A stretch of DNA of 64,000 nucleotides from an uncultured Candidatus Saccharibacteria bacterium (GTDB lineage: Bacteria > Patescibacteriota > Saccharimonadia > Saccharimonadales > Saccharimonadaceae): contig CAMZIL010000005.1 of assembly GCA_947307225.1 (NCBI GenBank), forward strand, positions 1 through 64,000. The letters run 5' to 3'. Below the pieces are notes generated by a model, which was not told where the DNA came from, made no database searches, and saw nothing but the letters and a program-made list of their open reading frames with translations. Within the stretch, counting starts at the first letter, position 1; each line of letters starts with the position of its first letter. This document shows positions 1-64,000 of this stretch, in pieces. The translations under genes and the position numbers were made by a program.

Positions 1-3
1 CGA

Positions 4-108
4 GTCGGATGGTTTTCGGAGGCTCTACGGAGGCTACGGCCGAGTAGAAGCAGCGTCCGCCCGTGACGACGGGCCGGGCGACTGCTGCGCCTCTGAAAAC
101 CATCTGAC
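4..108 (+). ncRNA. Structured element, copy 1 (three-way junction fold)
   Basis: A 20-bp closing helix (4-23 with 89-108) pairs perfectly apart from two G-T pairs. It encloses two hairpins, one carrying GGCTACGGCCGA and one carrying CCCGTGACGACGGG. The same architecture and near-identical hairpin tips recur at 62692-62812 with a different closing helix. The wobbles are G-U only if the + strand is the folded strand, which argues for RNA or single-stranded DNA of that strand. Its right arm runs into the -35 box of the cysteine desulfurase promoter. I do not recognise a known RNA family. Type ncRNA is a best guess; a DNA palindrome is possible. The left flank is cut close by the window edge. Confidence 0.5.
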
Positions 109-132
109 GAGAGCAGCCTTTTGAGGTATAAT
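104..132 (+). promoter_or_regulatory. Promoter of cysteine desulfurase gene
   Basis: CTGACG (104-109), a 17-nt spacer, then TATAAT (127-132). The -10 box ends 6 nt before the ATG at 139, so the transcript should start at or beside the start codon (leaderless). Confidence 0.65.
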
Positions 133-138
133 TACAAC

Positions 139-1287
139 ATGATTTATCTAGATTACGCTGCCGCAACGCCGCTATCACCAAAAGCTAAGCAAGCTATGCT
201 GCCTTATTTTGATGAGAAGTTTTTCAATCCATCGGCTGCATATTTGCCTGCAACGGAAATTCGTCGCGAATATGAATCGGCGAAGGGCGAGATTGCGCAT
301 GTTATTGGCGCAAAAGGCGCGGATCTAGTGATGACTTCTGGTGCAACCGAGGCAAATAGCCTTGTTTTTGCGACTGTTCCGGACGATGCTGAAGTTTTAA
401 TATCCGCCGTCGAGCATCCATCGATTCTAGAAAATGCAAAGCAGAAAAACTACCAAGTAATTGCTGTCGACGAAACGGGCCGAATCAATCTTGATGATTT
501 CAAGCAAAAACTCACGCCGCGCACGCAACTAGTTTCGGTTTGTCTTGCTAGTAGCGAACTCGGCACGATTCAGCCACTAAGCGATATCGCGCGCATTATT
601 AACGATGAGCGAACGCGCCGTGCATTCGCAGGCGAAAAGACCCCGCTATATTTCCATAGTGATGCTTCGCAGGGCCTTGGCCTAATGGAGGTAAAAGTCT
701 CGCGCCTCGGCGTGGATCTTTTGACGATTAATGCCGCGAAGGTATATGGTCCGAAGGGAATCGGTGCGCTCTATGTTGGACATAATGCCCGTATCAAACC
801 TCAGGTTCATGGCGGTGGTCAAGAGATGGGATTGCGTAGTGGGACGGAAAACGTTCCTGCGACGATCGCATTTGCGACAGCGATTCTTGACGCAGAAAAA
901 CATCTTGCTGGCGAGCGTAAACGTCTCGGCGATTTGCGCGCGAAATTCAAAAACCTTCTTGCCGAAAAGATCGATGGTATTGAATTTCTCGGCAAAGAAA
1001 AAACTCAATTAGCAAACTTCCTACCAATTACCATTCCGGGGCTAGATGCGGAGCGCCTAATATTCGCGCTCGAGGATCGCGGCGTCTATCTTTCCACCGG
1101 TGCCGCCTGTGCAGCAAGCAAAGGCGAAAAATCTCCGACTCTCCGTGCAATTGGCTTAAATGATTCTCGAATCGCTGGTTCTTTGCGTATTACACTTGGT
1201 CGCCCAACAACCGAAGAGGATGTTATCGCGGCTGCAGACGTAATCGCAGACATCGTTTCTAGCGAGCGAGCTCGTCTCGCAAAATAA
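139..1287 (+). CDS. iscS: Cysteine desulfurase (NifS/IscS family)
   Basis: PLP-dependent class V aminotransferase that removes sulfur from cysteine for Fe-S clusters or tRNA thiolation. Visible are the N-terminal YLDYAAATPLS, SGATEANS, AVEHPSI, the HSDASQGLG PLP-aspartate region, the PLP-lysine segment AAKVYGPKGIGALYV, and the catalytic-cysteine loop STGAACAASKGEKSP. The usual His before the PLP lysine is Ala here (NAAK), a mild deviation. I start at ATG 139 (382 aa) rather than the track's TTG at 121, because 121 lies upstream of and inside the -10 box and MIYLDYAA is the normal family N-terminus. No isc/suf partner lies next to it. The thiouridylase gene mnmA 6 kb away is a plausible sulfur acceptor. 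The symbol is by family; iscS versus nifS is not resolved. Confidence 0.93.
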   Translation: MIYLDYAAATPLSPKAKQAMLPYFDEKFFNPSAAYLPATEIRREYESAKGEIAHVIGAKGADLVMTSGATEANSLVFATVPDDAEVLISAVEHPSILENAKQKNYQVIAVDETGRINLDDFKQKLTPRTQLVSVCLASSELGTIQPLSDIARIINDERTRRAFAGEKTPLYFHSDASQGLGLMEVKVSRLGVDLLTINAAKVYGPKGIGALYVGHNARIKPQVHGGGQEMGLRSGTENVPATIAFATAILDAEKHLAGERKRLGDLRAKFKNLLAEKIDGIEFLGKEKTQLANFLPITIPGLDAERLIFALEDRGVYLSTGAACAASKGEKSPTLRAIGLNDSRIAGSLRITLGRPTTEEDVIAAADVIADIVSSERARLAK

Positions 1288-2040
1288 TTACCAGTGTCTT
1301 GTATTGAAGTTGTAGCCGCCGCCGGCGCTGCCATTTCTGCGCTGCAGTACTCTGCCGCGTGCATCGTTGCCGTTCATAGCGTTTTGGCGCAATTGTTCAA
1401 GCTGTTCGTCGCTGATTTCTAGGCCGTTATCGTCATCATCATCGCCATCACCGCCGCCGGCTTCATTACCGTTCATTTCGGAAACGGTCGAGTTGCGTTT
1501 GTCGGAAATACGGTTCTTTGCGGCCTGCGCTTTTTGGTCGCGACTCTCTTTGGAAGATTGCTTGCTTGCGCAGTTGTCTTCGTATAGGACGCCCTCTGCC
1601 TTGTTATAGAGAACCAATGCTTCGTCGTATTTCTTGAGGACGCGCGCTTCGTCGCCCTGAGCCTCAATACTATAGGAAAGATTTACGCGCACCTGGCAAA
1701 TTTTATCGCTAGGCGGAACGTTCTTGATGCTTTCGCGCAACTCCTCTTCGGCCTTTGCGTTTTCGTTATTTTTTAGGTAAGCGGTGCCGGCATTATAGTA
1801 AGCAATATATGGCTCAAGCAGGTTGGCATTCTTATGAATTTGGCTTAGACCGATAATAAAGTCGCTCTTTTCGTTGTTGTAATTAATGCCAAAAAGCGCG
1901 TCAAACACGGCCGGGCGAAGGAAGAATAATCCGCCGGCGATGAGCAAAATCAAAGGCAGAGCAGCGATAGAAAATAGCTTGCGGCGACGATGTTTGCGGA
2001 CACCTTCCTGGTCGAGAATTCTAGGATCTAGATTGATCAT
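1288..2040 (-). CDS. TPR membrane protein, BatC-like
   Basis: 250 aa. One N-terminal membrane segment (about residues 25-42, after a basic RKHRRRK stretch) is followed by an extracytoplasmic TPR-like helical region (roughly 70-165: AYYNAGTAYLKNNENAKAEEEL, then a second tetratricopeptide-like stretch). The C-terminus is low-complexity, with a GGGDGDDDDD acidic run and a Gly/Asn-rich end. It is the last gene of the MoxR/VWA operon and overlaps the preceding VWA gene by 4 nt (ATGA), so it is translationally coupled. In Bat operons a TPR protein (BatC) follows the VWA genes, which is the basis of the name. TPR units suggest a scaffold. Substrate and exact role are unknown. Confidence 0.75.
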   Translation of the reverse strand: MINLDPRILDQEGVRKHRRRKLFSIAALPLILLIAGGLFFLRPAVFDALFGINYNNEKSDFIIGLSQIHKNANLLEPYIAYYNAGTAYLKNNENAKAEEELRESIKNVPPSDKICQVRVNLSYSIEAQGDEARVLKKYDEALVLYNKAEGVLYEDNCASKQSSKESRDQKAQAAKNRISDKRNSTVSEMNGNEAGGGDGDDDDDNGLEISDEQLEQLRQNAMNGNDARGRVLQRRNGSAGGGYNFNTRHW

Positions 2041-3032
2041 TTTACTACCTTCCTTTCGAGCAATATTACGCCAAGTACAGCCGAGAAATCATACATGAGT
2101 ATTGCGAATGCGGCAATCATTGGAATCCAGTAAAGCTCTGCGCTAACGCGCGCGGTCTTGTCGGACTTTTTGTAGGTGATAGACGGACTAGAGAAGCTAT
2201 TAATACTGTCGAATTTGTCGGAAGAAGAAATGCGGCGATAATATGGCAACCCGAGCTTGTCGGCGATCGTGGTAAGATTTGTTTCGTTTAGCTTCGAGAT
2301 GTGCGGAGCGCCGGTCGCTGGGTCGGTAATCGTAGAGCGAGTTACTTCATTGTTGTAATCAACTTGGTGGACCTCGCCGCCATTGAGTGAGCCATAGCCG
2401 ATAATTGCGCCTCCGGCAACGAGGGAGCTAAGATCGCTCGGGATGCTGGTCGAATTTTTGTCATCTTCGCCATCGGTCATAACGATGAGAATGTTTGCTC
2501 GCTCTGGGAAACGCTTAGCGTACTTCTTGATGCGAGTATAGGAATACTTGAGTAATGAGGACAGATCGGAATCCATTGTGAGCAAGCTGTTCTTTGGCGA
2601 CAATGAATTGATGAAGGAGCTTGCCGTAGTTGAGTCATTCACGAGTGGCATTGCCTGATAAATGTTGTAGTCCATCGTCGTGATGCTGAAGCGTGAACCG
2701 GCAAATAGCTTTACGATTTTTTGCATGTCTTCAGAAGCAACCTCGTAACGATACTTACCATTCATATCTTTCGTCGCCATACTGCCGGTGTTGTCGACTA
2801 CAAAATGGACGTTCAGGTTGCTGAGGTTTCGCTCGGCAGTATCTGTGCCGATTGCTGGGCGCGCGAGCGCAATGACGAGCAGGGCGGCAATGCCGATACG
2901 GCGGAAAATATATGCCTTGCGATATTTCTTTTTAATAAGGCAGAATACCGTAGCCGTCAGTATTGCGACAATGAGAATAATGAATATAAATAGCGGAATT
3001 GATGAGACGAATATCATAGACGCAGCCTCCAT
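2037..3032 (-). CDS. Von Willebrand A domain membrane protein, BatB/BatA-like
   Basis: 331 aa. Two hydrophobic N-terminal segments (about 5-30 and 42-62) and a C-terminal one (about 300-325) flank a VWA domain. The metal-ion (MIDAS) motif reads VVDNTGSM, and the second MIDAS region is IVMTDGEDDK, so Mg binding looks intact. The VWA domain probably faces outside or lies between the membrane anchors. The start overlaps the end of the upstream VWA gene by 19 nt and the stop overlaps the TPR gene by 4 nt. In characterised systems MoxR AAA+ ATPases act on VWA proteins as chaperone or metal-insertion partners; that role is inferred here from operon context only. Confidence 0.85.
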   Translation of the reverse strand: MEAASMIFVSSIPLFIFIILIVAILTATVFCLIKKKYRKAYIFRRIGIAALLVIALARPAIGTDTAERNLSNLNVHFVVDNTGSMATKDMNGKYRYEVASEDMQKIVKLFAGSRFSITTMDYNIYQAMPLVNDSTTASSFINSLSPKNSLLTMDSDLSSLLKYSYTRIKKYAKRFPERANILIVMTDGEDDKNSTSIPSDLSSLVAGGAIIGYGSLNGGEVHQVDYNNEVTRSTITDPATGAPHISKLNETNLTTIADKLGLPYYRRISSSDKFDSINSFSSPSITYKKSDKTARVSAELYWIPMIAAFAILMYDFSAVLGVILLERKVVK

Positions 3033-3991
3033 AATAATGCAATCATAACGATGAAGCTGACTGCGGAAATAATCAGCGCGATGTCTGGAGAATCGACGTA
3101 TGAGATTTCGGAGTTGCCGGCGACTTTAGCTGCTTCCTGGGCGAGAACTTTGTTGATGATATTGCTTGAAATCTCGGTCCCATTGAATATCAATGTGCGG
3201 AGATTGTAGAATGAACCACCGGTTATGGCGACCGCATTTTGGAATAGTCTTTCTTGTTGGCTAGTTGAACTGTAATTAATAGAGATGCCATAGAAAGTGA
3301 TGTTGTAGCGTTTAGCGAACCTTGCGGCCTGGTTAATGTCGACTGTTTCGCTCGAGCTGGCATAATTATCGGTTGCGATGATTAGGCTCTTATGACGGCC
3401 GTCGTCTGAGTCGAGGTTGAAACTATTGATGCATCCGACAACGCCGTCGCCGATCATCGACACGGATTTGCCCATAACAGCAACGGAATAATCGGAGAAG
3501 TTTTTAATCAAGTCTTGGATAATTTCCGCAACCGCATCGTAATCATCGGAAAGCGGGATGAGGTTTGCCGGAACGCCGTCGAAGATTGTCAGACCCACGC
3601 GTTGGCCATGGAGACCGTCGATAGTTTTCATGAATAATTCGAGGAGAGAGGCTTGATATGAGCTCATAGAGCCACTCACGTCCAAACAGAGTACGACGTC
3701 GCGACTTTCGTTCTCGTCATTATGCTCCTCGCGTGAGGTCGGGCGAGCGGCCGCGATAGTGAATGAGAAAGTCGAAATAAGGAAACAGACGCAGGTGAAA
3801 ATTAACAAAAGGCGATAGCGTCTAACGGCGCGGCGATAAGCTGGAAGCATCTTGATCGTATGCGTGTGCGCAATAACCGCGACATTCTTCAAGCTGCGCT
3901 CGTGGCTGTGTTTGCGGTAGCGCGCCCAAACTGCGAATACGATTGCCGCAATGATGATTGGTGGGAGGAAGATAAACCAGGCGTAACGCAT
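3014..3991 (-). CDS. Von Willebrand A domain membrane protein, BatA-like
   Basis: 325 aa. N-terminal membrane segments (about 1-23 and 62-88), then a VWA domain with an ideal MIDAS motif LCLDVSGSMSSY and a later SLIIATDNYAS stretch, then a C-terminal membrane helix (about 300-320). It is paralogous to the next gene, giving the two-VWA arrangement typical of bat operons. It follows the 159-aa membrane gene with a 1-nt gap and overlaps the next VWA gene by 19 nt. Likely role: membrane-bound adaptor working with MoxR and the DUF58 protein, perhaps in envelope stress or protein assembly. The role is inferred. Confidence 0.86.
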   Translation of the reverse strand: MRYAWFIFLPPIIIAAIVFAVWARYRKHSHERSLKNVAVIAHTHTIKMLPAYRRAVRRYRLLLIFTCVCFLISTFSFTIAAARPTSREEHNDENESRDVVLCLDVSGSMSSYQASLLELFMKTIDGLHGQRVGLTIFDGVPANLIPLSDDYDAVAEIIQDLIKNFSDYSVAVMGKSVSMIGDGVVGCINSFNLDSDDGRHKSLIIATDNYASSSETVDINQAARFAKRYNITFYGISINYSSTSQQERLFQNAVAITGGSFYNLRTLIFNGTEISSNIINKVLAQEAAKVAGNSEISYVDSPDIALIISAVSFIVMIALLWRLRL

Positions 3992-3992
3992 A

Positions 3993-4472
3993 TTACTGCT
4001 CCCTCACAATCTTGCGCGCATTTTCGGCGGCGCTTGCCACGGAACCTTGTTCGAGCGTGTCGAACTCGTCTGGGTAGTAACTATCAACGAGCTCGGCGAG
4101 CTTCTTGTAATTCGTCTTCTTGAGATCATTCAGGGTCATAATATCAGCGTGGAAGCCCATCGCCTCGTAGAAGAATAGACGCACAATAAGGCTGAGCTGC
4201 TGATGACACTGTGATGCCTTGATTTGGCGACGTTCGTAGCGTTCGACGGAAGCATCGATCATCTTGAGATATTTGTCGCGGAGGACATTCATATTGATGA
4301 CCTTCGGCGCATTAATCTTTAGAGTATCGATGGTCTTGATATCTTTCTTACGCGTGACGTAAATGATGAGGAAAATAATGACTGCGGCGATTGCAAGTAA
4401 TAAAATGCCGACAAAAATCCAGACTGGAGAATAAGTAATTGGGCCATAAAATGTCGTGTTAGCGTCGGACAT
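3993..4472 (-). CDS. Small single-pass membrane protein of Bat operon
   Basis: 159 aa with one strong membrane helix near the N-terminus (about 17-39), followed by a basic RKKD stop-transfer and a soluble, probably helical cytoplasmic domain (LRDKYLKMIDASVERYERRQI and on). It sits between the DUF58 gene (14-nt overlap) and the first VWA gene (1-nt gap). Bat operons commonly carry a short membrane protein at this place (DUF4381-like in other phyla), but sequence similarity is too weak to claim that family. No catalytic motif seen. Confidence 0.7.
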   Translation of the reverse strand: MSDANTTFYGPITYSPVWIFVGILLLAIAAVIIFLIIYVTRKKDIKTIDTLKINAPKVINMNVLRDKYLKMIDASVERYERRQIKASQCHQQLSLIVRLFFYEAMGFHADIMTLNDLKKTNYKKLAELVDSYYPDEFDTLEQGSVASAAENARKIVREQ

Positions 4473-5346
4473 GCTTCTGCTCCTCTAGCATACCGATGAT
4501 GCGTGGTATGGCATGGTTAACGCTATCGACGAAACAACAAACAATGCCAATGCGACGCAAAGTTTTACGAATGCCGATGCGCTGCGCCTCGCGGTACTCT
4601 GCCTCCGCTTTCGCAATCTTCTTGTTCTGTCTAAAGAAGTGCGATAGACGCATCTTGCCGTCGATATCAACCGCATCGTAATCGGCCAAAAGTTCGTTCG
4701 TCAATGGGGAATCCTCGACGACGATAAACATGATTTCATGACGGGCATGTAGCTTGCGTACGAGCTCGGTATCGATTTTACTGATACCCTCAGCGTCGCT
4801 CATGACGATCATAAAGCTGCGTTCGCGGTAGGTTTTTGAAACATAAGTAAGTAGGGAATTCAGATCGCTTTCCGGTGCATTGAGGGCCATAGACTTTGCG
4901 TACTTGTCGAGGAAGTTCTCGATATACGCCGTATCTTCCTTGAGCATGTAGCGCTTGTTTTCGCCCTTGTTGCCGTAAATCATGCCGACCAAATCACCGT
5001 GGTGCTGAGCGATGTAGGCCATTACGCCAGCACAGAAAGTTGCGACTTCCTGTTTACTCTCGCCACTCGGCGCAAGCGTAGCCATCGTGTTGCCATTGTC
5101 GGCCACGAGCAAAATATTGTGTTTGCGAACGGCAATGTAGCGGCGAATCATGACTGAACGCGAACGCGCGGTTGCCTTCCAGTCGATATCCTTAACGTCG
5201 TCGCCGTAGTTATACTCGCGCAAGTCGTCAAAATCCAGGCTGCGGCCCTTAAAGACGGAGCCGTAGTTGCCGGTCAAGACATTCCTCACGCGTCGCTGCG
5301 CGAAGATGTCCATCTTTTTTCGAACTTTTACGAGATAACTTGGCAT
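4459..5346 (-). CDS. DUF58 / degenerate VWA domain protein
   Basis: 295 aa soluble protein. The DUF58 signature is clear: GNYGSVFKGRSLDFDDLREY, then GDDVKDIDWKATARS. This is followed by a VWA-like fold in which the MIDAS position reads ADNGNTM rather than DxSxS, so metal binding may be weakened or lost. DUF58 genes almost always follow moxR, as here (16 nt downstream of it). Together they form the cytoplasmic part of the MoxR/VWA system. Start ATG at 5346, preceded by a weak purine stretch. Confidence 0.9.
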   Translation of the reverse strand: MPSYLVKVRKKMDIFAQRRVRNVLTGNYGSVFKGRSLDFDDLREYNYGDDVKDIDWKATARSRSVMIRRYIAVRKHNILLVADNGNTMATLAPSGESKQEVATFCAGVMAYIAQHHGDLVGMIYGNKGENKRYMLKEDTAYIENFLDKYAKSMALNAPESDLNSLLTYVSKTYRERSFMIVMSDAEGISKIDTELVRKLHARHEIMFIVVEDSPLTNELLADYDAVDIDGKMRLSHFFRQNKKIAKAEAEYREAQRIGIRKTLRRIGIVCCFVDSVNHAIPRIIGMLEEQKHVRR

Positions 5347-5362
5347 TTTTCCCTTGGTTTAA

Positions 5363-6361
5363 CTATGGTGTTTGAATTTTGCTAAAGATTGCGTCGATGA
5401 TTGCTTCTGGATGGACGTCGTCTGCGGCTGCTTCGAAGTTTAGGAGGACGCGATGGCGAAGAGCGGCGTGGCGCAATTGTTTAACATCGTCAGGCGTGAC
5501 ATAACCACGGCCATTGAGAAGAGCGAGCGCCTGTGCGACCTGCAAGAGTGCGATGCCGCCGCGTGGGCTGACGCCGTATTCAACGTAGCGCGCGAGCGTT
5601 GCGTCGATAATAGCGCGTGGGTTGCGGGTTGCAGTGACGATGTTGACGATGTAATTCTTGATCGAGTCGTCGACCGCGATCATCTTTGCGTATTGCTGCA
5701 ATTTCTTTACGTCTTCAATTGAGACCTTGTCTTCTGGGCCGAGCGCAGCGGTCGTTTGACCGGTAATCGTGTAGTTCAAAATCTGCATCTCTTCATCGCG
5801 AGTAGGATACTGAACGACCTCTTTTAGAAGGAAGCGGTCGAGCTGAGCCTCCGGAAGCTCATAAGTACCTTCTTGTTCGATTGGGTTCTGAGTTGCGAGC
5901 ACAACGAATGGCTCTGGCATCTTGTACATAACGCCACCGACAGAAACCTGGCGTTCCTGCATTGCCTCGAGCATAGCGGACTGAGTCTTCGCGCTCGAGC
6001 GGTTAATTTCATCGAGGAGAACAAAGTTTGCATGTACTGGACCGATCTTCGTATCGAAGCTGCCAGTATTGTAGTTATAAATCTGAGTACCAATAATATC
6101 GCTTGGAAGCAAATCTGGCGTACACTGAACGCGGCTGAAAGTACCGCTCGATGCTTCGGCGATTGTCTTTGCGGCGAGCGTCTTTGCGAGGCCCGGTACG
6201 GATTCGAGCAAGATATGCCCGCCCGCAATCAATGCGACTTCCATCGCGAGCTTTAGCTCTTCCTGGCCAACAACTTTCTTGCTATATGCTGCGCTGAGCT
6301 TGTCTATTATGGTTTTTGCTTCGGCGAGTTCGCGTTCGCCTAATGGGTTGCCTTGGTTCAT
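5363..6361 (-). CDS. MoxR-family AAA+ ATPase
   Basis: 332 aa. Walker A region HILLESVPGLAKTLAA, the MoxR-typical RVQCTPDLLPSDIIGT, Walker B NFVLLDEINRSSAKTQSA, sensor-like VLATQNPIEQEGTYELPEAQ and the DRFL arginine-finger region, then a C-terminal lid with SPRGGIALL. Full family length. MoxR ATPases are chaperone-like and work with VWA-domain proteins, five of whose operon partners lie directly downstream here. Start ATG with an upstream AGAGGAG Shine-Dalgarno; 13 nt separate it from the PRTase-like gene, so it is internal to the operon. Confidence 0.95.
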   Translation of the reverse strand: MNQGNPLGERELAEAKTIIDKLSAAYSKKVVGQEELKLAMEVALIAGGHILLESVPGLAKTLAAKTIAEASSGTFSRVQCTPDLLPSDIIGTQIYNYNTGSFDTKIGPVHANFVLLDEINRSSAKTQSAMLEAMQERQVSVGGVMYKMPEPFVVLATQNPIEQEGTYELPEAQLDRFLLKEVVQYPTRDEEMQILNYTITGQTTAALGPEDKVSIEDVKKLQQYAKMIAVDDSIKNYIVNIVTATRNPRAIIDATLARYVEYGVSPRGGIALLQVAQALALLNGRGYVTPDDVKQLRHAALRHRVLLNFEAAADDVHPEAIIDAIFSKIQTP

Positions 6362-6374
6362 ATTTTCTCCTCTC

Positions 6375-7034
6375 TTATGCCCAATACAAACTTATATTAT
6401 TTGCCATATTAATTTTGTCGTCCTCGGAATAATTGTCTGGCTGATCGAAATAGTGCGAATCGTCAAAGAAGTTATTCTGTAGGACGTCCATGTAAGTGCA
6501 GCCGTCGGTATCAATCAGGAATTTATCGGAGACGGCCGATGAAATATTGCCCGCAGCGCCAGTAATAACGGTTGGCGTGTAGGCTTTCAGAATATTAAGT
6601 GCAACTTGAATTTGGAATGAGGTCTGCAAAATGTCCGCGAAGAGCAAGACATTGCGATTATTGAACGCGGCGAGGTCGAACTGCGGGTTCGGATCGCGTT
6701 CGCCGTTAATCTCGGAAAAAGCCTCGCGCTTGCGCTCCTCGATGATACTCATAAAGTCGCTCGAAATGTATTCGTATTCGCTTTGAGAAATATCTGGGTT
6801 TAGCACGAATTCGCCCTTTGGCGTAATAGCGCCAAGGTTGCGGGTAATATCGAATGGGTCTGCAATCTCAGCGTACTGCAAAACATAGATATAGGCATGA
6901 AGATTTGCGGCCAGCTCAATGCAGGAAAGCAGGGAGCTTTTCTTGAGACAGAAAATAATCGACTCATTGTCTTTGTACTGAGTCAACCTAGTAGCTAATT
7001 GATCGCCCAAAGCCTGTCGGCTAGGATAGAACAC
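6375..7034 (-). CDS. Degenerate phosphoribosyltransferase-like protein
   Basis: 219 aa, GTG start with a TGGAGGTGGT ribosome-binding region. The layout matches predicted bacterial phosphoribosyltransferases: FYPSRQALGDQLATRL at the N-terminus (cf. F.dR..AG..LA..L), NLGAITPKGEFVLN (cf. GAi...g....n), a helical EERKREA segment, a hydrophobic strand NVLLFADILQTS where the PRPP loop (usually VDDG.ATG.T) should be, and a C-terminal FFDDSHYFDQPDNYSEDD tail. The two acidic residues and the glycines of the PRPP loop are missing, so catalysis looks lost. It heads the MoxR/VWA operon. The call rests on pattern only and could be wrong; a structural prediction would settle it. Confidence 0.5.
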   Translation of the reverse strand: MFYPSRQALGDQLATRLTQYKDNESIIFCLKKSSLLSCIELAANLHAYIYVLQYAEIADPFDITRNLGAITPKGEFVLNPDISQSEYEYISSDFMSIIEERKREAFSEINGERDPNPQFDLAAFNNRNVLLFADILQTSFQIQVALNILKAYTPTVITGAAGNISSAVSDKFLIDTDGCTYMDVLQNNFFDDSHYFDQPDNYSEDDKINMANNISLYWA

Positions 7035-7093
7035 ACCACCTCCACTAATATTACTTATGTATATTTTAGCATGCAGGAAGTGCTTATGTATTA

Positions 7094-7122
7094 TTGACTT
7101 TTAGGGAAAAGTGTGATATAAT
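7094..7122 (+). promoter_or_regulatory. Strong consensus promoter
   Basis: TTGACT (7094-7099), 17 nt, TATAAT (7117-7122), with TG one base before the -10 (extended). Predicted start near 7129, giving a roughly 50-nt leader that contains a GGGC-CTA-GCCC hairpin and a good GAAAGGAGG Shine-Dalgarno. Confidence 0.85.
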
Positions 7123-7180
7123 AGTAGGATGTAGCTCGTTGTTAGGGCCTAGCCCTCACCCCGAAAGGAGGTAGATAACT

Positions 7181-7618
7181 ATGAAAAAATTGTTATCTAT
7201 AATCATGCTACTCGTTGTTTTAAGTATTATGCCTGCGAATGAAGCGTATGCTTGCCAGGGTTGTGGTTGCGGTTGTGATCAATGTAAAACCGGTGATGTC
7301 CCGGTCGTGACAATAAAAACCAAGACCAATCAATTCAAAAAGAAGACCAAGGCTCTCTTGAAGCCGGTCAAATCTTATGGCAAGAAATACGGTTGGACCG
7401 TGAAGACTGAAGTAATCAAAAAGACTTCGAAGAAATACTACACAAAAGTAGTCTTCAACTGTCCGGACATGCACTGCTATATGGACGTTGTCATTCGCGC
7501 CACCAAGAAAAACGGCAAAGTCACTGCCGAGTGGTGGTACAAACAAGACGGCAAGTGGTATAGAACCACGTCGGAAGGCATGAAAAAATCACTAGCCGAA
7601 TATGGCTACAAGAAATAA
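7181..7618 (+). CDS. Small secreted Cys-rich, Lys-rich protein
   Basis: 145 aa. Signal peptide MKKLLSIIMLLVVLSIMPANEAYA with a probable cut after AYA. The mature protein opens with CQGCGCGCDQCK, five cysteines in twelve residues, then a strongly basic body with aromatic strands (YYTKVVFNCPDMHCYMDVV, EWWYKQDGKWYRT). Seven cysteines in all could form disulfides or bind a metal. The downstream half resembles a small beta-rich exported domain, but I do not recognise a family. Start fixed by GAAAGGAGG 8 nt upstream. It stands alone with its own strong promoter and terminator, so it may be highly expressed. A role at the cell surface or toward the host cell is speculation. Confidence 0.82.
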   Translation: MKKLLSIIMLLVVLSIMPANEAYACQGCGCGCDQCKTGDVPVVTIKTKTNQFKKKTKALLKPVKSYGKKYGWTVKTEVIKKTSKKYYTKVVFNCPDMHCYMDVVIRATKKNGKVTAEWWYKQDGKWYRTTSEGMKKSLAEYGYKK

Positions 7619-7628
7619 TAATTAAGAG

Positions 7629-7657
7629 GTCGGGTCAAGACAAAGACCCGGCTTTTT
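7629..7657 (+). terminator. Rho-independent terminator
   Basis: GTCGGGTC / GACCCGGC stem (one G-T pair) followed by TTTTT, 10 nt after the stop codon of the secreted protein gene. Convergent mnmA ends at 7658. Confidence 0.85.
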
Positions 7658-8683
7658 CTAGGCGATAATTCCGCCGCCGATGCAGACGTCGCCGCGGTAG
7701 AATACAACCGATTGGCCCGGCGTAAGAGATTTTTGTTCGTCGGCAAAACTGAGTTGGCCGGTTGCGCTGTCGTAATCTGCGGCAACAAGCGGCGCGCGAT
7801 GGCGAATGCGTGCCTCGATATTATGACCATCGTCTCCGCCGCGCAAAACGACATCCTTTAGTCGGATTTCTTTTTTCCAAAGCGAAAGAGCATTGAGATT
7901 GCGCGAAACATAGACGATATTCGCAGCGATATCCTTGCGTACAACGTAATATGGCAGGCCGTCTTTTAGATTTAGGCCATGGCGTTGGCCGAGTGTGTAA
8001 TAAATCGCGCCATCATGTGTGCCGACGACCTTGTCGGTCTCGAGTTCGCGGATTTCACCCGGTTCCGTCTCGATAAATTCGCCAAGAAAGTCGCGCATAT
8101 TTGCCTCGCCGACAAAACAGACACCCATCGATTCTGGCTTGTGCGCTACAGCTAGGCCGATCTTTTCTGCGAGCGCCTTCACCTCTGGCTTTAGCATGTC
8201 GCCAACTGGGAAAATCGTGCGCTCAATCGCGTCCTCGGTGATACGGTAGAGAAAATAAGTCTGATCCTTGTTCTCGTCGCGCGCCTTAAGCAGCTGACGG
8301 CCAGAGCAACGGGCGTAATGACCGGTCGCAATTGCCTCAGCACCCTGCTCGAACGCGGTTTCGGCGAAGAGTTTGAACTTGATCTCCTGGTTACACATAA
8401 TGTCCGGATTTGGCGTGTTGCCTTTTTGGTATTCGGCTAACATATAATCGACGACTTTCTGTTTGTATTCGGTCTCAAAATCGAATACGCGGAAATCGAT
8501 GCCGAGTTTCACGGCGACGCGCTTTGCGTCTGCGAGATCTTCGGCCCAAGGGCACTTCATGCCAGGGAGATTTTTACTCCAGTTTTTCATGTAGACGCCG
8601 ACGACCTCGTGGCCTTGCTGCTGCAAAAGATAGGCTGAAACAGCCGAATCCACGCCGCCGGACATGCCTAGAAAAACTCTCAT
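7658..8683 (-). CDS. mnmA: tRNA-specific 2-thiouridylase MnmA
   Basis: 341 aa. Transfers sulfur to U34 of tRNA-Lys/Glu/Gln using ATP. Visible: the PP-loop FLGMSGGVDSAVSAYLL, MKNW after strand 2, the catalytic cysteine in NPDIMCNQEIKF, the tRNA-binding ATGHYAR, the second cysteine in ESMGVCFVGE, then a C-terminal beta domain ending RGDVCIGGG. Length and motif order are normal. A TATAAT box on the minus strand (8692-8697) ends 8 nt before the ATG, suggesting a leaderless mRNA. The sulfur donor is probably the cysteine desulfurase encoded at 139-1287. Confidence 0.96.
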   Translation of the reverse strand: MRVFLGMSGGVDSAVSAYLLQQQGHEVVGVYMKNWSKNLPGMKCPWAEDLADAKRVAVKLGIDFRVFDFETEYKQKVVDYMLAEYQKGNTPNPDIMCNQEIKFKLFAETAFEQGAEAIATGHYARCSGRQLLKARDENKDQTYFLYRITEDAIERTIFPVGDMLKPEVKALAEKIGLAVAHKPESMGVCFVGEANMRDFLGEFIETEPGEIRELETDKVVGTHDGAIYYTLGQRHGLNLKDGLPYYVVRKDIAANIVYVSRNLNALSLWKKEIRLKDVVLRGGDDGHNIEARIRHRAPLVAADYDSATGQLSFADEQKSLTPGQSVVFYRGDVCIGGGIIA

Positions 8684-8701
8684 GAAAATATATTATACAA
8701 T

Positions 8702-9397
8702 CTAATGGTTGTCGTTGCAAGTAATGCTACCGTCGCTCAATTTGTAGAGCATGGCGAATTGGCGTTTGCCGCTAGCAACGGTCAAAGAACCGTCATCGCC
8801 GCCGTCGCACTGTGCATAGGTGTAAACGCGGATACCGTGGTCGCGCTGTACGGACGCCTTTTTGGCGTAGGTTAAATTACCTTCATAGACGAAGTAATAT
8901 GGCTGACCGTCTGGATCGCGGAATTCGTTGCCGCAGCTGTCGTCAGCTTGCTCTGGCGTGTCGGCCGTGCACTTATTGTCGATATAACGCCTGACCCACT
9001 TTTCGTTTGTTGTGCCGCTATCCCATGGTGTTTTGCCATTATTATTGGCTTGGAAATCGTTCGCAGCAGTCAAGAAGCGAGAGATGTCGTCTTCGCGTTG
9101 TACATCGTCTTCGCTTTCGTCGTTTGTGCTTGGCTTTGGTAAATCTGGCATGCCAGGTATGTCGATGTCACCAAGGAGCTTTTCGACGCATTCTTCTTTG
9201 CTGATTTCTTTTGTCGGCGGCTCTTTCCTGGCGGCAAGGACAATTATCAGGGCGACCGAAACGCCAATGAGGGCGAGAATAGTAATGACTAACGCTACGA
9301 TTAGCCCGGTATTAGATTTTTTCTGAGTTGGTGCAGCCGGCGCGGTTTGCATTACTGGCGTGGCCGGTGCTGGCGACGTAAAAGATTGTTGTTCCAT
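8702..9397 (-). CDS. Membrane-anchored protein with pilin-like C-terminus
   Basis: 231 aa from ATG 9397 (MEQQSFTSPAP). The track's earlier start adds 16 residues upstream of a TATATT box that ends about 6 nt before this ATG. A Pro/Ala-rich cytoplasmic N-terminus is followed by one membrane helix (about 30-55, GLIVALVITILALIGVSVALIIVL) and an acidic linker. The outer domain has four cysteines, an FRDPDGQPYYFVY stretch reminiscent of pseudopilin ends, and a final GSITCNDNH. No prepilin peptidase motif is seen, so it is not a classical pilin. Proteins of this layout are common in Saccharibacteria as surface proteins; the function is unknown. Confidence 0.75.
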   Translation of the reverse strand: MEQQSFTSPAPATPVMQTAPAAPTQKKSNTGLIVALVITILALIGVSVALIIVLAARKEPPTKEISKEECVEKLLGDIDIPGMPDLPKPSTNDESEDDVQREDDISRFLTAANDFQANNNGKTPWDSGTTNEKWVRRYIDNKCTADTPEQADDSCGNEFRDPDGQPYYFVYEGNLTYAKKASVQRDHGIRVYTYAQCDGGDDGSLTVASGKRQFAMLYKLSDGSITCNDNH

Positions 9398-9470
9398 ACC
9401 ATAAATATAACATAAGCGTTTAGGCTCGTCCCCTCTAGCGTTCATCTAGAAAATATGTTAAAATATACGC

Positions 9471-10628
9471 ATGTTTGTTGATACGGCGAAAGTTTATATT
9501 AAAGCCGGCAAGGGTGGCAACGGAGCTATCTCTTTCCGACACGAAATCTACATCCCTAAAGGCGGCCCAGATGGTGGCGACGGCGGTAAAGGCGGTGATG
9601 TGGTTTTTGTGGCCAGCAAAGACTGTGATACTTTGATTGATTTTCGCTTTCAACCAAAACTTATTGCCGAGGATGGCAAGGCCGGTTCGGGCCAGAAATC
9701 CAGCGGCAAATCCGGCAAAGACCTCGAAGTTGAGGTTCCGATCGGCACCGTCGTTAAGCGTGATGGCGAGATTGTTGCTGACCTGACTTTTGACGGCGAT
9801 CGCCAAATTGTCGCTCATGGTGGCGACGGCGGTTACGGCAACTGGCATTTCCGCAGCTCTACGCGCCAGACGCCAAAGATTGCTGAGCTTGGCAACCCAG
9901 GTGAGTCTTTTGATGCTGAACTCGAATTGAAGCTTCTCGCCGACGTCGGTCTCGTTGGCTTCCCGAATGCCGGCAAATCTACTTTTCTTTCTGTCGTTTC
10001 TAATGCAACTCCAGAAATTGCCGATTATCCATTTACGACCATTACGCCGAATCTTGGCGTTGCAAAGGTTGACGATCATGCGATTCTGATTGCGGATATT
10101 CCAGGCCTCATCGAGGGCGCTTCCGACGGCAAAGGTCTCGGCGATCGTTTCCTCCGTCATGTTGAACGCACCAAGGTTCTTTTGCATCTAATCGATGTTT
10201 ATTCCGAAGATGCCGGCAAAGCCTATAAAGATATTCGTGGTGAGCTCGAAAAATACTCCAGCGAACTTGCAGGCCGTCCAGAAATTGTTGCGTTAACGAA
10301 GTGTGAGGGTCTCGACGAGGAGCTCGTCAAAATGCAGATGCAGGCTATCCTAAAAGAGAATCCTGAGGCAAAGATTTTTGCAATTTCCAGCTCCGCGCAC
10401 CAGGGCCTAACCGAAGTTTTGCGTGAACTTTGGAGCGTGATTGAGGCTAGCCGCAAGGTTGACGAGCCGGAAGTAATTGCCGAAGAAGAGGAAGATATTC
10501 CAGTCATTACGCTCGAAGTGAAAGAGCAGAAACGCCGCGCGCATCACCAGAAATATCAGCTCGGCGAGCGCAATTCTATCCAGCAGCTCGATCCGCAAAC
10601 TGATTACGGCGACGACTACGAAGAATAA
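9471..10628 (+). CDS. obgE: Obg-family GTPase
   Basis: 385 aa ribosome-assembly GTPase. The glycine-rich Obg fold is at residues 1-155 (KGGPDGGDGGKGGDV). The G domain carries G1 GFPNAGKST, G2 YPFTTITP and G3 DIPGLIEGAS. The G4 motif, normally NKxD, reads TKCE, a departure that could loosen guanine specificity. The C-terminal tail is acidic then basic and lacks a clear Obg C-terminal domain. A TAAAAT box (9459-9464) ends 6 nt before the ATG, so the mRNA is probably leaderless. Monocistronic, followed by a separate small RNA gene. Confidence 0.96.
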   Translation: MFVDTAKVYIKAGKGGNGAISFRHEIYIPKGGPDGGDGGKGGDVVFVASKDCDTLIDFRFQPKLIAEDGKAGSGQKSSGKSGKDLEVEVPIGTVVKRDGEIVADLTFDGDRQIVAHGGDGGYGNWHFRSSTRQTPKIAELGNPGESFDAELELKLLADVGLVGFPNAGKSTFLSVVSNATPEIADYPFTTITPNLGVAKVDDHAILIADIPGLIEGASDGKGLGDRFLRHVERTKVLLHLIDVYSEDAGKAYKDIRGELEKYSSELAGRPEIVALTKCEGLDEELVKMQMQAILKENPEAKIFAISSSAHQGLTEVLRELWSVIEASRKVDEPEVIAEEEEDIPVITLEVKEQKRRAHHQKYQLGERNSIQQLDPQTDYGDDYEE

Positions 10629-10636
10629 AACACCAC

Positions 10637-10665
10637 TTGACGACTAAGCATAAACGTGATACATT
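10637..10665 (+). promoter_or_regulatory. Promoter of small RNA
   Basis: TTGACG (10637-10642), 17 nt, TGATACATT (extended -10 TACATT, 10660-10665). There is no ORF with a ribosome-binding site downstream before the terminator at 10796. Confidence 0.75.
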
Positions 10666-10671
10666 AGTTGC

Positions 10672-10823
10672 AAGCTGGTACGCTCTGCGGGGTTCCACTG
10701 AAAAATGTGGACAGTGTGGAGACTAGATACAAAAATAAAAACAGCGGATTAAAACAAACATGCTTTGTGCCCCTGGGTGGGCGCGTAGCAGCTTTAAAAA
10801 ACTCCCGATCGCGGGAGTTTTTT
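10672..10823 (+). ncRNA. Independent structured small RNA of unknown family
   Basis: About 150 nt with its own promoter and terminator. The ends pair: AAGCTG-G-TACGC (10672-10683) with GCGTA-G-CAGCTT (10783-10794), eleven pairs around a G-G mismatch. Next inward, GGGG (10689-10692) can pair with CCCC (10770-10773). A small hairpin TCCAC/GTGGA (10694-10698 with 10707-10711) and a long A-rich single-stranded stretch fill the interior. A long closed rod with an open interior recalls 6S RNA, but no diagnostic 6S sequence was recognised. tmRNA, SRP RNA and RNase P RNA do not fit. Confidence 0.6.
10796..10823. terminator. Bidirectional rho-independent terminator
   Basis: AAAAAACTCCCG-ATCG-CGGGAGTTTTTT. 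It ends the small RNA on the + strand and tsaC on the minus strand, whose stop codon directly abuts it. Confidence 0.9.
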
Positions 10824-11412
10824 AATAGTATCTAACAATCAGCAGGCCGCCGGCGCGGATTTGATACGGCTCCTCGTCGGCCCAGTTAATAATTGTACTA
10901 GGAAGGCTGCCGCCGGAATGACCGCGAATCACGCCGTCGATACTCTTCATGCGCGTTTCGACCTCGCGCGAGTGGTTGCATGGCACCTCGCCGCGTGGAT
11001 TTGCGCTCGTTACGAGCAGTGGACCAGTTTCTTTTAGAAGATCCAACATATATTTATGTGCCGGAATACGGATGCCAATCGTATCGAAATTATTAAAATA
11101 GACGTGCTGGAAATCCGGGCGCTTTTTCAGGACTAGGGTAAGCTCGCCAGGGAAGTAGCGGCGCGCCAGATTCATATGTCGGCGGTCGATTTCGGCATAT
11201 TTTGGAATATCCTTTACGCTCGGAAGCATCATCGTTAGGATTTTACCACTATCTACCGGGCGTTCTTTTAGGGTCAAAAGTTTAAGAATTGCAGGTTCGT
11301 TGTCGAGGCGAACGGCGAGGCCATAAACAGTTTCCGTCGGGACAGCCAAAACCCCACCCCTATTAAGGGTGGCGATTGCGCCTTCCATGTCGTCTTGAGC
11401 AATAATCCTCAT
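10822..11412 (-). CDS. tsaC: L-threonylcarbamoyladenylate synthase (TsaC/YrdC/Sua5 family)
   Basis: 196 aa. Makes threonylcarbamoyl-AMP for the t6A37 modification of ANN-decoding tRNAs. Seen: GGVLAVPTETVYGLAVRLDN, a KERP nucleotide-binding motif, PGELTLVLKK, TIGIRIPAHKYM, LLVTSANPRGEVPC, and a late GGSLPSTIINW. Length fits the short YrdC form without the Sua5 extension. The start at 11412 lies 9 nt after a perfect minus-strand TATAAT with TTGACT 17 nt upstream, so it is likely leaderless. It shares its promoter region with the divergent serpin gene. Confidence 0.94.
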   Translation of the reverse strand: MRIIAQDDMEGAIATLNRGGVLAVPTETVYGLAVRLDNEPAILKLLTLKERPVDSGKILTMMLPSVKDIPKYAEIDRRHMNLARRYFPGELTLVLKKRPDFQHVYFNNFDTIGIRIPAHKYMLDLLKETGPLLVTSANPRGEVPCNHSREVETRMKSIDGVIRGHSGGSLPSTIINWADEEPYQIRAGGLLIVRYY

Positions 11413-11421
11413 AACCCTCTA

Positions 11422-11463
11422 ATTATAGCACACTTTGCGAGAAAAGTCAAGAGGTGCTACAAT
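11422..11463. promoter_or_regulatory. 42-bp bidirectional promoter (tsaC / serpin)
   Basis: Minus strand: TTGACT (11450-11445), 17 nt, TATAAT (11427-11422) toward tsaC. Plus strand: extended -10 GTGCTACAAT (TACAAT 11458-11463) toward the serpin. The minus -35 and the plus -10 are 7 nt apart. The same geometry is found at 31392, 41243 and 46063. Confidence 0.75.
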
Positions 11464-11503
11464 AGTGCTAACGTTTATTAACTAAAGGTCAAAAGGAGAC
11501 TTA

Positions 11504-13291
11504 ATGGACGAAGAAAATAATCCGGTAAATCCATTCAGCGATGCTCCAGCTGCGCCAGAAACGCCAGCAGAGCCAACTGTGGAAGAACCAATTGCTGCAG
11601 ATCCGGTTGCAGAAGCAGAACCAGTTGCAGAAGCCGAACCAGTAGAGTCGGCGGAGCCTGTAGCACCAGTCGAACCAGAAACGCCAGTATCAGAGGGTAA
11701 GCCTAGCGATACCGTCGTTACTATTCCGGCAGATAAAAAGAGTAAAAAACCAGTCATCGCCCTCGTTCTCGTCCTCTTAGTTTTGGCTTGCGGCGGCTTC
11801 GGCGCATGGTGGTTCCTAAATAACCAGGGTGGCAAGCAGAGCAACGATACCGAAAAAACGGCTAGCTCTGAGGAAATCTCCAAACTTCGTCTCACTGGCA
11901 ATGGCCTAAGTGACTTTGACCTAAAGTTCCTCAAGCTTAACGATGATGAGGTCAATAAGGTTTATAGCCCACTATCAATCAAATATGCGCTAAAGATGCT
12001 TTCCGATGCAGCTGATGGCGAGACCAAGACGCAGATCGATAATCTCGTCGGCGATTACAAGCCAAAAGCTTACATCGATAGCCAGAACCGCTCTCTCGTT
12101 AATGCATTCTTTATTTCGAATGATTACAAGAGCCAGATTCTCGATAGCTATATTAGCGGCCTAAAGACTAACTACAATGCTGACGTTGTTTATGACGATT
12201 TCAAGACGGCAGCTCCAATCAATAACTGGATTAGCAAGAAGACCTTCGGCATCATCAAGAACATGCTTTCCGACGAAGATGTTAGCCAGCTCAACTATGC
12301 GCTCGTCAACGCACTTGCAATCGATATGAACTGGACCAACCGCATTCAGTGTGCATATAACGAAGACAGCTCCAAGAATATCCCAAGCAAGGACTATGAT
12401 GTCGATTATCGCCATGAGAAATATAACGATATGGTCAACTGCGTCGATCCAAGCAACAAAGACAGCTACAAGAGTGTTGACTTCAACGGCGGTAAGGCAA
12501 AATCCCTGACAATCGCTGCAAGCGTCAACAAGTACGATATCGTCAAGGAGCTCGGCGAGAGCAAGATTCGCTCGACGGTCAAGCCAAAATATGAGCAATG
12601 GCTAAAGTCTGGCGACGCAACTAGTGAGGCCGAGAAAGATGCCGATAAATATCTCGATGGTTACATCCAGGAGCTAAAGGATAACTATGGCAAGGTTGAT
12701 GATTCTACCGACTTCGCATTCGCAGATAACGATGGCGAAAAAGTCTTCGCAAAGGATCTTCAGACCTATAGCGGTTCTACTCTCCAGTATGTCGGTATTA
12801 TGCCAAAAGAGAAAGATCTCAAAGAATACATCAGCGGTCTTACCGCAGAGGGTCTCACCGAGACTATCGGTAGCCTAAAGACTATCAAGAAAGAAAACTT
12901 CAAAGACGGTGTTATCACCCAGATCCACGGTACTGTCCCTGTATTCAAGTACAACTACGACATGCCGCTCAAGGATAATCTTCAGAATCTCGGTATCAAC
13001 GATGTCTTTGGCAAAAACTCAAACCTTTCCAAGATGACCAAGCAGGAAGGTGCCCGCATCGACTCCGTCAAGCACTTTGCTGACATCGAATTCTCGAACG
13101 ATGGTATCAAGGCTGCAGCTGCAACTTACTTTGGTGGTAAGGGCAACGCTGGTAGCTTTGACTATCTATGGGATGTTCCTGTAGAGAAGATCGACTTGAC
13201 CTTCAACAAGCCATACATGTATATTATCCGCGACAAGGATACCGGCGAGGTTTGGTTCACGGGTACTGTTTACAAGCCAACCGAGTATTAG
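11504..13291 (+). CDS. Membrane-anchored serpin (serine protease inhibitor)
   Basis: 595 aa. Residues 1-80 form an acidic Pro/Ala/Glu-rich cytoplasmic tail, 83-105 a membrane helix, and about 130-595 a serpin fold displayed outside. Serpin landmarks: VYSPLSIKYALKMLSDAADGET (helix B region), ALVNALAIDMNW, LGINDVFGKNSNLSKMT, the hinge EFSNDGIKAAAATYF (about 528-543), and the C-terminal FNKPYMYIIRDKDTGEVWFTGTV. The GxKAAAAT hinge with small residues is what inhibitory serpins need for loop insertion. The reactive loop is about ten residues longer than in alpha-1-antitrypsin, so P1 cannot be assigned. There is an extra charged insert (about 365-390). Start supported by AAAAGGAGA. It shares an operon with gpmI 9 nt downstream. 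Target protease unknown. Confidence 0.88.
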   Translation: MDEENNPVNPFSDAPAAPETPAEPTVEEPIAADPVAEAEPVAEAEPVESAEPVAPVEPETPVSEGKPSDTVVTIPADKKSKKPVIALVLVLLVLACGGFGAWWFLNNQGGKQSNDTEKTASSEEISKLRLTGNGLSDFDLKFLKLNDDEVNKVYSPLSIKYALKMLSDAADGETKTQIDNLVGDYKPKAYIDSQNRSLVNAFFISNDYKSQILDSYISGLKTNYNADVVYDDFKTAAPINNWISKKTFGIIKNMLSDEDVSQLNYALVNALAIDMNWTNRIQCAYNEDSSKNIPSKDYDVDYRHEKYNDMVNCVDPSNKDSYKSVDFNGGKAKSLTIAASVNKYDIVKELGESKIRSTVKPKYEQWLKSGDATSEAEKDADKYLDGYIQELKDNYGKVDDSTDFAFADNDGEKVFAKDLQTYSGSTLQYVGIMPKEKDLKEYISGLTAEGLTETIGSLKTIKKENFKDGVITQIHGTVPVFKYNYDMPLKDNLQNLGINDVFGKNSNLSKMTKQEGARIDSVKHFADIEFSNDGIKAAAATYFGGKGNAGSFDYLWDVPVEKIDLTFNKPYMYIIRDKDTGEVWFTGTVYKPTEY

Positions 13292-13300
13292 GAAAACAAA

Positions 13301-14878
13301 ATGTCTAAACTTCACTATGATGGGCCTGTCGTCCTCGTCGTTCTCGACGGGGTCGGCATCCGCGAAGATTCTAGTTTTAATGCCGTCAAAAAGGCGCACC
13401 TAGAAACCTATAATCACCTCTTAGAGGACTATCCATGCGCCGCCATTAATGCAAGCGGCAAATGGGTCGGTATCCCGGACGGTGACATGGGCAATAGTGA
13501 AGTTGGCCACAACGCAATGGGCGCTGGAGAGATTGTTCTCCAGCGCAGCGCTGCGGTCGAAGAAGAAATCATGGGCGGCAAGGCGTTCTCTGAGCCGGTT
13601 TGGCAAGATACGGTTCGCCGCGTCGTCGATAATGATTCGACTCTTCATTTCATGGGTATTTTCAGTGATGGAAATGTCCATTCAAATATCGCTCATCTCG
13701 AGAAGATGCTCGAGCAGGCACAAAAAGACGGCGTCAAACGCGTGCGTATTCATGCATTGATTGATGGCCGCGATGTCCCGCCTCAGAGCGAGCCAAAATA
13801 TATTCAGCGTATTGAGAAATTTGTCGAGGATCTCGGCAATCCGGACTATAAAATTGCGAGTGGTGGTGGCCGTATGGTTATCACTTGCGATCGCTATGAA
13901 AATGACTGGGGAATGGTCGAGCAAGGTTGGCGCACGCACGTATTAGGCGAAGGCCGTCAGTTCGCGTCCGCTACTGAAGCGGTTGAAACATATCGCAAAG
14001 AACAGCCAGGTCTCCAGGATCAATATATGCCAGCATTTGTTGTTGCTGAAAATGGCCAAGCCATCGGCACGATTAATGACGGTGATGCACTTATTTATCT
14101 AGATTTCCGCGCAGACCGCGCAATCGAAATCACTCAGGCCTTCACTTACGACGACTTTCCACATTTTGATCGCATCCGTCGTCCAGACATTCGCTTCGTC
14201 GGCATGACGGAGTATAACGAAGACCTTCATGTCCCGCAATATACTCTCGTAAAAACGCCAGAGTTCAAGCACTCGCTCACGAAACATCTTTCCGGTCTCG
14301 GCATTCGCCAATACGCTATCTCCGAAACGGTCAAATACGGCCACATTACCTACTATTTCAATGGTAATTCCTACGATATTCCAGCCGGCGAAGTCGAAGA
14401 AGAAATTCCTTCCTACAAAGAGCCATTCAATACTCGCCCATGGATGAAATCGGCTGAGATTACCGATCGTTTGATTGTTGCTATTGAGAGCGGTCAGTTC
14501 GATTTTCTCCGCGTCAACTATCCTGGTGGTGATATGGTTGGCCACTTTGGCGAGCTCGAGCCTACGATCATTGCTATGGAGGCAATTGATGTCTGTCTAA
14601 AGCGCATCGTCGAAGCGGTCAACAAGCTTGGCGGCGTCACGATTATTACGGCCGACCATGGCAACGCCGAAGAGCTTATTGATGAGCAGGGTAGTCCAAA
14701 AACCTCTCATACGACCAACAAGATTCCGTTTGCGATTATTGATGATACTGAAAACCGCGACAAATACCAGCTCGCGGATGGCGAGTTTGGCCTCGCGAAT
14801 GTCGCTTCGACCGTCGCTGACCTTCTTGGCGTCGAGCCGGACGAAGCTTGGCTGCCATCGATTATTACGATAAAATAA
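13301..14878 (+). CDS. gpmI: 2,3-bisphosphoglycerate-independent phosphoglycerate mutase
   Basis: 525 aa. Interconverts 3- and 2-phosphoglycerate in glycolysis using two Mn ions. Motifs: VLVVLDGVGIRED, the catalytic-serine DMGNSEVGHNAMGAG, IHALIDGRDVPP, DFRADRAIEI, NYPGGDMVGHFG and ITADHGNAEEL, with length typical of the family. It lies 9 nt after the serpin gene with a short AGGA ribosome site, so it is probably co-transcribed with it. With lactate dehydrogenase at 57529 it points to a fermentative lower glycolysis. Confidence 0.97.
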   Translation: MSKLHYDGPVVLVVLDGVGIREDSSFNAVKKAHLETYNHLLEDYPCAAINASGKWVGIPDGDMGNSEVGHNAMGAGEIVLQRSAAVEEEIMGGKAFSEPVWQDTVRRVVDNDSTLHFMGIFSDGNVHSNIAHLEKMLEQAQKDGVKRVRIHALIDGRDVPPQSEPKYIQRIEKFVEDLGNPDYKIASGGGRMVITCDRYENDWGMVEQGWRTHVLGEGRQFASATEAVETYRKEQPGLQDQYMPAFVVAENGQAIGTINDGDALIYLDFRADRAIEITQAFTYDDFPHFDRIRRPDIRFVGMTEYNEDLHVPQYTLVKTPEFKHSLTKHLSGLGIRQYAISETVKYGHITYYFNGNSYDIPAGEVEEEIPSYKEPFNTRPWMKSAEITDRLIVAIESGQFDFLRVNYPGGDMVGHFGELEPTIIAMEAIDVCLKRIVEAVNKLGGVTIITADHGNAEELIDEQGSPKTSHTTNKIPFAIIDDTENRDKYQLADGEFGLANVASTVADLLGVEPDEAWLPSIITIK

Positions 14879-14882
14879 AAGC

Positions 14883-15575
14883 ATGAACGTATTAGCAATT
14901 GTGATTACGGCAAATATCGTCGCAACGCTGGCGATTTTTTGCGGCCTAAAATTATTCGATATTGGTAGCGATTTTGCAGACATGATAAAGAAATACGGTG
15001 TGTTTCTTGGCATTATCTTTGCTTTTGTGGCGATCTTCCATTTTCTCATCCGCGACGCGGTGGAGATTTTGGACATTGATTACGTTATCTGGACGATCTT
15101 GATTAGTACGGTCGGCTTCTCGTTTCTCGGCTTCATTACCTCTATTCTGAAGAATCTCTTGCTTGAGTTCCGCGAAAAGAAAAAAGGCAAGAAGCGCGTA
15201 CCGATTTACTCCGCAATGGGGCTTTGTGCAATCGATCTATTTATGGGCATCGTTGCTGGCGCTGCGGCTGGTATTTGTTTCGTTGTGAACTCCGGCACAG
15301 GCGTCATCATGCTTTGTGCTCTTAGCCTCTTAATTCTCATTCGCAAAGTCGCAACGATTCGCTATTATCAGGACGCGAAGATTCGTCGCGAAGTAAATCT
15401 CGCCATTCTTATTCCGTCCCTCTGCGTATCTCCGATCGTAGCAATTCTTGTCTATCTCTGGGGCGCTGAGCGCTATGCCTACATTGGCGTCTTCCTTGCT
15501 ACGGCCATCGGTTACCTTGCCTACATTTGCCTCTATCATCTGTTAATCATTGTAAAAAGCATTAAAAAACGCTAA
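14883..15575 (+). CDS. Polytopic membrane protein, unknown
   Basis: 230 aa with about seven hydrophobic helices (near 3-22, 38-56, 66-92, 110-130, 136-150, 170-192, 196-222). A basic EFREKKKGKKRV loop sits after the third, suggesting that loop is cytoplasmic. No transporter signature recognised. It is 4 nt downstream of gpmI and 12 nt upstream of galU. The gpmI stop codon is part of a TAAAAT sequence ending 6 nt before this ATG, which may or may not act as a -10 box. Confidence 0.7.
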   Translation: MNVLAIVITANIVATLAIFCGLKLFDIGSDFADMIKKYGVFLGIIFAFVAIFHFLIRDAVEILDIDYVIWTILISTVGFSFLGFITSILKNLLLEFREKKKGKKRVPIYSAMGLCAIDLFMGIVAGAAAGICFVVNSGTGVIMLCALSLLILIRKVATIRYYQDAKIRREVNLAILIPSLCVSPIVAILVYLWGAERYAYIGVFLATAIGYLAYICLYHLLIIVKSIKKR

Positions 15576-15587
15576 ACTAATATCATT

Positions 15588-16427
15588 ATGCAGATCAAGA
15601 AAGCTATCATTCCTGTTGCGGGTTGGGGTACTCGCCGTCTCCCTATCACTAAAGTAATCGAAAAAGCTATGCTGCCAATTGGCAACCGTCCACTAGTTGA
15701 TTATGTCGTGGAAGATTGCGCAAAGGCCGGCATTGAGGATGTCTATATCGTCATCGACGAAAAACCATTCTCACAGATCAAGGCTTATTACGAAGAAAAC
15801 GAAAAGTTAAATAATTACCTCGTTGCTCGTGGTAAAGCCGATAAGGTTTCGCTCGCAAATACTCAGCGCCCGGGCATGACAATCCATTTTCATTGCCAGA
15901 AAGACGTTGACGCTCGCTACGGCAACGCTTGTCCAGTTGCCCAGGTCGTAGAAGAATACGACATCGACGAGCCGACAGTTGTTCTTATGGGTGATGACTT
16001 TATCTACAATGCTGATGGCTCTTCTGATCTCGTTCGCTTGATGGAATGCGTAAATGATACTTCCGATTCCGCAATGCTCGCAACTGAAATCGATCCAAAC
16101 GACGTCGAGAAATATGGCGTGCTCAAGGTTGAGGACGGCATTCTAACTGGTATTTATGAAAAGCCAAAGAAAGAGGAGGCTCCAAGCAACCTCATTAACG
16201 TCAGCAAATACATCATGTCACCTGCGCTACTAAAGCGCATCGTCGATTACTGCCACGAGAATGATTTTGGTCCTGGCGACCAAGAGTATCTCATCACCGA
16301 TCCGATTATCGACCGCATTAAGGCTGGCGAAAAGATTCACGTCAAACCAATTCAGGGTGAATATCTCGATGGCGGCTCCGCAGAGGGCTGGCTCCACGCA
16401 AATAACGTAGTTTGCGGCGGTAAATAA
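15588..16427 (+). CDS. galU: UTP-glucose-1-phosphate uridylyltransferase
   Basis: 279 aa nucleotidyltransferase making UDP-glucose for glycans. Motifs: AIIPVAGWGTRRLPITK with EKAMLPIGNRPLVDY, MGDDFIYN at the metal-binding aspartate, EKYGVLKVEDG, YEKPKKEEAPSNL, and a C-terminal GEYLDGGSAEGWLHA. The GlGTRfLP signature is slightly altered to GWGTRRLP. A TAAACT box 9 nt before the ATG suggests an additional leaderless promoter. It overlaps yggU by one base (TAATG). Confidence 0.95.
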   Translation: MQIKKAIIPVAGWGTRRLPITKVIEKAMLPIGNRPLVDYVVEDCAKAGIEDVYIVIDEKPFSQIKAYYEENEKLNNYLVARGKADKVSLANTQRPGMTIHFHCQKDVDARYGNACPVAQVVEEYDIDEPTVVLMGDDFIYNADGSSDLVRLMECVNDTSDSAMLATEIDPNDVEKYGVLKVEDGILTGIYEKPKKEEAPSNLINVSKYIMSPALLKRIVDYCHENDFGPGDQEYLITDPIIDRIKAGEKIHVKPIQGEYLDGGSAEGWLHANNVVCGGK

Positions 16428-16645
16428 TGCAGATTTCTGTGCGCGTTAAACCTGGCGTAAAGGGTGCGACGCGCCTTGAAAAACAAGAAGACGGCAGCTA
16501 TGTCGCCTTTTTGCATGCCCGCGCTCATGACGGGGAGGCGAACAAGGCTTTGCTTGAACTGATTTCCGACGAGTTTAAAGTGCCAAAAACTCAGATTGAA
16601 ATTGTTGCTGGCGCCAAGTCGCGCGACAAAGTCATTTCGTTATAA
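16427..16645 (+). CDS. DUF167 / YggU family protein
   Basis: 72 aa. Matches the small YggU fold: ISVRVKPGVKGATRL at the start, the central ARAHDGEANKALLELISDEF, and IVAGAKSRDKVI at the end. Function of the family is unknown. Translationally coupled to galU by a one-base stop/start overlap. Confidence 0.9.
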   Translation: MQISVRVKPGVKGATRLEKQEDGSYVAFLHARAHDGEANKALLELISDEFKVPKTQIEIVAGAKSRDKVISL

Positions 16646-16689
16646 AAATAACCATAAAAAGCATCTACAATAATTAGCCACGAGCATGA

Positions 16690-16695
16690 TAAAAT
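16690..16695 (+). promoter_or_regulatory. -10 box of surface-protein gene
   Basis: TAAAAT about 28 nt before the ATG at 16724, with a weak -35. A GTGGAG Shine-Dalgarno at 16712-16717 places the start codon. Confidence 0.45.
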
Positions 16696-16723
16696 AGACA
16701 TTAGTAAATAAGTGGAGTTACTA

Positions 16724-19678
16724 ATGAAAAGAATGAAGCGCCAAAGCGTTTGGCGAAGCAGGGCTTATGTGCTGTCTGTATTAGTATTTACAGTCAGTTT
16801 TATTACATCTCTCGCTTCAACTACTTCCGTAATTGCGGAAGCAGCAAAATTTAAAATTAAAGCAGCTGAAATTACTACAATGTCGGCTGGCGCAACTGGT
16901 GCTATCACCGGGTTCGACGATTCAACAATCGCGAGCGAGGTGTCTTTCTATAAGCTTAACGACAGTGCAACTTTCAAGGTAACGCTCGAGAATACCGACT
17001 CAGTTGACCATGTCATTAAGGGTATTTCCGATAATAATTCGAACGAAAACATCTCGTATTCTTATGATAATCACGCAGATGAAACCATTACGGCTGGCAG
17101 CGCATTCGACTTTGTCTTTACGGCTAAATATGTTAAGTCCGTGGCCGACATGAGCAAGCGCGCTCAGAGTCTAAGCGTCGAGTTCGCAATCCAGTTTACA
17201 GACATCGCTGAGCCAGAGACTATTAGCATCACTCCAAATACGCACGACGGTATAACGGGCAGCGTCATTATTCTTTCTATTTCGTCGCTCGGCCTAATTG
17301 TCTGCGCAGTTATTTTCATCAAGAATCACAAGCAGTCCACTAAGGCTCTCGGTGTCGCAGCGACTGTTATTGCGGCGGCTGTTATCGCTACGAGCGTCAG
17401 CGCTATTGCTACTGAAGTAAACTCCTTTACTCTAACTACGAACTACGGCCTCTACGACAAGGTCGTTGTCAGTTATGGCGATAATGACTATATTGTCGAC
17501 TACGGCAAGACACTCGAGGAAGCTGATGAAATTGAGATTCCGGGCGTGACTGGCCAAAGCTTCGTCGGCTGGCAGGACGAGGATGGCAACGATATTGATC
17601 CTACGGCTCCAATTACTGAAGACATTACAATTTTTGCCAAGACGAATATGAATCATTACTCAATCGCCTTCGATAAAAACGAAAGTGCTGCTACTGGCGA
17701 GATGAATTCGCTCGATGCTATATATGGCACACCTGTCACTTTAACTGGCAACGCATTTTCTTGGACTGGCCACACCTTCGCTGGCTGGGCCACCACGCCG
17801 ACTGGTGATGTCGCTTACGCGGATGGGGAAGAGGTCAATAATCTTACTGCCGAGAATAACGGCACAGTCACGCTTTATGCGAAGTGGGAAGATGAGACTC
17901 TCGTTCTTAACTTTAACGGTAATGGCCGCAAATTCTCTAATGGTGCGGGCGTAAATACTGTTAAGGTAACCGGCACCTGTGGTGATTCTTATACTCGTGC
18001 ACGTCAGAAATTCTCACATACACCTAATATCGATGACAATGGCGTACGCAACGGCGACTACGCGACATACATCCAAGATATCGATGTCGTTACGTTCCCG
18101 GGCGCCGCAAAACTTCATGCGGAAATCCAGTATAGCACTCAGACAGATAAAGATTGGCTATATGTTATTAAGGGCGTGTATACTGGCACGGTGTCGCAGT
18201 ATATATATGACAGCAATAAGCTCGCTGGGTATAATGGCGGGAATGACACTATGCGGACGGCATCTTTGGATATTCCAGGCGACACTGCATCCTTTGTCTT
18301 CTATTCGGATTACATGACTAACTATTATGGCTATTATGCAGTGATTGAGGCCTACGACGAAAACGATAATCTCATCGGTAGCCCGGTCGCAGACTGTAAT
18401 CGCGAGGTTTATTCTGGCGCATTCGAAGACTTGCCGACTGGCAACTATTTCTTCAAGGGGTGGTCTGAGGACATTAATGATGAGAGAGGCCTATATACGA
18501 ATATGGCCGACATTCGCGATCATGTTCCAGGCGTAGTTGGCCAAACTAAGACTCTCTATGCAATCTATGAGCAGCTTTATACTATAAAGTACGACGGTAA
18601 TGGTAGTACTACCGGTACTATGGGGGAAGCATTTACGAAGAGCGGCATGCATAAAGGCGAGTACTATTATTTGAACGCACCTAATTTCCTGCGCGACGAT
18701 TATGGCTTCATTGGTTGGAGTATGGATAAAAATGCTCAGCCGGGTGGCAGCTCAAAGATTTATGGTCCGAACGAGATGATTACGCTTAATCAGACCATTA
18801 CGGACGGCGCCGTGAATGACGGCGAAATCATCATGTATGCAATTTGGGCGCCGAAGAGTACGACCTATACCTTGCAGACCTTTAATGCGACTACGTTTGA
18901 GCTGACGAATCCGAATACGACCATAACGGCATTGACGGATACGCGCGATGGCCAAACCTATGCTGTTGCAAAATTGGCAGACGGCAAATGGTGGATGATT
19001 GAAAACTTGCGCTTCAACCCGACGGGCAAGGAATTGAATGATGAGAATACGAACCATCCAACTGCGTCGTTTGTAAACACGGCGAAGAATCTTACTACTC
19101 TAACAACTCCGGCTGCATGCGGCGATGATGGCCAGTATACCTCCGGTTGTATTAACAAGTATTCGCTTTTGATTTCCGATATTAATTCCGAGAGTACTCC
19201 TTCGCCAACGGCGACGAGTGGTCAGACCTATGAGTTTGGCGCACACTATAACTGGTACACTGCTACGGCTGGAAATGGTGCATATAGTGTCACGAACTTT
19301 AATGAAGTCACGGGTGATCTTTGCCCAGCTGGCTGGCGCCTTCCATCTAATCATTATACTGATTCGACCAAGTCTGATTTCTCGCAGCTTGATTTGGCGC
19401 TTGGCGGTAATGGCGCTATTCAATATCACGGCAATTATTCCGAAACGGAAACAAGCTATCCGAACAACTTTACCTATGCCGGTAAAGCTATCAGCCGCGT
19501 TAAAATTGAAGTCGGGCAGCGTAGTACTAATGGACAATACTGGGGCAGAACTAGTGGCCGCTCGGAAGAGTACGCCTCCTACTATCTCGTATCAATTTCG
19601 AAGAACGATATCCATTATTCTGACCAGGGGTATTTAGCGAAATCTTCATATCTTCCAATCCGCTGTCTAGCGCAGTGA
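16724..19678 (+). CDS. Large surface protein: InlB-type repeats and FISUMP domain
   Basis: 984 aa from ATG 16724. Residues 1-45 are a signal peptide or anchor. About 46-165 is an outer domain also found in the 42749 protein. At 170-175 lies TPNTHD, followed by a hydrophobic helix, a basic KNHKQ stretch, and a second hydrophobic segment ending near 228. This gives a membrane hairpin with both flanks outside. Then come InlB/Listeria-Bacteroides-type repeats (GQSFVGWQDEDG; GHTFAGWATTP with LYAKWED; GFIGWSMDKNA) and a CUB-like stretch (about 400-555). The C-terminus is a FISUMP domain: DGQTYAVAKLADGKWWMIEN, GDLCPAGWRLPSN, YLPIRCLAQ. Probable adhesin on the cell surface. It stands alone and ends in a strong terminator. 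Confidence 0.85.
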   Translation: MKRMKRQSVWRSRAYVLSVLVFTVSFITSLASTTSVIAEAAKFKIKAAEITTMSAGATGAITGFDDSTIASEVSFYKLNDSATFKVTLENTDSVDHVIKGISDNNSNENISYSYDNHADETITAGSAFDFVFTAKYVKSVADMSKRAQSLSVEFAIQFTDIAEPETISITPNTHDGITGSVIILSISSLGLIVCAVIFIKNHKQSTKALGVAATVIAAAVIATSVSAIATEVNSFTLTTNYGLYDKVVVSYGDNDYIVDYGKTLEEADEIEIPGVTGQSFVGWQDEDGNDIDPTAPITEDITIFAKTNMNHYSIAFDKNESAATGEMNSLDAIYGTPVTLTGNAFSWTGHTFAGWATTPTGDVAYADGEEVNNLTAENNGTVTLYAKWEDETLVLNFNGNGRKFSNGAGVNTVKVTGTCGDSYTRARQKFSHTPNIDDNGVRNGDYATYIQDIDVVTFPGAAKLHAEIQYSTQTDKDWLYVIKGVYTGTVSQYIYDSNKLAGYNGGNDTMRTASLDIPGDTASFVFYSDYMTNYYGYYAVIEAYDENDNLIGSPVADCNREVYSGAFEDLPTGNYFFKGWSEDINDERGLYTNMADIRDHVPGVVGQTKTLYAIYEQLYTIKYDGNGSTTGTMGEAFTKSGMHKGEYYYLNAPNFLRDDYGFIGWSMDKNAQPGGSSKIYGPNEMITLNQTITDGAVNDGEIIMYAIWAPKSTTYTLQTFNATTFELTNPNTTITALTDTRDGQTYAVAKLADGKWWMIENLRFNPTGKELNDENTNHPTASFVNTAKNLTTLTTPAACGDDGQYTSGCINKYSLLISDINSESTPSPTATSGQTYEFGAHYNWYTATAGNGAYSVTNFNEVTGDLCPAGWRLPSNHYTDSTKSDFSQLDLALGGNGAIQYHGNYSETETSYPNNFTYAGKAISRVKIEVGQRSTNGQYWGRTSGRSEEYASYYLVSISKNDIHYSDQGYLAKSSYLPIRCLAQ

Positions 19679-19691
19679 TAGATACGTAAAA

Positions 19692-19718
19692 AAAGAACCG
19701 CTTAAAGCGGTTCTTTTT
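19692..19718. terminator. Bidirectional rho-independent terminator
   Basis: AAAGAACCGCTT-AA-AGCGGTTCTTTTT between the convergent surface-protein gene and rarA, whose stop codon overlaps it. Confidence 0.9.
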
Positions 19719-20892
19719 ATAGGATTTTTTCGTCTTTAATCTCGTCTGGCAAATAGTTCTTGTCGAGCTTGAAGCCGGCTTCCCATTTTTGGCCTTCGCC
19801 AAAGCCGAGCTCTTTCATGAGCTTCGTTGGGGCATTGCGGAGCCAAATCGGCACTGGCAAGCCCATCGTGCGGCGCGCCAAATCTTGCGCCTTGTACCAA
19901 GCATCGGTCGTCTCGCGGGACTTCTTTGCCTTCGCAAGCGCAGTTGTGACGTGCGCGAGAATGAGACCACTCTCTGGCATACCGATTCGCTCGACCGCCA
20001 TGAAAGCATTGAGCGCAAGGTCGAGTGCACCGTTGCCGGCTAGACCAATATCCTCGGAAGCGAAAATCACCATGCGGCGTGCGACGAACTTCGGATCTTC
20101 GCCGGCATTCAGCATGCGCGCGAGATAATACAGCGCCGCATCGGCATCGCCGCCACGCATCGATTTAATAAACGCAGAAATATTATCGTAATGATTGTCA
20201 CCTTTTTTATCGTAGCCTGGGACTTTGCGACCGGCCGCTTCGAGTACTTCCTGCACGCCAACTTTTTGCGAGAGGCTGAGCGCAAGTTCGAGATCGCCAA
20301 GCGCAGAGCGGGCGTCGCCGCCAGACAGTTCGGCGAGATAATCGATCGCCGCGGCGGTCACGCGCTTCGTGGCCTTTTCAGCCTTAATCGCGCGCTTGAG
20401 GACGGTAATAATATCGTCTTTGCTGAGATGCTTCACGGTGACGACACGGCTGCGAGAAAGTAGCGGGGAAATCACCTCAAAGCTCGGGTTCTCGGTCGTC
20501 GCGCCAATGAGGGTAATCAGGCCAGATTCGACATGCGGTAAAAATGCATCCTGCTGCGCCTTGTTGAAACGGTGGATTTCATCCACGAACAGCACGGTGC
20601 GCTGCTTTAGATTCCAGTTTCGGCGAGCCTGTTCGACGACCTTTTCGACGTCTTTTTTACCGCTCGTCACCGCGGAAATCTCAACAAAATCCGCCTTGAA
20701 CTCATTCGCAATAATGCGCGCGAGTGTTGTCTTGCCGGTCCCTGGAGGGCCCCAGAAAATAATGTTTACTGGCTCTTGTTTACGGACGATTTCGGTCAAG
20801 ATTTTGCCATCGCCAATAATATCATCTTGTCCCACCACCTCATCGAGCGTCTTTGGACGCATTCGTTCAGCGAGCGGGATTCTATTGTCCAT
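19717..20892 (-). CDS. rarA: Replication-associated recombination protein A (RarA/MgsA)
   Basis: 391 aa AAA+ clamp-loader-like ATPase acting at stalled forks. PLAERMRPKTLDEVVGQDDI at the N-terminus, Walker A GPPGTGKTTLAR, Walker B LFVDEIHRFNKAQQDA, sensor 1 LIGATTENPSFEV, sensor 2 GGDARSALGDLELAL, then the family-typical C-terminal tetramer domain (SMRGGDADAALYYLARML, RRMVIFASEDIGLA). Full length. Its start lies inside the end of the upstream Nudix gene (11-nt overlap), so the two are translationally coupled. Confidence 0.96.
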   Translation of the reverse strand: MDNRIPLAERMRPKTLDEVVGQDDIIGDGKILTEIVRKQEPVNIIFWGPPGTGKTTLARIIANEFKADFVEISAVTSGKKDVEKVVEQARRNWNLKQRTVLFVDEIHRFNKAQQDAFLPHVESGLITLIGATTENPSFEVISPLLSRSRVVTVKHLSKDDIITVLKRAIKAEKATKRVTAAAIDYLAELSGGDARSALGDLELALSLSQKVGVQEVLEAAGRKVPGYDKKGDNHYDNISAFIKSMRGGDADAALYYLARMLNAGEDPKFVARRMVIFASEDIGLAGNGALDLALNAFMAVERIGMPESGLILAHVTTALAKAKKSRETTDAWYKAQDLARRTMGLPVPIWLRNAPTKLMKELGFGEGQKWEAGFKLDKNYLPDEIKDEKIL

Positions 20893-21880
20893 ATTTTTCC
20901 TTCATAACGCGCTTAGCTTCGCGTAGGATTGCGAGTTCGCGGACAGTAAAGAACTTCATTTGGTAGATTTTGTCGCTCGTGTCGATCGCCTCTAGCGCGC
21001 TGATAGCGGCATCAATATCGTCATACCATTCTAGCTGGAAACCGTCCTCGATTTCGTCCTCCATCAGATTGGCGCCAACGAACTTGCCGGCGCGTGCAAT
21101 GAATGCGTAGGATACATTATATTGGGTGAATTTATGGCGGGTTTCGTGCGTGTAGCCAAGCGGAATAATATCGTGAATCTCGTAGCCGGCTTCTTCGTGG
21201 ACTTCGCGACGGAGCGCCTCTTCGATTAACTCGCCCTCGTCGATGCCGCCGCCGGGCAGCTTGTAGCAGCCGCGGTTCGTGGAGTTGATCAGGGCAACGC
21301 GGCCATTCTCGTCAAACATGACAGCGCGTGCTGCGGTGCGCGTAATGAAACTTGCCTCATCGCCGTCTTCTGGTAGACCGAAATCTTTATCGCGGAAGCG
21401 CGCGATGCAGTGGTCCGGCGTGTAGTTTACTTTGTAATCTTTCAATTCATTATGCTCGTCGTAGCGGAAATAAGAATCCGTTTTCTTTCCACGCAAAGCG
21501 TCTGGCATCCAATGGATGGCGTCACTCCACATTTTGTTGTACGGAATATCGTTGACCGAGCACCATTCTGGCGCGAGCTCAGGCGTTTCGGTCGGCTCGC
21601 CCTCAAAATCATCGGAAACATAGACATGCATGATATCGGTTTCAGGCTGGCCCTTATAATAAAGATCGCGGAAAATAACCTGCGCAACCTCTTCGCAAGC
21701 GTTCACCTTGATGCCGACCTCTTCGGCGGTTTCGCGAATTGCGGCCTGTTTTGGCGTCTCGCCTGGCTCGACTTTTCCGCCGGGCGTCACAAGCTTGCCG
21801 GCGCCAAAACCAGTCTTCTTTACGCCGAGTAAAACCTTGCCGTCGCGCCTCAAAAGCGTCTGCGCCAAATGTCTAATCAT
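20882..21880 (-). CDS. Tandem Nudix hydrolase (two Nudix domains)
   Basis: 332 aa with two complete Nudix boxes. The first, GGKVEPGETPKQAAIRETAE followed by EVGI (about 34-57), is preceded by LLGVKKTGFGAGKLVTPGG. That context resembles human MTH1 and suggests oxidised-nucleotide sanitation. The second, GGGIDEGELIEEALRREVHE then EAGY, lies near 218-241. The linker contains a DUF-like segment (SDAIHWMPDALRGK). A GAGGAGG Shine-Dalgarno precedes the ATG, and rarA overlaps its end, which fits a nucleotide-pool or genome-maintenance role. The substrates are inferred from box context only. Confidence 0.9.
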   Translation of the reverse strand: MIRHLAQTLLRRDGKVLLGVKKTGFGAGKLVTPGGKVEPGETPKQAAIRETAEEVGIKVNACEEVAQVIFRDLYYKGQPETDIMHVYVSDDFEGEPTETPELAPEWCSVNDIPYNKMWSDAIHWMPDALRGKKTDSYFRYDEHNELKDYKVNYTPDHCIARFRDKDFGLPEDGDEASFITRTAARAVMFDENGRVALINSTNRGCYKLPGGGIDEGELIEEALRREVHEEAGYEIHDIIPLGYTHETRHKFTQYNVSYAFIARAGKFVGANLMEDEIEDGFQLEWYDDIDAAISALEAIDTSDKIYQMKFFTVRELAILREAKRVMKEKYGQ

Positions 21881-21889
21881 AATCCTCCT

Positions 21890-22558
21890 CTAGGCGCCAA
21901 GTGGCCTAGTTCTTAAGATATATAATACCCCATTTACGAAGCCCCAGTCCAGGCTGATCGGCTCACCAATCGCCTTTTCGGCCTTACGTATTGCACGGTA
22001 AAGCGTCTGGACTTGTTCAGCCTCTAGGTAGGTCTGCTCCTCGTCGCTTTCAAGCGAAACGGTGCCGTCGCGCTTGTCTAGAAGTATCATCTCTGGCTCA
22101 TCGTCGTCGCCGAGTACACTGTTGCTGGCCCAGAGGCTGGTTTCGATTAAGACCTCGTCATGAGCCCCGGTATATGGGTTTTGCGAATAAATCGTGCCCA
22201 TGAGCTCGCCGTCCAGATATTCCTGAACAATCACGGCGCAGGGCTGCCAACGCTTGGCGGCATCTGCCTGCAGGGAAATAACGGTGTCAATCAATTCGTC
22301 GCGCGCAACCGGAACTCTAACTTCGCCTGCCAAATTATCCGGAATTGGGGAAGTGCGAACGACGCATTTATCGAGCTGCAATCTGTCATATTCGCGCAAA
22401 ATCTCGTTACTCAGACCGTATCCGACGTGCTTGTCGATTGGTATGACAAAGCCGCGCGCGATTTTTAGCTCGGTGCGCATGGTTTTTGCGAGATATGATC
22501 CCAGTTTGCCGACGATCTTCACGTCGTCGCTAGAATCGAGCATTAACAGATTGCCCAT
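21890..22558 (-). CDS. Stand-alone PPDK/PEP-synthase-type ATP-grasp domain protein
   Basis: 222 aa from ATG 22558 (MGNLLML). The track's longer start runs through the promoter. The protein matches the N-terminal ATP-binding domain of pyruvate phosphate dikinase and PEP synthase: CVVRTSPIPDNLAGEV, IVQEYLDGELMGTIYSQNP, VLIETSLWASNSVLG, and the end SLDWGFVNGVLYILRTRPL. The phosphohistidine and PEP-binding domains are absent. It may be a phosphotransfer enzyme on another substrate or a remnant. The -10 TATAAT (22571-22566, minus) ends 7 nt before the ATG: leaderless. The Nudix gene follows after 9 nt with its own Shine-Dalgarno. Confidence 0.75.
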   Translation of the reverse strand: MGNLLMLDSSDDVKIVGKLGSYLAKTMRTELKIARGFVIPIDKHVGYGLSNEILREYDRLQLDKCVVRTSPIPDNLAGEVRVPVARDELIDTVISLQADAAKRWQPCAVIVQEYLDGELMGTIYSQNPYTGAHDEVLIETSLWASNSVLGDDDEPEMILLDKRDGTVSLESDEEQTYLEAEQVQTLYRAIRKAEKAIGEPISLDWGFVNGVLYILRTRPLGA

Positions 22559-22565
22559 GGGGTAT

Positions 22566-22609
22566 ATTATACCATAGATATTGACTTTTTTGGCATTTTG
22601 TGCTATAAT
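22566..22609. promoter_or_regulatory. Divergent promoter pair
   Basis: Plus: TTGACT (22581-22586), 17 nt, TGCTATAAT (-10 at 22604-22609). Minus: TATAAT (22571-22566) toward the ATP-grasp gene. Same design as the 42-bp modules but 44 bp long. Confidence 0.75.
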
Positions 22610-22627
22610 GAATATATTCCCATTATG

Positions 22628-22653
22628 TGGCTCTGGGAGAGCCAAGATTTTTT
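22628..22653 (+). terminator. Terminator-like hairpin in 5' leader (possible attenuator)
   Basis: GGCTCT-GGG-AGAGCC followed by AAGA and six T residues, between the strong promoter and the start codon at 22675. It would end transcription before the gene unless disrupted. An AAAGGATGG Shine-Dalgarno follows it. Confidence 0.45.
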
Positions 22654-22674
22654 CAAAGAAAGGATGGTAGCTTT

Positions 22675-23313
22675 ATGGCAACATCGATTAACGAACTGGA
22701 ACTCAAGGTACAGGCTGCTGAGGAGAAATTCTCACAGCGTTCAGATGATCTCGCGGAGGCTCAGGCAAATCTGGCTAATGCCCAGAATGCGTTCAGACTC
22801 GCGCAGCAGAATGAAGGTGAGGCTCGTAAGCAGCTCGACGAGGCCAACAAGGCTCTCGCGGCAGCAAAGGCGGCTCAGGCACAGCTGAAGGAGGATATCG
22901 AGAAGGCCTCGGAACGACCGGCGCCGGTAATCTCAGCGGAAGCGGCGATCGAATCATTCGAGAGCAGTCAGCAGAGATACAGTATCACGGCGGAGGAGAT
23001 CTTCGCCGGCAAGCCGATTCCTCCCGCACAGCCCGCCCCGCAGTCCGTGGTCGCCCCCGTCGTAGAGACCCCTAAGAAGTCTCAGACGACGGTCTCGGCA
23101 GCAGAGATCTTCGCGGCTGCAGAGAAGGCTCCGGCTCCTCAGGCTGTTGAACAGGCGCCTGCGCCTGCACCCGTCGTTGTCGCCGAAGCAAACGACGAGG
23201 CAGCCGAAGAGGAAGCTGAAGAAGGTGAAGACGACGAATCTGAGTCGGCCACCAAGACGAGTCTTCTCGACGTAGGTCGTAACTACTATAACGACCCCGA
23301 CGAGATTGAGTAA
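22675..23313 (+). CDS. Coiled-coil, Pro/Ala-rich acidic protein, unknown
   Basis: 212 aa from ATG 22675 (MATSINELEL), preceded by AAAGGATGG. The track start adds residues upstream of the Shine-Dalgarno. Residues 5-80 are a continuous coiled coil (KVQAAEEKFSQRSDDLAEAQ and on). A Pro/Ala-rich linker with a repeated motif follows: ITAEEIFAGKP near 105 and VSAAEIFAAAE near 142. Next comes an acidic run (EEEAEEGEDDESE) and a NYYNDPDEIE tail. No signal peptide. Codon choice differs from its neighbours: CCC and CCG prolines, CGA and AGA arginines. That may mean transfer or different expression. Strong consensus promoter and its own terminator. Function unknown. Confidence 0.8.
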   Translation: MATSINELELKVQAAEEKFSQRSDDLAEAQANLANAQNAFRLAQQNEGEARKQLDEANKALAAAKAAQAQLKEDIEKASERPAPVISAEAAIESFESSQQRYSITAEEIFAGKPIPPAQPAPQSVVAPVVETPKKSQTTVSAAEIFAAAEKAPAPQAVEQAPAPAPVVVAEANDEAAEEEAEEGEDDESESATKTSLLDVGRNYYNDPDEIE

Positions 23314-23349
23314 TCCCTCAAACAAGAACCCATCCACCGCGTAAGCAAA

Positions 23350-23380
23350 AAACCACTGCAGTCTGACTGCGGTGGTTTTA
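23350..23380. terminator. Rho-independent terminator
   Basis: AAACCACTGCAG-TCTGA-CTGCGGTGGTTTT, with A-rich left and T-rich right flanks. It serves the coiled-coil gene and probably the convergent SPFH gene. Confidence 0.85.
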
Positions 23381-23396
23381 ATTTTGCCCAAAATTA

Positions 23397-24137
23397 TTAA
23401 GCTTTGAAGATATTTTTGATATCGTTTGGAAGCATAATTACGGTCTTCTGGCTTGGATCGGAAGAGATCTTTTCAAGCGTTTGAAGAGTACGGATTTGGA
23501 TACCGCCTGGCGTATTGGCGAGCAAGTGTGCAGCCTCGGCAACGCTCTTTGCAGCAGATTTTTCACCTTCTGCAACGATGATTGCGGCGCGGCGCTCGCG
23601 CTCAGCCTCTGCCTGCTTTGCCATGGCGCGCTTCATATCGCCTGGGAGCTCGATGTTCTGGAGCTTCACGTTCTCGATGTCGATACCCCACTTATCGGTT
23701 TCCTTGTCGACGATCTCCTTGATCTGGGCGGAAATCTCATCACGCTTTGAGAGGAGCTCATCAAGCTCGAAGTTACCGGTGATATCGCGGAGAGCAGCCT
23801 GCGCGAAGTTGGTGGTTGCATAGATGTAGTTCGTAGTCTCGAGCAAAGCCTTTGCTGGATCTAGTACGCGGAAGTAGACGATAGCATCGACGCCGACCGT
23901 GACGTTATCCTTGGTGATGACTTCCTGCTTTGGCACGTCGATAGGCGTGGAACGTACATCGACGCGAGACATGGTCTGTAGATATGGGATAATCACACGA
24001 AGACCTGGCTGCTTGATGCCGGTGTATTTACCAAGCGTAAAGACGACGCCGCGCTCGAATTGGCGCACGACGCGACAGCCTGGCAGGATCACGAGCAGGA
24101 TCACGAAGACGATTACAGTTAATATTACCGCTGGCAT
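23397..24137 (-). CDS. SPFH/Band 7 (stomatin-like, slipin) membrane protein
   Basis: 246 aa. N-terminal membrane segment (about 3-22), then the Band 7 domain: RVVRQFERGVVFTLGKYTG, PGLRVIIPYLQTM, VDVRSTPIDVPKQEVITKDN, and a charged helix KRAMAKQAEAERERRAAIIV followed by AEGEKSAAKSVAEAA. This is the organisation of slipins, which form oligomers in membrane microdomains. Slipins are often paired with NfeD, but no nfeD gene is present here. AAGGAGG Shine-Dalgarno, with a TATAAT about 25 nt upstream (24168-24163, minus). Confidence 0.94.
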   Translation of the reverse strand: MPAVILTVIVFVILLVILPGCRVVRQFERGVVFTLGKYTGIKQPGLRVIIPYLQTMSRVDVRSTPIDVPKQEVITKDNVTVGVDAIVYFRVLDPAKALLETTNYIYATTNFAQAALRDITGNFELDELLSKRDEISAQIKEIVDKETDKWGIDIENVKLQNIELPGDMKRAMAKQAEAERERRAAIIVAEGEKSAAKSVAEAAHLLANTPGGIQIRTLQTLEKISSDPSQKTVIMLPNDIKNIFKA

Positions 24138-24183
24138 TATAACCTCCTTTTTTCTTTATTCTATTATAGCAAAAATCTTAAGT

Positions 24184-24903
24184 TTATTTGGTCGACAAAC
24201 CGGCATCCATCATGCGTTTGACTTCTTTGTAGTCGTTGTCGGTATTCCAGTTCCCGGCAAAACCGCTAGTCTTAAACTTGTCGAATACGAAATATGGCAC
24301 GCCGCCATTGGTTTTTGACAACGCCTTTTTAGTATTAGCATCAAGCTCCTTGGCTGTCTCGTGGTTCTCCATACAGCTGACAAGCTTGTCGCGGTCGATG
24401 CTTTCTAGGCCGTCGGCAATATCGTAGAAGTAGCCGTTATCTAGATTTGGGATCTTTTCGGCATAGCGATCGACGCCGATACCTTTGGAGTGATAATCGG
24501 CATATAGCTTTGCGATTAAGGCGTAGTAGTAGCTCCAGAAATCACCTTGCTTTGCAGCGCAATAGGCCGCCTCGCCAGCTGGTCGGCTATTATCGGAGTG
24601 GCCGTTCTCGTAGTTCATGTCGGTGACGCGAATCTCGAAGAGAACATTATGGTTGTCGATGTATTCCTTTTTCCAGCTATCATAATGCGCTGAAACGGCA
24701 TCGGAGAACTTGTCGCAGTACGGGCAAAAGATGTCAGTATACATCGCGAAATGATGTTTTGCGGTCTCGGCGTTACCGATTGTCATCTTATCGTTCCAGG
24801 ACGTCATGTCTGGTGGCGCTGGATTAAGCGCATTGAAGATGATGATCCCAAAGAATAGCCCTACGACGGCTACTAAAAGGCCGATTCTAATGGCTTTTTG
24901 CAT
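24184..24903 (-). CDS. DsbA-like thiol oxidoreductase
   Basis: 239 aa. Signal anchor (about 5-27), then a thioredoxin-fold domain with the active site FCPYCDKFSDAV and the cis-proline GGVPYFVFDKF. The inserted helical domain (SYYYALIAKLYADYH) is of DsbA/DSBA-thioredoxin type. Expected role is disulfide formation outside the membrane, which suits the Cys-bearing secreted proteins of this window. It is the third gene of a tight operon and overlaps the CxxC membrane protein by 17 nt, which may be its redox partner. Confidence 0.9.
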   Translation of the reverse strand: MQKAIRIGLLVAVVGLFFGIIIFNALNPAPPDMTSWNDKMTIGNAETAKHHFAMYTDIFCPYCDKFSDAVSAHYDSWKKEYIDNHNVLFEIRVTDMNYENGHSDNSRPAGEAAYCAAKQGDFWSYYYALIAKLYADYHSKGIGVDRYAEKIPNLDNGYFYDIADGLESIDRDKLVSCMENHETAKELDANTKKALSKTNGGVPYFVFDKFKTSGFAGNWNTDNDYKEVKRMMDAGLSTK

Positions 24904-25498
24904 GTTCCTCCTTGTAGTTCTTGCTGCTAATTATAATGTAGTTGATATAACCTAAGCGTACGATCGTGAATAGTAGTAGGCCGAATGCCAGGATCATGAA
25001 GATTAGGCTGATTGTCTCGGCGAGAGCGACTGCGCTAGCGCCCGCAATGGCGGAGAGTAGAGGTGTTAGAAGGCCGACTCCGCAGCTTGGGCAGCCCAGG
25101 GCGATAAAGCCGAGAATGGCGCCGACGCCACCGGTGCTAGCTCCGTCGAGGGCATGATTTTTCTCGCGGTTGCGCCAAGCAAAGATGAGCTGCATGATAA
25201 CGATCGCCTGGAATAGCGATAAGAAGACAATTGTTAGCCCATAAAGAGAAGTGAAGTTCTCTAGCATCGCTGGAAATATGCGCCCCATGACGTCAAGTTT
25301 GTCGCCAATGCCAAGCCCGGACCAGATCAATTGCCAATTACTGTCGCCATCTCTAAAAAAGGTAAAAATATAGAGAACAACGATGAAGCTGACGATAAAA
25401 GCACATAGGTATTTTGGTCGCTTTAGCAGATAGCCTGCGCTAACAAGCGCAAACTTGCTACGATCCGCAATCGTCTCGACTATTTTTCGGATTGCCAT
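24887..25498 (-). CDS. Polytopic membrane protein with CPSC motif
   Basis: 203 aa with four or five membrane helices (about 29-48, 70-98, 125-150, 155-185). A helix boundary carries FIALGCPSCGVGLLTPL, a CxxC in a hydrophobic setting. It overlaps the superoxide reductase gene by 19 nt and dsbA by 17 nt, so all three are translationally coupled. Candidate electron carrier between the DsbA-like protein and a membrane or cytoplasmic acceptor. It has neither the DsbB nor the VKOR layout that I know. Function inferred from context. Confidence 0.72.
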   Translation of the reverse strand: MAIRKIVETIADRSKFALVSAGYLLKRPKYLCAFIVSFIVVLYIFTFFRDGDSNWQLIWSGLGIGDKLDVMGRIFPAMLENFTSLYGLTIVFLSLFQAIVIMQLIFAWRNREKNHALDGASTGGVGAILGFIALGCPSCGVGLLTPLLSAIAGASAVALAETISLIFMILAFGLLLFTIVRLGYINYIIISSKNYKEEHAKSH

Positions 25499-25872
25499 AG
25501 GCCGTGGATGTTGCAGAACGCGTATGCGCGAACTTTACCGTTGCCAGACATCTTTGAGAACTTTACGACTGGTGGGGTAGTGACGCCAAGCTTCTGAATC
25601 TCGACACGCTCACCATCGGTAAGAGCGATCCACTCGACGCGATGCTCTGGGGTCATTGGGTGGAGTTGTAGGCCAACCTGTACCTCAGTATCGTTCTGAT
25701 TGAGCTCAATAATCGGAGCATGCTTTTCGCTACCTTCTGTGCCATGAATGTGATCAAGAATCTCCATGTCGGAACCACAGCAAGTAGGGCGGACATTCGG
25801 ATCGACCATCACAAACAATAAATTACCGCAGGTATTGCAACGGTAAAACTTTAAACCCTCTTGATCTTCCAT
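25480..25872 (-). CDS. Superoxide reductase (desulfoferrodoxin)
   Basis: 130 aa. The N-terminal desulforedoxin-type iron site FYRCNTCGNLL with PTCCGSDM (four Cys) is followed by the neelaredoxin domain. That domain has the catalytic iron ligands in SEKHAPII, LHPMTPEHRVEWI and the Cys/His pair AFCNIHGLW. The family reduces superoxide to peroxide without releasing oxygen, typical of anaerobes and microaerophiles. The glutamate before the first His ligand (EKH) is present. AAGGAGG Shine-Dalgarno 5-6 nt before the ATG. First gene of the sor / CxxC membrane protein / dsbA operon. Confidence 0.95.
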   Translation of the reverse strand: MEDQEGLKFYRCNTCGNLLFVMVDPNVRPTCCGSDMEILDHIHGTEGSEKHAPIIELNQNDTEVQVGLQLHPMTPEHRVEWIALTDGERVEIQKLGVTTPPVVKFSKMSGNGKVRAYAFCNIHGLWQSEK

Positions 25873-26004
25873 AAACCTCCTTAATTACTTATATTTTACC
25901 GTACTCTTTGTGCTTTTTCCACTACCACTTTGGATTATTATTTCACACTACTTTTTTGAAAAGTCAATAGATTTTGGATTTCTACCCCTGTTAATTCCTA
26001 AAAT

Positions 26005-26032
26005 ATCATAGAATAAATATAGAAAAAGTCAA
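26005..26032 (-). promoter_or_regulatory. Promoter of superoxide reductase operon
   Basis: Minus strand TTGACT (26032-26027), 16 nt, TATGAT (26010-26005). Leader of about 125 nt to the ATG at 25872. It lies back to back with the TTGACG of the small RNA promoter. Confidence 0.5.
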
Positions 26033-26034
26033 GG

Positions 26035-26063
26035 TTGACGCCAAAAGCGCTTGCGTATAAAAT
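26035..26063 (+). promoter_or_regulatory. Promoter of small RNA
   Basis: TTGACG (26035-26040), 17 nt, TAAAAT (26058-26063). It drives a short non-coding transcript that ends at the terminator at 26122-26150. Confidence 0.7.
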
Positions 26064-26069
26064 ATACGC

Positions 26070-26150
26070 AGAAGGTGTGCATCGGACGGAATGTTGAGAG
26101 ATCCGCCGGATGCGAGAAAAATGAGCCCAATCTGCGAAGGGCTTATTTTT
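26070..26150 (+). ncRNA. Short structured small RNA, unknown family
   Basis: About 80 nt. A 12-bp hairpin (GCATCGGACGGA 26079-26090 with TCCGCCGGATGC 26102-26113, allowing a shifted or bulged base) carries an 11-nt loop ATGTTGAGAGA. It is followed by AGAAAAA and the terminator hairpin TGAGCCC/GGGCTTA with TTTTT. No ORF with a ribosome site. The loop lacks the conserved SRP RNA sequence, so I do not call it 4.5S RNA. Confidence 0.55.
26122..26150 (+). terminator. Rho-independent terminator of small RNA
   Basis: TGAGCCC - AATCTGCGAA - GGGCTTA followed by TTTTT. Confidence 0.75.
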
Positions 26151-26189
26151 ATTCCTAGCTGGCTATTTTATATGCTAAAATAATCTCAT

Positions 26190-26263
26190 GGCGCGTTGGC
26201 GGAGCAGTTACGCAGAGGTCTGCAAAACCTCGTAGACCAGTGCAACTCTGGTACGCACCTCCA
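26190..26263 (+). tRNA. tRNA-Cys (GCA)
   Basis: Full cloverleaf with anticodon loop CTGCAAA, discriminator T73 (the cysteine identity base) and encoded CCA. A TAAAAT box (26176-26181) lies just upstream. Oddities: the acceptor stem GGCGCGT/ACGCACC has a C3-A70 mismatch, the T-loop reads TGCAACT (base 55 is G instead of the near-universal U), and the D-loop reads AGCAGTTA (base 18 is A instead of G). Positions 18 and 55 normally contact each other. Confidence 0.93.
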
Positions 26264-26282
26264 AGATTATTTAGGTATCTTT

Positions 26283-26369
26283 GCCCGAGTGGCGGAATTG
26301 GTATACGCGGCGGACTTAAAATCCGCTTCCTTTACCGGATTATGAGTTCGAGTCTCATCTCGGGCACCA
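26283..26369 (+). tRNA. tRNA-Leu (TAA)
   Basis: Class II tRNA with a long variable arm, anticodon loop CTTAAAA (anticodon UAA), acceptor GCCCGAG/CTCGGGC, A73 and encoded CCA. D-loop TTGGTA and T-loop TTCGAGT are canonical, unlike the neighbouring tRNA-Cys. Nineteen bases separate the two, so they are probably co-transcribed. Confidence 0.96.
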
Positions 26370-26415
26370 GCAATGGCATTACGCCAATAATAATAATTAA
26401 AAGGGGCATTTTTTT

Positions 26416-26922
26416 ATGAATGAACAACCTGCAGCCGCACCGGCGAAGAAAAAGAATGAAAAACTAACCGGCTGGCTCGGTACCTATGTCGTTATGACTG
26501 TTATCGGCGTAGCGTATTCTCTTATTAGCATCTTTAAAAACAACTCCGAAGTTCTCTCAGAGTGCAATGGCGCAAAGTTGTCGCTCGTGAAGAAGTTCTG
26601 CGACGAAGTCACTGGCCCAATCGGTCTCGAGATGACGATGATCATTATTATCGCTATCTTGGCAATTATTGGCGTCGTACTCGTCTACAAGCGCAAAAAG
26701 ATCTCCATCCCATATGTAATTGCATTCGAGGCAATCGTCTTGGCTTGGAACATCATTGATTTTGCGATGGCAATGTCAATTCTTGGCCCATGGGGCGAGA
26801 AGCTTCATACTAACTTGACTTCAGGCCTTGTCAGCAGCCTCGTTATCTCGATTGTGTCTGCATGTATCTGGATTCCATTCTTCATCTTCTCGAAGACTGC
26901 GAAAAAAGAGCTCAATCAATAG
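26416..26922 (+). CDS. DUF2569-like four-helix membrane protein
   Basis: 168 aa. A cytoplasmic Pro/Ala/Lys N-terminus precedes about four membrane helices (21-41, 70-92, 98-118, 132-158). The ending CIWIPFFIFSKTAKKEL matches the IWIPYFxxSKRVK end of DUF2569 proteins. Function of the family unknown. An AAAAGGGG ribosome-binding stretch lies 8-10 nt before the ATG. It may be transcribed with the upstream tRNAs. It ends in a terminator. Confidence 0.75.
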   Translation: MNEQPAAAPAKKKNEKLTGWLGTYVVMTVIGVAYSLISIFKNNSEVLSECNGAKLSLVKKFCDEVTGPIGLEMTMIIIIAILAIIGVVLVYKRKKISIPYVIAFEAIVLAWNIIDFAMAMSILGPWGEKLHTNLTSGLVSSLVISIVSACIWIPFFIFSKTAKKELNQ

Positions 26923-26929
26923 TAGCGGA

Positions 26930-26959
26930 AATATTCCTCGGAAACGGGGAATATTTTTT
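26930..26959 (+). terminator. Rho-independent terminator
   Basis: AATATTCC - TCGGAAACG - GGGAATATT followed by TTTT, just after the DUF2569-like gene. Confidence 0.8.
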
Positions 26960-26966
26960 GTCTTTC

Positions 26967-26985
26967 GAAAATGAAAACCATTTTC
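26967..26985 (+). promoter_or_regulatory. Zur-type operator
   Basis: GAAAATG-AAAAC-CATTTTC, a perfect 7-bp inverted repeat close to the TGAAAATGATTTTCA-like Zur boxes of actinobacteria. It overlaps the expected -35 position (26981-26986) of the zur-znuACB promoter, whose -10 is TAAAAT at 27004-27009. Binding there should block transcription when zinc is plentiful. Confidence 0.75.
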
Positions 26986-27015
26986 AAATTAAGAAAAACG
27001 TACTAAAATAGATTT

Positions 27016-27411
27016 ATGACATACAATACTCGCCAAAAAGCTCTGATTACGAAAATTATCTCTGAACAGAGCCAGGAATTTACCGTCAAAGATATCTATA
27101 ATGAGTTGATTCGCTTAGGCGAGGAAGTTGGCTTGACGACGATTTATCGCGTGGTAGACGAGCTGCTCGAGGCAGGTAAATTGCGTAAAAATATCTCGGC
27201 TGGCGGTATTGTGCGCTATCAGTATCTAGAAGAATGCGGCCACTCCGGCCACTGCTACCTTAAATGTGGCAATTGCGGCCGACTCGAGCATATGGATTGC
27301 CGCTTGGTGAAGCAACTCATGCAGCATGTTGCCGAAGAACATGGCTTTGAGGCGGACGAGCGCCAGATTATTATTAATGGTAATTGCAAGAAGTGCTGCG
27401 AGGCGAAATGA
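27016..27411 (+). CDS. zur: Fur-family metalloregulator, probably Zur
   Basis: 131 aa. The winged-helix N-terminus contains VGLTTIYRVVDELLEAGKLR. The C-terminal dimerisation domain has HSGHCYLKCGNCGRLEHMDC and the closing NGNCKKCCEAK, giving two CxxC structural zinc pairs. The adjacent znuACB genes and the overlapping palindrome identify zinc as the likely signal rather than iron. TAAAAT ends 6 nt before the ATG: leaderless. Overlaps znuA by 4 nt (ATGA). Autoregulation is expected. Confidence 0.92.
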   Translation: MTYNTRQKALITKIISEQSQEFTVKDIYNELIRLGEEVGLTTIYRVVDELLEAGKLRKNISAGGIVRYQYLEECGHSGHCYLKCGNCGRLEHMDCRLVKQLMQHVAEEHGFEADERQIIINGNCKKCCEAK

Positions 27412-28343
27412 AGAATCTGTTCAAAAACGTCGGTCTCCTCGCGTTTAGCTTTATATTTATTATTTTGGTGGCAGTTTTCTGGCCAAAAGAGGCATCAAAA
27501 GATGCTCAGATTATTTCTACTAGCTTTGTTGGTTATGACTTTACGCGCGCAATAGTTGACGATAAGAATAATGTCTCGATGCTCATGAAGCCTGGTGCAG
27601 AAATGCACGAATATGAACCGACGCCGCAAGATATTATCAATATCAAGAACGCGAAACTCTTTATATATATTGGCGGCGAGTCGGAAGAATGGGTTGAAAA
27701 CCTTCTTGCGGACAATGATGTGCCAGCTGAGCGCCGTCTGCGCCTCATGGATTTCGTCGATCTGAAAGTCGAAGAAGAAAAAGAAGGCATGGAAACGGAA
27801 GAAGAGGGCGAGGAAGAAGAATATGATGAACACATTTGGACCAGTATCCCGAACGCGATAAAAATGATTAACGCTATCCGCGAAAAACTGTCGTCCATCA
27901 CTGCCGAAAAGGGCAATATCTATAAGGAGAATGCCGATTCATATATCGCGCGCCTTTCCGCGATCGATAAAGATATCCGCGCGACAGTTGCGGCAAAGAA
28001 TAATCGTACGCTCATCTTTGGCGACCGTTTCCCATTTCGCTATTTCGTCGACGAGTACGACCTAGATTATTACGCAGCATTTCCTGGCTGTTCAGATCAA
28101 ACCGAGGCTAGCGCCAATACGATTTCCGTGCTGACGAAAAAGGCAAAAGAGCTCGGCGCAAAAGCAATTTTCAAGATTGAGATGACGAATGACCGTCTGG
28201 CAAAGACGATTGCCGAAGAAGTTGGCGCCGAAGTATATACGCTCCATGCGGCGCATAATATTTCGGAGGAAGAGTTCAATGGTGGGCTATCATACGCGGA
28301 TATTATGGAGAAAAACGCAGAAACGCTAAAGGAGGCTTTATAA
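27408..28343 (+). CDS. znuA: Zinc ABC transporter substrate-binding protein
   Basis: 311 aa from ATG 27408, coupled to zur by ATGA; the track start at 27384 is inside zur. N-terminal membrane anchor (about 8-26), no lipobox. Cluster A-1 substrate-binding fold: SFVGYDFTRAI, the metal-ligand KPGAEMHEYEPTPQD, DEHIW after an acidic loop (EEEKEGMETEEEGEEEEYDE) that replaces the usual His-rich loop, FGDRFPFRYFVDEYDLDYYA and AFPGCSDQTEAS. The third classical His is absent from FGDRFPF, as in some Firmicutes relatives. Captures zinc outside for ZnuCB. Confidence 0.9.
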   Translation: MKNLFKNVGLLAFSFIFIILVAVFWPKEASKDAQIISTSFVGYDFTRAIVDDKNNVSMLMKPGAEMHEYEPTPQDIINIKNAKLFIYIGGESEEWVENLLADNDVPAERRLRLMDFVDLKVEEEKEGMETEEEGEEEEYDEHIWTSIPNAIKMINAIREKLSSITAEKGNIYKENADSYIARLSAIDKDIRATVAAKNNRTLIFGDRFPFRYFVDEYDLDYYAAFPGCSDQTEASANTISVLTKKAKELGAKAIFKIEMTNDRLAKTIAEEVGAEVYTLHAAHNISEEEFNGGLSYADIMEKNAETLKEAL

Positions 28344-29023
28344 TGTCGACGATTCTCGAGTTAAAGAAACTCAGTCTCGGCTTTGGCGAGAATAAAGTTA
28401 TTAGTAACGCCAATCTCTCGATCGAAAGTGGAGATTTTGTCTGTATTGTTGGCGCAAATGGCGCCGGTAAGAGCACCTTGGTCAAGGCGATTTTGGGCCT
28501 TATCAAGCCACTGTCTGGCGAAATCGAGTATCGAAATGGCCTCGCGCACACCCAAATCGGCTATTTGCCGCAAGAAACGCGTCCGGACAACAATTTCCCA
28601 GCCACGGTCGAAGAAATCGTGCTGTCTGGCTGTCTTGGGCATATGGGCTGGAAGCCGTTTTATTGTCATAAAGAAAAGCAGCATGTAAAGCGCAGCCTAA
28701 AGACGCTTGGTATTAATGATTTAGCCGGCAGAAGTTTTATGGACCTGTCGGGCGGCCAAAAACAAAAGGTGCTACTCGCCCGTTCGTTGTCGGCTACTAC
28801 CAAGATGCTCATTTTGGACGAGCCGTCGAATAACCTCGACCATAAATCGCGCAGAGATTTCTACAGGACACTCAAGACCCTTAATCGTGAACGCGGCTTG
28901 ACGATCCTGATGATTACGCACGATCTCGATGCTGACGACCTAATTGGCAATAAAATCATCGCTATTAAGGAGGGGAGCGCTCGAATGGTGGCGACGAAAG
29001 ATTATTTGGAGGAATTGAAATGA
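28343..29023 (+). CDS. znuC: Zinc ABC transporter ATPase
   Basis: 226 aa. Walker A GANGAGKSTL, Q-loop GYLPQETRPD, signature LSGGQKQKVLLARSL, Walker B MLILDEPSNNLD, switch His ITHDLDAD. Complete. Stop/start overlaps on both sides (TAATG with znuA, ATGA with znuB) show translational coupling in the zur operon. Confidence 0.95.
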   Translation: MSTILELKKLSLGFGENKVISNANLSIESGDFVCIVGANGAGKSTLVKAILGLIKPLSGEIEYRNGLAHTQIGYLPQETRPDNNFPATVEEIVLSGCLGHMGWKPFYCHKEKQHVKRSLKTLGINDLAGRSFMDLSGGQKQKVLLARSLSATTKMLILDEPSNNLDHKSRRDFYRTLKTLNRERGLTILMITHDLDADDLIGNKIIAIKEGSARMVATKDYLEELK

Positions 29024-29826
29024 TTATCGAAATGCTTAGTCTTCCATTTATGCAACGCGCACTCATCGTTGGTCTATTGATCGCAGTTTGTGCGGCGCTT
29101 GTTGGTGTTTCATTGGTTTTGCGCCACAATTCGATGATTGGCGACGGCCTTTCCCATACGGCATTCTCGGCCTTTGCGCTCGCGACTGTGTTTGGCTTTT
29201 TGCCGCTCGCATTTGCTTTACCGGTCGTCATTGTTTCTTCGTTTTTCGTCCTGCGTCTTAGTAAAAACCGCAAAGTTCATGGCGATGCGGCGATTGGCGT
29301 TTTGTCTGCGTCCAGCCTCGCCATCGGCACCTTTGCGATTTCGGTTTCAAAAGGCGTGAATATCGACCTGAATAGCTACTTATTCGGTAGCATCTTATCT
29401 GTTAGTTGGCTCGATGTGCTATATAGCGCAATTCTTGCCGTGATTGTTATTGGCCTGTATTTATTTGCCTATCATCGCATTTTTGCGATCACATTTGATG
29501 AAGATTTCGCGAAGTCCGTCGGTGTAAAAACGGAAGTTTATGACGCAATTTTTGCCATCATCTGCTCGGCCGTCATCGTTCTTGGCATGCGCCTACTTGG
29601 TTCGCTCCTCATTTCGAGCCTAATAATCTTCCCAACATTAACCGCCATGCGTATGAGCCGCACCTTCAAGGGTGTCGTGGCGATGTCGGCAGCCGTTTCT
29701 GTCGTGGCATTTTTGGCGGGTCTATTTGCATCATATATTACGGCAGCACCGACTGGCGCAACGGTCGTTCTAGCGAACCTCGTCATCTTTATTTTCGCCA
29801 CGATTCTCGGCAGAATCACAAAATAG
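29020..29826 (+). CDS. znuB: Zinc ABC transporter permease
   Basis: 268 aa, about eight membrane helices. Family marks: LVGVSLVLRHNSMIGDGLSHTAF near the start, NSYLFGSIL, FAKSVGVKTEVYD, and GSLLISSLIIFPTLTAMRMS. Typical of the ABC-3 permease family (ZnuB/MntB). Last gene of the zur-znuACB operon. Metal choice is inferred from the regulator. Confidence 0.94.
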   Translation: MIIEMLSLPFMQRALIVGLLIAVCAALVGVSLVLRHNSMIGDGLSHTAFSAFALATVFGFLPLAFALPVVIVSSFFVLRLSKNRKVHGDAAIGVLSASSLAIGTFAISVSKGVNIDLNSYLFGSILSVSWLDVLYSAILAVIVIGLYLFAYHRIFAITFDEDFAKSVGVKTEVYDAIFAIICSAVIVLGMRLLGSLLISSLIIFPTLTAMRMSRTFKGVVAMSAAVSVVAFLAGLFASYITAAPTGATVVLANLVIFIFATILGRITK

Positions 29827-29861
29827 CTTTAGAATTACTAGCATTTCCGTCATCCTTGTGC

Positions 29862-29867
29862 TATAAT
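29862..29867 (+). promoter_or_regulatory. -10 box of tRNA-Gly
   Basis: Extended -10 GTGCTATAAT, twelve bases before the tRNA; -35 weak. Confidence 0.6.
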
Positions 29868-29878
29868 CAATTGCAGTT

Positions 29879-29954
29879 GCGGGTTTAGCTCAGTTGTTAG
29901 AGCGCTTCCTTGCCAAGGAAGAGGTCGAGAGTTAGAGTCTCTTAACCCGCACCA
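29879..29954 (+). tRNA. tRNA-Gly (GCC)
   Basis: Acceptor GCGGGTT/AACCCGC, anticodon loop TTGCCAA, A73, encoded CCA. Unusual: the D-loop is AGTTGTTA (base 19 is T, normally G) and the T-loop is TTAGAGT (base 56 is A, normally C). Because 19 and 56 form a tertiary Watson-Crick pair, the change is G-C to U-A and looks compensated. Confidence 0.95.
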
Positions 29955-29970
29955 TTTTTTATGTCTAAAG

Positions 29971-30002
29971 AAAAAAGCCCCGAATTACTTCGGAGCCTTT
30001 TT
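29971..30002. terminator. Bidirectional rho-independent terminator
   Basis: AAAAAAGCCCCGAA - TTAC - TTCGGAGCCTTTTT. It ends tRNA-Gly on + and the MFS gene on minus; the last MFS codons and its stop form part of the stem. Confidence 0.85.
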
Positions 30003-31166
30003 GTTGAGGCGCAATGCGACTGGAATTGCGATTGGCAGGAAGATAACGACCGTCGCTAATAACGCGTAGCGTACGTCGACGTCGGCTGCACGGTTAATAA
30101 TCCAGACCGCACCGATGTATAGTAACTGCGCGCAGACGCGGGCGAACGATTCTACCGACGCCTGTTCTTCTGCTTTGGTGTTTTCCTTAACCATTGGCAT
30201 CGCCGTTGCGGAAGTCCAGCCCTGTGCCATGCCAAACAGTGCATAGAGCCATACTGTTACGATATTGAGCTGGAAGAACATGACTAAGCTTGCGGTGCTT
30301 ACGAGCGCAATCGGGATCATGAAGTTCTGCCAGTCCTTTAATTTCGTAGCGTGCTTCTGCGCGATATAGGCGCTAGCTGCGGCGGCGACGTAATTAATGC
30401 CCCAGCCTACCGATACGACGCTGAGCGGAACGCCTACGGCGAGCATCAACGGCGTAAAGACCCAGATGATGCCGTGCGTCGATTCGCGCGCGATTGCATA
30501 TGCGATGATGCGGATGCGAAGCTGAGGCTTGCGCACGCTTTCGACGACAATGCCGCCCATCTGCTTCAGGGCGCCTCTCTCACTCTTTACGATGCGCGGG
30601 CTATCGTCTTTGACGAAGAAGCTCAAGATCGCACCGATGAACAGTGTGACGCTTGAAAGTCCGATAGCAAGGCGGAAATTGATCGCGCCAATTGGTCCGC
30701 CAAGCAACATTAGAGCTAGAGTGGCAATCTGCATCCACATTGCTGTCGACGCAAACTTACGCTTAAAGTAGTCGCCGGAGCGATCCTTTTTGTCGCAGAA
30801 ATGCTTGAGTAAGCTCGAATCGACGCCCTGCGAAAAGGCGATACCGATACCGAACATCGTCTCACACAATGCGACCTGCCAGAAAGTCTGGACTTGCGAA
30901 TAGCAGAGCAGCGTGATTGCGCAAATGAGGTCACCAATAATGTTGGCCCACTTGCGACTAAAACGATCTGCCACCCAGCCGAGCGGAATGTTGAGGATCA
31001 TCACGACGATCGTGAATACCATCTGCGAAAGTGCGATTTCCTCTTGGTTCAAACCTATGCTAAGGAAGAAGGGTGTCATGATTGCCATAGAAAGCAATCC
31101 TGCAGTCACCACGGTCTCGAGCATCACGAGACGAATGTTTCTTTTGGTTTCTCTTTCGTTTTGCAT
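29985..31166 (-). CDS. Major facilitator superfamily transporter
   Basis: 393 aa, about 12 membrane helices. MFS motif A between helices 2 and 3 reads PLGWVADRFSRKWANIIGD. Long central loop around residue 200 (VKDDSPRIVKSERGALKQM). The substrate is not readable; a drug or metabolite exporter is plausible. GGAGG Shine-Dalgarno before ATG 31166. The 5' leader from the promoter at 31392-31420 is over 200 nt long and holds a 33-codon ORF and two hairpins. Confidence 0.9.
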   Translation of the reverse strand: MQNERETKRNIRLVMLETVVTAGLLSMAIMTPFFLSIGLNQEEIALSQMVFTIVVMILNIPLGWVADRFSRKWANIIGDLICAITLLCYSQVQTFWQVALCETMFGIGIAFSQGVDSSLLKHFCDKKDRSGDYFKRKFASTAMWMQIATLALMLLGGPIGAINFRLAIGLSSVTLFIGAILSFFVKDDSPRIVKSERGALKQMGGIVVESVRKPQLRIRIIAYAIARESTHGIIWVFTPLMLAVGVPLSVVSVGWGINYVAAAASAYIAQKHATKLKDWQNFMIPIALVSTASLVMFFQLNIVTVWLYALFGMAQGWTSATAMPMVKENTKAEEQASVESFARVCAQLLYIGAVWIINRAADVDVRYALLATVVIFLPIAIPVALRLNKKAPK

Positions 31167-31194
31167 ATTATGCCTCCTATTATAAATGAACTTA

Positions 31195-31275
31195 GCCGCC
31201 TAGTTTTTATACGGCTAGAGGAGTCTCAAAACGGCTTTTTATCTAGACAAGCTGCTTTGAAACTCGTCTAGATTT
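31195..31275 (-). promoter_or_regulatory. Two leader hairpins upstream of MFS gene
   Basis: On the minus strand, TCTAGAC pairs with GTCTAGA across about 17 nt, followed by an A/T stretch. A second hairpin, TAGCCG with CGGCTA, comes just before the MFS ribosome site. This arrangement after a small ORF resembles attenuation or translation-control leaders. No riboswitch family recognised. Confidence 0.4.
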
Positions 31276-31283
31276 ACAAGAAT

Positions 31284-31385
31284 TTAGACAGTTTCTGTGC
31301 TACCGCCCCAGAGCATGCAAAGGAGACCGTAAATGGCAACGGCCTTTGTAGCTAGGAACTGGTAGTTAGAAAACTCTCTAATCAT
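31284..31385 (-). CDS. Possible 33-aa leader peptide
   Basis: MIREFSNYQFLATKAVAIYG followed by LLCMLWGGSTETV, then stop. The ATG at 31385 lies 6 nt after a minus-strand -10 (TATGGT, 31397-31392) that has TTGACT 17 nt upstream, so it would be a leaderless first ORF. It sits within the leader of the MFS transporter and is followed by two hairpins. Hydrophobic C-terminal half. It could be a regulatory leader peptide sensing a ribosome-targeting compound, or a small membrane protein. It is too short for the track as such. Confidence 0.45.
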   Translation of the reverse strand: MIREFSNYQFLATKAVAIYGLLCMLWGGSTETV

Positions 31386-31391
31386 ACTTTC

Positions 31392-31433
31392 ACCATAGCA
31401 TAAACGAGATGAAAAGTCAATACGTGGTATAAT
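31392..31433. promoter_or_regulatory. 42-bp bidirectional promoter (MFS leader / htpX)
   Basis: Minus: TTGACT (31420-31415), 17 nt, TATGGT (31397-31392). Plus: GTGGTATAAT with the -10 at 31428-31433, 7 nt beyond the minus -35. Confidence 0.75.
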
Positions 31434-31440
31434 AATACAT

Positions 31441-32305
31441 ATGGCAGTTTCCATGCGCAGGCAGATCGCGCAGAATAAACGCAACACTATTTTTATAATC
31501 ATTGTTTTTGTGGCCTTCATTTCGCTCATCGGCGGGATTTTTGCCTGGCTGAACGGAAATGTCGGGATTCTATTTTCATTCATGGCTGTATCGGCAATTT
31601 ACGTGCTTATTCAGTATTTCTTGGCAGATAAATTAGCAATTCTTGGCACCGGCGCGCACCAAATCGAAAAGGTCGAGAACCCGCGCTACTACAAGATTAT
31701 CGAAGGGCTAGCAGAAGATGCTAATCTCCCAATGCCGAAAGTCTATATTATCGAAGATTCGGCGCCGAACGCGTTTGCGACCGGTCGCGATCCGCAGCAT
31801 GCATGTGTCGCGGCTACAACGGGCTTACTCGAAATCATGGACGACAAAGAACTCCGCGCCGTAATGGGGCACGAAATGTCGCACGTAAAGAATTATGATA
31901 TTCGTGTTGGCATGATTGTCTTTGGTCTCGCAGCTGTGGTTGGTCTCATTTCCGATATGGGTCTTCGCATGCTATTCTGGAGCGACCGCGACGAAGAAGA
32001 TAATTCTCCGATCGGCGTTCTATTTGCGCTTATTACTCTGATCTTGGCGCCGTTTATCGCCACCCTCATCAAGCTTGCCGTTTCGCGTCAGCGCGAGTAT
32101 CTCGCCGATGCTTCGTCGGCTGACATGACGAGCACTGACGATATGATCAGCGCTTTGCGTAAACTCGATACTCATCACCGCCCGATGCGTCAGCAGAACG
32201 TGGCAGCAGAGGCTCTCTTTATTGCGGGGCCACTCAAGAAATCCGTTATTAGCAAATTATTCGCCACCCATCCACCACTTGAGGCGCGCATAGAAAGGTT
32301 AGAGA

Positions 32306-32319
<14 letters not shown>
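31441..32319 (+). CDS. htpX: HtpX-family membrane zinc metalloprotease
   Basis: 292 aa. Two N-terminal membrane helices (about 17-37, 42-62), the catalytic zinc motif VMGHEMSHVKNYD (HExxH), a further membrane pair (about 158-180, 195-218), and the third-ligand glutamate region RQREYLADASSADM, ending FATHPPLEARIERL. Quality control of membrane proteins. The -10 TATAAT ends 7 nt before the ATG: leaderless. Overlaps the next gene by 14 nt. Confidence 0.95.
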
Positions 32320-35333
<3,014 letters not shown>

Positions 35334-35747
35334 ATGAAGGTTTTTGTCGCGGCATCTAGTAGTTTTTGGGATAAATTGCCAGCTATCAAGGAAAAACTCG
35401 AAGCACTTGGCCATGAGGTAATGCTGCCATCGACCGTCGAGGATCCGGAGCTTGAAGAGCGCACTTGGAAGAAAAGCGACGAAGCGCATGTAGAGCTGAT
35501 TCGTAAACTATTTGAGGATAGCGAAGAGCGTGTCGGCAAGTGGTGCGAGGCTTTTTATCTTCTAAACTACGAGAAACATGACACGCCAGGCTACGTTGGT
35601 GGTGCCGCCCTGATTGAACTATACATTGCTCACCGCGAGCGCAAGAAGATTTTTATCGAAAACGACGTCTATCCAGGCCCAATGTATGATGAAATTATGG
35701 GGTTTGGCCCAACTTTTATTCATGGTGATTTAAAGAGGATTAAATAA
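35334..35747 (+). CDS. Nucleoside 2-deoxyribosyltransferase-like protein A
   Basis: 137 aa Rossmann-like protein. MKVFVAASSSFWDKLPAIKE, EALGHEVMLPSTVED and YVGGAALIELYIAHRERKKIF recall the PF05014 fold; the family glutamate is probably in ALIEL. ATG directly follows the ligA stop (zero gap), and the next gene overlaps by one base. A related gene follows. Family members move deoxyribose between bases or hydrolyse dNMPs; others are just nucleotide-binding. The activity here is uncertain. Confidence 0.6.
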   Translation: MKVFVAASSSFWDKLPAIKEKLEALGHEVMLPSTVEDPELEERTWKKSDEAHVELIRKLFEDSEERVGKWCEAFYLLNYEKHDTPGYVGGAALIELYIAHRERKKIFIENDVYPGPMYDEIMGFGPTFIHGDLKRIK

Positions 35748-36154
35748 TGAAAATATGTATTTGCTGTAGTTTAAGTTTTCCAAACGAAGTCAATAAAGTC
35801 GCCGACGAATTGCGCGCGCTCGGCCACGAAGTACTTTTGCCGCACGGCATTATTATTCGCGCTATCGAGCAGCCAGATTTTGATCCTGTCGCCGCAAAAC
35901 ACGATGGCGGCTATGATGCGATGGGTGCACATTTTGCAAAGATTCGCGAGTCTGATGCGATTTTGGTCTGCAACTTCACGAAAAAGGGCATCGAAAACTA
36001 TATCGGCGCCAATACCTTCCTCGAAATGGGCCATGCCTATGCGCTCGAAAAACCAATTTACGTCCTGAATAAACTCCCAGACCAGGCATATATTAATGAT
36101 GAGCTCAAAGCCTTCGGCACGATTGAGCTAGACGGCGACTTGACGAAAATTTAG
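35747..36154 (+). CDS. Nucleoside 2-deoxyribosyltransferase-like protein B
   Basis: 135 aa. Similar in layout to the preceding protein: MKICICCSLSFPNEVNKVAD, RALGHEVLLPHG, ESDAILVCNF, and TFLEMGHAYALEKPIYVLNK, the last close to the E[MI]GhAyalgKPIy signature of deoxyribosyltransferase-like proteins. Start/stop overlap TAATG with gene A. The pair may form a heteromer. Possible nucleotide salvage or sanitising role; not proven. Confidence 0.65.
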   Translation: MKICICCSLSFPNEVNKVADELRALGHEVLLPHGIIIRAIEQPDFDPVAAKHDGGYDAMGAHFAKIRESDAILVCNFTKKGIENYIGANTFLEMGHAYALEKPIYVLNKLPDQAYINDELKAFGTIELDGDLTKI

Positions 36155-36182
36155 CTCTATCGAGTAGAGACTTTTTTGTATA

Positions 36183-36209
36183 TTAGCACTCTTGCATTGT
36201 GAGTGCTAA
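36183..36209 (+). promoter_or_regulatory. CIRCE operator (HrcA site) of clpC
   Basis: TTAGCACTC - N9 - GAGTGCTAA, a perfect match to CIRCE. The -35 TTGCAT (36192-36197) lies in the spacer and TATAAT (36215-36220) follows after 17 nt, so HrcA binding would block RNA polymerase directly. Confidence 0.97.
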
Positions 36210-36227
36210 TTGTCTATAATAGGGGTT

Positions 36228-38702
36228 ATGGTAGACGAATTTAGTGAAATTATGAACCATCTCAGCGAAAATGCACGCTTTGCGTTGCAGAAAGCTGACT
36301 ACTATTCCAAACGCTATAACCAAGGCTATATGGGCACCGAGCATCTATTGATGGGTATTATGGCTCAGGATACTTCTACAGGCGCAATGATTTTGGCTGG
36401 CGAGGGCATTGATCTCGATCAAATCGAGCGCGCCCAGGGCAAGGTCGCAGTCGATGTTCCTGCCGCTCCAATGGCCATGATGTCTCTTTCCGAAGCAACC
36501 GTCCTAACCCTTCGCATGTCTTTGAATTTTGTCCGCGAAAATGGGCTAGATATAGTTGGCACGGAGCATATTGTTTATGCGCTTTTGCGTCAGCCAAATT
36601 CTCGTGCAGGCGTTTTGCTAAGCCAGCTCGATGTAGACCTGACGAAGGTTGCAGAGAGCATTGAAGAATTGATTGAAAAGCAGGCCGATGAGGCAAAGCT
36701 CGAAAAGCAGAAACTTAAGGCTGGCAAGCGTCCAACCTTCCGCTGGCTTACGAAATTCGGCACCGATCTTACGAATGAAGCAAAACAGGGCAAACTTGAT
36801 ACTGTTATTGGCCGCGACCAAGAAATTGAACGCGCTATAACCGTACTTTGCCGCCGCACGAAATCTAACCCAGTGCTAATCGGCGAGGCGGGCGTCGGTA
36901 AGACTGCAATCGTCGAAGGTCTTGCCATGCGTGTCGCAAAAAACGATGTTCCTGGCGCCCTTATTGGCAAACGCATTTTCCAAATTGACCTCAGCTCCGT
37001 TGTTGCCGGCACAAAATTCCGTGGTGAATTTGAGGAACGCATTAAAGGCATTATTGATGAGGCAGTTAGTGACGACTCAGTGATCCTCTTTATCGATGAG
37101 CTCCACTTGCTCGCTGGCGCCGGCAGTGCAGAAGGCAGCATGGATGCGGCCAATATTCTGAAGCCAGCGCTCGCTCGCAATAGCCTAAAACTTATTGGCG
37201 CAACGACGCTCGATGAATATCGTAAGAACATCGAGAAGGATAAGGCGTTGGCGCGTCGTTTCCAGACCGTCATGGTCAATGAGCCATCTCCGACTGTCAC
37301 GCTCCGCATTCTGAAGGGCATCAAAAAGCATTACGAAGAATACCATCAAGTTACTATTTCGGATGAGATTCTCGAAGAGGCAATTAACCTTTCCGAGCGC
37401 TATATTTCCAGCCGCTTCATGCCGGACAAAGTAATTGACGTAATCGATGAAGCTAGCGCGATTGCGCGCGTTTCGCTCGATAAAGCTGGTGCTAGCGTCT
37501 ATAAGAAAAACAAAATTGAGCTTGGCGATTTGCAGGAAAAAATCGAGGCTGCTGCAGAAAAAGAAGATTACGAAAAAGCTGCCGAATATAAAACCCGCGC
37601 TGCTCAACTTCAGGAAGAAATTAAGAAGCTTGAAAAAGCGAACAAGGATCTCGATAAAGCGCCTGCTGTTACGAGCGAAAATCTCGCTGCGGCGATTAGC
37701 CTAAAGACCGGCATCCCAGTTAGTCGCGTTCGCGGTTCAGAGCAGGAACTGCTCATTAATCTCGAAAAACATCTACAAAAAGAAATCATCGGTCAGGACG
37801 ATGCAATCAAAGCCGTTTCGAAGGCGATTCGTCGCGGTCGTTCCGGTATTGCAGACTTGCATCGCCCAATCGGCTCATTTATCTTTATGGGCCCAACCGG
37901 CGTTGGCAAAACCGAACTCGCAAAAACCATTGCGCGCGAAGTATTTGGTGGTGATGATGCGCTGATTAAAATCGATATGTCCGAATTCGGCGAAAAGCAC
38001 AACGTTGCTCGCCTCGTCGGTGCGCCAGCTGGTTATGTTGGCTACGAAGATGGCGGTAAGCTTACCGAGCAGATTCGCCGTCGTCCATATTCTGTCGTGC
38101 TCTTTGATGAGATCGAGAAGGCTCATCCGGAAGTCTTTAACATCCTTCTCCAGATCCTCGAAGACGGCTCCTTGACTGACGGCCAAGGCACGAAAGTAAA
38201 ATTCAATAACTCGATTATTATCCTGACGAGCAACCTCGGTGCCGAGGATATGTATCGCGAATCAGAACTTGGCTTTGCGGCAAAAACGAAGCATGATGCA
38301 AAGGAACTCGCGGCCGAGCACGAGGCAAACGAAGCGGCCGCCATGAAGGCTTTGCGTAAGCTAATGCGCCCAGAACTCGTAAACCGTTTTGATGCGATCG
38401 TGACCTTTAATGCACTCAGCGAAAAGAATGTCGAAAAGATCTTCGACAACATGATCGAGGATTTAAAGAAACGCTTGTCTGCAAAGTCTATTGGCCTAGA
38501 ATTAACTCCATCTGCCAAGAAGCATCTCATTGAAAAAGGCTATGACGTCAAAAATGGCGCTCGTCCGCTTCGCCGTACGATTGAAGACGAAGTTGAGACT
38601 TTGCTTGCTGATAATATTCTCGCCGGCAAACTTGATAAAGGCGACATTGCGAAGATCGATTATCGCAAGGGCGAATTTGTTTTGACGCGCACGCACGAAT
38701 AA
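36228..38702 (+). CDS. clpC: ATP-dependent Clp protease ATPase subunit ClpC
   Basis: 824 aa from ATG 36228, 7 nt after the -10 (leaderless); the track start at 36210 is inside the promoter. N-domain with two Clp repeats ([24 protein letters not shown]), AAA1 Walker A GEAGVGKT (about 220) and Walker [17 protein letters not shown]-type coiled coil ([20 protein letters not shown], about 445), AAA2 [10 protein letters not shown] (about 555), [13 protein letters not shown], and sensor 2 GARPLRR. Unfolds substrates for ClpP, encoded at 39883, under the same HrcA control. Confidence 0.96.
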
Positions 38703-38726
38703 AACGTTTGTGCTAAACTATAGACA

Positions 38727-39842
38727 ATGACACCAGAGCAAAAGCCGGGTTTTTCTGAAAGCGATAACGGCATAGTTTTGAATAATGATGAGGCTCAGCG
38801 CGTTAATATGGCGCCAGCTCAGGCTACTCCTGCGCCACAACCGCAGACTCAACCGCAATCAGATAATAAGCGCAAGAATCCAGCGAAGCTAATCGTTTCG
38901 CTTTTGGTGATTGCAGCGCTCGGTTTTGCGATCTCGCAGATTAATTTTACGGCTATCGTTGATAATATTACGGCCATCGGCTATGAAGCGCCGGCGGACT
39001 TGCAGAAGATAATTGATGATATCGAGCTGACGGATGATGGCATGCGCATATTAAAAGCGACGCGCCCAGAATTGCAGGGAGCGGACGATTTTAATAACAG
39101 CTGCCTTAATGATTCTGGCGAGTACTCTGTCCTCGGCTGCTATTCCTCGAATCGGGTATTTGTTTACAACATTTCGGAAGAATCTCTCGATGGCATTCGT
39201 CAGACTACCTTGGCGCACGAGTTCCTTCATGCGGTCTGGCACCGCATGAGCCAGGGCGAGCGCGAAGAACTCGGCAAAGCCCTTCGCGAGATTTACGACA
39301 ACAATGAAGCCATCAGGGAACACATGAATAATTATGAAGATGGCAGCAACAATTATAACGAGTTGCATTCGGTTATCGGGACGACCGTTAAGCGGGATGA
39401 TTTGCCGGAAGTGCTCAAAAAACACTACGCTAAATACTTCAAAAATCCGTCAAAACTGGTAACCTATTACGATAAGTACTACGCAAGCTACAAGCAGGCA
39501 TCTACGCGTATAAAAGAGCTAGAGCCGTTGATCGAAAAGCGCCGCACTACGCTTAAAGAAATGGAAGAAAAGTATACAAAAGATAATGATCAGTTGACGA
39601 AAGATATTAACGATCATAATGCTCGCGCGCGCACGCCGAACGGGTACTCGACCGTAGAGGAATTTAATAATGCCTATTCGGCGCTTGTTGACCGCAAAAA
39701 TAAAATGACCGCCGATTATAGGGCGCTTAATGAGTATCTAGAAGAAACAAACCGGCTAATTGATGAATATAACAATAATGCTCTTCGTATGAACAAGTTT
39801 CAAGAGAGCATTAACAGCCGCGTCGGCGATAAGGAAGATTAG
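38727..39842 (+). CDS. Membrane-anchored HExxH peptidase-like protein
   Basis: 371 aa. Pro/Gln-rich cytoplasmic N-terminus (1-50), membrane helix (about 52-75), then an outer domain with a zinc-peptidase-like motif [15 protein letters not shown] (about 158-172) and a possible third ligand in YNELHSVIG (about 210). The C-terminal half is a long charged coiled coil (about 240-365). It lies between clpC and clpP. Its stop codon overlaps the CIRCE element of clpP. TAAACT ends 7 nt before the ATG: leaderless. No named peptidase family recognised. Confidence 0.75.
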
Positions 39843-39865
39843 CACTCTTGCATTTCGAGTGCTAG
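39839..39865 (+). promoter_or_regulatory. CIRCE operator (HrcA site) of clpP
   Basis: TTAGCACTC - N9 - GAGTGCTAG, one base off perfect. -35 TTGCAT (39848-39853) in the spacer, then 17 nt to TATACT (39871-39876). Confidence 0.95.
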
Positions 39866-39882
39866 TCGTTTATACTGAAAGT

Positions 39883-40467
39883 ATGAAAAATTATTTGGTT
39901 CCAACGGTTATTGAAGAAAGTAATCGTGGCGAGCGCGCCTATGATATTTACTCACGCCTTTTGAAAGAGCGTGTAGTATTCTTGGGTGAGGACGTGAATC
40001 CGTCCACGGCTAATATTGTCATTGCGCAGCTATTGCACCTCGCATACGAGGATCCTAAAAAGGACATCAAACTTTATATCAACTCTCCTGGTGGTTCCGT
40101 TTATGACGGTCTCGCTATTATTGATACGATGAATTACATTGAGCCAGACGTTCAAACGATTGGTATCGGCTTGCAGGCTTCAATGGGCGCAATGCTTCTA
40201 TCTGCTGGCGCCAAGGGCAAACGCTTTGCTTTGCCAAACTCCCGCATCATGATTCATCAGCCAAGCTCCGGCACCGAGGGCAAGATTACCGATCAGGAAA
40301 TCGCACTTCGTGAAGGCGTTTATCTAAAGAAGGTTCTCGCTGAGATGTTTGCAAAAAATACCGGCAAATCTCTCGCCCAGGTTGAGAAAGACATGGATCG
40401 CGACAATTGGATGTCCGCCAAAGAGGCTAAAGAATACGGCATCATCGACGAAGTTATTGAAAAATAG
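39883..40467 (+). CDS. clpP: ATP-dependent Clp protease proteolytic subunit
   Basis: 194 aa from ATG 39883, 6 nt after the -10 (leaderless). The track start at 39859 lies in the CIRCE. Catalytic Ser in [15 protein letters not shown], His in [10 protein letters not shown], Asp in [31 protein letters not shown] is the substrate groove. Normal length. Forms the tetradecameric protease chamber used by ClpC. Confidence 0.97.
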
Positions 40468-40472
40468 CCAAG

Positions 40473-40511
40473 AAAAAACACCCGAGTTTCCGGTACTCGG
40501 GTGATTTTTTT
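40473..40511. terminator. Bidirectional rho-independent terminator
   Basis: AAAAAACACCCGAG - TTTCCGGTA - CTCGGGTGATTTTTT between convergent clpP and the lipoprotein gene. Confidence 0.9.
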
Positions 40512-41157
40512 ATTCATACATATCGAAGTCATCAATCTCTTCGCCGTCAGGGTATGCATAATATGCTGCAATCTCTGCGTCGATGAGTTCGTTGAGCTCC
40601 GCTTGCTTATCCGCCGGCGACGTCAGCAATCGAAGTTGGCGATAAATGTAATCGAGCTCGTCAAAGCCGATTTGATATTCATGTTCTCCGATTGAGGTTT
40701 TCATTACGAAATCCGTAGGGTCGCCGTGTTCCGTGAAGTTATCCCAGGATCCATCGCCGCGATTTCCGATATAGATGAGATCTCCGCTGATAAATCCGTT
40801 TTTAGTGCAAAGTATTTGAATGCGAAAATCGCTTTCCGCATCGTAGTCAATTGGCGTAATGATAATGTCGCCAAGACTATTGAAGGTCCACTGCGCTCCG
40901 CAGGTCTCTATAAAAAGACCCATGTCAAAGCTGTCTTCCGTTGCAAAGCTTGTTTCATCTTTTCCGAGCATGCGCTCGTAGCTTTGCTGCTTTAACTCAG
41001 CTGTCCGATTTTTGGCAATTTCTGCCTGCGTCGGCTCTTCAGAAATGACATCACTAATGTCGGGCTTTTGAGGCTCGTCATCGCGAATCCGTTCAATGGA
41101 ACATGCAGTGGTGCAAAGGCAAAGTAGAACTAGTAATAAAACTAGGGTTTTCTTCAT
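40510..41157 (-). CDS. Lipoprotein, unknown
   Basis: 215 aa. Signal peptide MKKTLVLLLVLLCLCTTACS with a lipobox ending at Cys19, so it is likely anchored by lipid on the outer face. The rest is acidic with two short beta-rich stretches (FRIQILCTKNGFISGDLIYI; SIGEHEYQIGFDELDYIYRQ). No family recognised. TATGGAGGTAG Shine-Dalgarno, and a promoter with consensus TTGACA-17-TATAAT about 80 nt upstream: an accessory gene with a strong promoter. Divergent from radA. Confidence 0.85.
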   Translation of the reverse strand: MKKTLVLLLVLLCLCTTACSIERIRDDEPQKPDISDVISEEPTQAEIAKNRTAELKQQSYERMLGKDETSFATEDSFDMGLFIETCGAQWTFNSLGDIIITPIDYDAESDFRIQILCTKNGFISGDLIYIGNRGDGSWDNFTEHGDPTDFVMKTSIGEHEYQIGFDELDYIYRQLRLLTSPADKQAELNELIDAEIAAYYAYPDGEEIDDFDMYE

Positions 41158-41242
41158 TTTTTTCTACCTCCATATTTGCGCGCATACCTCAGTAAAAACT
41201 TCCGGATAAGTAGTTAAAGGGCCTTGCATACGCAATACACTA

Positions 41243-41284
41243 ATTATACCACAAGCGGCTTAAAATGTCAATGCGTGCTACACT
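41243..41284. promoter_or_regulatory. 42-bp bidirectional promoter (lipoprotein / radA)
   Basis: Minus: TTGACA (41271-41266), 17 nt, TATAAT (41248-41243), fully consensus. Plus: GTGCTACACT, -10 at 41279-41284, 7 nt beyond. Confidence 0.8.
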
Positions 41285-41290
41285 ATAGGT

Positions 41291-42652
41291 ATGGCAAAAT
41301 CCAAAGCAAAATTTGTCTGTCAAAACTGCGGCACTAGCTACGCAAAGTGGGCTGGTCGCTGCGAAAATTGTGGCGAGTGGAACACTTTGCTCGAGCAGGA
41401 GGTTCCGACCGAGGCCGAGGCAAAATCTGCCCTCGCGAAAGGCGCAATTTCTGGCAAAAAGCTCGCGGCGGTTTCAATCAATGAAATCGAGCCCTCCGAT
41501 GCTGGTAGTCGTCTAAAAACTGGCTTCCCGGAGCTTGATAATGTTCTCGGCGGTGGCATTTTGCTTGGTGGCGTAGCACTCCTAGCCGGTCAGCCTGGCA
41601 TGGGTAAGTCTACGATTTTAATGCAGATTTGTGCGACCATTTCTAATGCGGGCCGCAAAGTATTGTATGTTTCTGGCGAGGAATCGGCCGGGCAGGTAAA
41701 GATGCGCGCGATTCGCCTAGGCGCCAGTTCCGATCAGCTGCATTTTGCTAGCTCGTCTTCCGCAAATGATATTGCGAAAACTATCGAAGAGGACGGCTAT
41801 GATCTCGTTATCGTCGACTCGATTCAAACTCTTAGCATGGCCGAGATTAGCTCTGCGCCGGGCACGGTTAGTCAGGTTAGCAACTGCGGCAATCTGATTA
41901 TTCGCGCCGCGAAAAATAGCGGTACGGCCGTCATTATTGTTGGTCATGTTACAAAAGAGGGCACGCTTGCTGGTCCGAAGGTTCTCGAACATCTCGTTGA
42001 TGTAGTTTTGAATTTTGAGGGCGATCGCTACGGCGGCTTCAAGACGATTCGTGCAGTCAAAAACCGCTTTGGTTCTACGAATGAGGTTGCGATTTTTGAG
42101 ATGGCATCCGAGGGGCTCGTTGAGGTCAAGAATCCGTCCGAGGCGCTCCTTTCCGAACGCCAAAATACTGACGGCAGCATCATTATGGCAACAATCGAGG
42201 GCACGCGTCCGCTCCTCGTCGAGATTCAGGCGCTCGTCAATTCGACGAACTTTGGTTATCCAAAACGTACGGCTTCTGGTTTTGATCTCAACCGCCTTAA
42301 CCTTCTAATCGCCGTGCTCGAAAAGCGCACTAAACTTAAACTCCAGGATAAAGATATTTTCATTAACGTTGTTGGCGGCATGAAGCTCAACGACTCGGCG
42401 GCCGATTTGGCGATTTGCATGGCAATTGCTAGCGCCGCGGCTGGCCGCAAACTCGATGACAATCTAGTCGTCTTTGGCGAGGTCGGTCTCGGCGGGGAAA
42501 TTCGCTCCGTCATTGCGCCAGACCGTCGCATCGCAGAGGCAAAAAAGCTCGGCTTTAAAAATGCAATCGCGCCGGCGACCGTCAAAGACAAGTTTGTCCT
42601 GCCGGTCAAAGACCTCCGTTCTGCACTCGTGAAATACATGAACAACAAATAA
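41291..42652 (+). CDS. radA: DNA repair protein RadA (Sms)
   Basis: 453 aa. Zinc finger FVCQNCGTSYAKWAGRCENC, RecA-like core with Walker A GQPGMGKST, Walker B DLVIVDSIQTL, the RadA motif KNRFGSTNEVAIFEM, and a Lon-like C-terminal domain (FINVVGGMKLNDSAADLAIC, FGEVGLGGEIR). Acts in branch migration during recombination and transformation. The -10 ends 6 nt before the ATG: leaderless. Confidence 0.97.
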   Translation: MAKSKAKFVCQNCGTSYAKWAGRCENCGEWNTLLEQEVPTEAEAKSALAKGAISGKKLAAVSINEIEPSDAGSRLKTGFPELDNVLGGGILLGGVALLAGQPGMGKSTILMQICATISNAGRKVLYVSGEESAGQVKMRAIRLGASSDQLHFASSSSANDIAKTIEEDGYDLVIVDSIQTLSMAEISSAPGTVSQVSNCGNLIIRAAKNSGTAVIIVGHVTKEGTLAGPKVLEHLVDVVLNFEGDRYGGFKTIRAVKNRFGSTNEVAIFEMASEGLVEVKNPSEALLSERQNTDGSIIMATIEGTRPLLVEIQALVNSTNFGYPKRTASGFDLNRLNLLIAVLEKRTKLKLQDKDIFINVVGGMKLNDSAADLAICMAIASAAAGRKLDDNLVVFGEVGLGGEIRSVIAPDRRIAEAKKLGFKNAIAPATVKDKFVLPVKDLRSALVKYMNNK

Positions 42653-42748
42653 TGTTGCAATAAATACAACGTTTTATTGCGCTAATGTATAGACGCGAGC
42701 ATCACAAAACATTAAAATAAGTATAAGTATTAAAAGTGGAGTGTATTT

Positions 42749-45067
42749 GTGAAACGGAAGGGTGTTTTCTGTGTCTTTGTTGCGTCGATTTTGGCGTTGG
42801 CATTGTCGGTCTGCAATGTAAAAAGCGTTTTTGCGGACGAAGTTTTTAATGTAACTGGCGCAACAATCAAGAGTGCGTCGGCTGGCACGGCTGCTTCGAT
42901 CGAGGGCATTAACGGCAATGAAATCACGAGCAATGTAAAGTTCTTGGCGGTAAACGACAACCTTACCTATTCGATCAAGATTAAAAATAATAGCGGTCAA
43001 AAAGTTCGCCTCATTTCCGTCACTGACGATAATGATGTCGACATCCTGTCTTATGAATATAACGCGGCGCCAAACTACGTTTTTGCCGCCGATAGCGAAT
43101 ACGAATTCACTCCAAAAGTCACATATTTACAAAGCGTCACCACTTGGACCGATCACGAACAGTCATTTACTGTAAAATTCACTTTTACTTACGAAATTGT
43201 TACCGAAACCGGCAGCAGCACGACTGGATCTTCGGATATTACGCTCGGCACTAACCCGAAAACCAATGATAATATTCTTGGTTCTGTAGCCATCCTCGGT
43301 TTATCGATCGCCGGCCTAATCGTTGCCGTAGTTCTATTCAGGCGCGGTAAAAACAAAGCAAAAACACTTGTGGCCGTCGCGGCAATCGTTGCGGTTTCTG
43401 GCGTTGCCGTTCAGGGCGTGTTTGCTGATGGAAACAGCTTCGATGTCGATCTCGTCATCAATTACACTTTTGATAATATCAACCGAATTACGTACGAAGG
43501 CCTCACTACTTCGGAAGAAGCGTTCGTGCACAATCCAGACGCTTACCAGCCTGGCAAGCAAGAGATAACTATCAATAATCCATCGTCGCGCACCGAATAT
43601 GAGTTCGCGGGATGGACCGGTAGCAATGGCAATACGCCAACCAAGCAGTTAGTAATTCCGACGACTGCAACTGGAGATTTGCACTATATCGCAAATTGGA
43701 CCCCAATTGCATATCCGATCACCCTTCATCTTGAAGGTGGCACTTTGGAGCAGATGCCGCCAGATACCTATACTTACGAATCGCCAGATATCCAGATTGG
43801 CGTGCCGACCCGTCCAGGCTTCGTGTTTATGGGATGGTCCGGTACGAATATCCCGAACGTTACCATGGCCTACAAGATTCTTCACAATAGCTCTGGCGCG
43901 CTCGAGTTTACCGCGAACTGGTCGCCGATCAAGTATAACGTTTACTATGCTGGCCTCGATAATGAGGGTTCGGATAACTACATCACCGGCTCGATCGATC
44001 CGCATCTAAATATTGGCTACAACGAAGAGTTCACATTGAGAGATAACGGCTTTACTCTCAACCATCCGGACAATAACTACAGGTTTGCCGGCTATCATCT
44101 AAGAGATGTTCATTTGAACCAGAGTCTTGGCGACTATCAGCCGGGTGATACTTTGAAGAATCTCAACTCGGAATACAATGGCGTCGTAGAGGTTACGCCA
44201 ATTTGGGAGTACCTCGGACCGAAATTGAAGGTAGGCGACATCGTGAACTATCGCCCGAATGTCTCAGACGCAAACGGCACGGCATTTAGTACGCCATATT
44301 CCTATACGGCAGCCACGACGCTAACTGGAGCAAGCAGTAATCAGACCTTTAGCTCCAATAATAATATGGGCCAATGGCGCGTCTTGGAAATTGCTGACGA
44401 CGGCACGGTTACCTTGATCGGTAATACGACATCTAACCTCCAGCTAAAGGGCTTTACTGGCTTCTATGGCGCAAGTGACGTGCTAGAGGGCGCCGCATCG
44501 GTGTATGGCCACGGCTTTGGCGCAGTCAGCGCAAGAAGCTTGAATATTGATGATTTCGTGAAAAATATCACTAACCCGTCTGCGCTGAAAAATACTACTC
44601 AGTACGGACAGCCTCGAAATACTAGATACGGCTTTGATCGTACTCTGCCTACCGAGCTATCGACGAGTGTTGACGAAAATGGCTTTACTCATGTTGAATA
44701 TGGCGCATTAACCAGTGTTGGGGCACAAACTACATTCGCGATTACGGTTACTCGTCTCTCTAACTACGGTGGCGCTAGAGGGAATATGAAAAACGAAAAC
44801 GCGTACACGGTACTCTTTAGCGGAGGCTGGGGCAGCACGGGCGCATGGATAAATCATCGCGGCGTCGATCCGATCAGTCAGCAGGCAGAGTATGGTCTTG
44901 AGATTATTCAAAGCAATAACATTCTTCACAAGTCACTCAAATCTGTTGGCGTCAGCCCACGCGATAATGCGCAAAGTTTCCGCGTAGCTCCAGTCGTGAC
45001 TATGCGTTCGGATGCTATTTATACTTGGGATGACGTCTGGCTAAGGTGGAATATTAGCGTAGAATAA
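42749..45067 (+). CDS. Large surface protein with InlB-type repeats, paralogue of 16724
   Basis: 772 aa, GTG start with AGTGGAGTG upstream. Signal peptide ending VFADE (about 30). Outer domain (about 31-165) alignable with the 16724 protein (ATIKSASAGT; EITSNVKFLAVND; SYEYN). At 169-174 comes NPKTND, very like an LPKTGD sorting motif, then a hydrophobic helix and RRGKNKAK, then a second hydrophobic segment ending GVFADGNSF (about 226). InlB-type repeats follow (YEFAGWTGSNGNTP, GFVFMGWSGTN). The C-terminal domain has LKVGDIVNYRPNV, MGQWRVLEIADDGTVTLIG and RVAPVVTMRSDA, an exported domain also seen in Firmicutes proteins. Probable adhesin. Confidence 0.82.
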   Translation: MKRKGVFCVFVASILALALSVCNVKSVFADEVFNVTGATIKSASAGTAASIEGINGNEITSNVKFLAVNDNLTYSIKIKNNSGQKVRLISVTDDNDVDILSYEYNAAPNYVFAADSEYEFTPKVTYLQSVTTWTDHEQSFTVKFTFTYEIVTETGSSTTGSSDITLGTNPKTNDNILGSVAILGLSIAGLIVAVVLFRRGKNKAKTLVAVAAIVAVSGVAVQGVFADGNSFDVDLVINYTFDNINRITYEGLTTSEEAFVHNPDAYQPGKQEITINNPSSRTEYEFAGWTGSNGNTPTKQLVIPTTATGDLHYIANWTPIAYPITLHLEGGTLEQMPPDTYTYESPDIQIGVPTRPGFVFMGWSGTNIPNVTMAYKILHNSSGALEFTANWSPIKYNVYYAGLDNEGSDNYITGSIDPHLNIGYNEEFTLRDNGFTLNHPDNNYRFAGYHLRDVHLNQSLGDYQPGDTLKNLNSEYNGVVEVTPIWEYLGPKLKVGDIVNYRPNVSDANGTAFSTPYSYTAATTLTGASSNQTFSSNNNMGQWRVLEIADDGTVTLIGNTTSNLQLKGFTGFYGASDVLEGAASVYGHGFGAVSARSLNIDDFVKNITNPSALKNTTQYGQPRNTRYGFDRTLPTELSTSVDENGFTHVEYGALTSVGAQTTFAITVTRLSNYGGARGNMKNENAYTVLFSGGWGSTGAWINHRGVDPISQQAEYGLEIIQSNNILHKSLKSVGVSPRDNAQSFRVAPVVTMRSDAIYTWDDVWLRWNISVE

Positions 45068-45081
45068 AACGGGGTTGAGCC

Positions 45082-45110
45082 TTGCATCTCCCTCTAATCT
45101 GTGGTAAAAT
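45082..45110 (+). promoter_or_regulatory. Promoter of rpsO
   Basis: TTGCAT (45082-45087), 17 nt, TAAAAT (45105-45110), ending 10 nt before the ATG. Confidence 0.65.
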
Positions 45111-45120
45111 AAGCGACAGT

Positions 45121-45387
45121 ATGATTACAAAAGATAACAAAGCCAAGGCTATTAAGAAGCTTGCCCGCAGCGACAAAGATGTCGGCTCTCCAGAGGTTCA
45201 GGTTGCTATTTTGACTGAGCGCATCAAGGAAGTTACCGAGCACGTCAAGGCAAACAAGCACGACTTTATGGCAAAGCGTGGCCTCATCCAGATGGTTGGC
45301 CAGCGCAAAAAGTTGCTCAAGTACCTCGAAAAGACTGATTTCGAAACTTACAAAGCAACTGTCGCCAAACTTGGTCTTCGCAAATAA
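45121..45387 (+). CDS. rpsO: 30S ribosomal protein S15
   Basis: 88 aa from ATG 45121 (MITKDNKAKAIKKLARSDKD). The track's TTG start would coincide with the -35 box. Typical S15: GSPEVQVAILTERIKEVTEH, KHDFMAKRGLIQMVGQRKKL, LKYLEKTDFETYKATVAKLG. Binds 16S rRNA. No classical regulatory leader is possible with such a short 5' end. Confidence 0.97.
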   Translation: MITKDNKAKAIKKLARSDKDVGSPEVQVAILTERIKEVTEHVKANKHDFMAKRGLIQMVGQRKKLLKYLEKTDFETYKATVAKLGLRK

Positions 45388-45391
45388 AAAG

Positions 45392-45424
45392 AACCAGCTC
45401 GCCTCATCGGAGAGCTGGTTTTTT
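45392..45424. terminator. Rho-independent terminator
   Basis: AACCAGCTC - N11 - GAGCTGGTT followed by TTTT; convergent with the orphan gene at 45442. Confidence 0.85.
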
Positions 45425-45441
45425 CGTGGAGAAATGTGCTT

Positions 45442-45987
45442 TTAACAGGTTGCAAGGGAATCGGCCAGACGCATTGAGACGTTATCGAGGTCTTTTGCTG
45501 ACGGGCTTAAGTCTGCGGTTTCTGCGATCTCTCGCAGGATGACCTGAACTTCCTTTACGGCGGCATCGAGTGCCGTGGACTTGTTGCTGTTACTGCAGCG
45601 ACTGTCGATTACGAAGTTCAAGAAGCTTTGTTCATCTTCGCGACTGACGAACAATGTGACAAACTGCCCGGGCTGTTTATCCTTCTTTGCCTTTTTGCGG
45701 AATCTTTTCCAGTAGGCGTCGATGATTGCCTGTTCTGTTTGGCGGGGCATAACCCCACTTACAACAAGGCGACGCGTGCAGCTATTACTGTCATCGTCGG
45801 CGATCAGCGAACATGGGAAGAGCTGCAGCCTCGTCGAATTACTCTTGGAATCGTATAGATACCTCATTGTAACCGGCATGTTCTGACGCGCCTCTTCGAA
45901 AAGTTCTGACGCCTTTTCTGCTGGGAAAACACCTCTGATGGCGATTTCCGTCCTTGTGCAAACTGCTAAATCCGTGAAAAAATCCAT
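45442..45987 (-). CDS. Orphan protein, unknown
   Basis: 181 aa, soluble, no signal peptide. Mixed alpha/beta with a basic centre (YWKRFRKKAKKDKQPGQFVT) and six cysteines spread through it. I recognise no domain. GAGGAGG Shine-Dalgarno and a perfect TTGACT-17-TATAAT promoter with a leader of about 70 nt. It shares a divergent promoter with pnp. AGA/AGG arginine codons are more frequent than in the housekeeping neighbours, in line with the other accessory genes here. Confidence 0.75.
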   Translation of the reverse strand: MDFFTDLAVCTRTEIAIRGVFPAEKASELFEEARQNMPVTMRYLYDSKSNSTRLQLFPCSLIADDDSNSCTRRLVVSGVMPRQTEQAIIDAYWKRFRKKAKKDKQPGQFVTLFVSREDEQSFLNFVIDSRCSNSNKSTALDAAVKEVQVILREIAETADLSPSAKDLDNVSMRLADSLATC

Positions 45988-46062
45988 TATTCTACCTCCT
46001 CTAGAATTTTGGTCGCTTACCTCTTATAAAACAAAAAAGTCCCATAAGTAGGCACATTTCTA

Positions 46063-46104
46063 ATTATAGCACAAACAGTATAAAAAGTCAATGTGTGATA
46101 TAAT
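46063..46104. promoter_or_regulatory. 42-bp bidirectional promoter (orphan gene / pnp)
   Basis: Minus: TTGACT (46091-46086), 17 nt, TATAAT (46068-46063). Plus: GTGATATAAT, -10 at 46099-46104, 7 nt beyond the minus -35. Confidence 0.8.
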
Positions 46105-46121
46105 AGAGGCAGCAAATAATA

Positions 46122-46191
46122 TATCGAGAAAATGATAGATATTTTCTCGCAAATATTGCGATAGAATACTTATTATTTTCTCGAGGAAAGG
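46122..46191 (+). promoter_or_regulatory. pnp leader with alternative hairpins
   Basis: CGAGAAAAT (46125-46133) can pair with ATTTTCTCG (46141-46149) as a tight 9-bp hairpin. It can instead pair with ATTATTTTCTCGA (46172-46184), which runs into the GAGGAAAGG ribosome site. Two mutually exclusive folds, one next to the start region, suggest leader-based control. E. coli pnp is autoregulated through its leader hairpin. Confidence 0.6.
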
Positions 46192-46200
46192 CAGTTTTTG

Positions 46201-48384
46201 ATGGACATCATCAACCCAAGCGGCAAGAAAACCTTCAAGCTTGAGACGGATTTTTGTGGTCGCAAGCTCGGTCTCGAAGTAAACCGTGTCGGTTTTCGTA
46301 CCACTTCATCAGTATTAGTCACTTATGGCGACACCGTCGTGCTCGGTTCCGTCGTAGTTGGCACCAAGCCAGTCGTTCAGGATTTCTTCCCACTTTCGAT
46401 TGACTACGAAGAAAAGTACTACGCTTCCGGCAAAATCAGCAGCAGCAAGTTTATTAAGCGTGAAGGCAAGCCTTCCGATAACGCAGTCCTCGTTGGCCGT
46501 CTTATCGATCGCCCAATTCGTCCGCTCTTCCCGAAGGGCTATCGCCAGGAAATCCAGGTTGTTACGACCGTTCTTTCCATGGATCCAAACTTCCGCCCAG
46601 ACGTTATTGCCATGATCGCCGCATCGAGCGCTTTGATGCTTGCTGGCGTTCCATTTGATGGCCCAATCGCAGGTCTCCGCATCGGTCGCGTCAACGGTGA
46701 GTACAAGGCATTCTTGACTCCAGAAGAACGTGAAGCTTCCGATCTTGACCTCGTCGTTGCTGGCAAAGATTCCGGCATCACCATGGTTGAAGCTGGCGCA
46801 AATGAAGTCCCAGAAGACGTCATCGTCGGCGGTCTTGAATGGGGTCTAAAGATGATTCAGCCTGCTATCGCGCTTCAGAACGAGCTCCGCGAGAAGGTTG
46901 GCGTTGAGGAGAAAGAATACACCCTCATTCTTCCTAGCGAAGAAGCCCAGGCGAAGGTTGATAAGTGGATGGAAGGCAAACTCGGCCCAGAACTCCGCAC
47001 TCAGAACACTGTCGAGCGCAATAACCTTATCGATGAAATCCGCTGGGCAATGCACGATGAATTCTCTCAGGAGATCACCGACGAAGAAGCTGGCATCACC
47101 GATAAGATGACTGATGAAGAAAAGACCAATGCTCGCACGCATTACTACGATGAGCATTTCCGCGCAGAATATAATGATGCATTCGAGCTCGCCGTAAAAC
47201 ATGATGTTCGCAAGCATATCATCGAAGAAGGTGTTCGCCCAGATGGCCGCAAGCTCGACGAGGTCCGCCCACTCAGCTCTCAGGTCGGCATTTTGCCACG
47301 CTGCCACGGCTCCAGCCTCTTTACTCGTGGTGTTACTCAGGCTATGAACATCGTCACTTTGGCTCCACTCAGCTACGCTCAGCTCGTAGATACGATGGAA
47401 GTCACCGATGGCACTCGTCGCTATATGCATCACTACAATGCACCTGGTTATACGGTTGGTGAGATTTCTCGCCTTGGTAGCCCGGGTCGTCGCGAAGTTG
47501 GCCACGGCTATCTCGCAGAGCGCGCGCTCATGCCAGTTCTTCCTAGCGAAGAAGAATTCCCATATGCAATCCGCAGCGTCACCGAGATTATGTCTCAGAA
47601 CGGTTCGACTTCTATGGCTGCAACTTGTAGCTCCTGTCTCGCTCTTATGGATGCTGGTGTCCCACTCAAGCGCCCAGTTTCCGGCGTTGCTATGGGTCTC
47701 ATGATGGACGGCGACAAGCCGTACGTCCTTACTGACCTTATGGATGCTGAGGACTTTGCTGGCGATATGGACTTCAAGGTCACCGGTACTACCGAAGGTG
47801 TCACCGCACTTCAGATGGATATGAAGGTTCATGGTCTCCCAGTCGAAGTTTTGAAGCAGGCAATTGCTCAGGCACACGAAGGCCGCATGTTTATCTTGAA
47901 TCACATGCTTAGCGTTCTCGCTGGCCCACGCGACCATCTCAGCCCATACGCTCCACAGATTGAAAAACTCATGGTCAATCCAGACAAAATCGGTACGATT
48001 ATCGGTAAGGGCGGTGAGACCATCAACAAGATTACTTCCGAAACCGGCGCAGAGGTCAATATCGAAGAGAATGGCCTCGTTACGGTTGCTGCAACTGATG
48101 CCGAAAAGATCAAGAAAGCTATGGACTGGATTAAGTCTCTCGTTGAGGAGCCAGAACCAGGCAAGATTTATACTGGTAAAGTTGTCTCGATCAAGGACTT
48201 TGGCGCATTCGTTAATATTCTCCCAGGTATCGACGGTATGCTTCACATCTCCCAGATCTCTGATCATCGCCTCGAAAAGGTTACTGACGCTCTCCAGGTC
48301 GGCGACGAAATCAAGGTTCGCCTTGACGCAATCGACGATAAGGGCCGTCTCAGCCTCTCGATGAAGAACGTCGATCAGAAATAA
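46201..48384 (+). CDS. pnp: Polyribonucleotide nucleotidyltransferase
   Basis: 727 aa from ATG 46201, set by GAGGAAAGG 9 nt upstream. Two RNase PH cores (PVVQDFFPLSIDYEEKYYAS, GRLIDRPIRPLFPKG; VRPDGRKLDEVRPL, GSSLFTRGVTQAM, GDMDFKVTGTTEGVTALQMD), then a KH domain (IGTIIGKGGETINKIT) and an S1 domain (GKVVSIKDFGAFVNILPG, RLSLSMK). Full length. Phosphorolytic 3'-5' mRNA decay. It has a long structured leader, unlike most first genes in this window. Confidence 0.97.
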   Translation: MDIINPSGKKTFKLETDFCGRKLGLEVNRVGFRTTSSVLVTYGDTVVLGSVVVGTKPVVQDFFPLSIDYEEKYYASGKISSSKFIKREGKPSDNAVLVGRLIDRPIRPLFPKGYRQEIQVVTTVLSMDPNFRPDVIAMIAASSALMLAGVPFDGPIAGLRIGRVNGEYKAFLTPEEREASDLDLVVAGKDSGITMVEAGANEVPEDVIVGGLEWGLKMIQPAIALQNELREKVGVEEKEYTLILPSEEAQAKVDKWMEGKLGPELRTQNTVERNNLIDEIRWAMHDEFSQEITDEEAGITDKMTDEEKTNARTHYYDEHFRAEYNDAFELAVKHDVRKHIIEEGVRPDGRKLDEVRPLSSQVGILPRCHGSSLFTRGVTQAMNIVTLAPLSYAQLVDTMEVTDGTRRYMHHYNAPGYTVGEISRLGSPGRREVGHGYLAERALMPVLPSEEEFPYAIRSVTEIMSQNGSTSMAATCSSCLALMDAGVPLKRPVSGVAMGLMMDGDKPYVLTDLMDAEDFAGDMDFKVTGTTEGVTALQMDMKVHGLPVEVLKQAIAQAHEGRMFILNHMLSVLAGPRDHLSPYAPQIEKLMVNPDKIGTIIGKGGETINKITSETGAEVNIEENGLVTVAATDAEKIKKAMDWIKSLVEEPEPGKIYTGKVVSIKDFGAFVNILPGIDGMLHISQISDHRLEKVTDALQVGDEIKVRLDAIDDKGRLSLSMKNVDQK

Positions 48385-48398
48385 CAGCATAAGCATTT

Positions 48399-48438
48399 AA
48401 AATATCTAGAATAATATTGTATTGTTCTAGATATTTTT
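48399..48438 (+). terminator. Rho-independent terminator of pnp
   Basis: AATATCTAGAA - N13 - TTCTAGATATTTTT, 11-bp stem, 15 nt after the pnp stop. Confidence 0.85.
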
Positions 48439-48483
48439 GTGATATGATTACATTAAATATAACTTAAAGGAGAATAGTTATCT

Positions 48484-49185
48484 ATGGCTACTAATGCAGT
48501 AGTTGATCCAATCAAAATGCCTAAGATGAAAGTAGACAACAAATTCATCGCAGGCGTCAATGCAGCATGTACCTCTCTAGCCGTTTTCTTTGGCTGGATG
48601 GCGATCTTTGCTGGCATCGCAAGCTTTACTAAAGAAGGCTGGATTGTCGGCCTCCCACTAGTTGACACCATTTTTGGTGCAAACTTCGGTGGCTTCTATG
48701 AAGGTAGCGTTAGTATTGCCTTCCTAGCAACCAGTATCCTTTCACTAGTCTTCGCTCTTATCGGCCTCATTGCGGCTCGCAAGATCACCGATATTGATGC
48801 AATGAAGAGCTCCTGGAAGTGCACCCGCAACGTCTTCGTTGCTATCGCTGGCATCGAAGTTCTAAAGATGGTTATCCTTGCTATCTACGCTCTCGCTGGT
48901 ATTGGCGAAAAAGCTGGGGTAAAGCAGGGTTATCTCTGGCTTAACGGCTTCCTATCCAACACGCTTGCGGCTATCGGTGCATGCGCAGTAGCATACATTG
49001 CTCACATGATTGCACAGGGCAAGACCCAGGTTCTCAGCATCATGCGCTTCGTCGCTCTTGGTGTTGCTGGTGCTGCTTTCGTTATCGCTCTTATCTCGAC
49101 CTTTGTTAACTTCTACAGCGGTTGTGCAAAGGACGATTACAAGTGCCTTTACGAAGAGGCAAAAGCCAAACTCAAAAAAGACTAA
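48484..49185 (+). CDS. Polytopic membrane protein, unknown
   Basis: 233 aa. Cytoplasmic N-terminus (1-20) and about five membrane helices (23-48, 70-98, 115-140, 155-175, 187-210), ending in a soluble SGCAKDDYKCLYEEAKAKLKK tail with two Cys that could bridge outside. AAAGGAGA Shine-Dalgarno; -10 TATGAT about 40 nt upstream. The pnp terminator lies inside or beside its promoter. No family recognised. Confidence 0.75.
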   Translation: MATNAVVDPIKMPKMKVDNKFIAGVNAACTSLAVFFGWMAIFAGIASFTKEGWIVGLPLVDTIFGANFGGFYEGSVSIAFLATSILSLVFALIGLIAARKITDIDAMKSSWKCTRNVFVAIAGIEVLKMVILAIYALAGIGEKAGVKQGYLWLNGFLSNTLAAIGACAVAYIAHMIAQGKTQVLSIMRFVALGVAGAAFVIALISTFVNFYSGCAKDDYKCLYEEAKAKLKKD

Positions 49186-49198
49186 CTAAATAGTTAAC

Positions 49199-49230
49199 AA
49201 AAAAGAGAAGCGCATATGCTTCTCTTTTTT
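49199..49230 (+). terminator. Rho-independent terminator
   Basis: AAAAAAGAGAAGC - GCATAT - GCTTCTCTTTTTT. Confidence 0.9.
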
Positions 49231-49249
49231 ATGCTATAATTTAAGGTAT

Positions 49250-51469
49250 ATGGCACAGAAAAAGCGAGGTAGAAAGCGCAAGTCCACTAAAGAAGAAGTT
49301 CCAAAACATGAACTTCCTGGTGGTTTTTGGCGCCAAGCGTTGGCAATTCTTTTCTTAGTATTTGCAGTAACTTTTGTAGCAATGTGGTTTGGCGCTGGCC
49401 AAAACGCAGTCTTTTTGCAGTGGCTAAAGGACGCCTGTGATCACGTATTTGGTTATACGACTTATCTATTTCCGTTGATCTTTATCTACATCGCCGTCAT
49501 GATTTTCCGCGCGCCGGGCAACCGCGTTGATGCGAGTGTCTGGATTGCGTCTGGCTTGATGATTTTCTGGTTCTGCGGCATCTTTGGTGTCGGCAGCTAC
49601 AATACGCCGAACTCTACGGGCGGTGTTATCGGCGACTATATGAACTCGTTTGCTGTAAAGAACCTCGGTAGCGGCGTTTCGATCATGATTTATATCGTTC
49701 TTATTCTGATCACTGCGCTATTTATGTACGCCGAGACTCCACTCGCGCTCTTCCGCAAGATTGCCTCGATTTTCAAGACGAGCAAGGATGGCGAAGATGC
49801 CGAGAATGCTCGCGTCATGCGCAAGATCAAGGAAAAGGCCGACAAAGAAGAGCCTAGCGAACTAAAGATTGTCGCTAATGTCCCGACGGTCGATCATAAG
49901 AACGATCGCGAAGAGCCTCCACTTAAAAAGAAGGGGATGGAAGAAGTCAAAGTTAGCGAAGAACCAATGGCGCTCGTTGCAGTTTCTGATCCAAACTGGA
50001 AGATGCCACCAATGGATTTGCTTAACAAAAAGACTACGCCGGCTGACCCAGGCGATACCGAAGCAAATGCTCGTATTATTCGCGAAACGCTCGCGCAGTT
50101 TGACATCGATGTGACGGTTGAGGGTGCAAATCTTGGCCCACGCATTACGCAATATACACTTCTTCCTCCTGCTGGCGTCCGCGTCAACAAACTTCTCGCG
50201 TATGACAAAAACCTCGCAATGGCACTTGCCGCGGATAAGATTCGTATTGAGGCACCAATTCCACGCACGAATATGGTTGGCGTCGAGGTACCGAATATTA
50301 CCCCAGCCAGCGTTGGCCTACACGAGCTTCTACGTTCCGCTGAATGGCGCAAGATTATTCAGGACAAGCCGCTTGCATTTACGGTAGGTAAGGATATTGC
50401 TGGCCAGGTCGTCGTTGGCGATCTCGCAAAGATGCCTCACCTCCTCATTGCAGGTACTACCGGTTCTGGTAAGTCCGTCATGACGAACGTTCTCATTAAC
50501 TCGTTGCTTTACCATAACTCTCCAAGCGACCTAAAGCTTATCATTGTCGATCCAAAGCAGGTCGAAATGGCGGCGTATGAAGATATTCCGCACTTGCTCG
50601 CGCCGGTTATTAATAGTACCGACAAGGCACTTAGCGCAATGAAGTGGGCAGTGGGCGAAATGGAAAAGCGCTACACCTTGATGAGCAAAGAGCGCGTCAA
50701 GAACATTATCGACTACAACGCAAAGATGGCCGAACAGGGCGGTACCGTCTTGATCGAAGACGAAGATGGCAATCCGCAGGAACATAACCAGGGCAAGATG
50801 CCGTATATTGTTGTTATCGTCGACGAGATGGCGGACCTTATGATGACCGCCGGCAAAGAGCTCGAGATGCTTATTGTCCGTATCGCACAAAAAGGCCGTG
50901 CAGCGGGTATTCACCTCGTCCTTGCAACCCAGCGTCCAGAAGTTAAGGTTGTTACTGGTCTTATCAAGGCCAACATTCCGGGCCGCATCGCCTTCGCAGT
51001 GAATAACGGTGTCGACTCGCGCGTTATGTTGGACTCAATGGGCGCAGAAAAGCTTCTTGGTTCTGGTGATATGCTATTCCTTACGACCGAAATGATGGGT
51101 AAGCCTCGCCGCGTTCAGGGTGCCTTTGTTAGCGATAAAGAAATTGGCAAGATTGCAGACTTCCTCCGTCAGCAAGCTCCGCCACAATATAACGAAGAAG
51201 TCACTTCCCAGACGGTCTCCATGCCAGGTATGCCAGGCATGGGCGGTTCCGGTGAAGGTGGTGGCGATATTGAGCGCCAGGCGGCAGAGATTGCTATTCG
51301 TGCCGGTAGGCTTTCGACTTCGCTCTTGCAGCGCCAGCTCCATATTGGTTACGGCCGTGCAGCCTCGATTATCGATGAACTTGAAGCTAAGGGCGTAGTT
51401 GGCCCAGCGACTGGCGGCAACAAGCCACGCGACGTCTTGATCACTTCCATCGACGAATACCCAGGATAG
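49250..51469 (+). CDS. ftsK: DNA translocase FtsK/SpoIIIE
   Basis: 739 aa. Basic N-terminus, four membrane helices (about 27-48, 65-88, 96-118, 140-162), linker, then the motor. The alpha/beta parts hold ITQYTLLPPAGVRVNKLLA, Walker A IAGTTGSGKSVMTN (about 402) and Walker B YIVVIVDEMADLMM. RAAGIHLVLATQRPEV and GRIAFAVNNGVDSRVMLD follow. The C-terminal gamma winged helix (RAGRLSTSLLQRQLHIGYGR) normally reads KOPS sites. TATAAT ends 9 nt before the ATG. Segregates chromosome ends at division. Confidence 0.97.
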   Translation: MAQKKRGRKRKSTKEEVPKHELPGGFWRQALAILFLVFAVTFVAMWFGAGQNAVFLQWLKDACDHVFGYTTYLFPLIFIYIAVMIFRAPGNRVDASVWIASGLMIFWFCGIFGVGSYNTPNSTGGVIGDYMNSFAVKNLGSGVSIMIYIVLILITALFMYAETPLALFRKIASIFKTSKDGEDAENARVMRKIKEKADKEEPSELKIVANVPTVDHKNDREEPPLKKKGMEEVKVSEEPMALVAVSDPNWKMPPMDLLNKKTTPADPGDTEANARIIRETLAQFDIDVTVEGANLGPRITQYTLLPPAGVRVNKLLAYDKNLAMALAADKIRIEAPIPRTNMVGVEVPNITPASVGLHELLRSAEWRKIIQDKPLAFTVGKDIAGQVVVGDLAKMPHLLIAGTTGSGKSVMTNVLINSLLYHNSPSDLKLIIVDPKQVEMAAYEDIPHLLAPVINSTDKALSAMKWAVGEMEKRYTLMSKERVKNIIDYNAKMAEQGGTVLIEDEDGNPQEHNQGKMPYIVVIVDEMADLMMTAGKELEMLIVRIAQKGRAAGIHLVLATQRPEVKVVTGLIKANIPGRIAFAVNNGVDSRVMLDSMGAEKLLGSGDMLFLTTEMMGKPRRVQGAFVSDKEIGKIADFLRQQAPPQYNEEVTSQTVSMPGMPGMGGSGEGGGDIERQAAEIAIRAGRLSTSLLQRQLHIGYGRAASIIDELEAKGVVGPATGGNKPRDVLITSIDEYPG

Positions 51470-51486
51470 TATGCTATACTATCTTT

Positions 51487-52728
51487 ATGAAACTTAGTCA
51501 AACATTTGCGAAAACTACCAAGACTGCTCCTGCCGATGAGATGAGCGAGAGCGCAAAACTTTTGATTCGCGCTGGTTATATCTACAAAGAGATGGCCGGT
51601 GTCTATGATTACTTACCGCTTGGTATGCGTACGCTTGATAACATTATGCAGGTTATCCGCGAGGAAATGGACGCTATTGGCGGCCAGGAACTAAAGATGA
51701 CCGCACTGCAGCCGCGCGACGCCTGGGAGGCTAGTGGCCGCTGGAGCGATGATGTTATGGATGTTTGGTTTAAGACGAAGCTAAATGCTGGCGGCGAACT
51801 CGGCCTTGGCTGTACACACGAAGAGCCGCTTACTCGCCTAATGAAGTCGTATATTTCTAGCTATAAGGATTTGCCGGTTTATGCATATCAGTTCCAGACG
51901 AAGTTCCGCAATGAGCTTCGCGCAAAGTCTGGCATTATGCGTACGCGCGAATTCATGATGAAGGACCTTTATAGCTTTAGCAAAAACCGCGAAGAGCACG
52001 AAGCGTTCTATGAAAAGTGCGCGGAAAGCTACAAAAAGATCTTTAACCGTCTCGGTATTGGCAATGATACCTTCCGTACTTTCGCAAGTGGTGGTGCGTT
52101 TAGTAAGTATTCTGACGAATTTCAGACTCTCTGTGAGGTCGGCGAGGATATTATCTATCTCGATCGCGAAAAAGGTATCGCCGTTAACGAAGAAGTATAT
52201 AACGATGAGGTCCTCGCAGATCTCGGTCTAGACAAGTCGAAGCTCGAGCAGTGTAAAGCAGCTGAAGTTGGCAATATCTTTACTCTTGGTTATCGCTTTA
52301 CGGACGCACTTGACCTCTGCTATAACGACGAAAATGGTCAGCGTCAGAAAGTCTTCATGGGCAGCTATGGCATTGGGCCAAGCCGCGTCATGGGCGTTAT
52401 CGCCGAGAAGCTCAGCGATGATAAAGGTCTCGTCTGGCCAGAAGAAATTGCACCGTACAAGTATTACGTCGTTGCAATTGGCGATAAGGCAGCCGAAATC
52501 GCAGAAGACCTACATAATAAAGCACCTGAACAGATTATTCTCGATGATAGAAAAAATGCGCGCAATGGCGAAAAGTTTGCGGATGCAGATTTACTCGGCA
52601 TTCCATACCGCATCGTCATTAGCGACAAGACTTTAGCAGAAGATAAAGTCGAAATCAAAAAGCGCACCGAATCAGAAACAAAACTCTTGCCTTTGTCAGA
52701 TTTTATTGCTAAACTAGTGCAGAAGTAA
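51487..52728 (+). CDS. proS: Prolyl-tRNA synthetase, short form without editing domain
   Basis: 413 aa class II synthetase. Motif 1 region VYDYLPLGMRTLDNIMQVI, TRP-type loop KMTALQPRDAWEASGRW, motif 2 TKFRNELRAKSGIMRTREFM, then directly motif 3 MGSYGIGPSRVMGV and the anticodon domain (YVVAIGDKAAEIAEDL; ILDDRKNARNGEKFADADL). The about 180-residue INS editing domain of the E. coli enzyme is missing, as in mitochondrial-type ProRS, so Ala-tRNA-Pro may need editing in trans. The -10 TATACT ends 6 nt before the ATG: leaderless. Confidence 0.95.
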   Translation: MKLSQTFAKTTKTAPADEMSESAKLLIRAGYIYKEMAGVYDYLPLGMRTLDNIMQVIREEMDAIGGQELKMTALQPRDAWEASGRWSDDVMDVWFKTKLNAGGELGLGCTHEEPLTRLMKSYISSYKDLPVYAYQFQTKFRNELRAKSGIMRTREFMMKDLYSFSKNREEHEAFYEKCAESYKKIFNRLGIGNDTFRTFASGGAFSKYSDEFQTLCEVGEDIIYLDREKGIAVNEEVYNDEVLADLGLDKSKLEQCKAAEVGNIFTLGYRFTDALDLCYNDENGQRQKVFMGSYGIGPSRVMGVIAEKLSDDKGLVWPEEIAPYKYYVVAIGDKAAEIAEDLHNKAPEQIILDDRKNARNGEKFADADLLGIPYRIVISDKTLAEDKVEIKKRTESETKLLPLSDFIAKLVQK

Positions 52729-52772
52729 CAGTAAATTTTCCTAAATTTCTGGGGTACAGGGAGGATATTTTT

Positions 52773-53219
52773 ATGGCAAAGACAGTTGATATTACCGCTG
52801 CCGGTCGCGCAGAACTAGAGAAAGAGCTCGAAGAACTTAAAGCTCGTCGTCCTGAGATTGCAGAGAAAATCGCAACCGCTCGCTCATACGGCGATCTTAG
52901 CGAAAACGAAGATTATTCTGCAGCTCGTGGTGAGCAAAAGGTCATTGAGGGCCGTATTCTTGAAATCGAAGATATCCTTCTACACGCAAAGATTATTAAA
53001 TCTGCAAAAAGGGAAAAGGTTGCTATGGGTTCGACCGTCACGCTCGAATCTGATGGCAAAAAGAACACTTATACGCTCGTTGGCGCCGTTGAGGCTAACC
53101 CACTTGAGGGTAAGATCAGCAACGAATCGCCAATCGGTGTAGCAATTTTTGGGAAAAAAGTTGGTGAGGAAGTAAAGCTTCCAAACGGAAAGATTTTCAA
53201 AGTTTCCGAGATTAACTAA
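52773..53219 (+). CDS. greA: Transcription elongation factor GreA
   Basis: 148 aa. N-terminal coiled coil with ELKARRPEIAEKIATARSYG and the acidic tip DLSENEDYSAARGEQ, which stimulates RNA cleavage by stalled polymerase. The C-terminal FKBP-like domain has NPLEGKISNESPIGVAIFGK. GGGAGGA Shine-Dalgarno. 44 nt after proS, perhaps co-transcribed. Confidence 0.97.
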   Translation: MAKTVDITAAGRAELEKELEELKARRPEIAEKIATARSYGDLSENEDYSAARGEQKVIEGRILEIEDILLHAKIIKSAKREKVAMGSTVTLESDGKKNTYTLVGAVEANPLEGKISNESPIGVAIFGKKVGEEVKLPNGKIFKVSEIN

Positions 53220-53248
53220 AGCAACTCATCAAAGTTTAATTAACAGAG

Positions 53249-53278
53249 ATACGCTAACATAAAAATTAGCGTATTTTT
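53249..53278 (+). terminator. Rho-independent terminator
   Basis: ATACGCTAA - CATAAAAA - TTAGCGTATTTTT after greA. Confidence 0.9.
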
Positions 53279-53311
53279 GTGCAATAATAAAAAATAAGAG
53301 AGGTGGATTTT

Positions 53312-55108
53312 ATGACAAAAACATCCAAAAAGGAGCGCAAATCGGCCTTTCGTCGGACGCTCCATTACTACGGAATTGTATTTAAAAAATACAAATTCTA
53401 CACCCTTGGCTCGATCCTGGCCACGCCTTTGGTAGTGCTAGTACGCGCCACGCTCATTCCGCTCATTTTTGCAAACATGATTGACCAGATTGCGGCGGGA
53501 ATTCCAAACGACCAAATCATTCCAGTCCTATTGCCACAAGGCATCGCCTTGCTCGCATGTCACATTATTGGCTCCTGCATTCTCGGTTGGCTCCGCGTTT
53601 ACTGGGTTTGGAATATGGAACTCAAGGCTATGTATGACCTTGCAACGATGTGTTTCGACACAGTCTGCACGCAGTCGATGCAGTTCCACTCTGATCGCTT
53701 TTCCGGGTCACTCGTTTCGCAGACAAACAAATTCATCGGCGCCTTTGAACGTTTCTTTGACGTCGTGATCTTTGACATTCTGTATCTTGTCTCGTTGCTT
53801 GTGTCGATGATGGCCGTGCTTATTCCGCGCGCGCCATGGTTTGCATTGGGCTTGATTGTGTTCATTATCCTCTATGTCCTATGCTCGGCACTTTGCTTCA
53901 AAAAGATTGCGCACCTTAGCCGCGAATGGGCCGAAGCAGAGAACAAACAGACCGGTCAGCTCGCTGACTCAGTCTCGAACATTCTCTCGGTCAAATCGTA
54001 TGGTCGCGAAGCGCACGAACGCCATCGCTACGCCAACTTTAACCGTGCTAGCATGAACGCGGGCTTTGCGCAGATGCGTGCCACGATGAAACGCGACATG
54101 GGCTTCAACTTGGTCAACATCGGCATTATTGCAATTATCGTTGTATTTATGATGGCCGGTCAGCCAATCTTTGGTCTTTCGGTCGCAACTCTCATCATTA
54201 TCGTGAACTACTCCATGACGATTATGGGCGAGCTCTGGGATGTTAATAACATCTTCAAGAACATTAACCGCGTCTTTGGTGATGCTTACGAAATGACGAT
54301 GATTCTCGACACGGAAAAGGCCGTTGTTGATGTGCCTGGCGCCAAAGAGTTGGTCACTAAAAAAGGCGAACTCGAATTCGACAACATTCGTTTCCAGCAT
54401 CATGATGCAAAAGAAGCAATTTTCAATGATTTTAATCTCGATATCAAACCGGGCGAACGCGTCGGCCTAGTCGGCGTCTCCGGTTCTGGCAAGACCACTC
54501 TGACCAAACTGTTACTTCGCTTTGCGGATGTCCAGGCTGGTGAAATCCGTATTGATGGTCAGAACATTGCCAAGGTCCAGCAGGTATCGCTACGCGAAAA
54601 CATTGCTTATGTGCCGCAGGAGACTGCACTATTCCATCGCACGATTGCTGAGAACATTGCATATGCACGCCCGGATGCTTCAATGGAGGAAATCCTCCGC
54701 GCATCCAAGCTTGCGAACGCGCACGAATTCATTAAAGATTTGCCAGACGGCTACGAAACGCTCGTCGGTGAGCGCGGCATTAAGCTTTCTGGTGGTCAGC
54801 GCCAGCGCATCGCAATTGCGCGCGCAATCTTGAAAGACGCGCCAATTCTTGTGCTCGATGAGGCAACTTCCGCGCTCGACTCTGAGTCCGAGGCGCTCAT
54901 TCAGGACGCTCTCGTAAAGCTCATGAAGGGGCGCACGAGCATCGTGGTCGCACATCGCCTTTCGACGATTGCGAGCCTCGATCGTATTATTGTTCTTGAT
55001 GGCGGTAAGATCATCGAGCAGGGCACGCATTCCGAGCTCATTGCAAAGGGTGGTGCCTACAGCAAGTTATGGTCGCGCCAGTCTGGCGCCTTCCTCGACG
55101 GAGAGTAA
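53312..55108 (+). CDS. ABC exporter, fused membrane and ATPase domains
   Basis: 598 aa from ATG 53312 with a GAGAGGTGG ribosome site; the track TTG start is upstream of good spacing. Six-helix transmembrane domain (about 30-320) followed by an ATPase: Walker A GVSGSGKTTL, Q-loop YVPQETALF, signature LSGGQRQRIAIARAI, Walker B PILVLDEATSALDSE, switch VAHRLSTIAS. MsbA/MDR-type half transporter working as a homodimer. Substrate not readable. Confidence 0.94.
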   Translation: MTKTSKKERKSAFRRTLHYYGIVFKKYKFYTLGSILATPLVVLVRATLIPLIFANMIDQIAAGIPNDQIIPVLLPQGIALLACHIIGSCILGWLRVYWVWNMELKAMYDLATMCFDTVCTQSMQFHSDRFSGSLVSQTNKFIGAFERFFDVVIFDILYLVSLLVSMMAVLIPRAPWFALGLIVFIILYVLCSALCFKKIAHLSREWAEAENKQTGQLADSVSNILSVKSYGREAHERHRYANFNRASMNAGFAQMRATMKRDMGFNLVNIGIIAIIVVFMMAGQPIFGLSVATLIIIVNYSMTIMGELWDVNNIFKNINRVFGDAYEMTMILDTEKAVVDVPGAKELVTKKGELEFDNIRFQHHDAKEAIFNDFNLDIKPGERVGLVGVSGSGKTTLTKLLLRFADVQAGEIRIDGQNIAKVQQVSLRENIAYVPQETALFHRTIAENIAYARPDASMEEILRASKLANAHEFIKDLPDGYETLVGERGIKLSGGQRQRIAIARAILKDAPILVLDEATSALDSESEALIQDALVKLMKGRTSIVVAHRLSTIASLDRIIVLDGGKIIEQGTHSELIAKGGAYSKLWSRQSGAFLDGE

Positions 55109-55130
55109 AAAAGATGGTAAAATATAGGTT

Positions 55131-56561
55131 ATGGCAACTCTAAAAGATTTTCGCGATGAAAGAATTCGCAAACTAAATGAATTAAAAGAAGCGGGCATTG
55201 ATCCGTATCCTGCGCACTCCAATCGCGACACCAAGATTGGTGACATTTTAGAGCACTATGATTCTTATGCCGACAAAGACGTTTGCGTAGCTGGCCGTAT
55301 TGCGAGTATTCGCAGTTTCGGCAAGCTCGCATTCGTCGTCGTCGAGGATGATTCTGGCAAGATTCAGATTTTCTTGAAAGATGACGCTGCGAAATTTACC
55401 AAGGAGCTAGATACTGGGGACTTCCTCGAGGCTTCTGGCAAAGTTGGGCAAACTAAAACTGGCGAAATATCGGTCTTCTGCGATATGCCGCGTATTTTAA
55501 CGAAGGCTTTGCGCCCACTTCCTGGCCGTGATGGTTTCACAAATAAGGAAGAGCGTCTACGCCGTCGTTACGTTGATATGGCGGTAAATCCTGAGGTACG
55601 CGAGCGCTTTGTGCGTCGCGCAAAATTTTGGACCGCAACTCGCCAGTTTTTAAATGATCACGGTTTCGTCGAAATCAATATTCCAGTTCTAGAAACGACG
55701 ACCGGTGGCGCCGATGCAAATCCATTTGTTACACATATGGATGCGCTCGACCAAGATTTCTATCTCCGCATTTCGCACGAGCTTCCACTAAAGCGTCTTA
55801 TTGGCGGTGGCTATGAGCGTGTTTATGATATTGGTCCACGTTTTCGCAACGAGGGCATGGATGAGGAGCATCTCCCAGAGCACATTGCGATGGAGTCTTA
55901 TGCTGCCTACCAAGATTATGAAGAGGGCATGGACCTCTACGAAGAAATGATTAAATATGTCTGCAAAGAGACTTGGGGTACGCTTCAGTTTGAGCATGAT
56001 GGCATGAAAGTCGATCTCGATTGCAAGTGGCCACGCATCAGCTATGCAGACATTCTCCGCGAAAAATTCAACGTCGATGTATTCAATCCAGATCTTGAGC
56101 AGGTTAAGGGCATTCTTCGTCAGAACGGCGTCAAGTATGACGATTCGATGGGCGCTGGTCGCTTGCTAGACTATCTCTGGAAGATTATTCGCAAAGAATC
56201 TGCTGGTCCATTCTGGCTAATTCATGAGCCAGTTGAGCTTTCGCCACTCGCAAAGAAGCATGAGGCAGATCCTCGCGTTACTGAGCGCTTCCACCCAGTT
56301 ATCTTCGGCACCGAGATGGGTAACGGTTATTCCGAGTTGAATGATCCACTTGATCAGCTCGAACGCTTTGAAAAACAGCAGGCTATGCGTGATGCTGGCG
56401 ACGCTGAGGCGCAGATGCTCGATATGGACTTTGTTGAAATGCTTGAATATGGCATGCCTCCAACTTGTGGTTGGGGTAACTCCGAGCGCAACTTCTGGCT
56501 CTTTGAGGGCGTTTCTGCTCGCGAGGGTGTACCATTTCCTCCAATGCGCCGTGATAACTAA
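55131..56561 (+). CDS. lysS: Lysyl-tRNA synthetase, class II
   Basis: 476 aa. N-terminal OB fold (VCVAGRIASIRSFGKLAFVV), motif 1 region FLNDHGFVEINIPVLETTTG, motif 2 VYDIGPRFRNEGMDEEHLPE with FYLRISHELPLKRLI, and a shortened motif 3 near the end: LEYGMPPTCGWGNSERNFWL. The standard motif 3 (GxGxGxDRLVM) reads CGWGNSERNFWLFEGVS, with Asp-Arg replaced by Ser-Glu-Arg. Saccharibacterial LysRS proteins seem to carry this kind of ending, but I cannot confirm that here. TAAAAT ends 7 nt before the ATG: leaderless. Confidence 0.94.
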   Translation: MATLKDFRDERIRKLNELKEAGIDPYPAHSNRDTKIGDILEHYDSYADKDVCVAGRIASIRSFGKLAFVVVEDDSGKIQIFLKDDAAKFTKELDTGDFLEASGKVGQTKTGEISVFCDMPRILTKALRPLPGRDGFTNKEERLRRRYVDMAVNPEVRERFVRRAKFWTATRQFLNDHGFVEINIPVLETTTGGADANPFVTHMDALDQDFYLRISHELPLKRLIGGGYERVYDIGPRFRNEGMDEEHLPEHIAMESYAAYQDYEEGMDLYEEMIKYVCKETWGTLQFEHDGMKVDLDCKWPRISYADILREKFNVDVFNPDLEQVKGILRQNGVKYDDSMGAGRLLDYLWKIIRKESAGPFWLIHEPVELSPLAKKHEADPRVTERFHPVIFGTEMGNGYSELNDPLDQLERFEKQQAMRDAGDAEAQMLDMDFVEMLEYGMPPTCGWGNSERNFWLFEGVSAREGVPFPPMRRDN

Positions 56562-56577
56562 GACATATTTCTAGAAA

Positions 56578-56616
56578 AGTGCCAAAAATAAAATCCTTAT
56601 GCTTTGGCGCTTTTTT
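56578..56616 (+). terminator. Rho-independent terminator
   Basis: AAGTGCCAAA - N13 - TTTGGCGCTTTTTT after lysS. Confidence 0.85.
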
Positions 56617-56637
56617 GTTTTGCGCTAGACTGGGCGC

Positions 56638-57504
56638 ATGAGTTATATAAAGACAAATATCGACCATCCGTTTCTAAATATATTGGAGTGCTGTGGCGGA
56701 AATTCCGAGCTGAATCAGCCCGTCAAATGACTATGGTATCAGGGCAAGCTGCCAAACCCGAGGCCGCCCGTTGTGGCAATTGTTGGCGCGCGACGCTGCA
56801 CGAAATATGGTGAGGAAATCGCGTACCGCGCCGCGTATGAGTTGGCAAAACGTGGCGTCGTGATAGTTAGTGGTATGGCGTACGGCATTGACGCCTGCGC
56901 GCACCGTGGATGTCTCGATGCTGGCGGCGTCACGGTAGCGGTTTTAGGAACCGCGATCGACCATTTGTATCCGCGCAGTAACCTCGGCCTCGCAAAACGT
57001 ATTCGCGAAAAGGGTGCGATTATATCTGAATATGGCCCCGGATTCGAAACGAGAGCCTATAATTTTCAGGTTAGAAACCGCATCGTGTCCGGGTTGGCGG
57101 ATGCCGTGCTAATTGTCGAGGCGTCTAATAGCTCTGGCACACTTGGAACTTATGAAATGGCCATAAAACAGGGAAAGGACATCTTCGTGGTGCCGGCCGA
57201 TATTACGCGCCCCATGTCGGCCGGCACGAATCGAATGTTGCGCGAAGGCGCCAATCCGTATATCGACGAGACAGATATATTGGCGAGCCTTGGTATAAAA
57301 TTTGATAACAAGAAAGAGCGCGACTTGAGCGCACTGAGCGAGCTAGAGGTTCGAGTTTATGAAGCGATAAGGGGCGGGAATCAAGTGGCAGATGATATTG
57401 TGAGAAAACTAGACATTTCAGTAGTAGACTTCAATTGCGCAATCACAACGCTTGAGCTCGGAAAATATGTCGTGCCAGTAGGGCAGTCGTGGGCAGTTAC
57501 ATAA
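56638..57504 (+). pseudogene. dprA: DNA processing protein DprA, interrupted by in-frame TGA
   Basis: Reads in one frame from ATG 56638 (MSYIKTNIDHPFLNILE) to 57504 except for TGA at codon 31 (56728-56730). Immediately after it the frame continues LWYQGKLPNPRPPVVAIVGA, the normal DprA lead-in. The Rossmann domain is intact: GMAYGIDACAHRG, VLGTAIDHLYPRSN, RNRIVSGLADAVLIVEA, GTLGTYEMA, VVPADITRPMSAGTNRML, then a C-terminal winged-helix-like tail. A TAGACT box ends 6 nt before ATG 56638, so start and promoter look normal. The track start GTG 56773 begins in the middle of the first beta strand. Either a nonsense allele, a readthrough gene (context TGACTA), or a base error. DprA loads RecA on incoming single-stranded DNA during transformation. 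Confidence 0.8.
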
Positions 57505-57528
57505 TGCTTATGCTATAATATGTGGTAT

Positions 57529-58440
57529 ATGGCAAACAAAGTAATGATTGTCGGTACTGGTAACGTCGGCATGAGCTATGGCTACGCACTCGTTCAACAG
57601 CGCACCGGCGTAAACGAATTAGTTTTAGTAGATATCAACACTGAAGATGCTGAGGGTGAGGCAATTGATTTGCGCGATTCGCTCGCCGTCGCGCCGAGCT
57701 ACCTAAAGATTTCCTCCGGTAGCTATGCAGATGCTACCGACTGCGATATTGTCGTCATTACGGCTGGCATTCCACAGAAGCCAGGTGAATCCCGCATGGA
57801 TCTGCTCAAGAAGAATGCGGCAATCTTCAAGGATATGGTTGGCCAGATCATGGCATCCGGCTTTGACGGTATTTTCCTCGTAGTCAGCAACCCTATGGAT
57901 GTCTTGACCTATCTTACTTGGCGTTATTCCGGTCTGCCACCAGAGAGAGTAATTGGCTCCGGCACGGTACTCGATTCTGCCCGTTTGCGCTTCCGCCTAT
58001 CTCAGCGCCTACATATTCATCCAAAGAACATTCATGCTTACCAGGTTGGCGAACACGGTGATACCGAGTTTGCACTTTGGAGCTGCGCAAATGCCGGCGG
58101 TCAGCCAATTATGGATTTGATTAGCAATGACGATCGTCTGGAAATTGAAGATTATGTCCGCAATGAGGCGTATACGATCATCGAAAAGAAGGGTGCGACT
58201 TATTATGGTATCGGTAGCTGTCTAGCTATGATTACCAACTGTATTTTGAATGATGAAAACCGCATCCTCTCGATTAGCAACTACGATGCATTGAGCGATA
58301 CTTACAATGGCTACCCAGCTGTGCTTGGCCGTAATGGTGTTGTGCGTCGCCTCGGTCTACAGATTTCTGCCGACGAGCAGATCCGCCTAAATGGTAGCAT
58401 CCGCGCGCTTCAGGCTGCAATCAAAGAAGTCTCTGAGTAG
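57529..58440 (+). CDS. ldh: L-lactate dehydrogenase
   Basis: 303 aa from ATG 57529. The track's ATG at 57520 lies inside the -10 box TATAAT (57514-57519). NAD fold VGTGNVGMSYGYAL with an aspartate LVLVDINTED, the active loop AGIPQKPGESRMDLL, NPMDVLTYLTW and the catalytic His in VGEHGDTEFALWS. GESR fits lactate rather than malate specificity. Regenerates NAD at the end of fermentation. Confidence 0.95.
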   Translation: MANKVMIVGTGNVGMSYGYALVQQRTGVNELVLVDINTEDAEGEAIDLRDSLAVAPSYLKISSGSYADATDCDIVVITAGIPQKPGESRMDLLKKNAAIFKDMVGQIMASGFDGIFLVVSNPMDVLTYLTWRYSGLPPERVIGSGTVLDSARLRFRLSQRLHIHPKNIHAYQVGEHGDTEFALWSCANAGGQPIMDLISNDDRLEIEDYVRNEAYTIIEKKGATYYGIGSCLAMITNCILNDENRILSISNYDALSDTYNGYPAVLGRNGVVRRLGLQISADEQIRLNGSIRALQAAIKEVSE

Positions 58441-58442
58441 TC

Positions 58443-58471
58443 TTGACTTTTTCGCATGAGTGTGCTATAAT
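58443..58471 (+). promoter_or_regulatory. Strong promoter of a very short transcript
   Basis: TTGACT (58443-58448), 17 nt, TGCTATAAT (-10 58466-58471), directly after ldh. A terminator-like hairpin follows at 58494-58525. Confidence 0.75.
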
Positions 58472-58477
58472 AAAAAT

Positions 58478-58525
58478 ATATACATTACTTCAAGAATGAC
58501 CACCTGGGATATGGTGGCCATTTTT
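58478..58525 (+). ncRNA. Possible tiny RNA or terminated leader
   Basis: From the predicted start (about 58478) to the T-run is only about 50 nt. Hairpin AATG-A-CCACC / GGTGG-C-CATT followed by TTTT. It could be a tiny RNA, or an attenuated leader of the PIN-TRAM gene, which also has its own -10 at 58555. The hairpin would also terminate ldh. Confidence 0.4.
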
Positions 58526-58566
58526 GTGGTTTTGCAAAAACACTAAAAACATTGTAGAATATGGGC

Positions 58567-59340
58567 ATGGAATTATTTTTTATTATTGTTCTCTTGGCAA
58601 TTTTTGCTGAGACGAGCGTACTGACTGTACGCGAATTGACGCGTCGTCGCACCCCTGCAAAAAGTGCGCGCCGCAAGCTCTTTGTAGATACATCAACACT
58701 AATGGATGGCCGCATCCTCTCGGTCGCCAAAGCTGGTTTTCTAGGCGACGAGGTTTTGATTCCACGCTCGGTAATTCGTGAACTCCAGCTTCTGGCCGAC
58801 GGAAGCGACAGTGAAAAACGTGCACGCGCTCGTTTTGGCCTTGATGTTGTTAATGAACTCGAGCGTGTCGAGTTGGCGGATGTCGAGATCTTCCAGGATG
58901 AGGGTGAACGCGTAAAAGTCGATGAGAGACTTTTGTCGTTGGCAAAAGAATATCATGGCATTATTTTGACGAACGATTTTAACCTCGCGAAGGTTGCCGC
59001 AACCGAGCACATCGACGTCATTAATATCAACGAGTTAGCTCAGGGCTTGCGCAGCGAATATCTGCCGGGTGACAAGCTAAACGTCAAAATCATCTCTGCT
59101 GGTGCAAACCCGCATCAGGGCGTCGCCCACTTGCCGGATGGCACGATGGTTGTCGTGGATAATGCTGAGCGCTATGCTGGTAAAAATCAGACCGTAGAGA
59201 TCGAATTTGTCCGCTATTTGCAGACTGCTGCGGGCAAGATGATGTTCGCAAAACTAACGGACTTGAAGCCGCGCGAAAAAGCGCAAAAACCGAAAGGTCG
59301 CGGCCGACAAATTAAGAAACGCAGTATTGTAAAGAAATAA
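58567..59340 (+). CDS. PIN-TRAM domain protein (YacL-like)
   Basis: 257 aa from ATG 58567; TAGAAT (58555-58560) ends 6 nt before it, while the track ATG at 58561 abuts the box. N-terminal membrane helix (1-20), PIN nuclease domain with KLFVDTSTLMDGRI, RSVIRELQLLAD and ILTNDFNLAKVA supplying the acidic residues, then a TRAM RNA-binding domain (LNVKIISAGANPHQGVAHLP) and a basic tail. Probable membrane-bound ribonuclease; targets unknown. Confidence 0.9.
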   Translation: MELFFIIVLLAIFAETSVLTVRELTRRRTPAKSARRKLFVDTSTLMDGRILSVAKAGFLGDEVLIPRSVIRELQLLADGSDSEKRARARFGLDVVNELERVELADVEIFQDEGERVKVDERLLSLAKEYHGIILTNDFNLAKVAATEHIDVININELAQGLRSEYLPGDKLNVKIISAGANPHQGVAHLPDGTMVVVDNAERYAGKNQTVEIEFVRYLQTAAGKMMFAKLTDLKPREKAQKPKGRGRQIKKRSIVKK

Positions 59341-59341
59341 A

Positions 59342-59370
59342 AAATACACCCTCCGAGCGAGGGTGTATTT
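59342..59370. terminator. Bidirectional rho-independent terminator
   Basis: AAATACACCCTC - CGAGC - GAGGGTGTATTT between convergent PIN-TRAM and PBP genes. Confidence 0.85.
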
Positions 59371-59376
59371 AGTTGG

Positions 59377-62121
59377 CTATTGTTTTTTCCAGCTAGAGCT
59401 TGCCGCGTAGCCGCCGGAGTCTGTGATGCGGACGGTCACGTCGGTTGGTTCTTCGTCGGAATCGTAGCGGATTTCGCCACCGCTGGCGCCGAGCTCGCCG
59501 CTCTTTACGGCTTTACCGTTCACGGAAATCGTATAGTTGCGGAGCGAGAAGCGACCGTTCTGTGCCTGCGCGATAATCGTCCATGGGCCACTGCCGGTGA
59601 CGTTTAGGCTCGAGACGTTTGGTCTTGCGTCGTTGCAGGTATGAACATCATCTTCGTTCTCGGTGTCATAGCCGCTTGCGTAGTAAATCGTCTTCTTCGT
59701 CATTGGATCGATAATCTTCGAGACGGTGACGTCGATACGAGTTTCGGCAGGAGTACAATCCGTTGCTTTCTTCTTGGAGACGGAGTCGAAGGTCATAGTC
59801 TCATTGGAAATACCGGAAGACTTAGTCTTGTTGTACCAGCTTGGCCAAATATCGCTGTGGCCGTTAACGCTCATGTGCTGGAAGCCAGCTGGCTCTTTGA
59901 TTTTATCGCCAGACTTCCACTTGCCATCGGCACCATAAACTTCGGAGTGAATGCGATCGATGTAGTTTGCGCTGATGCGGAAAGCGACATCGTGTCCACC
60001 ATTCGAAACTGCGCGACCATCATGGTTACCGTTCCAAATTGCGGTTGCGACTACTGGAGAGTATGAAAGCAACCAGGAGTCCTTTGCCTTACCGCCACCG
60101 TTATCGGTAGTACCGGTCTTTGCAGCAAACCAAGTCCTTGAGCTATAGAAACCAGCGCGATTATAGAGACCGCCGAAGGTGAAGCGACGGGAGTTGATAT
60201 CGGAAAGAATGCTTGTAACCATGTAGGCGACCTGAGGATCGACGACGCGAGTGCCGGCCGTATCGGTCCAGGATTCGATGACGTCGCCTGTTGCGTTCTT
60301 GACTTCGAGAATGTATGCGAGCTCCTTGTAGACGCCGCCACGTGCGAGCGAAGCGTACGCGTTTGCGTGTTCGACTGGGCGGACGCCGCAACCACCACCG
60401 ATTGCCATAGAGAGGCCGGCGGTTTCGCCGTTGGCGCAGTAAGAAATATCACCGAGCTTGTGTGCGATGTCAAGGCTGTTATCGATGCCGTTAATATATA
60501 GGGCTTTGACGGCAGGAATGTTTAGGGAACCAGCAAGTGCCTGACGAATCGTAGTATTGCCATAGAACTTACCAGAAGCGTTGCGAAGCTTACAGCGACC
60601 AACGTTACCGGAACAATAAAGCTTATCGATGTTCTCATCGCGGAGAACGGTGCCAGGTGCATAGTTAATGCCGCTGCGCTGGACGAATAGCGGGGCATAG
60701 TCGAGGATCGGCTTGATGGACGAAGCAGGCTCGAGCAAAGAAGTTGCTGCGTTAACCTGACCGTAGCCAGCCTTATTCCAATCGTAGCTACCGACCATTG
60801 CGATGACCTGAGCGGTCTCGACGTCGACGGAAACAAGCGTTGCGTTATCGGACCTGTTCATGTAGAAAATCTTCGAACCTTCTTTGACGGCATTTTCACC
60901 AATCTTCTGTGCGCGATAATCGAGCGTAGTCTTGATCGTGAAACCACCTTCGCGCATGGTCTTAATGCCATACTTAGCTTCAAGCTGAGATTTAACTTCG
61001 AGGACGAACCAAGGCGCCTTCATGCCGGCATACTGGTCAGCCTCAGGCTTGATACGGGCAATAATATCGATGCCTTTCGCCTCTTCGGCTTGTTCTTTCG
61101 TAATGTAGCCCATGTCGACCATGGAGTTGAGGACCTTGTGCTGGCGCTTGATGAGCGCTTCGTGACCTGCGGCATAGTATGGATTAAAGCGAGCAGGGTT
61201 GTTTGGAATGGCTGCGAGAAGGGCGGATTCTGCGAGATCGAGATCCTTTGCGCTCTTGCCGAAGTATGTCTGGGCGGCTGATTCGACACCGTTACGGCGA
61301 CCGCCATATGGGGACTCGTTCAAGTAGAGCGTGATAATCTGCTCCTTGTCGTACATTTTTTCGACCTCGATTGCGAGGATAGCTTCCTTGATCTTGCGTG
61401 GAATACCACCAAGACCACGGTCTTTTGCCTCATCGGAGAAGTAAACCTGCTTGATCAGCTGCTGCGTCAAAGTCGAACCACCCTGAACCTGTTTGCCAGT
61501 AAGTGTCATATATGCAGCACGGATCAAAGCGCCAAAGTCGACGCCCATGTGGTTATAGAAGTTCTTGTCCTCAATAGCAACAGTAGCTTGGCGCATATAG
61601 GTTGAAATATCGCCACCATCAACGACTAGACGATAATCGCCACTACCTTTATCTTCCCAAAGGACTTCGCCGTTGCGGTCGAGGTAGGTGTTAACGGTAT
61701 CCTGGACGCGGCTAGCGAGCTCTTCTGGGTCAATTTCAGCCAAATCTTTCTTGAAGTATAGGAATAGGCCGCCAATCGCGATAATAACGAGTAATACAAA
61801 AGCAATAAAAATCTTTAGTAGACGAATCTGGTTGTCTTTGGAGAACCACCACTTAAAGAAGCGGTCCGGTCTGAGGCGCGCCAAAAAGCGCAAAAATGGA
61901 TTTTTTGGTAGTTTTGCTAATTCTTCTGCCTTTTTGCGCGAGCGCTGATCTTTTTTGACGCGGCGCTTGTAGGCGAGATTAGAATATAGCTTCATGCCAT
62001 TTTTCGAAGAAGAGGACGACTCGGTGCTCTTTGGTTTTTGAGCTGCCTTGTCTGCTGCTTTCGCAGTCTTTTTCTTCGTTATGGCCTTTTTGATATTACT
62101 CGCAGTTTTCTTTATTGCCAT
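59377..62121 (-). CDS. Class A penicillin-binding protein (PBP1A-like)
   Basis: 914 aa. Lys/Ala-rich cytoplasmic tail (1-95), membrane helix (about 103-125), glycosyltransferase family 51 domain (ATVAIEDKNFYNHMGVDFGA; QGGSTLTQQLIKQVYF; LYLNESPYGGRRNGVESAAQ), transpeptidase with SSIKPIL (about 465), SLN in AGSLNIPA, and KTG in FAAKTGTTDNGGG. The C-terminus (about 760-914) is an Ig-like outer extension. Builds and cross-links peptidoglycan. TATAAT (62133-62128, minus) ends 6 nt before the ATG: leaderless. Confidence 0.96.
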   Translation of the reverse strand: MAIKKTASNIKKAITKKKTAKAADKAAQKPKSTESSSSSKNGMKLYSNLAYKRRVKKDQRSRKKAEELAKLPKNPFLRFLARLRPDRFFKWWFSKDNQIRLLKIFIAFVLLVIIAIGGLFLYFKKDLAEIDPEELASRVQDTVNTYLDRNGEVLWEDKGSGDYRLVVDGGDISTYMRQATVAIEDKNFYNHMGVDFGALIRAAYMTLTGKQVQGGSTLTQQLIKQVYFSDEAKDRGLGGIPRKIKEAILAIEVEKMYDKEQIITLYLNESPYGGRRNGVESAAQTYFGKSAKDLDLAESALLAAIPNNPARFNPYYAAGHEALIKRQHKVLNSMVDMGYITKEQAEEAKGIDIIARIKPEADQYAGMKAPWFVLEVKSQLEAKYGIKTMREGGFTIKTTLDYRAQKIGENAVKEGSKIFYMNRSDNATLVSVDVETAQVIAMVGSYDWNKAGYGQVNAATSLLEPASSIKPILDYAPLFVQRSGINYAPGTVLRDENIDKLYCSGNVGRCKLRNASGKFYGNTTIRQALAGSLNIPAVKALYINGIDNSLDIAHKLGDISYCANGETAGLSMAIGGGCGVRPVEHANAYASLARGGVYKELAYILEVKNATGDVIESWTDTAGTRVVDPQVAYMVTSILSDINSRRFTFGGLYNRAGFYSSRTWFAAKTGTTDNGGGKAKDSWLLSYSPVVATAIWNGNHDGRAVSNGGHDVAFRISANYIDRIHSEVYGADGKWKSGDKIKEPAGFQHMSVNGHSDIWPSWYNKTKSSGISNETMTFDSVSKKKATDCTPAETRIDVTVSKIIDPMTKKTIYYASGYDTENEDDVHTCNDARPNVSSLNVTGSGPWTIIAQAQNGRFSLRNYTISVNGKAVKSGELGASGGEIRYDSDEEPTDVTVRITDSGGYAASSSWKKQ

Positions 62122-62172
62122 TACCTAATTATACAACATTAACCTTAAATGCCCACAACAAAATGCTCATCG

Positions 62173-62670
62173 TTATACGATAATTTGTTGAAAAATGCCT
62201 GTTTCGCGATACTTTTTGTAGGCTTCTATAATCCGCGCGGCGTTTTCGCCAAGCGGGGCTCTGTCGATGTCTTTTAGCTTCACCCAACGCTTTTCGCTGA
62301 TTTCTTCAGTATCAGTCAATTCGGTCTCGTCGAAATGTTCGCAAACAAATACGAGCGTAAAAGGCCTAGTATTGTCGCCGTTCGGGTAGTGAAGTTTATT
62401 ATTTGGTCCGGAGACAGAAGCGAACGGGATCAAATCTTTTTCTTGCGCAACAATTCCGGCCTCCTCCAGAAGCTCGGTCTTTATGGCGCTTTGCCAGCTA
62501 TCGTTGATTTCGACGTGGCCAGACGGCAAGGTCCAGCAGCTGAAGTTGTTGTTATATACAAGGCAAACCTTATCATCACGAACTGCAACGGCGTCAACAG
62601 TCGCCACAATCAATTCGTCGTGACCAATTTTCTGGCGAATTGTCCAGACATGACTTCCAACATAGCCCAT
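62173..62670 (-). CDS. Nudix hydrolase
   Basis: 165 aa from ATG 62670 (MGYVGSHVW); the track's earlier start overlaps the -10 TATATT (62684-62679) and the structured element. Nudix box SGHVEINDSWQSAIKTELLE then EAGI (about 60-82); the first glycine region is PSGHVE. The R of the usual REUxEE is K-T-E here, a small deviation. Substrate unknown. Leaderless start 8 nt after the -10. Divergent from leuS, with the structured element between them. Confidence 0.88.
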   Translation of the reverse strand: MGYVGSHVWTIRQKIGHDELIVATVDAVAVRDDKVCLVYNNNFSCWTLPSGHVEINDSWQSAIKTELLEEAGIVAQEKDLIPFASVSGPNNKLHYPNGDNTRPFTLVFVCEHFDETELTDTEEISEKRWVKLKDIDRAPLGENAARIIEAYKKYRETGIFQQIIV

Positions 62671-62691
62671 ATATAAATAATATAGCATTTT

Positions 62692-62812
62692 AGAGTTGCG
62701 CCGTATGCCTACAAGGAGCTCGCGCAGGCCACGGCCGAGCGTGAGGAGCAAGCTACCCGCGATGGTGGGCTAGCTCGACGACGTTCTCCTTGCGGGTATA
62801 TGGCACAACTCT
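62692..62812 (+). ncRNA. Structured element, copy 2 (three-way junction fold)
   Basis: 27-bp closing helix (62692-62718 with 62786-62812): 22 Watson-Crick pairs, three G-U and two A-C mismatches. Inside are hairpin 1 CTCGCGC-A-GGC-CACG-GCC-GA-GCGTGAG and hairpin 2 GCTACCC-GCGATGGT-GGGCTAGC. Shared with copy 1: GGCYACGGCCGAG and CCCGYGAYGRYGGG, while the closing helices differ completely, as expected if structure is conserved. It fills the gap between the divergent Nudix and leuS promoters. A weak TAATAT at 62678-62683 could start its own transcript near 62690. The leuS -35 (ATGGCA, 62800-62805) is in its right arm. Confidence 0.55.
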
Positions 62813-62829
62813 GTATCTGATGGTATAAT
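62800..62829 (+). promoter_or_regulatory. Promoter of leuS
   Basis: ATGGCA (62800-62805), 18 nt, TATAAT (62824-62829), ending 8 nt before the ATG. The -35 lies in the right arm of structured element copy 2. Confidence 0.6.
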
Positions 62830-62837
62830 AATTAATT

Positions 62838-64000
62838 ATGAGCCATTATGATCCACTAAAAATCGAAGAAAAATGGCAAAAACGCTGGGAAGAAGAGCAG
62901 CCTTTTGCCGCCAAAGACAACGATAATCGGCCAAAGATGTTCCTCGCCGAGATGTTCCCATATCCATCTGGCGCAGGTCTCCATGTTGGTCACGTCCGCA
63001 ACTTCAGTATCGTTGACTGTCTCGCGCGTTTTTATACGCAGCAAGAGATGAACGTTCTTCGCCCATTTGGCTATGATACTTTTGGTCTTCCAGCAGAGAA
63101 CTATGCAATTAAAACTGGCATTTCTCCGCAAGAAGTGACGAAGACGAATATTGATAACTTCCGCAAGCAGGCGAAACGCCTCGGCTATGCAATCGACTGG
63201 TCTCGCGAAATCAATACCTCCGACCCGGCATACTACAAATGGACTCAATGGTGCTTCCTTCAGCTCTTCAAGAAGGGGCTAGCTTATCAGGCAGAAAACT
63301 ATCAGTGGTGGTGCCCGGTAGATCAGACCGTGCTTGCAAACGAGCAGGTCGAAAATGGCTGCTGCTGGCGCTGTGGTCACGAAGTCGAAAAGAAAAAGAT
63401 GAAGCAGTGGTTCTTCAAAATTACTGCCTATGCCGATGAATTGCTTGACGAAATTGATTCGCTTGATTGGCCAGAAAAAATCAAGACCATGCAGAAAAAC
63501 TGGATCGGCCGCAGTGAAGGTGCTGAAGTTGATTTCTTGATCAAAGATCATAAAGAAACCGTTCGCGTCTTTACGACTCGTCCGGATACGCTATTTGGCG
63601 CAACCTTCCTCGTCCTCGCTCCAGAGCATCCGCTCATTACGAAGATAACTTCTGAAGATGCACGCAAAAAGATGACTCAGTATTGCAAGGATGCAATCAA
63701 GAAATCTGAAATTGAGCGTCAGGAAAACAAAGAAAAGACAGGCGTCTTTACGGGCGCATACGCAATTAACCCAGTCAACGGCAAGGAAATTCCAATTTGG
63801 GTCGCCGACTATGTTCTCAGCGGCTACGGCACTGGTGCGATTATGGCCGTTCCTGCTCATGATGAGCGCGACTATGAATTTGCAGAAAAGTTTGATCTTC
63901 CAATCGTGAAAGTTATTGAAAAACCAGAAGACGTCGACGACGATTCGAAGTGCTATCACGGCGAAGGCAAGATGGTGAACTCCGAGCAGTTTAATGGTAT
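62838..64000 (+). CDS. leuS: Leucyl-tRNA synthetase, N-terminal part
   Basis: Open to the window end (387 codons seen), hence missing from the ORF track. MSHYDPLKIEEKWQKRWEEE, HIGH-type motif PYPSGAGLHVGHVRN, RPFGYDTFGLPAENYAIKTG, zinc-ribbon-like WCPVDQTVLANEQV with CCWRCGHEV, and the CP1 editing domain beginning RSEGAEVDFLIK with TTRPDTLFGATFLVLAPEH and GTGAIMAVPAHDERDYEFA. The editing threonines and the aspartate of AHDERD are present, so editing looks intact. The KMSKS part lies beyond the window. Leaderless start. Confidence 0.97.
   Translation, partial: MSHYDPLKIEEKWQKRWEEEQPFAAKDNDNRPKMFLAEMFPYPSGAGLHVGHVRNFSIVDCLARFYTQQEMNVLRPFGYDTFGLPAENYAIKTGISPQEVTKTNIDNFRKQAKRLGYAIDWSREINTSDPAYYKWTQWCFLQLFKKGLAYQAENYQWWCPVDQTVLANEQVENGCCWRCGHEVEKKKMKQWFFKITAYADELLDEIDSLDWPEKIKTMQKNWIGRSEGAEVDFLIKDHKETVRVFTTRPDTLFGATFLVLAPEHPLITKITSEDARKKMTQYCKDAIKKSEIERQENKEKTGVFTGAYAINPVNGKEIPIWVADYVLSGYGTGAIMAVPAHDERDYEFAEKFDLPIVKVIEKPEDVDDDSKCYHGEGKMVNSEQFNG

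Follow-up and report, generated by a model that had tools for sequence, protein, structure and literature searches.

The locus described here raises the question of what a serpin would do on the surface of a Saccharibacteria cell, whether it inhibits proteases and, if so, whose. In the 64,000-nucleotide stretch of Candidatus Saccharibacteria DNA that was analysed (the window), an open reading frame with its ATG at 11504 and a stop codon ending at 13291 (exact coordinates) encodes a protein of 595 aa, the sole serpin of the window's genome. The Pfam family Serpin (PF00079) matched this ORF with E = 1.9e-43 and 149.6 bits (cut-off 27), in two stretches flanking an insert, and the top sequence match in the PDB was conserpin (6ee5, E = 5.8e-19). 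AlphaFold2 models of the ectodomain reached a pLDDT of 83 with 18 sequences, and a pLDDT of 88.8 with a pTM of 0.87 with 45 sequences. Foldseek comparison of the first model with the PDB returned serpins only among the 50 matches listed (TM-score by target 0.67-0.77, E down to 1.8e-22). The serpin ectodomain was accordingly delimited, from the Pfam match, the model and the PDB fold matches, to residues 118-595 (11855..13288, + strand). The initial annotation had called the product a serpin, pointed to its C-terminal FNKP strand and proposed a comparison of its predicted structure with serpin folds; the FNKP strand is indeed present, within the C-terminal signature strands FNKPYMYIIRDKDTGEVWFTGTVY (13202..13273, + strand), which were placed by alignment to conserpin and serpin B4 and are almost invariant across the family. 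The Pfam and conserpin matches and the modelled fold, with its sheets A, B and C, all agree with that assignment, and, as judged from sequence and model, we regard the product as a real serpin.

The ectodomain is preceded by a single predicted transmembrane anchor, VIALVLVLLVLACGGFGAWWFL (residues 84-105, 11753..11818, + strand; hydropathy maximum 2.57), which is kept in all insert-bearing relatives, and by a Pro/Ala/Glu-rich acidic tail (residues 1-83, 11504..11752, + strand) with 20 Asp and Glu residues versus 5 Lys and Arg. Because KKSKKP stands immediately before the helix, the positive-inside rule would place the tail in the cytoplasm and the serpin domain outside (N-in/C-out). The single hydrophobic helix, the KKSKKP motif and the charge of the tail are thus in accord with the one-helix tether and internal acidic tail proposed previously, the orientation being a prediction, and we infer a membrane-anchored prokaryotic serpin with an N-terminal signal anchor and its domain outside. 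The tail is mostly 56-158 aa long in Saccharibacteria copies and usually short (median ~24 aa) in copies from Bacilli. A lipoprotein reading of the motif VLAC in the helix was rejected by inspection, as the Cys lies mid-helix and does not occur at this position in relatives.

Residues of the hinge and the reactive loop were counted over 62 insert-bearing relatives from Saccharibacteria and Bacilli, with P numbering that assumes the standard 17-residue spacing. The hinge, NDGIKAAAAT (P17-P8; 13097..13126, + strand), is strongly conserved among these relatives, with Gly at P15 and Ala at P12 in 62/62, Ile at P14 in 61/62 and Thr at P8 in 60/62. Compared with the consensus of inhibitory hinges, ExGTEAAAA (P17-P9; PMC8233489), the Gly at P15, the AAAA at P12-P9 and the Thr at P8 agree, and the Asn at P17 and Ile at P14 differ. 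The inhibitory-type hinge (DGIKAAAATYF) noted in the initial annotation is therefore present, but is near-canonical only, with Asn and Ile in place of Glu and Thr/Ser. In insert-free relatives P17 is Glu in 12 of 13, and P14 is Thr, Leu, Val or Ile; hence, the drift at P14 predates the insert, and an aliphatic residue at this position is tolerated in the group.

Downstream of the hinge lie an extended Gly-rich loop and strand s1C, YFGGKGNAGSFDYLWDVPVEKIDLT (13127..13201, + strand), with a predicted P1 at Asn548 (13145-13147). From the P15 Gly to the residue ahead of FNKP the loop measures 33 residues, and the alignment to conserpin, which bears the antitrypsin loop, leaves an excess of 11 residues, close to the earlier estimate of about ten more than in alpha-1-antitrypsin; by the same count, the loop of antitrypsin has 22. 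A G-G-x-G motif, which the initial annotation had overlooked, is formed by Gly at P5 (56/62), P4 (60/62) and P2 (57/62), P1 is Ala (22), Gly (13), Ser (13) or Asn (9) in 57 of the 62, and the stretch FxYxxxVPVExIDLTF after GGxG is strongly conserved. In the model, residues 420-433 (P12-P2') have pLDDT values below 50, being disordered and outside sheet A, so the reactive loop is predicted to be exposed and accessible to proteases, as inhibitory serpins need.

The second peculiarity, a helical insert between sheet C and sheet B strands (residues 346-397, 12539..12694, + strand), had escaped the initial annotation. It is visible as a gap in the Pfam match, in which positions 171-215 of the profile span 139 residues of the query, and as helices in the model; it makes up the main part of an excess of ~85-95 residues in total between strands 3A and 3B. 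AlphaFold2 renders it as a helical hairpin (model helices 229-233, 235-251 and 263-277; pLDDT of the block ~85-97) that follows the sheet C strands and precedes sheet B. The closest sister group consists of insert-free serpins of one Bacilli order and of a second Saccharibacteria genus (g27), which are usually membrane-anchored and have the same style of hinge. Between s3A (NALAIDMNW) and s3B (YVGIMPK), relatives that carry the insert have 136-166 residues and those that lack it 54-70. The loop is 33-38 residues long in every one of the 62 insert-bearing copies whose hinge is intact, versus 27-32 in the insert-free relatives measured, which have no GGxG. The likeliest interpretation is that insert and long loop would both be part of one contact surface.

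Conserpin, tengpin and antitrypsin share with the window serpin the fold, the Gly at P15, the Ala-rich P12-P9 and the FNKP strand, but differ from it by the ~90 additional residues with the helical hairpin (strand 3A to sheet B), the 11 extra loop residues, the Ile at P14 and the Asn at P17. The siropins of Eubacterium siraeum and the serpin of Bifidobacterium longum are, like the window serpin, serpins of gut bacteria; the siropins are inhibitors of neutrophil elastase and of proteinase 3 (PMC5127057). Going by standard serpin lengths, the insert and the Gly-rich loop would set the window serpin apart from both. The literature searched described no serpin in Saccharibacteria, nor any with a helical insert and a long Gly-rich loop, and searching for reports of long reactive loops in bacterial serpins gave no result.

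The window's genome carries a site that matches a TM7-specific 16S primer with one mismatch, in agreement with the Saccharibacteria label of the initial annotation, and the match is exact in G021, a genome of the same genus. The insert-bearing form was detected in 16 of the 45 genomes of the window's genus. A restriction to this one genus, which we had considered, was overturned by copies in g27, a genus of the same family in which insert-bearing and insert-free forms are both present; the distribution among Saccharibacteria lineages, a survey suggested in the initial annotation, includes both genera. Another genome of the order gave one weak serpin match, and in a broad sample of the phylum only ordinary serpins were found outside the window's genus and g27. 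Three genomes of the window's genus (G011, G034 and G035; loci L007, L008 and L009) carry, instead of the insert-bearing form, an unrelated ordinary serpin of 455 aa with a full-length Pfam match and no insert, which falls as a deep outgroup in the tree and represents a separate acquisition.

Outside the Saccharibacteria, four Bacilli genomes from rumen and ileum metagenomes matched directly. A profile search of their order gave matches to the family in 43 of 288 genomes. In 30-odd of these the match covered most of the profile; in the others it was split, as is typical of serpins lacking the insert. When the whole phylum was sampled, full-length matches were limited to that order, a small-genome gut lineage which, to judge from genome size and habitat, is probably RF39. 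The occurrence of the long-loop, insert-bearing serpin in 30-odd of these 288 genomes makes the notion of a display protein specific to Saccharibacteria too narrow. In a gene tree with insert-free serpins as the outgroup, the insert-bearing copies of Saccharibacteria formed a single clade (100/95) nested inside Bacilli, with support of 99/97 for the branch uniting them with four Bacilli copies and 95/94 for the branch leaving out six basal Bacilli copies; a second tree gave the same nested picture. In AU tests, the alternative in which Bacilli and Saccharibacteria copies are separate clades was not rejected (p = 0.065, 0.152 and 0.316). The insert-bearing serpin is certainly shared across phyla, a clear case of transfer, and Bacilli as the donor and Saccharibacteria as the recipient are favoured, though not proven. 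As insert-free membrane serpins are also common to g27 and the same Bacilli order (L161-L169 and L085-L095), more than one exchange of serpins is likely. The transfer is notable because a superfamily study of 2021 saw no phylogenetic support for prokaryotes having acquired serpins horizontally (PMC8233489).

The many genomes, long contigs, single clade and lineage-typical neighbours make contamination unlikely. That the window's gene itself is mis-binned or recently degraded and plays no role in the organism might be suspected from its assembly of 50 contigs with 3.4% contamination, but we consider this extremely improbable: the serpin occurs in the 16 genomes of the genus, several times on contigs of more than 100 kb, the Saccharibacteria copies are all in one clade with a core under purifying selection, and the flanking genes are common to the closest relative, G023. 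We also considered spread on viruses or plasmids and rejected it, as IMG/VR contained no member of the family, and the only serpins found, those of a single plasmid and of an unverified phage record, were remote (26-27%). The phage record (L176, 6699-7199; MT835777.1) is a scaffold from human faeces labelled 'Bacteriophage sp.', whose serpin has 26% identity, and may be a bacterial contig.

Genomic context gave no indication of a target. The gene downstream, gpmI (13301..14878, + strand), encodes a 2,3-bisphosphoglycerate-independent phosphoglycerate mutase (TIGR01307, E = 5.6e-130) and was considered as an operon clue to function; however, it neighbours the serpin in only 1 of 12 same-genus loci examined, and the Obg-gpmI-galU neighbourhood is shared with G023 alone, in altered gene order. 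The mutase is thus an incidental neighbour, and the earlier remark that the glycolytic partner hints at no target holds. The usual site of the serpin in the genus is between groES/groEL and the genes for a Mur ligase and a VWA protein, and no conserved protease gene was found beside it across the genus loci examined. Elsewhere in the window, 16712-19678 encodes a surface protein of 988 aa that carries a Listeria-Bacteroides repeat as well as a FISUMP (Fibrobacter succinogenes major) domain and has relatives in two other loci, and 7181-7618 a small secreted protein that has a cysteine cluster, CQGCGCGCDQC, after its signal peptide and no Pfam match.

In 11 close pairs, pN/pS was 0.05-0.27 in the core, 0.14-0.58 in the insert and 0-0.95 in the loop, insert and loop usually being above the core; purifying selection on the core with a loop evolving faster in most pairs is the usual pattern of inhibitors. 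In G001 and G021, a second serpin copy lies in tandem directly beside the first (L105 6534-8309, - strand; L108 3396-5204, + strand). These second copies retain the serpin domain, with a core under purifying selection, and have lost the hinge: TVYK or ILGK replaces its small residues, which would preclude classical inhibition, and they are probably non-inhibitory paralogues. Since a paralogue could lose its hinge, that of the first copy is not kept by default, which argues that it is used; the hinge-less copies constitute a natural negative control.

We think it fairly probable that the protein is a surface-tethered inhibitory serpin that would trap external proteases accepting small P1 residues. 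With the tail in the cytoplasm, one helix through the membrane and the serpin domain presumably directed outward, a protease accepting a small P1 (predicted Asn548; Ala, Gly, Ser or Asn in relatives) would cut the loop ~17 residues past P17, whereupon the Ala-rich hinge would insert into sheet A and the protease would be caught as a covalent acyl-enzyme. As the extra loop residues are all on the P' side, the geometry of insertion would be preserved, and a docking surface is probably made up of these residues and the helical insert. The targets would be outside proteases of neighbouring microbes or of the animal gut, none of its own. We counted in favour of inhibition the serpin match and fold, the exposed disordered loop, the kept hinge, the selection pattern and, for the outward orientation, the positive-inside charge. 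Against it we counted the residues at P17 and P14 that are off consensus, the unusual Gly at P5, P4 and P2, and a loop motif conserved across two phyla beyond what is expected of an inhibitor chasing changing targets.

The same features feed the main rival, a non-inhibitory serpin in which the Gly-rich loop and insert would provide a fixed surface for binding, as an adhesin or to a partner protein or peptide, with no loop insertion. The fixation of P14 Ile and P17 Asn in insert-bearing serpins, the strong conservation of GGxG and FxYxxxVPVExIDLTF, the co-occurrence of insert and long loop without exception and a sister paralogue certainly without an inhibitory hinge would all suit such a protein. 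We nevertheless hold it to be unlikely: the small residues at P12-P9 and the Thr at P8, which inhibitory serpins alone need, are retained, and the varied P14 of insert-free relatives shows the aliphatic residue to be tolerated. An inhibitory serpin could otherwise guard the cell against the S8 subtilase secreted by itself or its sisters, and the presence of S8, which we counted against outside targets, does track the serpin in the genus (12/16 members with the insert-bearing form versus 6/29 without; Fisher p = 0.001, uncorrected for relatedness). However, S8 had no match in the window's genome or in G003, G023 and G025, the genomes of its three closest serpin relatives; these four form one S8-free serpin clade, so the association may reflect shared ancestry. 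HtrA-type proteases, considered as targets along with S8, are near-universal in the genus (44/45 members, with or without the serpin). The absence of S8 and the independence of HtrA from the serpin argue against a dedicated self-target, and we regard the guarding role as improbable.

Bacterial serpins are already known, and what is new in the inhibitory serpin favoured here is a structural variant with a cross-phylum history; the system itself is of a familiar kind. From its conserved loop, the preferred targets can be predicted in concrete terms that lend themselves to testing. A broader conjecture, which we put forward tentatively and consider doubtful, is that the sheet C-side insert and the Gly-rich, P'-extended loop form a distinct serpin architecture that co-evolved against one class of microbial proteases at cell-cell contact in animal guts, and that moved between gut Bacilli and the Saccharibacteria that may be their episymbionts. 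The transfer between small-genome gut Bacilli and Saccharibacteria hints at ecological contact of the two lineages.
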